From a virus: a DNA stretch of 31,979 bases. The DNA lies in the IMG/VR virus record IMGVR_UViG_3300031834_000898, positions 1 to 31,979 of that record; one strand, 5' to 3'. This document shows, piece after piece, positions 1 through 31,979 of the stretch. Numbering within the stretch: the first letter of the stretch is position 1; the number at the start of each line of letters is the position of its first letter. The notes under the pieces were generated by a model, which was not told where the DNA came from, did no database searches, and saw nothing but the letters and a program-made list of their open reading frames with translations. A program made the position numbers and the translations under genes.

Positions 1-124
1 TGACAACCATGGCCGGGAGCCCATACCACTGCATGTAGAACTTGGTGCCAGGGGTGGCGACCCAAGCCAGGGGCTCCTCGATAACCATGCCAGGGCCGAA
101 GAGAGAGGGGATGTCAGCAAGCAC
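1..124 (-). CDS. Hypothetical protein, 3' end beyond window edge
   Basis: An open frame runs from a GTG at 124 off the left edge (41 codons visible). The GTG shares its G with the TAG stop of the upstream methyltransferase gene (TAGTG). A good Shine-Dalgarno (GGAGG, 7 nt before the GTG) lies inside the end of that gene, so the two are probably translationally coupled. The visible part is rich in Gly, Pro and aromatic residues (FGPGMV, KFYMQWYG). An internal ATG at 88 is a weaker start. I do not recognise a family. Truncated by the window. Confidence 0.6.
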   Translation of the reverse strand, partial: MLADIPSLFGPGMVIEEPLAWVATPGTKFYMQWYGLPAMVV

Positions 125-963
125 TAAGTCACCTCCGCGTAAATAAACTGCACTATATCGCTCTGCTTTCCTGGGGCACCACCCCATTTAAATCGATTGC
201 TAACAGAACCATCCTTCCAGTCATACCATGCCGCAGAGAAGGGTTTGAAATACTTAGCAATAATAGACACGAAGTCTACGTAGGAGTATTCCTGGACATG
301 GAATTTGTTGGCTGTCTTCTGCGTATAGAACTGGCAGGGGGTGGTAAACACCACAACTCCACCGAACTTCATCTTGTCCCTGATTCCGCACATTAACGAC
401 GGGATGTCCTTTACCTCGACATGCTCGACAACCTCGGTACAAATCGCCACGTCAAACAGTTCCCCGACTAACGTTTCCACCTTTCCATTTAGGAAGGTTA
501 TGTTCTCAGCCGAGTGGTACTTAATGGCGTAGTCCAACTCGTCCTCGTTAATATCTATACCAACAATTTCCTTGGCTGAGTTACTAAGAATCCTTGTCCC
601 GTAGCCATATCCGCAGCCAATGTCAAGAACCCGTTTATTATTACACAGGGGAGCCCAAAGATAAAAACGATCAACATGCGCATCATAGTAATATTTGCGT
701 TGAGGTGTAGAATTATATCTTATCGGCTCTGTAAATTTGACACTACCATTATACTCGGCATTGTTTGACAATCTGCCGGACTCGGTGCACTCAATTATCA
801 CCTCAAGTGGATAACGGCCAACAGGTCTCCAGAATCCTGGCACCTCTTCTATAGGTTCGTTCTTGCCGATAGACATATAGTGTCCAGTAATAGCATGGAA
901 CCATATCTCATCGGCAGGGTGGGACTGTTCTCGCATCTCCTCATACGTAAGGTAGTACTTCAT
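124..963 (-). CDS. Class I SAM-dependent methyltransferase
   Basis: A 279-residue protein that should transfer a methyl group from S-adenosylmethionine. Motif I is VLDIGCGYG (about 112-120), the ribose-binding acid sits in GIDIN (about 135-139), and the post-motif block is DVAICTEVVEH (about 171-181). This is the UbiG/Methyltransf_11-type Rossmann pattern. It lacks the DPPY or PC catalytic motifs of DNA adenine or cytosine methylases, so a small-molecule, sugar or protein substrate is more likely than DNA. About 90 N-terminal residues precede the fold and are of unknown function. The start ATG overlaps the stop of the Cys-rich gene upstream (ATGA). The substrate cannot be told from sequence. 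Confidence 0.85.
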   Translation of the reverse strand: MKYYLTYEEMREQSHPADEIWFHAITGHYMSIGKNEPIEEVPGFWRPVGRYPLEVIIECTESGRLSNNAEYNGSVKFTEPIRYNSTPQRKYYYDAHVDRFYLWAPLCNNKRVLDIGCGYGYGTRILSNSAKEIVGIDINEDELDYAIKYHSAENITFLNGKVETLVGELFDVAICTEVVEHVEVKDIPSLMCGIRDKMKFGGVVVFTTPCQFYTQKTANKFHVQEYSYVDFVSIIAKYFKPFSAAWYDWKDGSVSNRFKWGGAPGKQSDIVQFIYAEVT

Positions 964-1127
964 TTATTCTTGCTCGCTATCCTATCCAGCCGCATACGGT
1001 AGACGCCTGGGCCACGGCATGAGCCGTCTCGATCACAGCCAATGCTACAGGCCCAGAGGTCGTAGAAGTGGCACTTGGAAGAGCAGGTGCCGTCTTTGTT
1101 ATGAGCTATGGTGAAGGACTTCTTCAT
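960..1127 (-). CDS. Small cysteine-rich protein, 55 aa
   Basis: This short gene fills the gap between the nuclease and methyltransferase genes. ATG at 1127 follows a Shine-Dalgarno (TGAGGTACA) that starts just after the upstream TAG, and its TGA overlaps the methyltransferase ATG (ATGA). The 55-residue product has five cysteines (positions 15, 19, 27, 31, 37) in a CX3C...CX3C...C arrangement with nearby His20, suggesting a small metal-binding or disulfide-stabilised fold. It ends in a basic tail. No named family was recognised. Start, ribosome site and coupled stop make it likely to be real. Confidence 0.7.
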   Translation of the reverse strand: MKKSFTIAHNKDGTCSSKCHFYDLWACSIGCDRDGSCRGPGVYRMRLDRIASKNK

Positions 1128-1137
1128 TGTACCTCAG

Positions 1138-1605
1138 CTAAAACATATCCTCTACTAAATACTTCCTGTCGTCAATGGCGATTGGCTTGGGACGATCCTC
1201 TATGAAGCCACTCCACTTGTCTGCCGTATACGCCATTAACTCTGGAATACAAACGCACGACTCTGTCTTTGTATAGAAAGGCCATCCAATTAGAAACACA
1301 GACGAATGGTTATAAACTATAGCGAGCAGGTCAAAGTCATCATCCTTATAGTTTGATTGCCCACCATTAGCAGACCCCTTGCCCTTAAGGATTACTACCC
1401 TTGGTTTTCTGCTATACCCATCAGAGCACCCTCTGTGCATCCCGCTCTTTACCTGTACACGCACAGTTTTTGGAATCCTTGGGTTATAAGCAATGAAATC
1501 AACGGCAGTAGGGGCGGAAATAGGCACGAACACAGCCCAGTCTCTGTTGACGAACTCCTTCATAGCCAAGAACTCGCCCTTGGCTCCATTGTCTATATTG
1601 CTCAC
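1138..1605 (-). CDS. PD-(D/E)XK endonuclease-like protein
   Basis: Resembles the PD-(D/E)XK endonuclease family (PDDEXK_5/resolvase-like). From a GTG start at 1605 the 155-residue protein has GAKGE (about 7-11) followed by a helix, then VPISAPTAVDF with Asp36, then VRVQVKSG with Gln51 and Lys53, matching the E...D...(E/Q)xK order of the fold. The frame is open further upstream (TTG at 1677), but that would add a hydrophobic N-terminus overlapping a separate zinc-ribbon gene. The GTG overlaps that gene's TGA (GTGA), which supports the shorter start. It could process DNA junctions or degrade DNA. Gln in place of Glu at the QVK position is tolerated in the family. Confidence 0.65.
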   Translation of the reverse strand: MSNIDNGAKGEFLAMKEFVNRDWAVFVPISAPTAVDFIAYNPRIPKTVRVQVKSGMHRGCSDGYSRKPRVVILKGKGSANGGQSNYKDDDFDLLAIVYNHSSVFLIGWPFYTKTESCVCIPELMAYTADKWSGFIEDRPKPIAIDDRKYLVEDMF

Positions 1606-1721
1606 TGCTTCAGGTACGACCAGCACATATGGCACTGCCGACAGTAGCAGTAGACATAGGCCAGCCCGTCTCTCCAAACCTCTCGAACATCATTTGACCC
1701 GCAGTAGCCGCACAGCGGCAT
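1602..1721 (-). CDS. Tiny zinc-ribbon protein, 39 aa
   Basis: A 39-residue frame between the 102-aa gene and the nuclease. ATG at 1721 overlaps the upstream TAA (TAATG) and has GGAGG just before it. The TGA overlaps the nuclease GTG (GTGA). Cysteines lie at 4 and 7 (CGYC) and at 25, 27, 30 and 33 (CYCRQCHMC), giving two CX2C knuckles about 23 residues apart, the spacing of a treble-clef or zinc-ribbon fold. It probably binds one Zn and may be a nucleic-acid or partner-binding module. Other reading frames here give a spurious signal-peptide-like extension of the nuclease. Confidence 0.7.
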   Translation of the reverse strand: MPLCGYCGSNDVREVWRDGLAYVYCYCRQCHMCWSYLKQ

Positions 1722-2029
1722 TAGACCTCCATGGCGATAAGCTCGCTCTCAATGCGCTTCTTCGGCTCGTCCCACCTGATGGTAACCCCGTCGTTTCGGG
1801 CGTCTGCGAAGAAGCCCTCAACAACGAGCAAAGGCACCAGGGCCTCGTTTACACTGCGCCAGTGGGCGCCAGTATATTCGTACCGTGTCCTGTAGTGTCC
1901 GGCGGTAGCAGCAATCTCTATCTGCGAGAGCACCTGCTTAAAGATGTTCTTAGCGATAAACTCGGGGTTGTTCTTCTCCTTATCGACACTGCTATCGGTA
2001 AGGGCCTTCATGTCTTCAGCGATACTCAT
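1721..2029 (-). CDS. Hypothetical protein, 102 aa
   Basis: ATG at 2029 follows GGAAGGAAGTG, which overlaps the end of the upstream gene. The last codons and TAA overlap the zinc-ribbon start. The protein is helical at the N-terminus (acidic/Lys mix). It has an HYRTRYEYTGAHW segment in the middle and a charged C-terminal strand-helix region. No catalytic motif stands out and I do not recognise a family. Its place in a tightly coupled string of small genes suggests an early or accessory phage function. Confidence 0.75.
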   Translation of the reverse strand: MSIAEDMKALTDSSVDKEKNNPEFIAKNIFKQVLSQIEIAATAGHYRTRYEYTGAHWRSVNEALVPLLVVEGFFADARNDGVTIRWDEPKKRIESELIAMEV

Positions 2030-2032
2030 GGC

Positions 2033-2236
2033 TTACACTTCCTTCCAGTCTGTGACTTCCCTGCATTCCATAATGAACTTCCGGGGCTTCTCGTGGAGCT
2101 TCCCCGAGGCGAGGCGCTTCTCCTGGTCATTCTTCTTCCAGTCCAGAGCACTCACCGCCGCATCAATCGACTCCAGGTTCTGGCGCACAAGCACCAGCCC
2201 ATTCTTGTCTCTGTAGATAATCCGATACTCAAGCAT
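2033..2236 (-). CDS. Hypothetical protein, 67 aa
   Basis: The start is taken as ATG 2236 (MLEYRI), which has GGAGG 6 nt upstream and overlaps the end of the preceding gene by 8 nt. A longer frame from 2275 would lie deep inside that gene. The sequence begins with beta-strand-like segments (LEYRIIYRDKNGLVLVRQN) and then a Lys-rich helical part. Its first half resembles a small two-stranded sheet. No family recognised. Confidence 0.7.
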   Translation of the reverse strand: MLEYRIIYRDKNGLVLVRQNLESIDAAVSALDWKKNDQEKRLASGKLHEKPRKFIMECREVTDWKEV

Positions 2237-2840
2237 CACCAGCCTCCGAATTAACCTCGCAACGCACGTAGCCACGTTTACGAATAGGAGATGTAGCCTC
2301 TCTATAGCCCCTCTTTACTCCAGTATCAAGATATAACCTAAACGGAAAGCCTCCAGGTATGGCAATGGCAAGCATTACCCCTTCTGTAATCACTTGGTTT
2401 TCGTCAACCCAGTGTCGCCATGCGTCAGCACCAGGGCCGCTAACGCCCCTCGAAATATTTCTCGCCCTAGTGGCCTCAATCGCATCCCAGTCTTTCTTGC
2501 TCATCTCTGGGATGTGCTCAATAACAACAGCAGATGCAGTAACGTCGCCTGGAGTAAACTTATTCAGTACTGCTTTTACAGCCTTCAAGTGGCGAGAAGA
2601 AGGGTCAACACATGGGGAATGCTCAAGGTAAGCTTTTCTTTCTTCCTCTTCGGTTAAGTCAGCATATGGATCCCTTATGTTGGCGATTGGGAACCCAAGC
2701 GCTATACCAGAAAGAATCTTTTCTGCGTATTCGCTCTTGGCCAAGCCCTTCCAAGCGTATGAACCAAGGATTCTCTCCTTTAGGTGATGAGATCCATGCT
2801 TGTTCGCCCACTCTATAAGAGTCACTTCTTTCCTACTCAT
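2229..2840 (-). CDS. Hypothetical protein, 203 aa
   Basis: ATG 2840 lies in an ATGA overlap with the upstream gene and has AGGAG about 9 nt before it. The 203-residue product starts with a helical, basic section (EWANKHGSHHLKERILGSYAWKG is the notable part, read in pieces). It contains an acidic linker DLTEEEERK and ends in a strand-rich region with a GGFPFRLYLDTG stretch. Two closely spaced histidines near residue 17 and an HWVDEN motif are possible functional points, but no known active site can be assigned. One of the larger genes of the left operon. Confidence 0.75.
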   Translation of the reverse strand: MSRKEVTLIEWANKHGSHHLKERILGSYAWKGLAKSEYAEKILSGIALGFPIANIRDPYADLTEEEERKAYLEHSPCVDPSSRHLKAVKAVLNKFTPGDVTASAVVIEHIPEMSKKDWDAIEATRARNISRGVSGPGADAWRHWVDENQVITEGVMLAIAIPGGFPFRLYLDTGVKRGYREATSPIRKRGYVRCEVNSEAGDA

Positions 2841-3028
2841 TGTTCTTTGCTCCTGTTCTTCTTGTCCTTAGGTCTTGGGGTCACTGGTTCGACAACATCG
2901 CCCTTTGACAACTGGACATCCTGAGTCAGAGCGGTAAGAAAAGGCAGCGCCGAGCGCCTAGTTACCCCGCCCTTTAAAAGGATCCTAAGCTTGGCCGGCA
3001 CCTTGAGAATATTATCCGTCTTACCCAT
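2837..3028 (-). CDS. Hypothetical basic protein, 63 aa
   Basis: Short Lys/Arg-rich protein (KLRILLKGGVTRRSALPF; C-terminal KDKKNRSK) that could bind nucleic acid. ATG 3028 overlaps the end of the upstream gene by 8 nt. The nearest purine-rich site (AAGAGGA) sits directly against the ATG, so the start is uncertain and a later start is possible. The TGA overlaps the next ATG (ATGA), which supports the reading frame. No family recognised. Confidence 0.6.
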   Translation of the reverse strand: MGKTDNILKVPAKLRILLKGGVTRRSALPFLTALTQDVQLSKGDVVEPVTPRPKDKKNRSKEQ

Positions 3029-3383
3029 TCCTCTTCAGCTCCTTTATCCACCCCACAATATCCACATTCCCCCCGTCAAGATAGATGATCGGCTTAAGCA
3101 GCCTCTTAGCCTCTGTGTGCTCTTGGCGTGCGCCCTCTGACTCAGTCCACTTGGGGAGCATAAGAACCCCGTCACAGGACCCCAGGAGCCGCTTATAGGC
3201 CTTGACGAACTGGGCATGCTCTGTGCAGTAATCAAGTAGGTAGCTGTTGAGGCACAGCGCAGCACCCCCATTCTCCCAGATAAGATCCGCATAGGACAAG
3301 GCGAAGGCGCAGTTGTCCATCTGCACCCGTGGATTGGCATCGCTATACGGTCCGCTTATGAAGATCCATGGGCGGTCTTTCAT
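3021..3383 (-). CDS. DUF4406 / nucleoside 2-deoxyribosyltransferase-like protein
   Basis: A 120-residue protein with the DUF4406 pattern: an opening strand IFISGPYS (7-14), a helix with an F-A-x-x-Y-A pattern, then CDGVLMLPKW (70-79) and SEGARQEHTEA (82-92), where the Ser-Glu-Gly-Ala and Glu88 match the nucleotide-binding loop and conserved Glu of deoxyribosyltransferase-fold proteins. Such proteins may act on nucleosides or nucleotide-sugar-like ligands, but DUF4406 activity is not established. ATG 3383 is chosen because GGAGG lies 7 nt upstream. The GTG six bases earlier is too close to it. Overlaps the upstream stop (ATGA). Confidence 0.75.
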   Translation of the reverse strand: MKDRPWIFISGPYSDANPRVQMDNCAFALSYADLIWENGGAALCLNSYLLDYCTEHAQFVKAYKRLLGSCDGVLMLPKWTESEGARQEHTEAKRLLKPIIYLDGGNVDIVGWIKELKRNG

Positions 3384-3610
3384 TCGCACACCTCCGTCAT
3401 GAGCCCAATTGTCGTAGACATAACTCGCAGCACTTCCAAGGTCTCCTTCTTTGGCCGATGGTCTGCAATCGACATCTCCAACCTGTAGAGCTGCTCGTTA
3501 AGCGTCTCCATCAGCCTCGGCAACGCATCCACTCCCCAGTCCATTCGTTCCTTGATCTCTTTCATCGCATCTCGCCCGTCATTCATTACGTCCTCGGGGT
3601 CTCGAATCAT
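3380..3610 (-). CDS. Hypothetical helical protein, 76 aa
   Basis: ATG 3610 follows GGGAG at good spacing. The product is almost entirely helical, with alternating charged and hydrophobic residues (a heptad-like run from about residue 12 to 70, including MKEIKERMDWGV and METLNEQLYRLE), so it may form a coiled coil or a helical bundle. It is coupled to the DUF4406-like gene by an ATGA overlap. No family recognised. Confidence 0.7.
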   Translation of the reverse strand: MIRDPEDVMNDGRDAMKEIKERMDWGVDALPRLMETLNEQLYRLEMSIADHRPKKETLEVLRVMSTTIGLMTEVCE

Positions 3611-3619
3611 ATAGTCTCC

Positions 3620-3919
3620 CTACCCAGCCTTGAATGAAGCAATAACTACCTGCGGTGCTGAGTACTCTTCGTTTGGAACCCCTACCTCACAAACAACTAC
3701 AGCCTCAGGACTAACCCATCCGTCATAAGAATGACGAAATGTTTGCACCACCCCGTCCTTCCCAACCCATCGAGAACACCACCCATCGTTCTCCCAAACA
3801 TAGCCAGCCCCCTGGGGGTGCATCCTCCGCGCCTCGAACTCATCCTTCGCCACAACCATGCACCCATACCACTCGTCATAGCCAGGCTCGGTTGCTCTAC
3901 GTAACAGATATAACCTCAT
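3620..3919 (-). CDS. Hypothetical protein, 99 aa
   Basis: ATG 3919 follows GAGGAGGTGAG, a strong ribosome site that overlaps the stop of the gene upstream. Sequence: an N-terminal strand (MRLYLLRR), a YDEWYGCMVVA block, a helix (DEFEARRMHP) and then WEN..WCSRW and a beta-rich C-terminus. The layout (reporter strand, A/S-rich helix following 'VVAKDEFEAR') resembles small phage proteins of unknown role. No active-site motif seen. Confidence 0.75.
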   Translation of the reverse strand: MRLYLLRRATEPGYDEWYGCMVVAKDEFEARRMHPQGAGYVWENDGWCSRWVGKDGVVQTFRHSYDGWVSPEAVVVCEVGVPNEEYSAPQVVIASFKAG

Positions 3920-3920
3920 C

Positions 3921-4280
3921 TCACCTCCTCAACGCCAGAATATCAACCAGCCTGCGACCCTCTATCCAGAGATTTAGTTGCACGGTGTCGTAGGCCTTCA
4001 CCACCACCGTCAACCCAATCTCCTTCGCCTCAAACATAAACGATACCTTCCTGTGCTTGTAGAGCTCCACCTGCAGTGGCATCCCGTCCTTGACCACCGG
4101 GAACCTAATCGTATTACTCGCCTCGTCTACCCACTTACTCCACTTCCTCCACCACCTAAACCTTATCCTCCCAAGCAACTCCCCATGCGTACCCCTAAGA
4201 CGTAGCTCCTCTACCGGCGCTATCCCCTGGATAATCAGCCTCTTCTCCTCATCCTCCCAGGGAGTGCTAAACACCGTCAT
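3921..4280 (-). CDS. Hypothetical basic beta-rich protein, 119 aa
   Basis: The frame opens at 4304, but the ATG at 4280 (MTVFSTPWEDEE) overlaps the upstream gene by only 14 nt and gives a more natural N-terminus. No strong Shine-Dalgarno decides between them. The protein is rich in Arg, Lys and Trp (RFRWWRKWSKWVDE) and in alternating beta segments, as in small nucleic-acid-binding domains. Function unknown. It lies second or third in the leftward operon. Confidence 0.6.
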   Translation of the reverse strand: MTVFSTPWEDEEKRLIIQGIAPVEELRLRGTHGELLGRIRFRWWRKWSKWVDEASNTIRFPVVKDGMPLQVELYKHRKVSFMFEAKEIGLTVVVKAYDTVQLNLWIEGRRLVDILALRR

Positions 4281-4467
4281 CAGGCAGCTCCACCTTCGGA
4301 CCAAACTCCATATCGTAGTAGTCAGTCTCGCTCATCCTCTCTCCAGCCCTCATCACATGCGCCGATATTCCCCCTACCTCTATCAACCAGTGACACTTGA
4401 ACCTCTTGCTCCGCCCCCAATATATCCCCGGCTCCTTCGGCCGCCCCGTCGTCCACTCCGTGGTCAT
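4267..4467 (-). CDS. Hypothetical protein, 66 aa (PGxYW motif)
   Basis: ATG 4467 follows GAGGAGAGAGAGAG. The N-terminal part contains PKEPGIYWGRSK followed by a strand (HWLIEVGG), recalling the 'PGxYW' opening of small phage and bacterial DUF551-like proteins, but the resemblance is short. The C-terminal half is acidic. It overlaps the 119-aa gene at its 3' end and a candidate 47-aa gene at its 5' end (ATGA). Confidence 0.65.
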   Translation of the reverse strand: MTTEWTTGRPKEPGIYWGRSKRFKCHWLIEVGGISAHVMRAGERMSETDYYDMEFGPKVELPDDGV

Positions 4468-4607
4468 CTCTCTCTCTCCTCAAAGCTAGCCGCCCATGGA
4501 GGCGTTGCTCCTACACCCGCTGACCACGTCCTAGGTGGTACTGTAGGCCTTTTGGTATGGCTCCGTTGACCTACGTCGTATAGCAACACATAGGGACCGC
4601 TAACCAT
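4464..4607 (-). CDS. Candidate first gene of left operon, 47 aa
   Basis: A short frame from ATG 4607, with GGAGG about 10 nt upstream, whose TGA overlaps the next gene's ATG (ATGA). That coupling is the same as in the rest of the operon and is the main evidence. The product is Pro/Arg/Ser-rich with no recognisable domain, so it may be unstructured. A competing 27-aa frame (4571-4654) overlaps it. An inverted repeat of 10 bp (4493-4502 with 4618-4627) spans it. Moderate to low confidence. Confidence 0.4.
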   Translation of the reverse strand: MVSGPYVLLYDVGQRSHTKRPTVPPRTWSAGVGATPPWAASFEERER

Positions 4608-4780
4608 TGCTTGGTATCCTCCATGGGCTGGAGCCGCGTATTTCGTCCCGTCATGCTCCTACTATCTGCCCCACATACAAGCTCCTCACCCCTTATATTC
4701 CTAACTATTAATTCCTCACGCCACCAGTAGCCCTCGCTACGGGGGACTACCCCCTCCACATACCACCTTCCCCTCCACCA

Positions 4781-4809
4781 AGGGTGGGGTGGCACCCCTA
4801 CCCCACCCT
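4781..4809. other. Perfect 10-bp hairpin in divergent region
   Basis: AGGGTGGGGT (4781-4790) pairs exactly with ACCCCACCCT (4800-4809) around a 9-nt loop. There is no adjacent T-run on either strand, so it is not a typical intrinsic terminator. It could be a replication or regulatory structure. Confidence 0.6.
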
Positions 4810-4919
4810 GTTGGGTAGGAAAGCCAGAGATCTGGAGGTAGAGGAGGCAGGCGCATGGGCGTCGGGGGGCTGGACGGTGGGTGCGCTCTAGGGCGCGCGC
4901 GCGTGATGCGCGCAGGCCC

Positions 4920-4953
4920 ACACGCGCACCGATGATTGACGCGTGTATCATCG
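4920..4953. repeat. Two interlocked dyads
   Basis: ACACGCG (4920-4926) is the inverse of CGCGTGT (4940-4946). CGATGAT (4930-4936) is the inverse of ATCATCG (4947-4953). The arms interleave, so only one dyad can be extruded at a time. They follow a GCGCGCGCG run at about 4892-4902. This is the kind of symmetry seen in operator or origin sequences. No protein can be assigned. Confidence 0.5.
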
Positions 4954-5098
4954 TAGGGGGGGGGCAGAAGGGGCATCCACCTACCCCCTACGCCAGCTAC
5001 CTAGGCATCAGGGGGTACGAAAGCAGGGTGAGCATTGGGGGGTATGGATTGGGTAGTGTATGATCTTGATACACAGGGGTATGGGCATGGCATTGGCT

Positions 5099-5179
5099 AG
5101 GGGGGATGGGTATTGGCAATGGGCATGGGGTATTGGATAGGGGATGGGGACATAGTAGGCATCTTAATAGGGGGGGGGG
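5099..5179 (+). repeat. G-rich 20-bp imperfect repeats with G-quadruplex potential
   Basis: Two adjacent copies (5108-5127 and 5128-5147), each beginning GGGTATTGG, match at 14 of 20 positions. The stretch has successive runs of three or more G with short spacers and ends in G10 at 5170-5179. Cytosine is nearly absent from this strand. Four G-runs within about 30 nt could fold as a G-quadruplex. Confidence 0.55.
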
Positions 5180-5195
5180 AGAGGAGCTTGGGGCG

Positions 5196-5357
5196 ATGCT
5201 TCTGCCTAAGGCAGAAGCCCGTACGGTGATAGACCGATTCAATGTTACAGATACTGGGGCGAGAAGTCAATGGCTATGGCGAACAATTAATCAAGAATGG
5301 GGGTTGACGCACCGATACTACTGTCGTATGATGCTTGTAGTGGCAATGAGAGATTGA
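5196..5357 (+). CDS. Hypothetical small protein, 53 aa
   Basis: The frame is open from 5106, but that N-terminal part would be read from the G-rich repeat and looks unnatural. ATG 5196 has AGGAG about 9 nt upstream. The product (MLLPKAEARTVIDRFN...) is mixed helical, with a C-terminal YYCRMMLVVAMRD. A perfect 9-bp hairpin with a 3-nt loop (5198-5218) covers the first codons. The stop codon (5355-5357) lies in the left arm of another hairpin, as in the genes downstream, which favours a real gene. Family unknown. Confidence 0.45.
   Translation: MLLPKAEARTVIDRFNVTDTGARSQWLWRTINQEWGLTHRYYCRMMLVVAMRD
5198..5218 (+). promoter_or_regulatory. Strong hairpin at start of the 53-aa gene
   Basis: GCTTCTGCC (5198-5206) pairs perfectly with GGCAGAAGC (5210-5218) around TAA. 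Because it begins at the third base of the presumed ATG, it could block initiation or act as a protein-binding RNA site. Confidence 0.5.
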
Positions 5358-5428
5358 GAGAAAAAGAATTAATGGTCTCTCAAGGCCTTGTACGTGGGGC
5401 TTATAGTGAGGGCCGTGAGTAACGGCCC
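5354..5428 (+). other. Intercistronic hairpin pair
   Basis: TTGAGAGA (5354-5361) pairs with TCTCTCAA (5376-5383) and includes the stop codon of the preceding frame. GGGCCGT (5410-5416) pairs with ACGGCCC (5422-5428) around a 5-nt loop just before the ribosome site of the next gene. No T-tract follows, so these look more like processing or stability hairpins than intrinsic terminators. Confidence 0.55.
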
Positions 5429-5438
5429 CAAGGTTAAC

Positions 5439-5452
5439 AAAGGAGAATCGCA
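5439..5452 (+). promoter_or_regulatory. Recurring ribosome-binding leader, copy 1
   Basis: AACAAAGGAGAATCG precedes the ATG at 5453. Near-identical leaders occur before the genes at 5765 (ACAAAGGGAGAATCG) and 6365 (AACAAAGGAGAATCG). Each includes a full GGAG Shine-Dalgarno. The identity goes beyond the Shine-Dalgarno core, suggesting a duplicated leader. Confidence 0.7.
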
Positions 5453-5692
5453 ATGAGAACGCAGACTGCTACGAACGTGTGGGCGCGCCTTGAGGCTTTC
5501 GCCAATGACATGCGCCTTGACTGTGGCGACTTCATGTATATGGGCGAGCATGGCGATGTGAGAAGCTACAAGCACTCAGGCACTCGCCACTACTTGCACC
5601 TCAAGGGCCCAGAAGCCGAGCCGATGGCATGGATAGATGGGGAATTCTACCCTATTACGGATGCCGAAGCAGTGGCGCACGTACTCGCATAA
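5453..5692 (+). CDS. Hypothetical protein, 79 aa
   Basis: Starts at ATG 5453 behind the recurring leader with GGAG. The protein begins with an Ala-rich helix (ATNVWARLEAFANDMRLD) and continues as a beta-rich domain with several aromatic residues and four histidines (KHSGTRHYLHL, then DGEFYPITDAEAV). It looks like a small compact domain. No family recognised. It is followed 6 nt after its stop by a strong hairpin and has its own leader, so its expression may be set independently of its neighbours. Confidence 0.8.
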   Translation: MRTQTATNVWARLEAFANDMRLDCGDFMYMGEHGDVRSYKHSGTRHYLHLKGPEAEPMAWIDGEFYPITDAEAVAHVLA

Positions 5693-5698
5693 CCCACT

Positions 5699-5719
5699 GA
5701 GCGGCCGGGAAGGCCGCTC
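5699..5719 (+). other. Intercistronic hairpin
   Basis: GAGCGGCC (5699-5706) pairs perfectly with GGCCGCTC (5712-5719) around GGGAA. It lies just after the 79-aa gene. No T-run follows (GCCATGTTTACC), so termination would be weak at best. Confidence 0.6.
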
Positions 5720-5764
5720 GCCATGTTTACCCGTACGTAGGACCTGACAAAGGGAGAATCGCAA

Positions 5765-6286
5765 ATGGAAGTCAATTACGTAGTCAACGGAACCACTTAC
5801 ACCGATGAGAAGGCGTTCAAGAAGGCGCTAAAGCTAGCCAAGAAGGATGAAGCGCGTGCCGATGCCGAGGCGGATATGCTGTATGACATCGCATGCTGCA
5901 AGGCTCGTGAGGCGTACTGCATGACGCTTGCCATCCTTCCGAAAGAGGGAGAGATTACGAGTAGCATAGTATTCGTACCTGCAGGGAATACGTTCTCGGA
6001 GTGTATGCCGACGGCAGAGGATAAGCATCGCTATACGATCCGATGTGGAATGATGGCGGGAGAGTACCATACCGTTCGGTTCTTCGCGCCAACGATTACT
6101 CACGTTGCCCTTGCATCGTGCGGTGTCGTGGCGCTTCGTGAGAGCGATGATGACCGAATATCATGGTACGCCATCGGAAGCTCCGAGAAGGCCGGAAGAA
6201 CGGCAACATCGACGAAAGCATTTCCCGAGCGCGTATCCGCCCTCATTGAGGAGACGTTCAAGACAAACGGAGAGCTTCGCTCGTAG
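5765..6286 (+). CDS. Hypothetical protein, 173 aa
   Basis: ATG 5765 behind leader copy 2. N-terminal strand and turn (MEVNYVVNGTTYTDEKAFKKAL), then a Lys/Ala/Glu-rich helix with AKKDEARADAEADML, then a mixed alpha/beta region with YTIRCGMM and a C-terminal helix. The opening 'VNGTTYTDEKAFKKAL' pattern (a short hairpin leading into a helix with a Lys pair) resembles small phage accessory proteins, but I cannot name a family. Its stop codon is the 5' edge of a double hairpin. Confidence 0.8.
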   Translation: MEVNYVVNGTTYTDEKAFKKALKLAKKDEARADAEADMLYDIACCKAREAYCMTLAILPKEGEITSSIVFVPAGNTFSECMPTAEDKHRYTIRCGMMAGEYHTVRFFAPTITHVALASCGVVALRESDDDRISWYAIGSSEKAGRTATSTKAFPERVSALIEETFKTNGELRS

Positions 6287-6319
6287 TGGCTATATTGGGG
6301 ATGCCTAGCCACATCCCCA
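6286..6319 (+). promoter_or_regulatory. Two mutually exclusive hairpins after the 173-aa gene
   Basis: GTGGCTA (6286-6292, starting at the last base of the stop codon) pairs with TAGCCAC (6306-6312). TGGGGATG (6296-6303) pairs with CATCCCCA (6312-6319). The arms interleave, so the RNA can take one or the other. This resembles an attenuation or translation-coupled switch. A full pseudoknot is unlikely because no linker is left between the 3' arms. Confidence 0.55.
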
Positions 6320-6364
6320 CCATGGACGTATACTAGTTTCAAACCTTTAACAAAGGAGAATCGT

Positions 6365-6619
6365 ATGCTTTCAACCACCACCAAACGAATCGGAGCACGA
6401 CGGCCGCTGTCGGCCATGGCTGACAATCGCTCTATCAGCTCTGGAGAGCTGGTATGCGAAAGCTGCGGATATCCATTCGATGCCACCGACGACTACGATG
6501 CACCGACCATGGTAGTCGAGTACCTCGGCCGCATCTACTGTACGCACCGATGCGCCGCAGATGCCGTACGCGCTTCCATGCGCGCCATGTGGAATGACGA
6601 TAGGGACGCCCCTCGGTAG
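6365..6619 (+). CDS. Hypothetical zinc-binding protein, 84 aa
   Basis: ATG 6365 behind leader copy 3. A basic N-terminus is followed by CESCGYPF (about 31-38) and, after a strand with VVEYLGRIY, by CTHRC. The CX2C...CX3C pair is typical of a small zinc-binding fold, and the C-terminal helix (AADAVRASMRAMW) would pack on it. It may be a DNA- or protein-binding accessory factor. The next 100 bp carry GC-rich hairpins and two GGCGCGCC sites. Family not recognised. Confidence 0.75.
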   Translation: MLSTTTKRIGARRPLSAMADNRSISSGELVCESCGYPFDATDDYDAPTMVVEYLGRIYCTHRCAADAVRASMRAMWNDDRDAPR

Positions 6620-6712
6620 GCCCTGTGGCGCGCCGGGGTAACCCCATGGGCAATCGGGCCCGTGGGGGCGCGCCGGCGCAACGTGGGGGCTTGTAGGCCC
6701 CTGGAATAGCAA
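6620..6712 (+). other. GC-rich intercistronic structure block
   Basis: No CDS seen. Contains two copies of the palindrome GGCGCGCC (6627-6634 and 6667-6674), which can also pair with each other, a GGGGTAACCCC hairpin immediately after the first copy, and a GGGGC/GCCCC hairpin (loop TTGTAG) near 6687-6702. It is another example of folded RNA placed between adjacent genes of this block. Confidence 0.5.
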
Positions 6713-6726
6713 AGGAAGGTGACGAT

Positions 6727-6897
6727 ATGAATGCAAAGACGGTCTATTGGAATGCCTACTTAAGGCGATACGAAGACGGCAAGACCTATTCCAATGATGG
6801 ATACACATGGCGGAACGACGCTACTGATAGGGCGTGCAAAAAGGCGTGGCGTCCAACGTTGTACGTGGGCGGCCCAGTATCTTACCAAACGTTGTAA
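6727..6897 (+). CDS. Hypothetical small protein, 56 aa
   Basis: ATG 6727 has AAAGGAAGGTGACGAT directly upstream. The same ribosome site and first codons (GGAAGGTGACGATATGAATGC) are repeated before the next gene at 6924. The 56-residue product is basic and aromatic (VYWNAYLRRYEDGKTYSND, then GYTWRND and CKKAWRPTLY). It looks like a short all-beta or beta-helix domain. Family unknown. The ribosome site, stop and repeated leader support it. Confidence 0.65.
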   Translation: MNAKTVYWNAYLRRYEDGKTYSNDGYTWRNDATDRACKKAWRPTLYVGGPVSYQTL

Positions 6898-6923
6898 CCG
6901 CGAATGGGAAGGAAGGTGACGAT

Positions 6924-7223
6924 ATGAATGCTACGATGACTGAAGCCCAGAGAAGCAAACTCGCGTGGACGCTATTCGAAGTCAAGATTGTGAACGCCGT
7001 GGACGCATGGTTTTACGATCAGGTTCATAACGAATTCGGTGCGTACTACGCCTACTATCGCCCGAAGATACAAGGCGCGAGCGAATGCGGCGACTTCGTA
7101 ATCGCCCAGGACTGCCCGGAAGGATTCGTGCTGGGCATGAATGAGCGCGTGAGCCCAGGTTGGGAACGGAGGCATGCGCTTCGTGCAATCCTTAAGCTTG
7201 CCAATAGTTGGCCGATACTGTAA
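6924..7223 (+). CDS. Hypothetical protein, 99 aa
   Basis: The frame is open from 6834, but ATG 6924 has GGAAGGTGACGAT upstream, identical to the preceding gene's leader. Product: N-terminal helices (EAQRSKLAWTLFEVKIVNAVDAW), an aromatic stretch (FGAYYAYYRPK) and a C-terminal helix. No motif allows a function. Its 3' flank repeats the TGTAACCGCG(A/C)ATGGGAAGG sequence found after the 56-aa gene, so the two units look like products of a duplication with replaced coding content. Confidence 0.75.
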   Translation: MNATMTEAQRSKLAWTLFEVKIVNAVDAWFYDQVHNEFGAYYAYYRPKIQGASECGDFVIAQDCPEGFVLGMNERVSPGWERRHALRAILKLANSWPIL

Positions 7224-7231
7224 CCGCGCAT

Positions 7232-7254
7232 GGGAAGGTTCCCGCGACCTTCCC
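7232..7254 (+). other. Intercistronic hairpin
   Basis: GGGAAGGT (7232-7239) pairs with ACCTTCCC (7247-7254) around a 7-nt loop, 8 nt after the stop of the 99-aa gene and before the ribosome site of the lipoprotein gene. No T-tract. Confidence 0.55.
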
Positions 7255-7288
7255 GCCAACAGAGAGGGATAACCACAGGGAGGCTACT

Positions 7289-7807
7289 ATGAAGAAGCTA
7301 ATCTTGGCCGCGGCGCTTGCAGTGGGATGCGACGACCTCACCTACCGGGGACAACGCGATGGCGGACAATACGTAGAGCGCGAGACGCAACAGCCCATGA
7401 CCTGGAAGGAAGAATGCCGTATGTATTCCATACAGTCTACTGCAGATAGCAGGGCGCGCCGGCAGTACGAATGGGAGTGTCAACAGGGGATGCGACCGAC
7501 TGGAATACAGGATGTTGACGACGCTCAGGTTGCATCCACTCGCCTTGACCAAACTGATAGAGGCTTTTGGCCGAAAAGGTGGCGCGACAAGAGCGACGAG
7601 GGCCATCGCTGGACCGCTTCGCGGACGGATACCTCGGGGCCAAGCGAAGAGCGAATGGGCGCAAGCGAATCCTCTGTCCCCGCATGGGTAGGGAAGCCCC
7701 TCGGCGTGAGAGAAGAGGATCGAGAACCCCCACGTAGAGGCAGCGGGGTAAGCACCGGCAAGGCCCTTAAGCGATTCTTCCTTGGCACGGGGGACGAGAG
7801 ATTATGA
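7289..7807 (+). CDS. Phage-encoded lipoprotein
   Basis: ATG 7289 follows AGGGAGG with 5-nt spacing; the frame is open upstream but without such a site. The N-terminus MKKLILAAALAVGC is a short signal peptide with a lipobox (AVGC, Cys14 the predicted lipidated residue). Asp at +2 and +3 would favour inner-membrane retention by the rule known for Escherichia coli. The mature part is hydrophilic, with Gln/Arg-rich helix and a Ser/Arg/Gly-rich, probably disordered C-terminal half. It overlaps the RlpA-like gene (ATGA), so the two likely act together at the envelope. Possible roles: superinfection exclusion, or lysis. Confidence 0.75.
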   Translation: MKKLILAAALAVGCDDLTYRGQRDGGQYVERETQQPMTWKEECRMYSIQSTADSRARRQYEWECQQGMRPTGIQDVDDAQVASTRLDQTDRGFWPKRWRDKSDEGHRWTASRTDTSGPSEERMGASESSVPAWVGKPLGVREEDREPPRRGSGVSTGKALKRFFLGTGDERL

Positions 7808-8154
7808 TTTGCCTGTGCCTTACGACGCTATTAGCCGACCCGCAGTGGTCCACGACCTCAAGCTGGTATTCTCGGGCGGAATGCATCACCAGACGCAACC
7901 CCGAGGCTCGTACGGCCTCAGGCGAGAGACTGGACGATAACGCCATGACATGCGCGCACCCGACGCTACCCTTCGGTACTATGCTCAAGGTGAGCTACAA
8001 TGGGAAGAGCATCGTTGTGCGCGTGAATGACCGTGGCCCAGCTAACCGGCTCGTACGCCAGGGTAGGGGCCTCGACCTGACCAAGGGGGCCTTCGCCAAG
8101 CTGGCACCCCTTCGCCTTGGCTTGATACGCGTAGTTGTCGAGAAAGTAAATTAA
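7804..8154 (+). CDS. RlpA-like double-psi beta-barrel protein, putative lytic transglycosylase
   Basis: The 116-residue protein matches the RlpA core almost end to end: SWYS (20-23), SGERLD (39-44), CAHPTLPFGT (50-59), VRVNDRGP (72-79) and the DLTKGAFAKL helix (91-100). Glu41, His52 and Asp76 correspond to residues needed for activity in bacterial RlpA, which cleaves peptidoglycan lacking stem peptides. The SPOR domain of cellular RlpA is absent. The N-terminus (MICLCLTTLLA) is short and hydrophobic but lacks a Lys/Arg, so export is uncertain. It is coupled to the lipoprotein gene by ATGA. Likely roles: lysis or wall remodelling. Confidence 0.8.
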   Translation: MICLCLTTLLADPQWSTTSSWYSRAECITRRNPEARTASGERLDDNAMTCAHPTLPFGTMLKVSYNGKSIVVRVNDRGPANRLVRQGRGLDLTKGAFAKLAPLRLGLIRVVVEKVN

Positions 8155-8405
8155 TGCTTCCGAAACACCTTGTAACTGGGGCTTCTAGTATGAGCTACGA
8201 TGATATAGGTGACGCCCCTGAGCCGTACCAGCGCAACGATTACGCTGCTATAGTACGGGAGATGTACGCACAGGAAGACGACAAACTGCAGGCGTACAAA
8301 GACGAGCGTCTTGAAGCAGATTCTCACTTTGTTAAGGCTCCCCTCATCGCCCCTACCAAACAGCGTATGGGGGGAGCCACTTTATTGCAGGGAGGCAACG
8401 CATGA
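8154..8405 (+). CDS. Hypothetical protein, 83 aa
   Basis: ATG 8154 shares its A with the upstream TAA (TAATG). An alternative ATG at 8190 (MSYDDIGDAPE) has no better ribosome site. Product is acidic and hydrophilic in the middle (AAIVREMYAQEDDKLQAYKDERLEADSH is helical), with a Gly-rich tail. No known domain. It is followed by an ATGA overlap with the next gene. Confidence 0.65.
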   Translation: MLPKHLVTGASSMSYDDIGDAPEPYQRNDYAAIVREMYAQEDDKLQAYKDERLEADSHFVKAPLIAPTKQRMGGATLLQGGNA

Positions 8406-8659
8406 TCGAGAAGATCACGATAGAGGAAGCTGGCGAGTACGCGATCATTCACGTGGACGATCTCGCGGAGCTGCGTGCTGACAACGAGCGACTGGCCGAG
8501 GTACTCACCGAGAGGATGAACCACCCAGCCACAATCCCGTTTGAAGAGTCGTGCTGCGTGGGGTGCGTAAGGTACGGAGTTGTCCACAAGTTAAACGAGG
8601 AGCTGGAAGCGTGCAACTTCCGGTTGCGCACCGCCCTCGCGGGCAAGGAGAAGGCATGA
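8402..8659 (+). CDS. Short coiled-coil protein with CX2C, 85 aa
   Basis: ATG 8402 lies in an ATGA overlap with GGGAGG upstream. N-terminal strands (MIEKITIEEAGEYAIIHVDD) lead into a helix (LAELRADNERLAEVLTERM) that continues as a heptad pattern. CCVGC in the middle could bind metal. The C-terminal LRTALAGKEKA is encoded by the first copy of the repeated junction also found at the ends of the next two genes. Function unknown. Confidence 0.7.
   Translation: MIEKITIEEAGEYAIIHVDDLAELRADNERLAEVLTERMNHPATIPFEESCCVGCVRYGVVHKLNEELEACNFRLRTALAGKEKA
8632..8648 (+). repeat. Gene-junction repeat, copy 1
   Basis: CGCCCTCGCGGGCAAGG, identical to 8901-8917 and 9640-9656. It includes the dyad GCCC-TCGC-GGGC and encodes (T/L)ALAGK at the end of each upstream gene. 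In this copy the following gene start has diverged (AGAAGGCATGACGAAG). Confidence 0.85.
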
Positions 8660-8937
8660 CGAAGATAGAGCGAGGGTACACGGGGGCCGATGGATACGCC
8701 AGATGGCTGGCGGATAGCACCGCAGGAGCAGAGATGACAACCGAACTGATGGCCGCACGAGTAGAGATCGAAAATCTGCGCGCCGAGGTGGAGCGCCTGC
8801 GCGGGGCGCTGCAAGATGGAGTAGACGACCTCGCAAGTTACGCGGATAAGAAGGGGGCCGTGAAGTTCGCCATCGAGGACGTGGTGTTCTACATGCGTAC
8901 CGCCCTCGCGGGCAAGGGGCCCCATGACCCCGCGTAG
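8656..8937 (+). CDS. Short coiled-coil protein, 93 aa
   Basis: ATG 8656 is in an ATGA overlap; the frame is open upstream but would overlap the previous gene. The middle is a clear coiled coil (MAARVEIENLRAEVERLRGALQ). The C-terminus (TALAGKGPHDPA) is nearly the same as that of the PAPS-reductase-like gene (LALAGKEVPHDPA), because both gene ends lie in the same repeated DNA. It probably oligomerises. No family recognised. Confidence 0.7.
   Translation: MTKIERGYTGADGYARWLADSTAGAEMTTELMAARVEIENLRAEVERLRGALQDGVDDLASYADKKGAVKFAIEDVVFYMRTALAGKGPHDPA
8901..8937 (+). repeat. Gene-junction repeat, copy 2
   Basis: The 17-bp core (8901-8917) is followed by CCCCATGACCCCGCGTAG (8920-8937). That block encodes the PHDPA end and stop of one gene and, in another frame, the MTPR start of the next. 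Confidence 0.9.
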
Positions 8938-9679
8938 AACAATTGCTTGGTTCTCTGCGGGGGTCTCGTCTGCTGTGGCGACAAAGCTGTTAGTAGACGC
9001 CATAGACCAAATCATCTACACGCACATAGATGACCAGCACCCGGATACAATGAGGTTCGTACAGGACTGTGAGAAGTGGTTTGGGAAACGGATCACGGTG
9101 CTACAGAGCCCTTACAAATGCGTTGAGACCGCTTGCCGGATGTCTGGCGGCAGGGGGTACATCAATGGAGCAGGAGGTGCGGCTTGTTCTCTGAGACTGA
9201 AGCGGCGTATACGAATGGAGTGGGAGATGGAGCAGAGAGAACCACTGCGCTATGTATGGGGGATGGACGTAGCAGAGCAGAACCGATGCGACAGGATAAG
9301 GGAAGCCATGGCATCTATGGAGCACGTGTTTCCGTTAGTGGATAAGAGGATGACAAAAGAAGACGCACACAGGGTGCTGCACGCAAGCGGGATCAAGCGG
9401 CCAGCCATGTATGATCTTGGGTACAACAACAACAATTGCGTAGGATGCGTAAAGGGAGGGATGGGGTACTGGAACCACATACGGGTCGATTTCCCAGCTG
9501 TGTTTACGGCACGAGCAACGATGGAAAGGGAGATCGTGGCGACCTGCATTAAGGGCGTATACCTGGACGAACTCGATCCAAAACGAGGTGCAAACAGACG
9601 CCCTATCGTAGAAGACTGTGGTATGTTTTGTGGCATACTCGCCCTCGCGGGCAAGGAGGTTCCCCATGACCCCGCGTAG
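8924..9679 (+). CDS. PAPS reductase-like / adenine nucleotide alpha hydrolase family protein
   Basis: ATG 8924 overlaps the previous gene by 14 nt. The 251-residue protein opens with IAWFSAGVSSAVATKLL, in the position of the PP-loop (SGGxDS) of ATP-pyrophosphatases, with Ala and Ser substitutions as seen in phage PAPS-reductase-like proteins. It then has IYTHIDDQHPDT, a helix with CVETAC, and a C-terminal NNNCVGCVKGGMGYWNHI block in which two cysteines and Gly/Trp/Asn are characteristic of this phage family. Phage members are often linked to DNA or nucleotide modification, but a sulfate role is unproven. It ends in the repeated LALAGK...PHDPA. Confidence 0.75.
   Translation: MTPRRTIAWFSAGVSSAVATKLLVDAIDQIIYTHIDDQHPDTMRFVQDCEKWFGKRITVLQSPYKCVETACRMSGGRGYINGAGGAACSLRLKRRIRMEWEMEQREPLRYVWGMDVAEQNRCDRIREAMASMEHVFPLVDKRMTKEDAHRVLHASGIKRPAMYDLGYNNNNCVGCVKGGMGYWNHIRVDFPAVFTARATMEREIVATCIKGVYLDELDPKRGANRRPIVEDCGMFCGILALAGKEVPHDPA
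9640..9679 (+). repeat. Gene-junction repeat, copy 3
   Basis: The core (9640-9656) is followed by AGGTT and the same 18-bp stop/start block (9662-9679) as copy 2. The next gene again begins MTPR. Confidence 0.9.
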
Positions 9680-9860
9680 CGCAGCAATCGAATACCGTAT
9701 CTGGCTGTGTCGGACGGACATCAAGCCGTGCGATGTAGCCGTGGAGTCTGACGCGACCCAGCAGTGCCGTTGGTACGACATCCACGGAGGTGGATGCACA
9801 TGCAGGTTGGCACGGCGGATTGGCAAAAAGCTGAGGAGGGACAATGGCAAAAAAAGTTAG
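9666..9860 (+). CDS. Hypothetical protein, 64 aa, cysteine-containing
   Basis: ATG 9666 (MTPRSAAIEYR) lies in junction copy 3, overlapping the PAPS-like gene by 14 nt as in copy 2. The frame is open from 9618 but would be inside that gene. Five cysteines (CRTDIKPC, QQC, CTC) and a basic C-terminal tail (CRLARRIGKKLRRDNGKK) suggest a metal-stabilised nucleic-acid-binding module. Overlaps the next gene by 17 nt. Family unknown. Confidence 0.65.
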   Translation: MTPRSAAIEYRIWLCRTDIKPCDVAVESDATQQCRWYDIHGGGCTCRLARRIGKKLRRDNGKKS

Positions 9861-10035
9861 CGCGTGCCGCGTGGAGGCGAAGGTGATCTACCACTGCGAG
9901 ATCGGAAACAAGTGCGACTTTTTTTTTATGGATAAGGAACGCGGCGTATGCACATCGCTGCGCACGCAGGATCTGACGTGTGGTCATCGTGCGGCACAAC
10001 GCGCAGGTCGTAGAGAACACCGGAGGAGAGCATGA
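9844..10035 (+). CDS. Hypothetical cysteine-rich protein, 63 aa
   Basis: ATG 9844 follows GAGGAGGGACA. Cysteines at 8, 18, 24, 36 and 46 with His17 and His48 suggest metal binding. The C-terminus is Arg-rich. A T9 run at 9919-9927 encodes three Phe; a slip there would end the protein early. ATGA overlap with the long coiled-coil gene. Confidence 0.7.
   Translation: MAKKVSACRVEAKVIYHCEIGNKCDFFFMDKERGVCTSLRTQDLTCGHRAAQRAGRREHRRRA
9919..9927 (+). other. T9 homopolymer in a coding region
   Basis: Nine T in a row encode FFF in the 63-aa Cys-rich protein. A possible slippage site; alternative frames stop soon after. Confidence 0.6.
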
Positions 10036-11159
10036 TTACAGACCATCACCCCGATGACGTGCGGGAGCAGATCGCAGTGCTGCGGGAAACAACATATCGC
10101 TTGTCGAACGATTCCAACGCCACCCACGAGCAGCACGAGAACCGCATAGCTGCGCTGGAGACATACCGAATGGACACCAATGCCGTAGAGGCGCGCCAAG
10201 ACGACGACATCAATAGACTAAAGGGGCGCGTTGGGGATCTGCACGAGGTCATTCTGAAACTGGAGAATGGCGTCAAAGACGGCGGCCTTGCCACATCCTT
10301 TGTGAAGGATGCATGGCGCAAGGATATCAATGAGCGAGTAGCGGCAAACGAAGCGCGGATCAAGGCGCTGGAGGATCGTCTACAAACCGTGTGGATCGCG
10401 CCGATAAACGCGCTGAAAGAGCGCTGCTTTGCGCTGGATAACGCCGTCGACTCGCTCAAGCTCTGCGTGCCCACGCCGCCGGAAGAACTGTACTCGATAG
10501 GAACAAGCAGAAAACTAAGGAGGCTTCCTCCTTGGTGCGGATGCCCGCACGCAACTGCGGTCTGCGCCATGGTAGATGCTGGGAAAATGTGGGAGCCAGC
10601 CAACTGTGGAATATGCCAGTGGAGAATAATATCATGGAATCCTACAGAACCAAAAACACCATTCGTCCCTCGCGGGAATAACCCACCGTTAACCACCGTA
10701 GAGGCGCGCATCGAGGAAATAGAAAGCAGAATGTCTGGCATGTGCGAGTTGCAACAAATCCAGGAGGGGAAGGCCATGGAGACACGCAACATCGACGACG
10801 AAAGGTTCGAGAAACTGGAGTTGCTGTCCCTGAGAACCGATGAGCGCATCGACGGGATAGTCAAACGCATCGAGGCGTTGGAGGAAGACGGGGAGGAGCG
10901 GTTGGAGGCCATGAAGCGACCCACCACCATGAACTATCGGCTTAACGCAATAGATCATCAAGCCATGACGGAACGCCTGGACAAACTGGAGTCCGCCGTC
11001 GCCACACTCAAGCTCTGCCTCCCCCCGCCGCAGCCACCGTGCCCGCCGGAGGCGCACGATGAAATCAGCGAAGGCATTGAGGCGATGAGAGTATTGTTAG
11101 AGCGTATGGCTTCGTCTATGTGGGGAAAGCCAAAGGGCTTCGATAGTGGTGTAGCATGA
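10032..11159 (+). CDS. Large coiled-coil protein with internal duplication and Cys cluster
   Basis: A 375-residue helical protein. Residues about 33-145 and 222-330 are coiled-coil halves that each end in a similar segment (ALDNAVDSLKLCVPTPP at about 134-150; RLDKLESAVATLKLCLPPP at about 315-333). Between them, residues 165-200 hold WCGC, a lone Cys178 and CGIC, a probable zinc knuckle. ATG 10032 is in an ATGA overlap with GGAGGAG upstream. The layout suggests an oligomer in which a coiled-coil module was duplicated around a metal site. A fibre, scaffold or assembly role is possible. Not recognised as a known family. Confidence 0.75.
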   Translation: MITDHHPDDVREQIAVLRETTYRLSNDSNATHEQHENRIAALETYRMDTNAVEARQDDDINRLKGRVGDLHEVILKLENGVKDGGLATSFVKDAWRKDINERVAANEARIKALEDRLQTVWIAPINALKERCFALDNAVDSLKLCVPTPPEELYSIGTSRKLRRLPPWCGCPHATAVCAMVDAGKMWEPANCGICQWRIISWNPTEPKTPFVPRGNNPPLTTVEARIEEIESRMSGMCELQQIQEGKAMETRNIDDERFEKLELLSLRTDERIDGIVKRIEALEEDGEERLEAMKRPTTMNYRLNAIDHQAMTERLDKLESAVATLKLCLPPPQPPCPPEAHDEISEGIEAMRVLLERMASSMWGKPKGFDSGVA

Positions 11160-11488
11160 GTGAGAAGATGAACTGCGAGGACTACGACTACTTCATTCCA
11201 AGCTCTGGCCCCGGCACCAGCGAAGAAGCTGCCGAGTCCATGCAGGGGTGCGCTCGACAGCTACGCGCTCGCGTGCTTGACTATATCACCGCGCATGGCG
11301 CAGACGGATGCACCGACCAGGAGATACAAGAGGGGCTCTCGATGTCAGGCGATACTGAGAGACCGCGCCGCTGGGAACTGTACAGAGAAGGACGCATCAA
11401 GAAGACCGGTGGCACTCGACGGTCTATGAGCAATCGTGAGTGCGACGTATGGGTAATTAGGGACATAGAACGTGAGGAAGAGCAATGA
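11156..11488 (+). CDS. Winged-helix-like phage protein, 110 aa
   Basis: ATG 11156 is in an ATGA overlap. After an acidic N-terminus the region from about 38 to 105 reads like a winged helix: RARVLDYITAHGADGCTDQEIQ, then SGDTERPRRWELYREGRI, then TRRSMSNRECDVWVI. The pattern TERPRRWEL..G.I...G.tR....r...VW is shared by small phage and prophage proteins annotated as helix-turn-helix or hypothetical. It may bind DNA as a regulator or replication accessory. No enzyme motif. Confidence 0.7.
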   Translation: MSEKMNCEDYDYFIPSSGPGTSEEAAESMQGCARQLRARVLDYITAHGADGCTDQEIQEGLSMSGDTERPRRWELYREGRIKKTGGTRRSMSNRECDVWVIRDIEREEEQ

Positions 11489-11637
11489 TTGAATGTCAGA
11501 AGACAATCGACATCAAGGCTAATCGGGATGTCTGTGCCATTCTCTACGAGAAGACGGCGCAGCCGAAGTACCTAAAGGCTGCTATACTGGCTGACGCGCA
11601 GTTGTGGACACGCAAGCAGACGGAGCACTTCAATTGA
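11485..11637 (+). CDS. Hypothetical protein, 50 aa
   Basis: A short gene between the winged-helix-like gene and the kinase, linked by ATGA upstream (ATG 11485) and TTGA downstream (its TGA overlaps the kinase TTG). AGGAAGAGCA lies upstream. The product is helical and mixed in charge (TIDIKANRDVCAILYEKTAQ, KAAILADAQLWTRKQ). Coupling at both ends makes it likely to be translated. Confidence 0.65.
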   Translation: MIECQKTIDIKANRDVCAILYEKTAQPKYLKAAILADAQLWTRKQTEHFN

Positions 11638-12563
11638 GAGATATAGTTATAAACCTATACGAATACCTTCAGACGGTTAACCTCGGGGCCAAGGGGATTG
11701 CTGACGCATGGACCTCGGCGCAGTGCGTGTCGGTGAACGTTCTTGGCGACCCTATTATTGACGCCTACACCTACGTTGAGCCCCTTGGCATGAGCAAGGG
11801 CTATCCAGTAATCAATTGGCAGATCACGGACGAGGTGAACTACCTCGGCGGTGCGGCTAAGGTGGCCCTCGACTGCGCCCACCAGTGCTCGCGGGTTACG
11901 CTGGGGGCTCCTACCCCTGCCGTAGACGCGGCACGGTGCATCCCCAGTGAGATGTTGTTTCACGACAGCACCTGCCTCTGCGACCCGTGGGTTACCAAGC
12001 GACGGATATGCATCGACAAGCAGGTGCTGTTCAGGACTACCGAGGGTAGGGCGATCAGTTACCCCCACCCAGCGACAATGCCATCGGCTACCGTAACCAT
12101 CCTCTCTCTCTTCCAGGGGGAGTTTAACATCCCCAAGGCTGAGGTCCGTCGTCTTGCGGGAGATGGGCTGCTGGTGGTAGATTGTCAGAACCCGGAGACG
12201 ATCAAACTGTACCGCAACATCGACGCGGTGCTGTTCGCCACCGAGAAGGAGTTGCGTGACAGTGGTGTCGCTCGGTCTTCATTCAAAGAGGTGTTCCTTA
12301 AGAATGGCCCCAACGGATCAATGGTTGACGCTAACTTCCTGCCTGCATTCAATAGAGACCCAGTTGATACCATCGGATCTGGCGATGCCTACCTTGCTGC
12401 TGCCGCTATTATGCTCGGATACTCTCGTGGCATGTACCATACGGCAGCTATCATCGGCAGCATCGCGGCGGCCATACAGTGTACGAAATTCGGTAATGGC
12501 ACGGTAACCAGGGACGAAATAGATGAGGTACTAAATGGGGTCATTGAGTTACAGCGAACGTAA
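11634..12563 (+). CDS. PfkB-family sugar kinase, RfaE/HldE kinase-domain-like
   Basis: A 309-residue ribokinase-fold enzyme. Starts at TTG 11634, with CGGAG 8 nt upstream and a TTGA overlap; a GTG at 11604 is an alternative. The N-terminal VLGDPIIDAYTYVE (37-49), PVINWQI, then GGAAKVALD (72-80) matches the HldE/RfaE heptose-7-phosphate kinase opening, and DTIGSGDAY (245-253) is the PfkB signature with catalytic Asp251. Ser replaces the usual Ala in GAGD. The nucleotidyltransferase half of bacterial HldE is absent. It would phosphorylate a sugar, perhaps a heptose for LPS or a nucleotide-sugar. Exact substrate unknown. Confidence 0.8.
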   Translation: MRDIVINLYEYLQTVNLGAKGIADAWTSAQCVSVNVLGDPIIDAYTYVEPLGMSKGYPVINWQITDEVNYLGGAAKVALDCAHQCSRVTLGAPTPAVDAARCIPSEMLFHDSTCLCDPWVTKRRICIDKQVLFRTTEGRAISYPHPATMPSATVTILSLFQGEFNIPKAEVRRLAGDGLLVVDCQNPETIKLYRNIDAVLFATEKELRDSGVARSSFKEVFLKNGPNGSMVDANFLPAFNRDPVDTIGSGDAYLAAAAIMLGYSRGMYHTAAIIGSIAAAIQCTKFGNGTVTRDEIDEVLNGVIELQRT

Positions 12564-12819
12564 GGAATGGGAAGAGTCTTGCGATTACTACAACAAGCCC
12601 ATGGACTTCTGCGTATGGTACGACATCGGTCGCATGAGGACGGTGCGCTACTACCCAGAGACAACCGAATGCAGCGTGTTCGAGTTTAAGGCTGGCAAAT
12701 GGGGGCCGACAAAGCCATTGCCAGTTCTGGTACCTGAGCCAGAGTTCGTCAGGAATATGGCAATGAAGGAGCTACAGAAACATGATCAAGTCAGTGAGTC
12801 TTCGAGCAATCCAGTTTAA
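12535..12819 (+). CDS. Hypothetical protein, 94 aa
   Basis: ATG 12535 has GATGAGG about 7 nt upstream and overlaps the kinase end by 29 nt. Product: an acidic N-terminus, an aromatic beta-rich middle (CVWYDIGRMRTVRYYPETTEC) and a C-terminal helix. No recognisable motif. The position between the kinase and the ATPase may reflect a small accessory factor. Overlaps the ATPase gene by 38 nt. Confidence 0.65.
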   Translation: MGSLSYSERKEWEESCDYYNKPMDFCVWYDIGRMRTVRYYPETTECSVFEFKAGKWGPTKPLPVLVPEPEFVRNMAMKELQKHDQVSESSSNPV

Positions 12820-13690
12820 CAATGGGGTCTTCGTTCTGATCTACGGCAAGAGTGGATCGGGGAAGACCTCGTGCATACGCAACTTCCCGCGTGACAAGAC
12901 GGTGATCATCTCGTCTGAGCCGCAGGGGCTGACGAGCTTGGTGAACTTCGGGTGGGTTGACGCCAAGGTGCTGTGCCCCACCACCAGCGACGGGTTTAGC
13001 TTGGCTATGGAAGAGGCGATAGCAGACCCCTCGATCAAGCACATAGTCCTCGATAGCCTCTCTCAGTACAGCGAGATGCTGACCAAGGAATATATTGAGA
13101 AGAGCGGGAAGAGCGTGCAGAGCATTGGGTTGGATCTCTATCGCGTGGTCAACCTTCAGTTCCAGAAGATGGTTCGTCGGCTTCTCGATGCGCTACCCAT
13201 GGGCAAGGATGTCATCGGCCTTATCCATATGAATCTGCGAGAGGAGTCGGTAGGTGAAGAGCGCCGGATATCGAGAGAGATAGCGTTGAGCGGGCAGCTA
13301 CCAGCGTGGGTGTGCAGGTTAGCGTCTCTGGTAGCCCGGACAGAGAAAGTAAAAGCGGGCAAAGAGTATCGCTACATGATGATCGCCGACGGTAGCGATG
13401 GCAACGACGGCAAGGATCTCTTCGGTGTAGCGCCTGCGCCTATAGACAATGATCTGTGGGCAGCAATGGTCAAGATCAGGGCGAAGCAGCCAGTCGAAGA
13501 GGCGAAGGATGAAGAGGCTGGGATTAGCAGCTACGCTGACCTGCTGCGCCTTGGGATCAAGCACAAGGTATCTAAGACAGACGTTGACGCGCTGCTAAGC
13601 GGCCTTGAGGTGGACGCACGTAGTACGTCACCAGATAAATGGGCAGCGGTGTTCGCTGCCTTCAAAAGTAAGTACGTGGCGGAATTCTAA
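12782..13690 (+). CDS. RecA-fold AAA_24 ATPase, Sak4-like recombinase candidate
   Basis: A 302-residue P-loop ATPase. Walker A is GKSGSGKT (22-29), Walker B HIVLD (87-91), followed by DSLSQYSEM, which is typical of the AAA_24 phage family. The Sak4 subgroup in this family anneals or pairs single-stranded DNA together with a partner ssDNA-binding protein. The next gene looks like such a partner. ATG 12782 lies 38 nt inside the previous gene with AAGGAG upstream. The C-terminal 60 residues are Ala/Glu-rich and helical. Role: phage recombination or replication. Confidence 0.8.
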   Translation: MIKSVSLRAIQFNNGVFVLIYGKSGSGKTSCIRNFPRDKTVIISSEPQGLTSLVNFGWVDAKVLCPTTSDGFSLAMEEAIADPSIKHIVLDSLSQYSEMLTKEYIEKSGKSVQSIGLDLYRVVNLQFQKMVRRLLDALPMGKDVIGLIHMNLREESVGEERRISREIALSGQLPAWVCRLASLVARTEKVKAGKEYRYMMIADGSDGNDGKDLFGVAPAPIDNDLWAAMVKIRAKQPVEEAKDEEAGISSYADLLRLGIKHKVSKTDVDALLSGLEVDARSTSPDKWAAVFAAFKSKYVAEF

Positions 13691-13702
13691 AGGAGCATGA
13701 AG

Positions 13703-14140
13703 ATGAGGATGTTTACCTACGACAAGAGCCTGAAGAGTCTGGATGCTAAGATGGGTGGAATGATGCAACCGTATCCGCTGGACGGGATCCACATCGCCGT
13801 AGTTGCCGAGATCGGCGAGCCGAAGTGCAACAAGGCAGGGAAGATGTCGGTGAGGATTCGCTTCGACATTGTCGATTCCAATGCCAGCATGCCCCTCTAT
13901 ATCAACTGCGCTATCGACGGGTCCTGGGAAAACTCGTGGCAAGGTATTGATCGGTGGAATCAGCTCTGCGAGGCGCTGAACATTGCCGAAGGGGACTTCC
14001 AGGATACCTTTCTTATAGGCTGCACCTTGATGCTTGAGGTCGTCACCAGGAACGAGTACAAGAACATCAAGAAGATGTGGGCCTGCACCGAGAGTCAGCA
14101 GGAAAAAGCAGTGCAGTGGATGAGTAAGCGAGGCGTGTAG
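13703..14140 (+). CDS. DUF669-like putative ssDNA-binding protein
   Basis: ATG 13703 has AGGAG 7 nt upstream; an ATG at 13697 sits too close to it. The 145-residue protein has the beta pattern of DUF669/OB-fold phage proteins: a long strand IAVVAEIGEPKCNKAGK, VRIRFDIVDSN, then a helix after WQGIDRWNQLCEALN and further strands. Members of this family commonly lie next to the AAA_24 ATPase, as here. It should bind single-stranded DNA. The family call is by pattern only. Confidence 0.6.
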   Translation: MRMFTYDKSLKSLDAKMGGMMQPYPLDGIHIAVVAEIGEPKCNKAGKMSVRIRFDIVDSNASMPLYINCAIDGSWENSWQGIDRWNQLCEALNIAEGDFQDTFLIGCTLMLEVVTRNEYKNIKKMWACTESQQEKAVQWMSKRGV

Positions 14141-14682
14141 TGGAACTAAAATTCAACAAACGCAGCAATGGACGCGACATAGACGAGTGGAGCAAGATAT
14201 GCGATGAGCACTTCGGCTACACTTGCTATGCTGATGAGAAGAAGTACCTGGTGCTTAATTCTGGGGTTCTGGCATTAGATGAACCATATGTTCCGGGGAT
14301 GCACCGGCGTTGTATTATCTTTAGGGACTGGGCCAAGAAGGCCATGAAAGAGGGGAAGGAATGGAAGATAGAGCAGTGGCACAAGAGTCTACAGCAACTA
14401 AGCGCGGACGGCGCAACCGTCAGCGGGGCCAAGAGCACGAACGACGGGTCGAGAGAGACCTCATCGAACTTGGATTGGACACAACCAAAAGTCGTGAATG
14501 CACTCAGCGAAGTGCTCGATCCTGGGATGTCTGCTTCAGTCTTCGAGATGTTCAAACCCGTATCCAGTGCAAACGAAGGAAACATGGTGGTCTTTTCGGA
14601 GCCATCGCCTCCGATCTTAAAGCAGGATCAGTCGACTGGTATAATATCTGGTGCGACGGATACCCAATCTTGTCCGTTTTGA
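14140..14682 (+). CDS. Hypothetical protein with long out-of-frame 3' overlap
   Basis: GTG 14140 shares its G with the previous TAG (TAGTG). Residues 1 to about 80 (FNKRSNGRDIDEWSKICDE, YADEKKYLVLNSGVLALDE) look like a real domain. From base 14361 a better-supported nuclease gene is read in another frame through the remaining 322 nt. The C-terminal third of this frame is Ser/Thr-rich and low in structure, as expected of a shadow frame or overprinted tail. The true stop may therefore be 14682 by overprinting, or the gene may be frameshifted. The start and first part are more certain than the end. Confidence 0.55.
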   Translation: MELKFNKRSNGRDIDEWSKICDEHFGYTCYADEKKYLVLNSGVLALDEPYVPGMHRRCIIFRDWAKKAMKEGKEWKIEQWHKSLQQLSADGATVSGAKSTNDGSRETSSNLDWTQPKVVNALSEVLDPGMSASVFEMFKPVSSANEGNMVVFSEPSPPILKQDQSTGIISGATDTQSCPF

Positions 14683-14819
14683 AGTGGGACGATCTTCTGA
14701 AGCTACTTGCGGAAGCGAAAGGACTGAAACATGTGGATGGGACTAATAATTGGGCTCCCGATGGGGGCGGCGATTGGATACGTATTGGCCGCGCTGCTGT
14801 TCCAGAGCAGCCAAAGTGA
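14361..14819 (+). CDS. Holliday-junction-resolvase-like PD-(D/E)XK nuclease
   Basis: ATG 14361 follows GAGGGGAAGGA. The 152-residue protein has RNRQRGQEHERRVERDLIEL (18-37), with the conserved helix Glu, then SWDVCFSL (about 53-60) and TRIQCKRRKHGG (about 66-77), giving the E...D...(E/Q)xK core of the resolvase/VRR-type fold, here with Gln-Cys-Lys. It follows the Sak4-like ATPase and putative ssDNA-binding protein, so branched-DNA resolution in the recombination block is likely. It overlaps the 180-aa frame by 322 nt and the spanin-like gene by 89 nt. Confidence 0.7.
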   Translation: MEDRAVAQESTATKRGRRNRQRGQEHERRVERDLIELGLDTTKSRECTQRSARSWDVCFSLRDVQTRIQCKRRKHGGLFGAIASDLKAGSVDWYNIWCDGYPILSVLKWDDLLKLLAEAKGLKHVDGTNNWAPDGGGDWIRIGRAAVPEQPK

Positions 14820-14976
14820 TAAAGTGGCTGAGTGCTCCTACGCCTGGTTCGATGAGGTGAGCAAGCTGAAGGAGCAGCTTAGCGCTACAGAGGCACGCTA
14901 TACGCGCCTTAGGAAAGAAGTTGAAGACAACATAGAGCTGGATATAGACAGGGCTGAGGAGCGCGAGTATAGATAG
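14731..14976 (+). CDS. Spanin-like membrane protein (i-spanin candidate)
   Basis: 81 residues with an N-terminal Gly/Ala-rich transmembrane segment (GLIIGLPMGAAIGYVLAALLF, about 4-24) and then a charged coiled coil (KLKEQLSATEARYTRLRKEVE). This is the layout of Rz-type inner-membrane spanins, but short. ATG 14731 has AAAGGA 7 nt upstream. It lies inside the last 89 nt of the nuclease gene. No paired outer-membrane lipoprotein gene is nested in it. The two lipoproteins of this genome are at 7289 and 15078. It could also be a holin-like protein. Confidence 0.55.
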   Translation: MWMGLIIGLPMGAAIGYVLAALLFQSSQSDKVAECSYAWFDEVSKLKEQLSATEARYTRLRKEVEDNIELDIDRAEEREYR

Positions 14977-15000
14977 ACTTCATGTTTCCACTCCTTTTTT

Positions 15001-15028
15001 GTGGCCCCCACAGCGGGGGCCACTTTTA
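15001..15028 (+). terminator. Rho-independent terminator of the plus-strand module
   Basis: GTGGCCCCC (15001-15009) pairs with GGGGGCCAC (15015-15023) around ACAGC, followed by TTTTAT. It lies 25 nt after the last plus-strand gene. Confidence 0.85.
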
Positions 15029-15033
15029 TCGAC

Positions 15034-15061
15034 GAAAAAACCCTGGGCTACACACCCAGGG
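15034..15061 (-). terminator. Rho-independent terminator of the minus-strand virion module
   Basis: On the minus strand, CCCTGGG (15061-15055) pairs with CCCAGGG (15047-15041) around a 7-nt loop and is followed by TTTTTTC. It lies 16 nt beyond the last minus-strand gene, back to back with the plus-strand terminator. Confidence 0.85.
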
Positions 15062-15077
15062 CCGATCAGAAGTTTGC

Positions 15078-15326
15078 CTATAATGTCTTCTTTTTGGTCA
15101 TTGCGGAGAGCACCGTCTTTACGGTAGCTGCTACGGCAAGGCCAATCATGGCACCTATACCAGCACCAGCCCCTGGACCAATTGGTCCAGACACCACGTT
15201 GGTGATCCCCTCAGCAGCCTTGCCAGCCATGTCTGCAATCTGTTGTGCTTGCTCGTCGCTGATGTCTAAGATGCGGCAGCCAGCAACAAACAGAAGAACG
15301 AACGCTACGCTAAAAACTCTTGCCAC
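15078..15326 (-). CDS. Small lipoprotein with glycine-zipper membrane segment
   Basis: GTG 15326 is chosen because GGAGG lies 5 nt upstream; ATG 15338 (four codons earlier) touches its own AAGGA site. The N-terminus MARVFSVAFVLLFVAGC is a signal peptide with lipobox FVAGC (Cys17). After a short amphipathic part, a second hydrophobic segment GPGAGAGIGAMIGLAVAAT forms a glycine zipper before a Lys-rich end. It may be an outer-membrane lysis or exclusion protein. Its coupling to the membrane protein gene upstream and its place at the end of the late operon suggest a lysis role. Confidence 0.7.
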   Translation of the reverse strand: MARVFSVAFVLLFVAGCRILDISDEQAQQIADMAGKAAEGITNVVSGPIGPGAGAGIGAMIGLAVAATVKTVLSAMTKKKTL

Positions 15327-15576
15327 CTGGCCCTCCATTCCTTGAACTTATAAGCCACTTAACATCCGTACCAAGCTCAGCCAATTGCTTGTTAATACTG
15401 TTTAGAACAGAAACCGACAGGGCATCGGCTATATCTTTGGCGACGGCGGCAGCATCTCTTCCTAACTTGCAAGCATCGTGTGTCTCCTGCAAAAACTTAA
15501 CCTTCATTTCCAACCTCGCTATCCAGACAACGAAGGCGACCAACTGTACTCCAATAGCGACGTACATTTCTATCAT
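15310..15576 (-). CDS. Membrane protein with N-terminal TM and coiled coil, holin/spanin-like
   Basis: 88 residues: a single N-terminal hydrophobic segment (MIEMYVAIGVQLVAFVVWIA) followed by a charged helix (RLEMKVKFLQETHD, then AVAKDIADAL, INKQLAELGTDVKWL). ATG 15576 overlaps the stop of the 1397-aa gene (ATGA), with AGGAAG upstream. It overlaps the lipoprotein gene downstream by 17 nt from the GTG start. Late-operon position and topology fit a small lysis membrane protein, but holin versus spanin cannot be decided. Confidence 0.6.
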   Translation of the reverse strand: MIEMYVAIGVQLVAFVVWIARLEMKVKFLQETHDACKLGRDAAAVAKDIADALSVSVLNSINKQLAELGTDVKWLISSRNGGPGGKSF

Positions 15577-18500
15577 AGCCGTACTTCCTGCTCGCGGGTG
15601 TACTTACGTAGTTCATCGAGGATCCTCGTAGCCGCAAGCCTATCGCCCTTGCGTAGCGCCGAGTCATACGCAGACTTGGCCTTATTAGCGTCCATCTGAA
15701 GGAAAGACATCTGCTTCTCGATGTCGTACTCGTATAGCTTGACGCCAAGAGAGAAGTTCATAAGGGACTGCCAGGTGGTGATGTCGCCGCTAACCGTCTT
15801 GGCCAAGTTGTCAGCGTCACGGAACATACGGCTGAACCATGTGCGGCGCATGATATGCCACGGGTAGGCGTCCACTGCGAAGTAGTCCTTGCCGTCGGCA
15901 GCGTTGACAGTGCGGGCGTTGAGGAAGGGGATCCACTCAGGCACCTTGCTCATCGCCTCCTTGATGTACTTCACCTCCTTGAGGTCTTGGTTCATGTAGA
16001 TGTCACGGCCAACGGCAAGCTCCACCGGCAGGGTAATCATGGGGTTGAGCTTGGCAACGAATTCCTTAACCCCCATGGGGAAGAGGTCAGCCATGGAATC
16101 CAGCGTGAACATGTTCCTGAGGGAAGCCACCTTGATCTTGCCGTCAGCGGCTTCCATTCTGATATGGGGGTAGTCCTTCACCCAGGGGGGCACCAGAGCC
16201 TCTTCCTGAGGGCTGTCCCAGTTAAGGTCTCTCACCCTGGCCATGGCGTTGAAGAGCACAGGCTTCTCTGCAAGCTGCCTCAGAACGAACGGTAGCGCCT
16301 GACGCTGGAAGCCGTAGAACATAACGAGGGAGGACAGCTTCTTCTCAAAGTCGGTGAGGTTGCTGTAATCGAATAGGCTCCTGCGGACGTTCTCTGCCGC
16401 CTGAGCGAAGGGGATGCCCCTATCGCTCTGTGCCAGCATGGACTCAATCACAAAGAAGTTATCGATCAGCGATCCAGCGGTGTTAGGATCGAGAGCCTTC
16501 TTAGCAGCTGATAGCTTCTCGAACTTGGCAAGGAAGGCTTGGCGTTTGAGGGCGTAGTTAGTAGCGCCCTCAGTGCTGAACACCTTCAGCATGTCCTCTA
16601 CGTCACTCGCCTCTGCTCCAAGGTCCATCCACTTCTGGTTATAGGTGGTAAGCGTCTCAAACTGCTGAAGCATACCCTCGTAGCTCATCGGTGAGCCCTT
16701 CATGTAGAACTCACGGCTACCGCTCTTCCCGAGCATCATTTTTATAGTGGAGACGATGTTCTCTGGCTTCGCAAGCCCCGCCTCAGCTGAAAGCCCGAAG
16801 GTTCTCTTGAATCCCTGGTCGAGGAAGTTACGTATATGGAATGCAGGGCGAATCACTCCGGGTATAACAGCTCCAGTTAGAAGCTTCTTTAGGTTGTTCG
16901 TTGCGAAACCAAGCACCTTATACGCAGCACCAGCCATCTCCCCCATGTTCTGGGGGCTAATGTACTGCTGCATCTCATGGATGATCTTGGGGTCCATTAC
17001 ATAATCGGTGATCGGAACCATCTTAGACGGGTTACCGATCTGCTTGATCTTGATCTTCGCCAACTGCGTTGGGTTGACGAAGTCGCTACCAGGTCGCAGA
17101 AGATCCTGGATCCAGCGGTTGGGCTTCTCGCTACGCAGGACGCTGCTGAGCCTGGTCAGCTCAGCTATGTTAGCCTTGGTGGCGTCACCAGTGAACCCAA
17201 TCTTCTCAAGCAACGCAGGTAGGTGGCGCTCCACTCCAAGGCTCTTGGCCCTCTTGGTCACGTCATTAGCGAGGCGCTGCAGCTGGTCACCAACCTTGCC
17301 TTGAGCAGCAATGTCTGCCGCAGTGCCTACTGGCTTACCAGTGGCAATGTCAACCGAAGCAATCTGCCGGGTGATGTTGTCGTTAGAGTTCTTGAGCAGC
17401 GTCTCCATCTTCGACACGGCAAGGCTGTTAAAGAACGGGGCCTCCATGTCGCGCATCTCTTGCAGTACGGGTGACTTGCTCGTGGCCCCCGCGGAGATCT
17501 CCTTCTCAAGCAAGGACTTGGTCGACTCCCAGTCCTTACGTATATCGAGAAGGTTAGCGTCGGTAATCCCCTTGGGGACTTCCATATCACTGATGGCCTT
17601 GGTCACGTCCTTCTTAGTGGTGGCACGACGAAGCTCTTGCCACAACTGCATCGGCCCCTTCTCTTTGCTCATGCCCGCGTACTTGCCCTTGGACGTTTCA
17701 GCCAGCATATAGTTAAGCTGAGTACCGCCCTTGGCCCTGGTCGCCGCGTTATACTCCTTAACGAATGGGTCGAATTCCTTGGCCCCCTTGCCAGTAACCA
17801 TAGAGCCATGAAGCATGTTCATGCTGCCGAACTTACTAAAAGTGTCGCTATACGCTGCGTCACGCAATGCGATTGTCACCTGGCGTTCTATGGTTTCCCT
17901 GAAGCTATCGAGTGGGTGCGCGGCAATCTCCCCTTGCCCAAAGCCAATCTTGCGTGCCATAATCTCATGGAAGCGCATACCACCAGTAAGGCTCTGGTGC
18001 GTGGCAGGATCGTCAAGTGGGATCCCCTTGCCCGTGCGATCATGGAAGAACTTGCGTGAGCCCTCTACGTCTACCGCAGAATAGAACGGGTAGTGGAACT
18101 CTACCGGATCTATGGGCTTTCCAATCGAGTGGCCGATCTTAAGCACCTGGTCGTCAATGCTACGTGCGTTACCAATGGCCGCCGCCATTCTATCGACAGT
18201 CTTTTGGTTAAGCGGCACGTTGAGGTTCTTCGCCCTCTGCTTAAACGCTATGTCTGGCTGGTCGATAAGCACCTTCTTGAGCCATGCGGGAAGATCATTC
18301 ATGGCCCCCTCTTTGAAGTGATGCCTTATGTCGAACAGCAATTGATTTACGAGCTTATCTTCTCCAGGGGTAAGAACATCCTTCCCGCCCTTGCCAATAG
18401 TCATCTTCGTTGGGCCAAAGCGCGTAGCTGTAGGAGTGGCGTCAACCGTTACAGCGCCAGCACCAATAAGCCTGGCGTCGGAACTGACTCGCTTGTTTAT

Positions 18501-19766
18501 AACCTTAAGCTCGCCCTGCATGAGGCGCTCTGTGGCAGACTCGCCGCGCATCGACTGGAAGCGCTGCTTCATGCTTTCCATGGATGCGTCGAAAGCCTTG
18601 TAGAGCGAAGTCCCCTTGAGGGCCTTCTCCCCTCTTTCAGCGAAGGGGATCCCCTTGCGTACCGCGGTAGCCAAGAACCCACCAATGGCACCAAGGTACT
18701 TCGGCCCGAAGATGTCCTTGTTCGGCCACAGGTGACCCTCGAACTCAGTGAAGGGGATACCTATCACCACTCCACCAGGATCGAAGGCACTCTTCCCCCC
18801 CTTGGTAATCCACCACTCTTTGTTGGCTTCAGTCAAGGGCTTGCCTAGGAAGTTGAGCGTCTCGTCAACGAGGTTGATAACCTTGCCGCCAATGGTTCTC
18901 TCTTTAAGCTTATAGGCCTCTTGCCAAGTGTCAGTTCCAAGCGGGACGGCAGACAAGAAAGTATCCTCAACCGCATGCTTGTCGTGCTCTACGCCCTTGA
19001 GCATACGCTCTGTTTCGCTGAGCCCCACCGTGGACTCTCGACGAAACTTCTTGAAGTGATCCAGAAGAGGTTGCCCCACAGCCCTATTGAAGTACTGGTC
19101 TCCAGCACTGGCCCTTTTCATAGACGCAGGCATGTAGGCCGCAAGCTCGTCGATAACCCCCTTGACATCCTTCGTCCCGAAGCGCCCCATCTTGGCGGTC
19201 TTAAGCGGGCCAAGACCAATATACGACAGCGGATCCACAGCCATGCTCAGCCCAAACCCCAGCATGGCCTTCCCCACCTTGCCACTCGTAGTGTCTGGAT
19301 CCCACCCCATGGACGTGAGCACGTCGTACATGGTGGTCTTGTATTCTTCGTCACTGCTGAAGCCCGCAGCCAGCCCCTTGAAGAAGGCATTCACCGGGTT
19401 CACGTCATCCGACTGACGCTTCTGGTCAACGATCTCCCTGATGGTAGAAGCTACCGCGTACTCACCAGCCGATAGCGCGTCAAGCGCCACCTTCCCCGCC
19501 CTGAGCACCGGGCCAAATATAGGCCACTCGCCACCACCCTCGTTCTGCTTCTCTATAGACTGCTGTGCGAAGTACTGCTCTATAGAGTTACCCGTTGGCA
19601 GATCAGCCACAGCCTCGGGGACTACAGCCCTACCAGTGCGCCCACGGCTCACCGAGGTGGCGTTGTAGCGAGCCAGCGGACCCCAGGTGTCTATGCGGTT
19701 CTCCGCAACCCCCTGGTTGGTGAAGCCACCGTAGCGCTGACTGAGATAGTCGTTGAGAACTGGCAT
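15573..19766 (-). CDS. Giant virion-associated protein (internal virion/ejection-type), 1397 aa
   Basis: A 1397-residue protein, mostly helical. Toward the C-terminus it has RPAFHIRNFLDQGFKRTFGL and SLFDYSNLTDFEKKLSS with FYGFQRQALPF, a pattern I recall from very large phage structural proteins that contain an 'FDYxxLTxFE...FYxxxRxxLP' motif. An N-terminal segment has a Gly/Ala-rich hydrophobic stretch (GKAMLGFGLSMAVDPLSYIG), perhaps membrane-interacting. It lies last in the virion block with three smaller helical proteins upstream, like the internal core genes of podoviruses. I see no clear lytic-transglycosylase catalytic block. ATG 19766 follows TTAGGTAACC. Confidence 0.7.
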   Translation of the reverse strand: MPVLNDYLSQRYGGFTNQGVAENRIDTWGPLARYNATSVSRGRTGRAVVPEAVADLPTGNSIEQYFAQQSIEKQNEGGGEWPIFGPVLRAGKVALDALSAGEYAVASTIREIVDQKRQSDDVNPVNAFFKGLAAGFSSDEEYKTTMYDVLTSMGWDPDTTSGKVGKAMLGFGLSMAVDPLSYIGLGPLKTAKMGRFGTKDVKGVIDELAAYMPASMKRASAGDQYFNRAVGQPLLDHFKKFRRESTVGLSETERMLKGVEHDKHAVEDTFLSAVPLGTDTWQEAYKLKERTIGGKVINLVDETLNFLGKPLTEANKEWWITKGGKSAFDPGGVVIGIPFTEFEGHLWPNKDIFGPKYLGAIGGFLATAVRKGIPFAERGEKALKGTSLYKAFDASMESMKQRFQSMRGESATERLMQGELKVINKRVSSDARLIGAGAVTVDATPTATRFGPTKMTIGKGGKDVLTPGEDKLVNQLLFDIRHHFKEGAMNDLPAWLKKVLIDQPDIAFKQRAKNLNVPLNQKTVDRMAAAIGNARSIDDQVLKIGHSIGKPIDPVEFHYPFYSAVDVEGSRKFFHDRTGKGIPLDDPATHQSLTGGMRFHEIMARKIGFGQGEIAAHPLDSFRETIERQVTIALRDAAYSDTFSKFGSMNMLHGSMVTGKGAKEFDPFVKEYNAATRAKGGTQLNYMLAETSKGKYAGMSKEKGPMQLWQELRRATTKKDVTKAISDMEVPKGITDANLLDIRKDWESTKSLLEKEISAGATSKSPVLQEMRDMEAPFFNSLAVSKMETLLKNSNDNITRQIASVDIATGKPVGTAADIAAQGKVGDQLQRLANDVTKRAKSLGVERHLPALLEKIGFTGDATKANIAELTRLSSVLRSEKPNRWIQDLLRPGSDFVNPTQLAKIKIKQIGNPSKMVPITDYVMDPKIIHEMQQYISPQNMGEMAGAAYKVLGFATNNLKKLLTGAVIPGVIRPAFHIRNFLDQGFKRTFGLSAEAGLAKPENIVSTIKMMLGKSGSREFYMKGSPMSYEGMLQQFETLTTYNQKWMDLGAEASDVEDMLKVFSTEGATNYALKRQAFLAKFEKLSAAKKALDPNTAGSLIDNFFVIESMLAQSDRGIPFAQAAENVRRSLFDYSNLTDFEKKLSSLVMFYGFQRQALPFVLRQLAEKPVLFNAMARVRDLNWDSPQEEALVPPWVKDYPHIRMEAADGKIKVASLRNMFTLDSMADLFPMGVKEFVAKLNPMITLPVELAVGRDIYMNQDLKEVKYIKEAMSKVPEWIPFLNARTVNAADGKDYFAVDAYPWHIMRRTWFSRMFRDADNLAKTVSGDITTWQSLMNFSLGVKLYEYDIEKQMSFLQMDANKAKSAYDSALRKGDRLAATRILDELRKYTREQEVRL

Positions 19767-19769
19767 TGG

Positions 19770-21143
19770 TTACCTAAGCATGTCACGACGAGGACCAGGG
19801 TAACGGTTTCTGAGCGGCTCTTGGGTTTTATCCACCGGCTTGAATCTTGGGTTATACATCTGGCTGATTATCTGCATGAGTGCGTCGAGCTTCTCAGGGG
19901 GTAAAGATCGAAGCTCTTCCATTGGAGCAGCCGGCGGCTGGGCTTGCCCAGGCAGATTGTTTCCGAACACATCCGTGGGCGGGAGGTCTTCAGGGTCTGG
20001 CGTGTATGCCCTGTCTATAGGGGGGCTATACCCCCCGAAGACGCCCTGAGCCCCTCCCCCTGGGATTATTGGGGCGGCGACCGCTGCTTTAGCGGCTTGA
20101 TTCTTCTCGTACTCCTGCAAGAAGTAGTTGCTCTTGGCTTTCTCTGGGTTGTGAAGACCAAGTCTTATCTCTCTGGCGAACCTAAGCCTTGTGTTCTGGT
20201 CGCTCATTATAGATGAAAGCTCTTTGTTTGTCTTAGGCTTGCCCTCGTATAAATAGCGACGGTCTTCGCCCTTCTTGTCGATTGGCACAAGTCTAGATTG
20301 TATATTTTGACTCTCAAGGAATTTGTTTGGGTCTCCACCAGACTTTAGTTCTTCAAGCATTGCAAATATATCGGCTGATTTACTCTCGTCCACGCCAACA
20401 GCCCTAAGCAATGATGGGTCTTTCGTTGTACCACTTGACTTGTCAACTGTTTCCGCAAGGCCAAGGAGTACACTGGCGATAGACTTATCCTTCCCAATGG
20501 CAACCTTTACGTCAGACAGAAAAGGATCTTCACCACCCCTGTCCATTAAAGCATCCCACATAATAGGAGTAATGACCTCTCTATTGCTTTTCCACAGATC
20601 CTTAAGCGTCTTCTGTTTTAACTCCGCCACTTTGTCTGGGTTGTTTCTGTTTGTATATTCGATGAACTTAAACTCTGACTCAATGAAAGATCTTACTTGG
20701 CTTTTAGCTGCTGAGAATGCCGCAGGATTTATATCTCCAGCTTTAGTGCTGCCCTTCCCGAGAGCGGATGCGATCTCTCCAATAGCGTCTTTAATTTCGG
20801 GGGTTCCAGAAGCGTTAGCCCCTGCGAGAGCTGCCCTTACCTGGGCCAACGTAACCGGGTCAAGCCCCTCCACGCCCTCTCCCGCAATAGCCTTCTCGAA
20901 CTTGCGCTCTTTCTCGATCTTAGACTTGGTTGAATCGCGCTGCATCACCTCGACTTCTCGATCTTCCTGCTCCCACTCCCACTTCTTGTTTACGCGCTTC
21001 TCCGCCTCCATATTCTGCAGCGTCTCGGCAATCCCCTGGACGCCCTTCATGGCCATGAGGAATGCCATCATGCCACCACCCTGGCCCTCAAGAGCAGCCT
21101 GCTCCACACCACTAGAGATAAGGTCTCCAATTGTTCTAGGCAT
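19770..21143 (-). CDS. Putative internal virion protein, 457 aa
   Basis: A helical protein with a long charged region (NMEAEKRVNKKWEWEQEDRE, then IEKERKFEKAIAGEG) and a Pro/Gly-rich C-terminal tail. Size, composition and position between the nozzle-side proteins and the giant 1397-aa protein fit an internal core or ejection protein. No enzyme motif. The start ATG 21143 follows a weak GGTGA site 5 nt after the upstream stop. It could also be a structural linker. Confidence 0.6.
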   Translation of the reverse strand: MPRTIGDLISSGVEQAALEGQGGGMMAFLMAMKGVQGIAETLQNMEAEKRVNKKWEWEQEDREVEVMQRDSTKSKIEKERKFEKAIAGEGVEGLDPVTLAQVRAALAGANASGTPEIKDAIGEIASALGKGSTKAGDINPAAFSAAKSQVRSFIESEFKFIEYTNRNNPDKVAELKQKTLKDLWKSNREVITPIMWDALMDRGGEDPFLSDVKVAIGKDKSIASVLLGLAETVDKSSGTTKDPSLLRAVGVDESKSADIFAMLEELKSGGDPNKFLESQNIQSRLVPIDKKGEDRRYLYEGKPKTNKELSSIMSDQNTRLRFAREIRLGLHNPEKAKSNYFLQEYEKNQAAKAAVAAPIIPGGGAQGVFGGYSPPIDRAYTPDPEDLPPTDVFGNNLPGQAQPPAAPMEELRSLPPEKLDALMQIISQMYNPRFKPVDKTQEPLRNRYPGPRRDMLR

Positions 21144-21148
21144 TTATT

Positions 21149-21445
21149 TCACCAAGCCTTGGGGGCTATACCAGTCCACCCTGTGTTGTTGCTTCCACCG
21201 TAGGGGCCGTTAGGTCCACCGTAATCAGCAGCAGCACCACCACCAGCCTGAGCGCCACCACCACCGAACATACCGATAAGTTTAAGCAGGGCATTGAGGA
21301 GCATCATCCCGGTAGATCCATTCTGGCCTTCACTACCAGCGGTGATCCCCTGCATCCCAAGGTTTGCGGGCTTGTCCTTGGCTGTCGGATCTTTGAATAG
21401 CTCATCGTAGGGGCTTATTTTGAGAAGGTCTTCGTATGCCAGCAT
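21149..21445 (-). CDS. Glycine-rich virion-region protein, 98 aa
   Basis: The N-terminal half is ordinary (LAYEDLLKISPYDELFKDPT). A hydrophobic segment (GMMLLNALLKLIGMFGGGG) is followed by a Gly/Ala/Asn-rich tail (AQAGGGAAADYGGPNGPYGG) likely to be disordered. ATG 21445 overlaps the upstream TGA (TGATG), with GGAGG 8 nt upstream; a GTG at 21448 is also possible. Membrane interaction during DNA ejection is a possible but unproven role. Confidence 0.65.
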   Translation of the reverse strand: MLAYEDLLKISPYDELFKDPTAKDKPANLGMQGITAGSEGQNGSTGMMLLNALLKLIGMFGGGGAQAGGGAAADYGGPNGPYGGSNNTGWTGIAPKAW

Positions 21446-22170
21446 CACACCGTCCTCCCCGCTGCACCAAGCGACTGCTGCGCTTCAGTGTTCGCCAACT
21501 GTATTGATTGCAACAACTGGTTTGCATTAGCGCTAAGTTTTTGCTGATTCTGGTATGCTTCGGGCCTATACGCTGCCAGGGACTTGTCTATAAGCGTCTG
21601 CCTTGCATTTGTTGTATTACTTATAACTGGCTCATACGCATCCCTGATGCCCATTCCAGCAGCTTGTTGTCTGAGTATTGCAGCCAGACCCTGATTTCTA
21701 CTGTTGATTAATCCAGTGGCGTCGTAGTTTTGGTCGAAGGTGTTATTGAGCTTGTCAATGTCTACTTGTTTGGAGAGGGCAAACTGAAGCCTAGATAATG
21801 GGTCGGTGGCAGCATCCTCTCCACCAGCTCCATAACCAAGAGCGTTACTCATGCCCGTTCGCCAGTAGTCGGCCCACTTGCGATAGTCTCTGTACCACTT
21901 ATCCTTGTTTGCCCCGAATAGTCCAGCGGCGAACTTAATTCCTCCTATTTTATCGAATCCAGTAATAGGAAAAACGCCTGCTCCTAACCCAAAAGAAAGA
22001 AACTTGTCCTGGGAAGAGTTTACGCCAAGCTTGCCGCTCCAGTCGCTCATCTGGTTAAAGTTGTCAAGTGCTCTCGTACCACCTACGGGGCGATAGGTCT
22101 TAGAGTCTTTAACCAACCCACCAGAAGCATTCGGATCCATTGCGTCATATTCAAACTTAAACTCTGCCAT
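21445..22170 (-). CDS. Putative internal virion protein, 241 aa
   Basis: ATG 22170 has AGGGTG upstream. The protein has aromatic and Gly-rich segments in the first half (FLSFGLGAGVFPITGF, KWYRDYRKWADYWRTG) and a Gln/Asn/Ala-rich helical second half (NQQKLSANANQLLQSIQLAN). This composition is common in phage core proteins between the nozzle and the giant internal protein. Its neighbours and coupling (TGATG downstream) place it in the same assembly group. No family can be named. Confidence 0.6.
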   Translation of the reverse strand: MAEFKFEYDAMDPNASGGLVKDSKTYRPVGGTRALDNFNQMSDWSGKLGVNSSQDKFLSFGLGAGVFPITGFDKIGGIKFAAGLFGANKDKWYRDYRKWADYWRTGMSNALGYGAGGEDAATDPLSRLQFALSKQVDIDKLNNTFDQNYDATGLINSRNQGLAAILRQQAAGMGIRDAYEPVISNTTNARQTLIDKSLAAYRPEAYQNQQKLSANANQLLQSIQLANTEAQQSLGAAGRTV

Positions 22171-22173
22171 ATA

Positions 22174-22707
22174 TCACCCTATCAATTCGCCAAGTTGCTT
22201 CGCTCGCCACGCATTGTACGACGCAAGACTATTGGCGTTCTTCAGGTAATCCATCTGCTCAATACCACCTGGCGTCTGGATGTTAAGCATGGCTGAAGCA
22301 AGAGAATTGGGATCAGTCTGAGTAGCTCGATTCATAGCAGAAGCGTTCATCCCACGCTTAAGCGCCCCGATCTTGATGGGAGCGACAGACTCCGACACCA
22401 TTGAGTTAGCTATTTGTTCAGAAAGTCCGTAGGAACGATTGAGGTACGAGCTATAGATGTCCTGCATGGACTTAGGCGGGGCGAATGCGTAGCCGCCGAG
22501 GTTGGGATTGCCCCTAGTGTTTTTGTAAATTGGCTGCGCCCCCATATTGGGGTTATAAAACAATCCGCTGAGAATTCTAGTTGCTTCTGGCGCAAGCCCC
22601 GTCCATCGCCCCTTGCTCATCTTCGACTGAGCAGTGGGTTGCTGGCTTTGGTATATCCCCGCCAGCGTACTCACCAACGACGCAGCACCGGCTATAAGTG
22701 GAAGCAT
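22174..22707 (-). CDS. Putative internal virion protein, 177 aa
   Basis: ATG 22707 has GGAG 8 nt upstream. The N-terminus MLPLIAGAASLVSTLAGIYQ is a small hydrophobic helix, the sort of start seen in ejection proteins that contact membrane. A basic linker (KMSKGRW) and a Gly/Asn/Tyr-rich middle follow, then Ala/Ser/Asn-rich helices. Coupled to the next core gene. It resembles the smallest of the three internal proteins in podoviruses by size and order, but no homology can be shown here. Confidence 0.6.
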   Translation of the reverse strand: MLPLIAGAASLVSTLAGIYQSQQPTAQSKMSKGRWTGLAPEATRILSGLFYNPNMGAQPIYKNTRGNPNLGGYAFAPPKSMQDIYSSYLNRSYGLSEQIANSMVSESVAPIKIGALKRGMNASAMNRATQTDPNSLASAMLNIQTPGGIEQMDYLKNANSLASYNAWRAKQLGELIG

Positions 22708-22718
22708 ATCAGCGTCTC

Positions 22719-22886
22719 CTATATTCCATGCGCCGTAAGCCTTGCGGCAAGCGCCACCACCTCAGCTTCAAGCGTCTTGATGCGCGCATCAAGACGCCGA
22801 AGCTCCTGGTCTGTAGACATAGACAGATTGTTTATCGCCCTACTCGTGTGGTCTACCGCTGCAATGAACGTCTTGTTCAACGTCAC
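22719..22886 (-). CDS. Small coiled-coil protein, 55 aa
   Basis: A short gene in the gap between the nozzle gene and the 177-aa gene. GTG 22886 overlaps the nozzle TGA (GTGA) and has GAGGGG about 9 nt upstream. The C-terminal half (ELRRLDARIKTLEAEVVALAARL) is a clean heptad coiled coil, so it may trimerise or act as an adaptor. It contains a 26-bp perfect palindrome. Not recognised as a family. Confidence 0.7.
   Translation of the reverse strand: MTLNKTFIAAVDHTSRAINNLSMSTDQELRRLDARIKTLEAEVVALAARLTAHGI
22772..22797. repeat. 26-bp perfect palindrome inside a CDS
   Basis: GCGTCTTGATGCG (22772-22784) is directly followed by its inverse CGCATCAAGACGC (22785-22797) with no spacer. It codes for RLDARIKTL of the 55-aa coiled coil. 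Confidence 0.85.
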
Positions 22887-25800
22887 TTAAGCCGTCCCCT
22901 CGGCCTCACCGGCCTGTAGTGGACTCGCAGCATCTTAACGTCAGAGACGTTCAGAGGCGAATACCCCTCGATCTCAACGTAGCCGTAGTTCCCGCGTATA
23001 CGCAGTGGCAGAATGTTATTTGTCGACGCGGTGCAGGGGATAGTCCCGCTTGCTGTCATCACCGACGCCTCGCCATGAAGCTGAGAGCCGAAGATTATAT
23101 CAGCGTTGCCACCACCAGGATCAGCACCGTTGATGATCTCCAGGCGCTCGAACATCTTGGCGTCTGCTCGCTTGCCGTAGTAGATATTCTGCCCCCTGTA
23201 GTAGTACGGACGCTTGCCAATAAAGAACTCGTCAAGATCAGTCTGCTTGGTTATGTAGTAGTAGACGCCAAAGCCACTGTTCTCTACGGCATGGATAATG
23301 GTGGACCATATGTCGTTGCGTTCGTCGTTCCAGTGGGTTATCTCTCGGCCAACAAGGCTGTTATGGACCAACCATGTAGGCGTCCTTGTCCATAGAGGGA
23401 ACTTAGAGCCGACACGCTTGGTACCCGTACCAAGATTACCGTCAGTCCAATTCCAGTTTACCGCAGAGGTATACCCAGATGCAGTGGCTAAGACTGGTCC
23501 ATATACAGCTCCATTTACATCAATGGAACTATGCCTATTGGCAGGGGCCACTGCATAAGTAAGTGGGTTTGTTCCGTAGAACCAAATATTGTTTACCGAT
23601 GGAGCCCTTCCACCAACATGGTCCTCGAAGCAAAGACCTACGTAAACATCAGAACCAATGGATGCTGTTACTTCAGTTACCCCATCGAATGAACTACCCC
23701 AAGACCCATTATAGTATTTGTAACCAGCATGAAATGTCGTCCCCGTACGATAAAGTTGCATAATTATAATAGGAGAAGCCGTTACAGCAACAGTAGCAAT
23801 ATTTATCGCTTGATTTAATACTGAATCATTTGCCTCTATTCTAATGTTATATGCAATGTCGCTATTCGCAAAGCATTGGAGCTTTACATATTTAGTTGGA
23901 TCTGCAGAAGAGAACGCGATTAACGCTTGAGATACAGCTACAGTAGAAACATTTGCACGAGCGATAAGGCCACAGAAGTCGTCCCTTAATTTACGAACAA
24001 CAGCAGGGGCAGCGGCAGCGGCAGAGGACCATGTATGCGCCCCTGCGTTTACAAACGTTAGGCTTAACGCTCCGGGAAGCGCGCTCCCAAGATCAAATAC
24101 AGTTGTCCTATCTCCGTTTATTGAGTACCAATTTTCTGCGTTATACACCAACGCAGCGGTTGCAGTATTAATGTTAACAATCTCGGTCGTGTCCCAGTCT
24201 CCAAACTCAGAAACAAGTTCTGGCATCAAGGACGGTGAGTGTGAATCGTCTGCATTACCCAGCACGCCAGCATTGCCAGCAGCTTCCTTAAACACCCCAC
24301 CCGTGCCGCCGTATACCGCCCCAGAGTAGGCTAACGATGATATATTGGTAACACACCTATCGTTGCTCGCACCCAGCCGTATAGCCCCCGAGCGCACGTC
24401 TACCGACACAAACGAACCATCGTTCCAGAAGATAACCTTGAAGTTCCTGCGGTCGTAATACGCCCTGGTGCTGCGCGGGTCGTGATCCCAGACCACAAGC
24501 TCAGCCTTGTTGAGGTGCGAGCTAATGCGCTCCGTCGTCTGTCCATTGTATATGTACAGCCCGGCATTAGACGCGAAGTACAGAATACCATCAACGAACA
24601 CCGAGGCGTCACCACCAACAACCCCTACGTCTGGTATCAGCTGCTGGCATACCGCCTCTTCGTCTGTGGCGAAGTAGGGGATGATCCAGATGGATCGCTC
24701 CTTGAGAACCAGCAGCCCACCAAAGCCAGGGGTGAGCCCCAAGATGTCTCCAGTCAGCCCCTCGTCGCTCCATAGGAAATTTGTAGTTGGGACATTGCCA
24801 AGCTGATACTCCTTAGAGTAGAAGACTCGGCTTGGATTATAAGAATCGATAAACCAAGATCTATTATTCCACACGCTACTGTAGAGATGCTCTGGGATAT
24901 TATTGTCGTCAAGTCCTATGGTTGGCTGAATGGTTAGATCGGCCTCGCTCATTGTGAATGTAAAAGTCCCTTGCGAGAAATATCTAAGGTCTGTGGTTGC
25001 AGATAGACCACTAAGCTTAGAACTACCCTCAAGATGGTAAGCCCCATCTCCAGAGACAAACCGATATACCCTAAACTGCAACCCATCTATATCGGAAGTA
25101 GTGATGAAGCTTACGTTCACAGTGAACCCACACCCAGTGCTTGCCGCTGGGTTTACGTCTGTTATAAACCTAAACATCCCATGCGGATTGCTTTCGTCTC
25201 CAGTCTCTCCATTGTATAGAGTAACCTTGTATTTATATACAGTGTCGTACGCCAGCGCTCCTCTATTGTCAAGAGTTGAGTTTTCCTCTGAGTTTGACGC
25301 CCCGGCAGGCTGCGCTATACAATGCATCCTTGGAAATCCAGAGAGTCTGGTCCTGCTTCCGACGTATTGTAGCGGAGCACCTCCACATATATATTTATTT
25401 AAGCCTATATTAGAAACAACAGGCCTGCACGGACCTTGACTAACATATCTTGGGCTGACAGAAAACGACGAAGAAGAACACTCTGCGTAGCATCCATCTG
25501 AGACTGCAGCTATACAACCGTCTCCAATGTCATTAACGTCATCTACATTTGGGAGGAAGACCCCGTTTATATATGGGCATCCAATATATTTTTTATTAAG
25601 CAAGTGCTGAGGGACTTTATATCTAAGCACTCCATCAACTCGATCACTAAGGGCGATAATCTTCTTGTTGCCAGGGTTAGATCTCTTCTCTACGTATGTC
25701 TTTATGTTGTCATCTCTTGCGTATAGCCCCTTATAATGATTTAACCATGTAACCGTTCCATTGGGGATCTTCGACCTTCCAGTTAATGGCGTATGGTTTG

Positions 25801-27235
25801 TTTTCCATGACTCATCCCCTACTGATATTCTAAAATCATGGACGCCAAAACCTACAGTTCTTTCACCCCAGTTCCCACCGATTATATATCTATTGGTTTC
25901 AGGGGGCACTATTCCATATGTATAACTAGTCGAAGCCGCGGCCAACAACGATGTCCAGGTTGCTGCCGTATACTGGTACATTGCAACGTTGTTTGTGGAT
26001 GCGGAAACATTGGGAACGAACTCTACAGCAAGCCATTTGTGGAGAATCTGTCCTTCTCCAGCAAAGACGTGTGCAACGCTTGCAAGCCTACAGTATGACT
26101 CTTGGCCAGACGTTGCGCTTGCCCCGTTGAATGTAGCTTGTAACATATAGTTTGGGGTAGACTCAAACCCCTCTATCAAGAACGTACTGTCTTCAGATCG
26201 TATGATTGGGTAGTATCCTGCAGTAGTGTCTATGTCAAACATGAACACCGTCTTCTGCTCAAACATACCACACGGTGGGAGGTCTACTTCAACCTGGTTT
26301 CCGCCATATAAAGATAGCCCAATAGCGTTAAGAGAGTTTGTCGTAGTGTTTACGGTTGACGTTGCTATCCCCCTTAGAGGCATGTGCGCCCAAGAAAGAG
26401 CAGATGCAGATGCAGTGGCAATCTTAGCTATAAACGAATCGTCCGATGGATCTTGAACGCAAAAAGAGAAATCAAGTGGGTAGTCCTGCCCTTCCCTTGC
26501 GACCTTGCCCGTCCATGGAGCAGGGCAAGATCCAACAGGACCACAGCCAACATAAGCCACAGCGCCACGGTAGAAATTGAAGTAATAAAGAGACGGGATT
26601 CCACCAATGTTTGGGAAGAATGTCGTCATCATGTAAGCGCTTCTGGCGAGAGATGTGTTGGCGATGCTTTCTTCTACAACGGCAGATCCGTCTTTGTAAA
26701 TATTTAGGGTGGCGCTATTGCTGTTGCTAACCACTGCGTGAGCCCAATACCAAGCGCCTGCGGTAATAGATGTGGTTGACACTATATTAGAGTACACTGG
26801 AGCTAAAGACGTTCTCATTACACTGAATTTAGTCTTCCACACAGAAGCAGAGTAGTAGGCATCAAAAGCAAACTCTGAAGTAGCCTGACCCTGGTTTATA
26901 CAAAAGATTCTTCTTGAATCAAAGGATGTTGGGGCGTCTGCGGCCCCATCCCACCTGAAACAAACGCAAGCTTCAAACGATGTACCCGCTGGATACGAGA
27001 ACGTCTTGTACACGTTCCCATGCGTTTTCATGTTTAGGACATGGTTATGCTCATCGAAGTACACGGCATTGGTGGGGAACTGGCTGGCGATGTACGGCTG
27101 GCGTCCCTTGAGTCTATTCAAACTGTCTTCATTCGTCTCGGTGTTAAGCTCCATCCGAGACGTGTAGGGATCATCCTGGGCCATGCCCTTAAGAGCCAGA
27201 CCCCTGAACTCAGACTGCTCGAATATATCCATCAT
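22883..27235 (-). CDS. Large nozzle-like tail protein with LamG-like insertions, 1450 aa
   Basis: A 1450-residue beta-rich protein. The middle (about 740-960) has SVWNNRSWFID, RVFYSKEYQLG, GLLVLKERSIWIIPY, VGGDASVFVDGILYFASNAGLYIYNG, the repeating-strand pattern of the tail nozzle/gp10-like stabilisation proteins. The N-terminal half and a segment near 1080-1230 read like jelly-roll/LamG insertions (for example SFEACVCFRWDG...WYWAHAVVSNSNSATLNIYKDG). That combination makes it about twice the usual nozzle length. ATG 27235 overlaps the adaptor stop (ATGA). It should close the tail tube and may contact the host receptor. Confidence 0.65.
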   Translation of the reverse strand: MMDIFEQSEFRGLALKGMAQDDPYTSRMELNTETNEDSLNRLKGRQPYIASQFPTNAVYFDEHNHVLNMKTHGNVYKTFSYPAGTSFEACVCFRWDGAADAPTSFDSRRIFCINQGQATSEFAFDAYYSASVWKTKFSVMRTSLAPVYSNIVSTTSITAGAWYWAHAVVSNSNSATLNIYKDGSAVVEESIANTSLARSAYMMTTFFPNIGGIPSLYYFNFYRGAVAYVGCGPVGSCPAPWTGKVAREGQDYPLDFSFCVQDPSDDSFIAKIATASASALSWAHMPLRGIATSTVNTTTNSLNAIGLSLYGGNQVEVDLPPCGMFEQKTVFMFDIDTTAGYYPIIRSEDSTFLIEGFESTPNYMLQATFNGASATSGQESYCRLASVAHVFAGEGQILHKWLAVEFVPNVSASTNNVAMYQYTAATWTSLLAAASTSYTYGIVPPETNRYIIGGNWGERTVGFGVHDFRISVGDESWKTNHTPLTGRSKIPNGTVTWLNHYKGLYARDDNIKTYVEKRSNPGNKKIIALSDRVDGVLRYKVPQHLLNKKYIGCPYINGVFLPNVDDVNDIGDGCIAAVSDGCYAECSSSSFSVSPRYVSQGPCRPVVSNIGLNKYICGGAPLQYVGSRTRLSGFPRMHCIAQPAGASNSEENSTLDNRGALAYDTVYKYKVTLYNGETGDESNPHGMFRFITDVNPAASTGCGFTVNVSFITTSDIDGLQFRVYRFVSGDGAYHLEGSSKLSGLSATTDLRYFSQGTFTFTMSEADLTIQPTIGLDDNNIPEHLYSSVWNNRSWFIDSYNPSRVFYSKEYQLGNVPTTNFLWSDEGLTGDILGLTPGFGGLLVLKERSIWIIPYFATDEEAVCQQLIPDVGVVGGDASVFVDGILYFASNAGLYIYNGQTTERISSHLNKAELVVWDHDPRSTRAYYDRRNFKVIFWNDGSFVSVDVRSGAIRLGASNDRCVTNISSLAYSGAVYGGTGGVFKEAAGNAGVLGNADDSHSPSLMPELVSEFGDWDTTEIVNINTATAALVYNAENWYSINGDRTTVFDLGSALPGALSLTFVNAGAHTWSSAAAAAPAVVRKLRDDFCGLIARANVSTVAVSQALIAFSSADPTKYVKLQCFANSDIAYNIRIEANDSVLNQAINIATVAVTASPIIIMQLYRTGTTFHAGYKYYNGSWGSSFDGVTEVTASIGSDVYVGLCFEDHVGGRAPSVNNIWFYGTNPLTYAVAPANRHSSIDVNGAVYGPVLATASGYTSAVNWNWTDGNLGTGTKRVGSKFPLWTRTPTWLVHNSLVGREITHWNDERNDIWSTIIHAVENSGFGVYYYITKQTDLDEFFIGKRPYYYRGQNIYYGKRADAKMFERLEIINGADPGGGNADIIFGSQLHGEASVMTASGTIPCTASTNNILPLRIRGNYGYVEIEGYSPLNVSDVKMLRVHYRPVRPRGRLK

Positions 27236-28152
27236 ACCGCACCAGTGGTGTTGAGGAACTTAACTGGGGTAACCGCCCCAGAAGCGACAATACCCCTTCG
27301 CCCGAACCTGCGATTGACGTTGCCCCTCTGCGAGTTCTGACGGATGAGCATGGCCATCCCCTTAGACGCCTCTTGCTCAGCGAACTGGATCCTGTCAGAG
27401 TCTTCGCCCTCGTTCTTGTAGAGCTCTAACTTGGCGTAGTCCACAAGAATAGGGTGATAACGCTCTGGTAAGAATGGGACATCGGCAGCCGCCGACAACG
27501 TAGCCGGGCACATGCGGTAACGCAATAGGTACTCGGTGGTCTCGTCCGGGGGAGGGAATATCCTAAGTAGTTGCGTCTTACTCGATGCCGTACCGTCGGG
27601 GTTCGGATAGACACAGAATCGGTCAGCAACCTCTGAAGCCCAATCGAAGACATTGCTTCCATACGTCTCAATGTCCGCAAGAGTAACCTGAGTCAAGGGC
27701 TTGTAGTTGTCGTCACTGCGAGATGCCACAGACACCACCGTATCGAAGTCAGTGGGCAAGGTGAACGTGTCCCCCCAGAGGTCCACAGCCACTGCGGTGT
27801 TCGTCGTCTCGATCCATGGGCTATCGAGCGTAAGCGTCACTGTGGCGCTACCAGAGATCGACGTAGCCCTGTAGACGCGCTCGGGTGCCCCGATCCAGGT
27901 GTTGGCCCCGTAGGTGGTGGCGATAGAGCCAGAGATTATCATGGCTGTAGAAGCGATTGTGGCTGACGCAACGAACGAAGTGGCCGGCGCATTGGCCACA
28001 ATGACTTGATCCTTCTCAAGCCACCACCATTCCGTCAGAGCACAGATCTTGAAGTATGCGTCGTTGACCACCCGTCCGTAGTAGGCGTCACTGCTTGACA
28101 GTGTGTTTCCGTACACATCCTGGAGTCTTGTAATTATCTCGGCCAATGTCAC
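27232..28152 (-). CDS. Head-tail adaptor protein
   Basis: A 306-residue protein with the pattern of podovirus adaptors: an N-terminal helix (MTLAEIITRLQDVYGN), INDAYFKICALTEWWW, beta-rich middle, then RYRMCPATLSAAADVPFLPERYHPILVDYAKLELY and a helical end. The 'P.lP..yh..lv.yA...ly' motif is typical of phage adaptor families. GTG 28152 has GAGG 7 nt upstream and sits 65 nt inside a zinc-finger gene. It should join the portal to the nozzle. The nozzle follows directly. Confidence 0.75.
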   Translation of the reverse strand: MTLAEIITRLQDVYGNTLSSSDAYYGRVVNDAYFKICALTEWWWLEKDQVIVANAPATSFVASATIASTAMIISGSIATTYGANTWIGAPERVYRATSISGSATVTLTLDSPWIETTNTAVAVDLWGDTFTLPTDFDTVVSVASRSDDNYKPLTQVTLADIETYGSNVFDWASEVADRFCVYPNPDGTASSKTQLLRIFPPPDETTEYLLRYRMCPATLSAAADVPFLPERYHPILVDYAKLELYKNEGEDSDRIQFAEQEASKGMAMLIRQNSQRGNVNRRFGRRGIVASGAVTPVKFLNTTGAV

Positions 28153-28303
28153 CAGAGCACCTCGGCGTATGGAGCCTCAAAGCAAAGGGGCTCTCGAAAC
28201 CCCGGCTACAATTCTTGCATACGTACGTACCACCACCCTGCTGGTGCTGGATACGCCCATTGATAATGTCTACCATCGCCTCTTCGGTAGGAGTTGAGAT
28301 CAT
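28088..28303 (-). CDS. C2HC zinc-finger protein, 71 aa
   Basis: ATG 28303 follows GCGAGGCGCT. The centre is TYVCKNCSRGFESPFALRLH with TPRC, giving Cys29, Cys32, His45 and Cys49, a C2HC version of the classical finger, with Phe and Leu at the usual core positions (F36, L42). The C-terminus is basic. Its last 65 nt overlap the adaptor start. It is unusual in a virion operon and may bind nucleic acid or an assembly partner. Confidence 0.65.
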   Translation of the reverse strand: MISTPTEEAMVDIINGRIQHQQGGGTYVCKNCSRGFESPFALRLHTPRCSGDIGRDNYKTPGCVRKHTVKQ

Positions 28304-28312
28304 AGCGCCTCG

Positions 28313-28350
28313 CTAAAATATGGGGGCATGGGCAGTCCCCAAGCCCCCAT
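28313..28350 (-). terminator. Probable terminator after the capsid genes
   Basis: On the minus strand ATGGGGGC (28350-28343) pairs with GCCCCCAT (28327-28320), with an inner GGG/CCC pairing, followed by ATTTTAG. It would give a partial stop between the capsid-associated genes and the tail genes. Tail is short. Confidence 0.6.
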
Positions 28351-28357
28351 GGAGATC

Positions 28358-28858
28358 CTACAGATAGAAACCAAGCGCCCCTGCCAGCTTAACCGGCTCA
28401 ATGAAGACATTAAGCATGTCTCCGATTGCAACGGTTACGGTAGCGCTAATGTTCATAAGCGGAACCGAGAAAGCGTCTGCAGTGCTTTCGATTACGATCT
28501 CTACAAATGAACCAGAAGTGCTTGGGTCTATTCCAATTGGGCATCCAGCAGAATAACTCGCACTGATGCCAATCCTTGCTTGACAAGGTCCACCAATGCA
28601 AACAGCACCATAGGTAGAAGGCGCGATGCTCTCGATAGCAATCCCGATAAAATTATGCTGATGGGCGGAAATGCTAGCCGTGGCATACGTCACCCCCTTG
28701 ATGTAGCTTACCGGCGCTTTTTCGTTTGCTGCATCAGGGAATGTTTGCGCTACCGATGGGAGTCGCATAACGCCAAAGCCAGCTTCAATAACAGAGGCGC
28801 TGGCGTTATACATATTGATAATACTAGGAGAAAAATCGTTAGCAAAAACAGAGTGCAT
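28358..28858 (-). CDS. Capsid-associated (decoration-like) protein B
   Basis: 166 residues, paralogous to the next upstream gene: both begin with (V/A)ANDFSP, have MYNA.AS.I.AG, then ISAHQHNF/ITAHQQNF, and GGPCQ(A/V)R, and both end in (D/N).FIEPVKL.G..GF(Y/F)L. Beta-rich, Gly/Ala/Ser-heavy, like head decoration or capsid stabilisation proteins. ATG 28858 has GGGAGAGG upstream. It probably sits on or in the capsid lattice. Function inferred from position next to the major capsid gene. Confidence 0.65.
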   Translation of the reverse strand: MHSVFANDFSPSIINMYNASASVIEAGFGVMRLPSVAQTFPDAANEKAPVSYIKGVTYATASISAHQHNFIGIAIESIAPSTYGAVCIGGPCQARIGISASYSAGCPIGIDPSTSGSFVEIVIESTADAFSVPLMNISATVTVAIGDMLNVFIEPVKLAGALGFYL

Positions 28859-28874
28859 TTAAATTCCTCTCCCT

Positions 28875-29369
28875 TTAAAGGAAGAACCCTTGCCCACCGC
28901 CAAGCTTAACGGGCTCGATGAAGGCGTCAGCGAGACCACCGGCAGCAACAGACTGCGACTGCAACGCCACCGCTGGGACAGAGAAAATCGTACTCGCGCA
29001 AGTAATGGTGATGAAATAACCAGGGGCCGTACTCATTACGCCCAAGGCTATTCCAGCAACGATGGCCACCGCGGCAGAATACCTAACCTGGCAGGGACCT
29101 CCAACGCACACCGGGAACCACGTAGACGTGGTGGCGGTCTTCATCGAAACGCCCAGGAAGTTCTGCTGGTGCGCCGTAATACTCGGAGCGCAGAGCTTAA
29201 CGCCAAGGACGTAACGCATTGGAGACGCGTTATCGACGGGGTCAGGCACAAGGCACGCGCCAAGATCTGCCGCCCGCTGAACCGCAAGCCCAGCAGGGAT
29301 CGCAGACGCGCCCGCGTTGTACATAAAGCGCACAACGGGGGAGAAGTCATTCGCAACTTTTGCGTACAT
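28875..29369 (-). CDS. Capsid-associated (decoration-like) protein A
   Basis: 164 residues, paralogue of the downstream 166-aa protein (shared ANDFSP, MYNA.AS.I.AG, AHQ(H/Q)NF, GGPCQ, FIEPVKLGG). ATG 29369 follows AAAGG. Directly after the major capsid gene, the standard place for decoration or head-stabilising proteins of this fold (DUF2190-like). The two copies have diverged well beyond recent duplication. Confidence 0.65.
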   Translation of the reverse strand: MYAKVANDFSPVVRFMYNAGASAIPAGLAVQRAADLGACLVPDPVDNASPMRYVLGVKLCAPSITAHQQNFLGVSMKTATTSTWFPVCVGGPCQVRYSAAVAIVAGIALGVMSTAPGYFITITCASTIFSVPAVALQSQSVAAGGLADAFIEPVKLGGGQGFFL

Positions 29370-29388
29370 ATATATTCAGTCCTTTCGG

Positions 29389-30417
29389 TTAGCAGGCCGC
29401 CAAGCACGCGCCACCCTGAAGCACACCGTTACGACGGCAGTTGCTGCAGGTCTGCTGGATGTCCACAAGGATCGCACCGACGTACGCATCCTGCCACTTC
29501 TCATACTCGGGCGTGATGATCTTGAAGTTAGCGTCACTACCGAGATGGAGCTTCTGGTACTTAGAGTTGAGTAAGAAGATAGACCCAGAACCATCAACGT
29601 TGGTCCCGGTAATCGACTTGTCCTGCATGATCGTCATGCCCTGATAAGTCATATTGTCGAAACCAAACTCTGCGGCACGCTGATTGACGTAGCGGATGCT
29701 CGTCGCCAGCTTGCTTTCGAGATGCCAGTAGCTGAGAGTATCTGCTAGGGCAAGATCAGGATGGTCACTCCCGTCGCTACAATTCGCGTAAGCGGCACGA
29801 ATTCCATCAGCAATACCAGTGCTACCCGCAGTAGTCGCAATGCTCGACCACTGATTCCTCCACCAGGTGTACGTCGTGCGGCTAATGCCACCGATGATAA
29901 GCGTCTGGCTTGCCACCGTTGCCGTATCAACAACCTGATACATCGAGTAGATCAGCTTGTTGTTTACCGTACGCGAAGTGGTGAAGAGATCCGTATTGAT
30001 GCACCGCGTCAGGCTCAGCTCAGCCTGCTGCTTCAACGCATCAATAAGATTGACCACTGCGCTATCGCCCTTGTTGGCCGCAGCAGTCGTGCGCGCGTAC
30101 ATGATCGGAACCCTGTAGTGCGCCATCTTCCACACGGTCGTTGCGATACCCTGCGGAGGCGTCGCATCCATAACCTCGTATGCGTCGTAGGCCTTCGCAT
30201 TCGGGTTCTCGTCATACATGATGGGAATTTCGATAGACTCTCCACCATCGTAAACACTGGAACGGCCCTTGTCCTTCATCCACCATAAGTACGGGGTCGC
30301 CTGAAAGAAGTTATCAACAATGCTCGGCTGGACCTTCGGCAAAGTCGTTGCAATCAGCGCATTGATATTCGCCGGGATACTACCAGCCGCAACTACAGCG
30401 GAACTAAAACGAGGCAT
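29389..30417 (-). CDS. Major capsid protein (HK97-fold type)
   Basis: A 342-residue protein with NFFQATPYLWWMKDKGRSSVYDGG, ESIEIPIMYDENPNAKAYD and VWKMAHYRVPIMY, a pattern I know from podoviral major capsid proteins; the scaffold gene is upstream and the decoration genes are downstream. MCP of this group commonly ends near CSN.R..GVL, present here as TCSNCRRNGVL, but this protein adds a C-terminal QGGACLAAC. ATG 30417 has AAGGAG upstream. Assembles the icosahedral head. Confidence 0.85.
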   Translation of the reverse strand: MPRFSSAVVAAGSIPANINALIATTLPKVQPSIVDNFFQATPYLWWMKDKGRSSVYDGGESIEIPIMYDENPNAKAYDAYEVMDATPPQGIATTVWKMAHYRVPIMYARTTAAANKGDSAVVNLIDALKQQAELSLTRCINTDLFTTSRTVNNKLIYSMYQVVDTATVASQTLIIGGISRTTYTWWRNQWSSIATTAGSTGIADGIRAAYANCSDGSDHPDLALADTLSYWHLESKLATSIRYVNQRAAEFGFDNMTYQGMTIMQDKSITGTNVDGSGSIFLLNSKYQKLHLGSDANFKIITPEYEKWQDAYVGAILVDIQQTCSNCRRNGVLQGGACLAAC

Positions 30418-30428
30418 GATTTATCTCC

Positions 30429-31247
30429 TTAAATGCCAAGCTCGCGTTTAGCGTCTCTAAAAGCCCTCAACACAGAATCACGTCCTGAATATGTCTCAGA
30501 CTTGCCATTCTGCGATGACCCCATTGTGGGAGATACAGTCTTGCCCGCCTTCGCCTTAAGCTCCTCCATTACAGACGACCGAGTCTTCTCTTTGACAAGC
30601 CCCGGTACGTCCTCGAAGGTAGCCAAACGATAGGCGTCCTCAACTGACTTCGCCCTTCCAGTCGCTACCACCTGCGCCATGGTGTCCAGCCTCTCGTAAG
30701 GGTCTGGCCAGCCGTTATCCCCAGCCTTCTTGGCCAGGTCGGCAAGCTCGTTCTTCGCACGCGAGTTCGCCTGCTCCTGCCCAATAGACGAAAGCTGAGA
30801 ACTCAATGGGCCAAGCTTGCTTTCGATAGCCTTCTGTACCATGGCTTCAATGGCCTTGGCAGCCTCTGAGTCGAGGTGGTCTGAAAGCACGGGCGTCTTC
30901 TCAGGTTCCACTGCTGGAACGCTCTGACCAGACTGTACCTGCTTCCATGCCGCCTTCACCCAGGGCTCCTCAACTAGTTGGTCCAGCAATTCAGCCTTGC
31001 GCGAAAGCTCTGCCATCTGGCCCTTGAGCTTCGCTGCCTCTTGCTGCCCCTTGGTCATCCCCCCATGGAACTTCTTCACTCCGGCAAGCACCGCCTCGCG
31101 TTGCTCTTCGGGAATAGTTTCCCACGGAATCATCGAGTACGGCTTGTACTCTTCTGGCAACCCCTCTGGCTCAGACAGTCCAGTTGCATCCTCGGGCGTA
31201 GCAACGCTCTCCGCGGAAGTATCCTGGGTCATAAGCGCTTCAGACAT
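30429..31247 (-). CDS. Scaffolding protein-like
   Basis: A 272-residue acidic/helical protein just before the major capsid gene. After an acidic disordered N-terminus it has a helical run (KGQQEAAKLKGQMAELSRKAELLDQLVEEP, in parts) and a second one (ESKLGPLSSQLSSIGQEQANSRAKNELADLAKKAG), and ends in a basic helix (SVLRAFRDAKRELG). That is the usual layout of phage scaffolds, whose C-terminal basic helix binds the capsid protein. ATG 31247 follows AAAGG. A sigma70-like promoter lies directly upstream. Confidence 0.75.
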   Translation of the reverse strand: MSEALMTQDTSAESVATPEDATGLSEPEGLPEEYKPYSMIPWETIPEEQREAVLAGVKKFHGGMTKGQQEAAKLKGQMAELSRKAELLDQLVEEPWVKAAWKQVQSGQSVPAVEPEKTPVLSDHLDSEAAKAIEAMVQKAIESKLGPLSSQLSSIGQEQANSRAKNELADLAKKAGDNGWPDPYERLDTMAQVVATGRAKSVEDAYRLATFEDVPGLVKEKTRSSVMEELKAKAGKTVSPTMGSSQNGKSETYSGRDSVLRAFRDAKRELGI

Positions 31248-31265
31248 ACGAAATCACCTTTCTTA

Positions 31266-31293
31266 ATTATAGGATAAAAAACTACAGGTGCAA
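31266..31293 (-). promoter_or_regulatory. Candidate sigma70-like promoter of the scaffold/capsid genes
   Basis: On the minus strand, TTGCAC (31293-31288), a 16-nt spacer (31287-31272) and TATAAT (31271-31266). The -10 is perfect. The predicted start near 31259 is inside the AAGAAAGG ribosome site, so the leader would be very short. A chance match is possible. Confidence 0.45.
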
Positions 31294-31341
31294 TGCGATC
31301 ATTACGCACAGCATAAACTCTATCCTGTCGTACTGCGTCAT
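31282..31341 (-). CDS. Micro-ORF, 19 aa, hydrophobic
   Basis: ATG 31341 overlaps the stop of the repeat protein (ATGA). The 19-residue product (QYDRIEFMLCVMIALHL after MT) resembles the end of the protein just upstream (QLDRIEQLLYVLMAVKS). It is a hydrophobic segment, likely in the membrane. Its stop lies within the spacer of the candidate promoter. Small, so may not be expressed. Confidence 0.35.
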   Translation of the reverse strand: MTQYDRIEFMLCVMIALHL

Positions 31342-31979
31342 GACTTCACCGCCATGAGTACGTAAAGCAACTGCTCTATCCTGTCGAGCTGAGTGCCCGC
31401 CGTCCCATTGACACTACCAGTTGTCCTTGGCGCATTAACCACTGACGTTCCCACGCAGTGGTGAGCAATGCGGGAAGACGCAATGGTCCTCGGTGCAGCG
31501 ACAACGCTCGTGCCACTACAAGGGGCCAACCCAGGGGAACTAACCGTGGCAGAGCCAGTAGTTATAGGGGCCTTGGCTACAGAAGTTGCCGTACACCGCT
31601 TGTTGCGGCGTACGTTACCACTGGTTATAGGGGCCTTGACTGTAGAAGTGGCCGTGCAGCGCCTGACAAGACGGCACAGAGCTATAGTGGCTGGCGCCTT
31701 GACTATGCTCGTCGCTATGGCGGTAACGGTCCCAGCAACTGCAGCAGGGGTAATCGTACCAGAGGCTGTTGTTATAGGGGCATTAACCTTAGAGGTAGAC
31801 GAGGCTCTTTTGGCTTTGCGACCAACACCAGAAGACAACGGGGCTTTAACTACACTAGTGGATGTTGATCGCTTTGTCTTTCTTCCAACACCAGCAGTTG
31901 TTGGGGCTTTAACTACACTGGTCGCCGTAGTAAGTTTAGTCTTGCGTGCAACACCAGCAGTTGTTGGGGCTTTAACTAC
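31338..31979 (-). CDS. Tandem-repeat protein (21-aa units), 5' end beyond window
   Basis: An open frame enters from the right edge and ends at 31338. Nine units of about 21 residues with the pattern TS(V/T)VKAP(T/I)T.G..RK.KR.. are readable; two are longer (28 and 25 residues). The last unit leads into a hydrophobic tail QLDRIEQLLYVLMAVKS. The protein is Thr/Ser/Ala/Lys-rich and very basic. An apparent start at 31838 is internal to the array and is not real. It lies upstream of the scaffold, where the portal region would normally be. Possible roles: a fibrous or nucleic-acid-binding head protein. Unrecognised. Confidence 0.75.
   Translation of the reverse strand, partial: VVKAPTTAGVARKTKLTTATSVVKAPTTAGVGRKTKRSTSTSVVKAPLSSGVGRKAKRASSTSKVNAPITTASGTITPAAVAGTVTAIATSIVKAPATIALCRLVRRCTATSTVKAPITSGNVRRNKRCTATSVAKAPITTGSATVSSPGLAPCSGTSVVAAPRTIASSRIAHHCVGTSVVNAPRTTGSVNGTAGTQLDRIEQLLYVLMAVKS
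31407..31979. repeat. Coding tandem repeat array, mostly 63-bp units
   Basis: The block corresponding to GGGGCTTTAACTAC starts at 31840, 31903 and 31966 (exact 63-bp steps). Older units are offset by 63, 63, 84, 63, 63 and 75 bp further left. The rightmost copies are nearly identical in DNA, and the left ones have diverged. All lengths are multiples of 3. Confidence 0.85.

Follow-up and report, generated by a model that had tools for sequence, protein, structure and literature searches.

Variable genes between the portal and scaffold genes of phages frequently code for minor head proteins or ejection proteins to which no function is assigned. The only phage case judged relevant in a literature search for precedents is gp44 of Staphylococcus phage 80alpha, in the available part of its description a two-domain, dimer-forming ejection protein that binds DNA non-specifically and is encoded between the portal and capsid genes (PMC7290940); its example demonstrates that ejection proteins able to bind DNA can be encoded in such a slot. 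In phages with capsid proteins related to that of the virus studied here (Mx8, Mx9, BUCT555 and others), the portal-scaffold interval usually holds short genes, several of them basic (pI 9.3-10.9), and the portal gene lies immediately, or almost immediately, upstream of the corresponding slot. Polycationic proteins with KAP motifs also include the protamine-like or histone H1-like KAP-rich proteins.

The window, i.e., the whole stretch of DNA analysed (IMG/VR record IMGVR_UViG_3300031834_000898), is a fragment of exactly 31979 bases, the right end of which cuts a repeat array. A sequence-only reading of this DNA had described an unrecognised basic protein, built from about nine 21-residue repeats and encoded upstream of the presumed scaffold gene. 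This description is supported by the present analysis: the protein falls into no Pfam, NCBIfam or PHROG family and the encoded fragment has a pI of 11.9.

Layout of the repeat array

On the minus strand, positions 31979 to 31338 form a single open frame of 213 codons with eight complete units that start with TS and one cut unit. Consecutive units are spaced by 21, 21, 28, 21, 21, 25 and 21 amino acids along the protein, and both the number of about nine units and the in-frame steps of 63, 75 and 84 bp given earlier were recovered in this frame. At a lag of 21 residues, 39% of the positions match in a comparison of the protein with itself, as opposed to a best value of 23% in 1000 shuffles (lags 1-69), and TRF detected the 63-bp array at 31840-31979. 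The copy number is at least nine units, unit 1 and the gene start being cut off by the contig end, and the TS of unit 1, which would fall beyond the record, is assumed, giving (TS)VVKAPTTAGVARKTKLTTA. That the contig ends inside the array suggests that further similar copies follow beyond it. The features of the gene are as follows:

31338..31979, minus strand: basic tandem-repeat protein CDS, incomplete (5' end missing), at least 213 aa; frame open to the contig end, period-21 self-match, core pN/pS 0.38-0.39, Ser at position 2 encoded by AGY and TCN
31923..31979, minus strand: unit 1 (cut), VVKAPTTAGVARKTKLTTA
31860..31922, minus strand: unit 2, TSVVKAPTTAGVGRKTKRSTS
31797..31859, minus strand: unit 3, TSVVKAPLSSGVGRKAKRASS
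31713..31796, minus strand: unit 4, 28 aa, with a long uncharged spacer, TSKVNAPITTASGTITPAAVAGTVTAIA
31650..31712, minus strand: unit 5, TSIVKAPATIALCRLVRRCTA
31587..31649, minus strand: unit 6, TSTVKAPITSGNVRRNKRCTA
31512..31586, minus strand: unit 7, 25 aa, TSVAKAPITTGSATVSSPGLAPCSG
31449..31511, minus strand: unit 8, TSVVAAPRTIASSRIAHHCVG
31392..31448, minus strand: unit 9, core and residual spacer, TSVVNAPRTTGSVNGTAGT
31338..31397, minus strand: stop codon preceded by a predicted amphipathic helix at the C terminus, GTQLDRIEQLLYVLMAVKS; placed at residues 198-211 by a low-confidence AF2 model
31282..31341, minus strand: overlapping 19-codon putative ORF, MTQYDRIEFMLCVMIALHL, diverged copy of the C-terminal helix that shares an ATGA with the stop of the repeat gene

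In the nine-unit listing of the frame, unit 9 reads TSVVNAPRTTGSVNGTAGTQLDRIEQLLYVLMAVKS. An amphipathic helix, TQLDRIEQLLYVLMAVKS, closes the frame, in agreement with the hydrophobic tail that had been noted after the last unit and that is helical in the AF2 model. The DNA encoding this helix recurs at a lag of 56, where 36 of 57 nucleotides are identical (binomial p about 4e-9), while the other tested offsets reach at most 21/57. Judged by this match, the 19-codon putative ORF is a diverged copy of the C-terminal helix. A TATAAT hexamer is located at window positions 31266-31271 (minus strand), about 20 bp ahead of the presumed scaffold start, and was not flagged by the promoter scan.

Position within the head gene cluster

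The following same-strand genes adjoin the array:

30429..31247, minus strand: presumed scaffold gene, 272 aa, pI 5.1; named for its place directly upstream of the capsid gene and its acidic composition
29389..30417, minus strand: major capsid protein; phrog_9953, E 7e-48, 27% identity to Myxococcus phage Mx9
28358-28858 and 28875-29369, minus strand: pair of neighbouring paralogues immediately following the capsid gene, 42% identical to each other; no PHROG match

The presumed scaffold gene, for which PHROG matches were obtained solely to families of unknown function, starts 90 bp after the repeat gene, and the order continues with the capsid gene, the two paralogues, which are probably decoration or head proteins, an SU10-like adaptor and tail genes. 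The capsid protein is 23-27% identical to those of Mx9, Mx8, BUCT555 and other phages. The sequence-only reading named no podovirus gene of this type upstream of the scaffold; the capsid relatives do have short genes in this slot, several of them basic, but none resembles the array in sequence. In Puniceispirillum phage HMO-2011, used as a second comparison, the gene between adaptor and scaffold is unrelated to the array. Searches of IMG/VR with capsid, tail, large virion and decoration proteins confirmed no phage relatives and no capsid relatives were found in GTDB; nor were a terminal overlap of the contig ends, Rfam families or tRNAs detected. Elsewhere in the window, a sugar-kinase-like (PfkB) protein that possibly acts in surface-sugar metabolism is encoded at 11604-12563 (plus strand; below the Pfam curated cut-off), and a PAPS reductase-domain protein at 8924-9679 in the early region (plus strand).

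On the grounds of composition, protein-level constraint and gene position we tentatively propose that the array may be the C-terminal portion, of 213 aa or more, of a polycationic and largely disordered late head-cluster protein that is internal or ejected, an assignment that we consider possible rather than likely. Because the gene start is missing, two other origins retain some probability. It is conceivable, albeit unlikely, that a larger virion protein, with the portal as the best candidate, ends in this array; the portal gene would be expected just past the contig end. No start codon is seen before the frame runs off the contig, and the position of the portal gene in related phages is in line with this idea; on the other hand, in seven comparison phages the portal protein ends in a Q/K-rich or acidic segment (pI 4.2-8.5) that does not carry TSxVKAP-type repeats. 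Just as unlikely in our estimation is a fast-evolving ORFan that works in the infected cell, in nucleic-acid binding or regulation, and is not part of the virion. Polycationic composition would suit many nucleic-acid-binding roles and the GC3 of the repeat gene, 0.46, is unlike that of most head genes (0.63-0.70), but the gene sits in the late head cluster close to the presumed scaffold gene and overlaps the next small ORF.

Composition and predicted structure

The conserved core of the repeat unit is TSxVKAPxT(T)G, with TSxVKAPxT as the constant element, and is followed by a spacer of variable sequence, often containing RKxKR, into which all length changes fall. From the unit consensus proposed initially, TS.VKAP.T.G..RK.KR, the TSxVKAPxT part proved invariant, whereas RKxKR is present in only about half of the units. 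Residues 1-196 contain 28 K/R (14 K, 14 R), not a single D/E and no aromatics; the repeat protein consists of 7% Lys and 28% Thr+Ser, and spacers 4, 7 and 9 carry almost no charge. In units 5-8 (window 31449-31712, minus strand), a Cys is found exactly three residues ahead of the next TS despite differing spacer length, which is not the case in units 1-4.

Single-sequence modeling with AF2 yielded a pLDDT of 41 and a pTM of 0.37, with a strand-turn-strand pattern drawn in step with the repeats, and a two-unit model built with a five-row repeat alignment yielded a pLDDT of 48 and no secondary structure; low AF2 confidence is also expected of any ORFan lacking an alignment. The strands drawn in the first model do not constitute evidence of a fold, and the array, for which AF2 gave no confident fold, appears consistent with disorder. 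These strands, together with a period that is regular save for two spacer indels, are what speaks for a beta-structured, outward-facing fibre or decoration protein with strands turning at AP/G and basic residues that attach to the host surface. We rate this reading as quite unlikely in view of the low confidence of the first model, the absence of secondary structure from the second and of any match among PDB sequences, and spacer indels of 4 and 7 aa combined with a lack of aromatics, which disfavour a regular fibre.

Coding strand and selection on the protein

Protein-level constraint is one of the grounds for the disordered head protein proposed above. Core differences are distributed over codon positions 1, 2 and 3 as 0.22, 0.29 and 0.61. 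In the old units pN/pS is 0.39 for the core as opposed to 0.79 for the spacer, while the basic spacers of units 1-3 have a pN/pS of 0.29 at near-saturated synonymous sites (few sites), from which it follows that selection on the protein maintains their basic pattern. A plus-strand frame (31468-31977) is open as well and, because its wobble positions coincide with those of the sense frame and pN/pS is the same for both, this ratio does not decide on the strand. Serine usage does: sense position 2 is Ser in 8 of 8 complete units, encoded by AGY in four and by TCN in the other four, whereas the antisense residue swaps Leu for Glu/Asp. The minus-strand frame is moreover collinear with the head genes. 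The repeat array is real, and the minus strand is its coding strand. That the plus strand is coding or that the array is an assembly artefact at the contig end is very unlikely, the mutual divergence of units 4-9 leaving at most the last units as candidates for misassembly.

Divergence among units

In the sequence-only reading, nearly identical rightmost copies and eroded leftmost ones had been taken as a gradient indicative of recent, ongoing expansion to the right. The unit comparisons do not support this picture. Units 1 and 2 share a perfect 31-bp core run and agree overall at 45 of 57 positions (79%), units 2 and 3 at 43 of 63 (68%), such that identity is limited to the 31-bp core of units 1 and 2; in the other 26 bases there are 14 matches (Fisher p 1e-5, an optimistic value since the boundary was set at the end of the run). 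In units 1-3, pS is low in the cores (0.18) and near saturation in the spacers (0.86). Among same-residue codons, synonymous differences amount to 0/10 in the core vs. 4/5 in the spacer for units 1 and 2 (p 0.004) and to 2/9 vs. 6/6 for units 2 and 3 (p 0.007), without such contrast for units 1 and 3 (p 1.0), all of these tests involving small site numbers and overlapping, non-independent unit pairs. Units 6 and 7 stand in a separate close relation, with a 15-bp exact run, and the supposedly eroded leftmost units still have cores under protein-level constraint. A simple, recent gradient of whole-unit expansion is unsupported because the spacers, which differ at most synonymous sites, carry many synonymous differences.

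In two of the three unit comparisons the cores look younger than the spacers. This would fit short-tract homogenisation or a DNA-level constraint on the core, while whole-unit duplication alone would not produce it. One could go further and imagine that the repeat gene represents a new type of modular head protein in phages, i.e., an array of binding motifs with basic spacers, in which the 31-bp cores are homogenised by short-tract recombination, the spacers keep their basic pattern while diverging synonymously and copy number can change without loss of frame; we regard this as decidedly unlikely. In a head slot, a motif array of this kind would be a testable example of in-frame repeat-gene evolution. 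A Sak4-like single-strand annealing protein (phrog_124) that could promote short-repeat recombination is encoded at window positions 12782-13690 (plus strand).

Search for relatives

No relatives of the array, and no match to a characterised repeat protein, were found in Pfam, PHROGs and NCBIfam (0 families by profile), among PDB sequences, in phage and plasmid records (tblastn) or in IMG/VR and GTDB genomes (single-protein and repeat-alignment scans, which rely on short conserved peptide or DNA words and which distant relatives could escape). As far as these databases are concerned, the repeat protein is a putative orphan fragment (ORFan).

A search of IMG/VR for DNA encoding two TSxVxAP motifs 63 bp apart retrieved mainly LTSLxGAPQ repeat proteins, in addition to antisense matches on viral contigs L020 and L029 and a match at L024. 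The antisense matches, located in DAQATDVAADTTLKGKQ repeat proteins, and the unrelated match L024 were rejected as relatives. L020 and L029 encode a strikingly regular 21-residue GSLVDAQATDVAADTTLKGKQ repeat protein. Membership of the array in the leucine-rich-repeat-like LTSLxGAPQxVxxxFxCxxN family of large viral contigs, suggested by the same 21-residue period, a TSxVxAP-like signature and an hhalign probability of 72%, is hardly credible given that these loci were picked by the TSxVxAP pattern itself, so that the resemblance is ascertained, that the family HMM gives the array 7.2 bits and the top-scoring one of 50 shuffles 5.2 bits and that the defining Leu before TS and the F-x-C-x-x-N segment are absent in all nine units.

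Proposed role and comparison with known systems

No homologue was found, and composition and position are therefore the basis on which the array is assigned a function, as part of a head protein that would be internal or ejected. A complete lack of acidic residues in residues 1-196, the location among head genes and the basic genes in the same slot of the capsid relatives point toward a head or DNA role, and its charge makes DNA binding by the repeat protein plausible; the nearly uncharged spacers 4, 7 and 9, the regular strands drawn by the single-sequence model and the missing gene start and N-terminal part count against the proposal of a disordered, DNA-binding head protein. In the mechanism we envisage, the basic spacers would bind packaged or exiting DNA non-specifically, the repeated TSxVKAPxT motif would allow multivalent binding of a partner that is itself repeated (DNA, capsid lattice or scaffold) and the protein might be anchored to the procapsid or to itself by its amphipathic C-terminal helix. 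A polycationic motif array in a head slot would offer a testable example of how a phage might neutralise or organise the DNA in its head.

Among known systems, the LTSLxGAPQ repeat proteins have the period of 21 and the TSxVxAP-like signature, which was the search pattern, in common with the array, but are built on a Leu/Phe/Cys/Asn framework absent from it, and the profile score is near that of shuffled controls. Protamine-like or histone H1-like proteins resemble it in polycationic character without acidic residues and in KAP motifs, whereas the array is low in Lys and rich in Thr and Ser and has no match in Pfam, NCBIfam or PDB. The small genes of Mx8 (p46), Mx9 (p79), BUCT555 and Bradyrhizobium phage ppBjS10J-1 occupy the same genomic slot and some of them are likewise basic; their products, however, comprise 50-137 aa, lack tandem repeats and the TSxVKAP motif and are in some cases zinc-ribbon-like. 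Finally, 80alpha gp44 is a two-domain dimer, the available part of its description mentioning no repeat array, whereas the protein studied here consists of tandem repeats; the two are alike in being encoded upstream of the capsid gene, with the portal side of the array lying outside the record, and in the suggested DNA role, a likeness by position and charge for which no homology is claimed.
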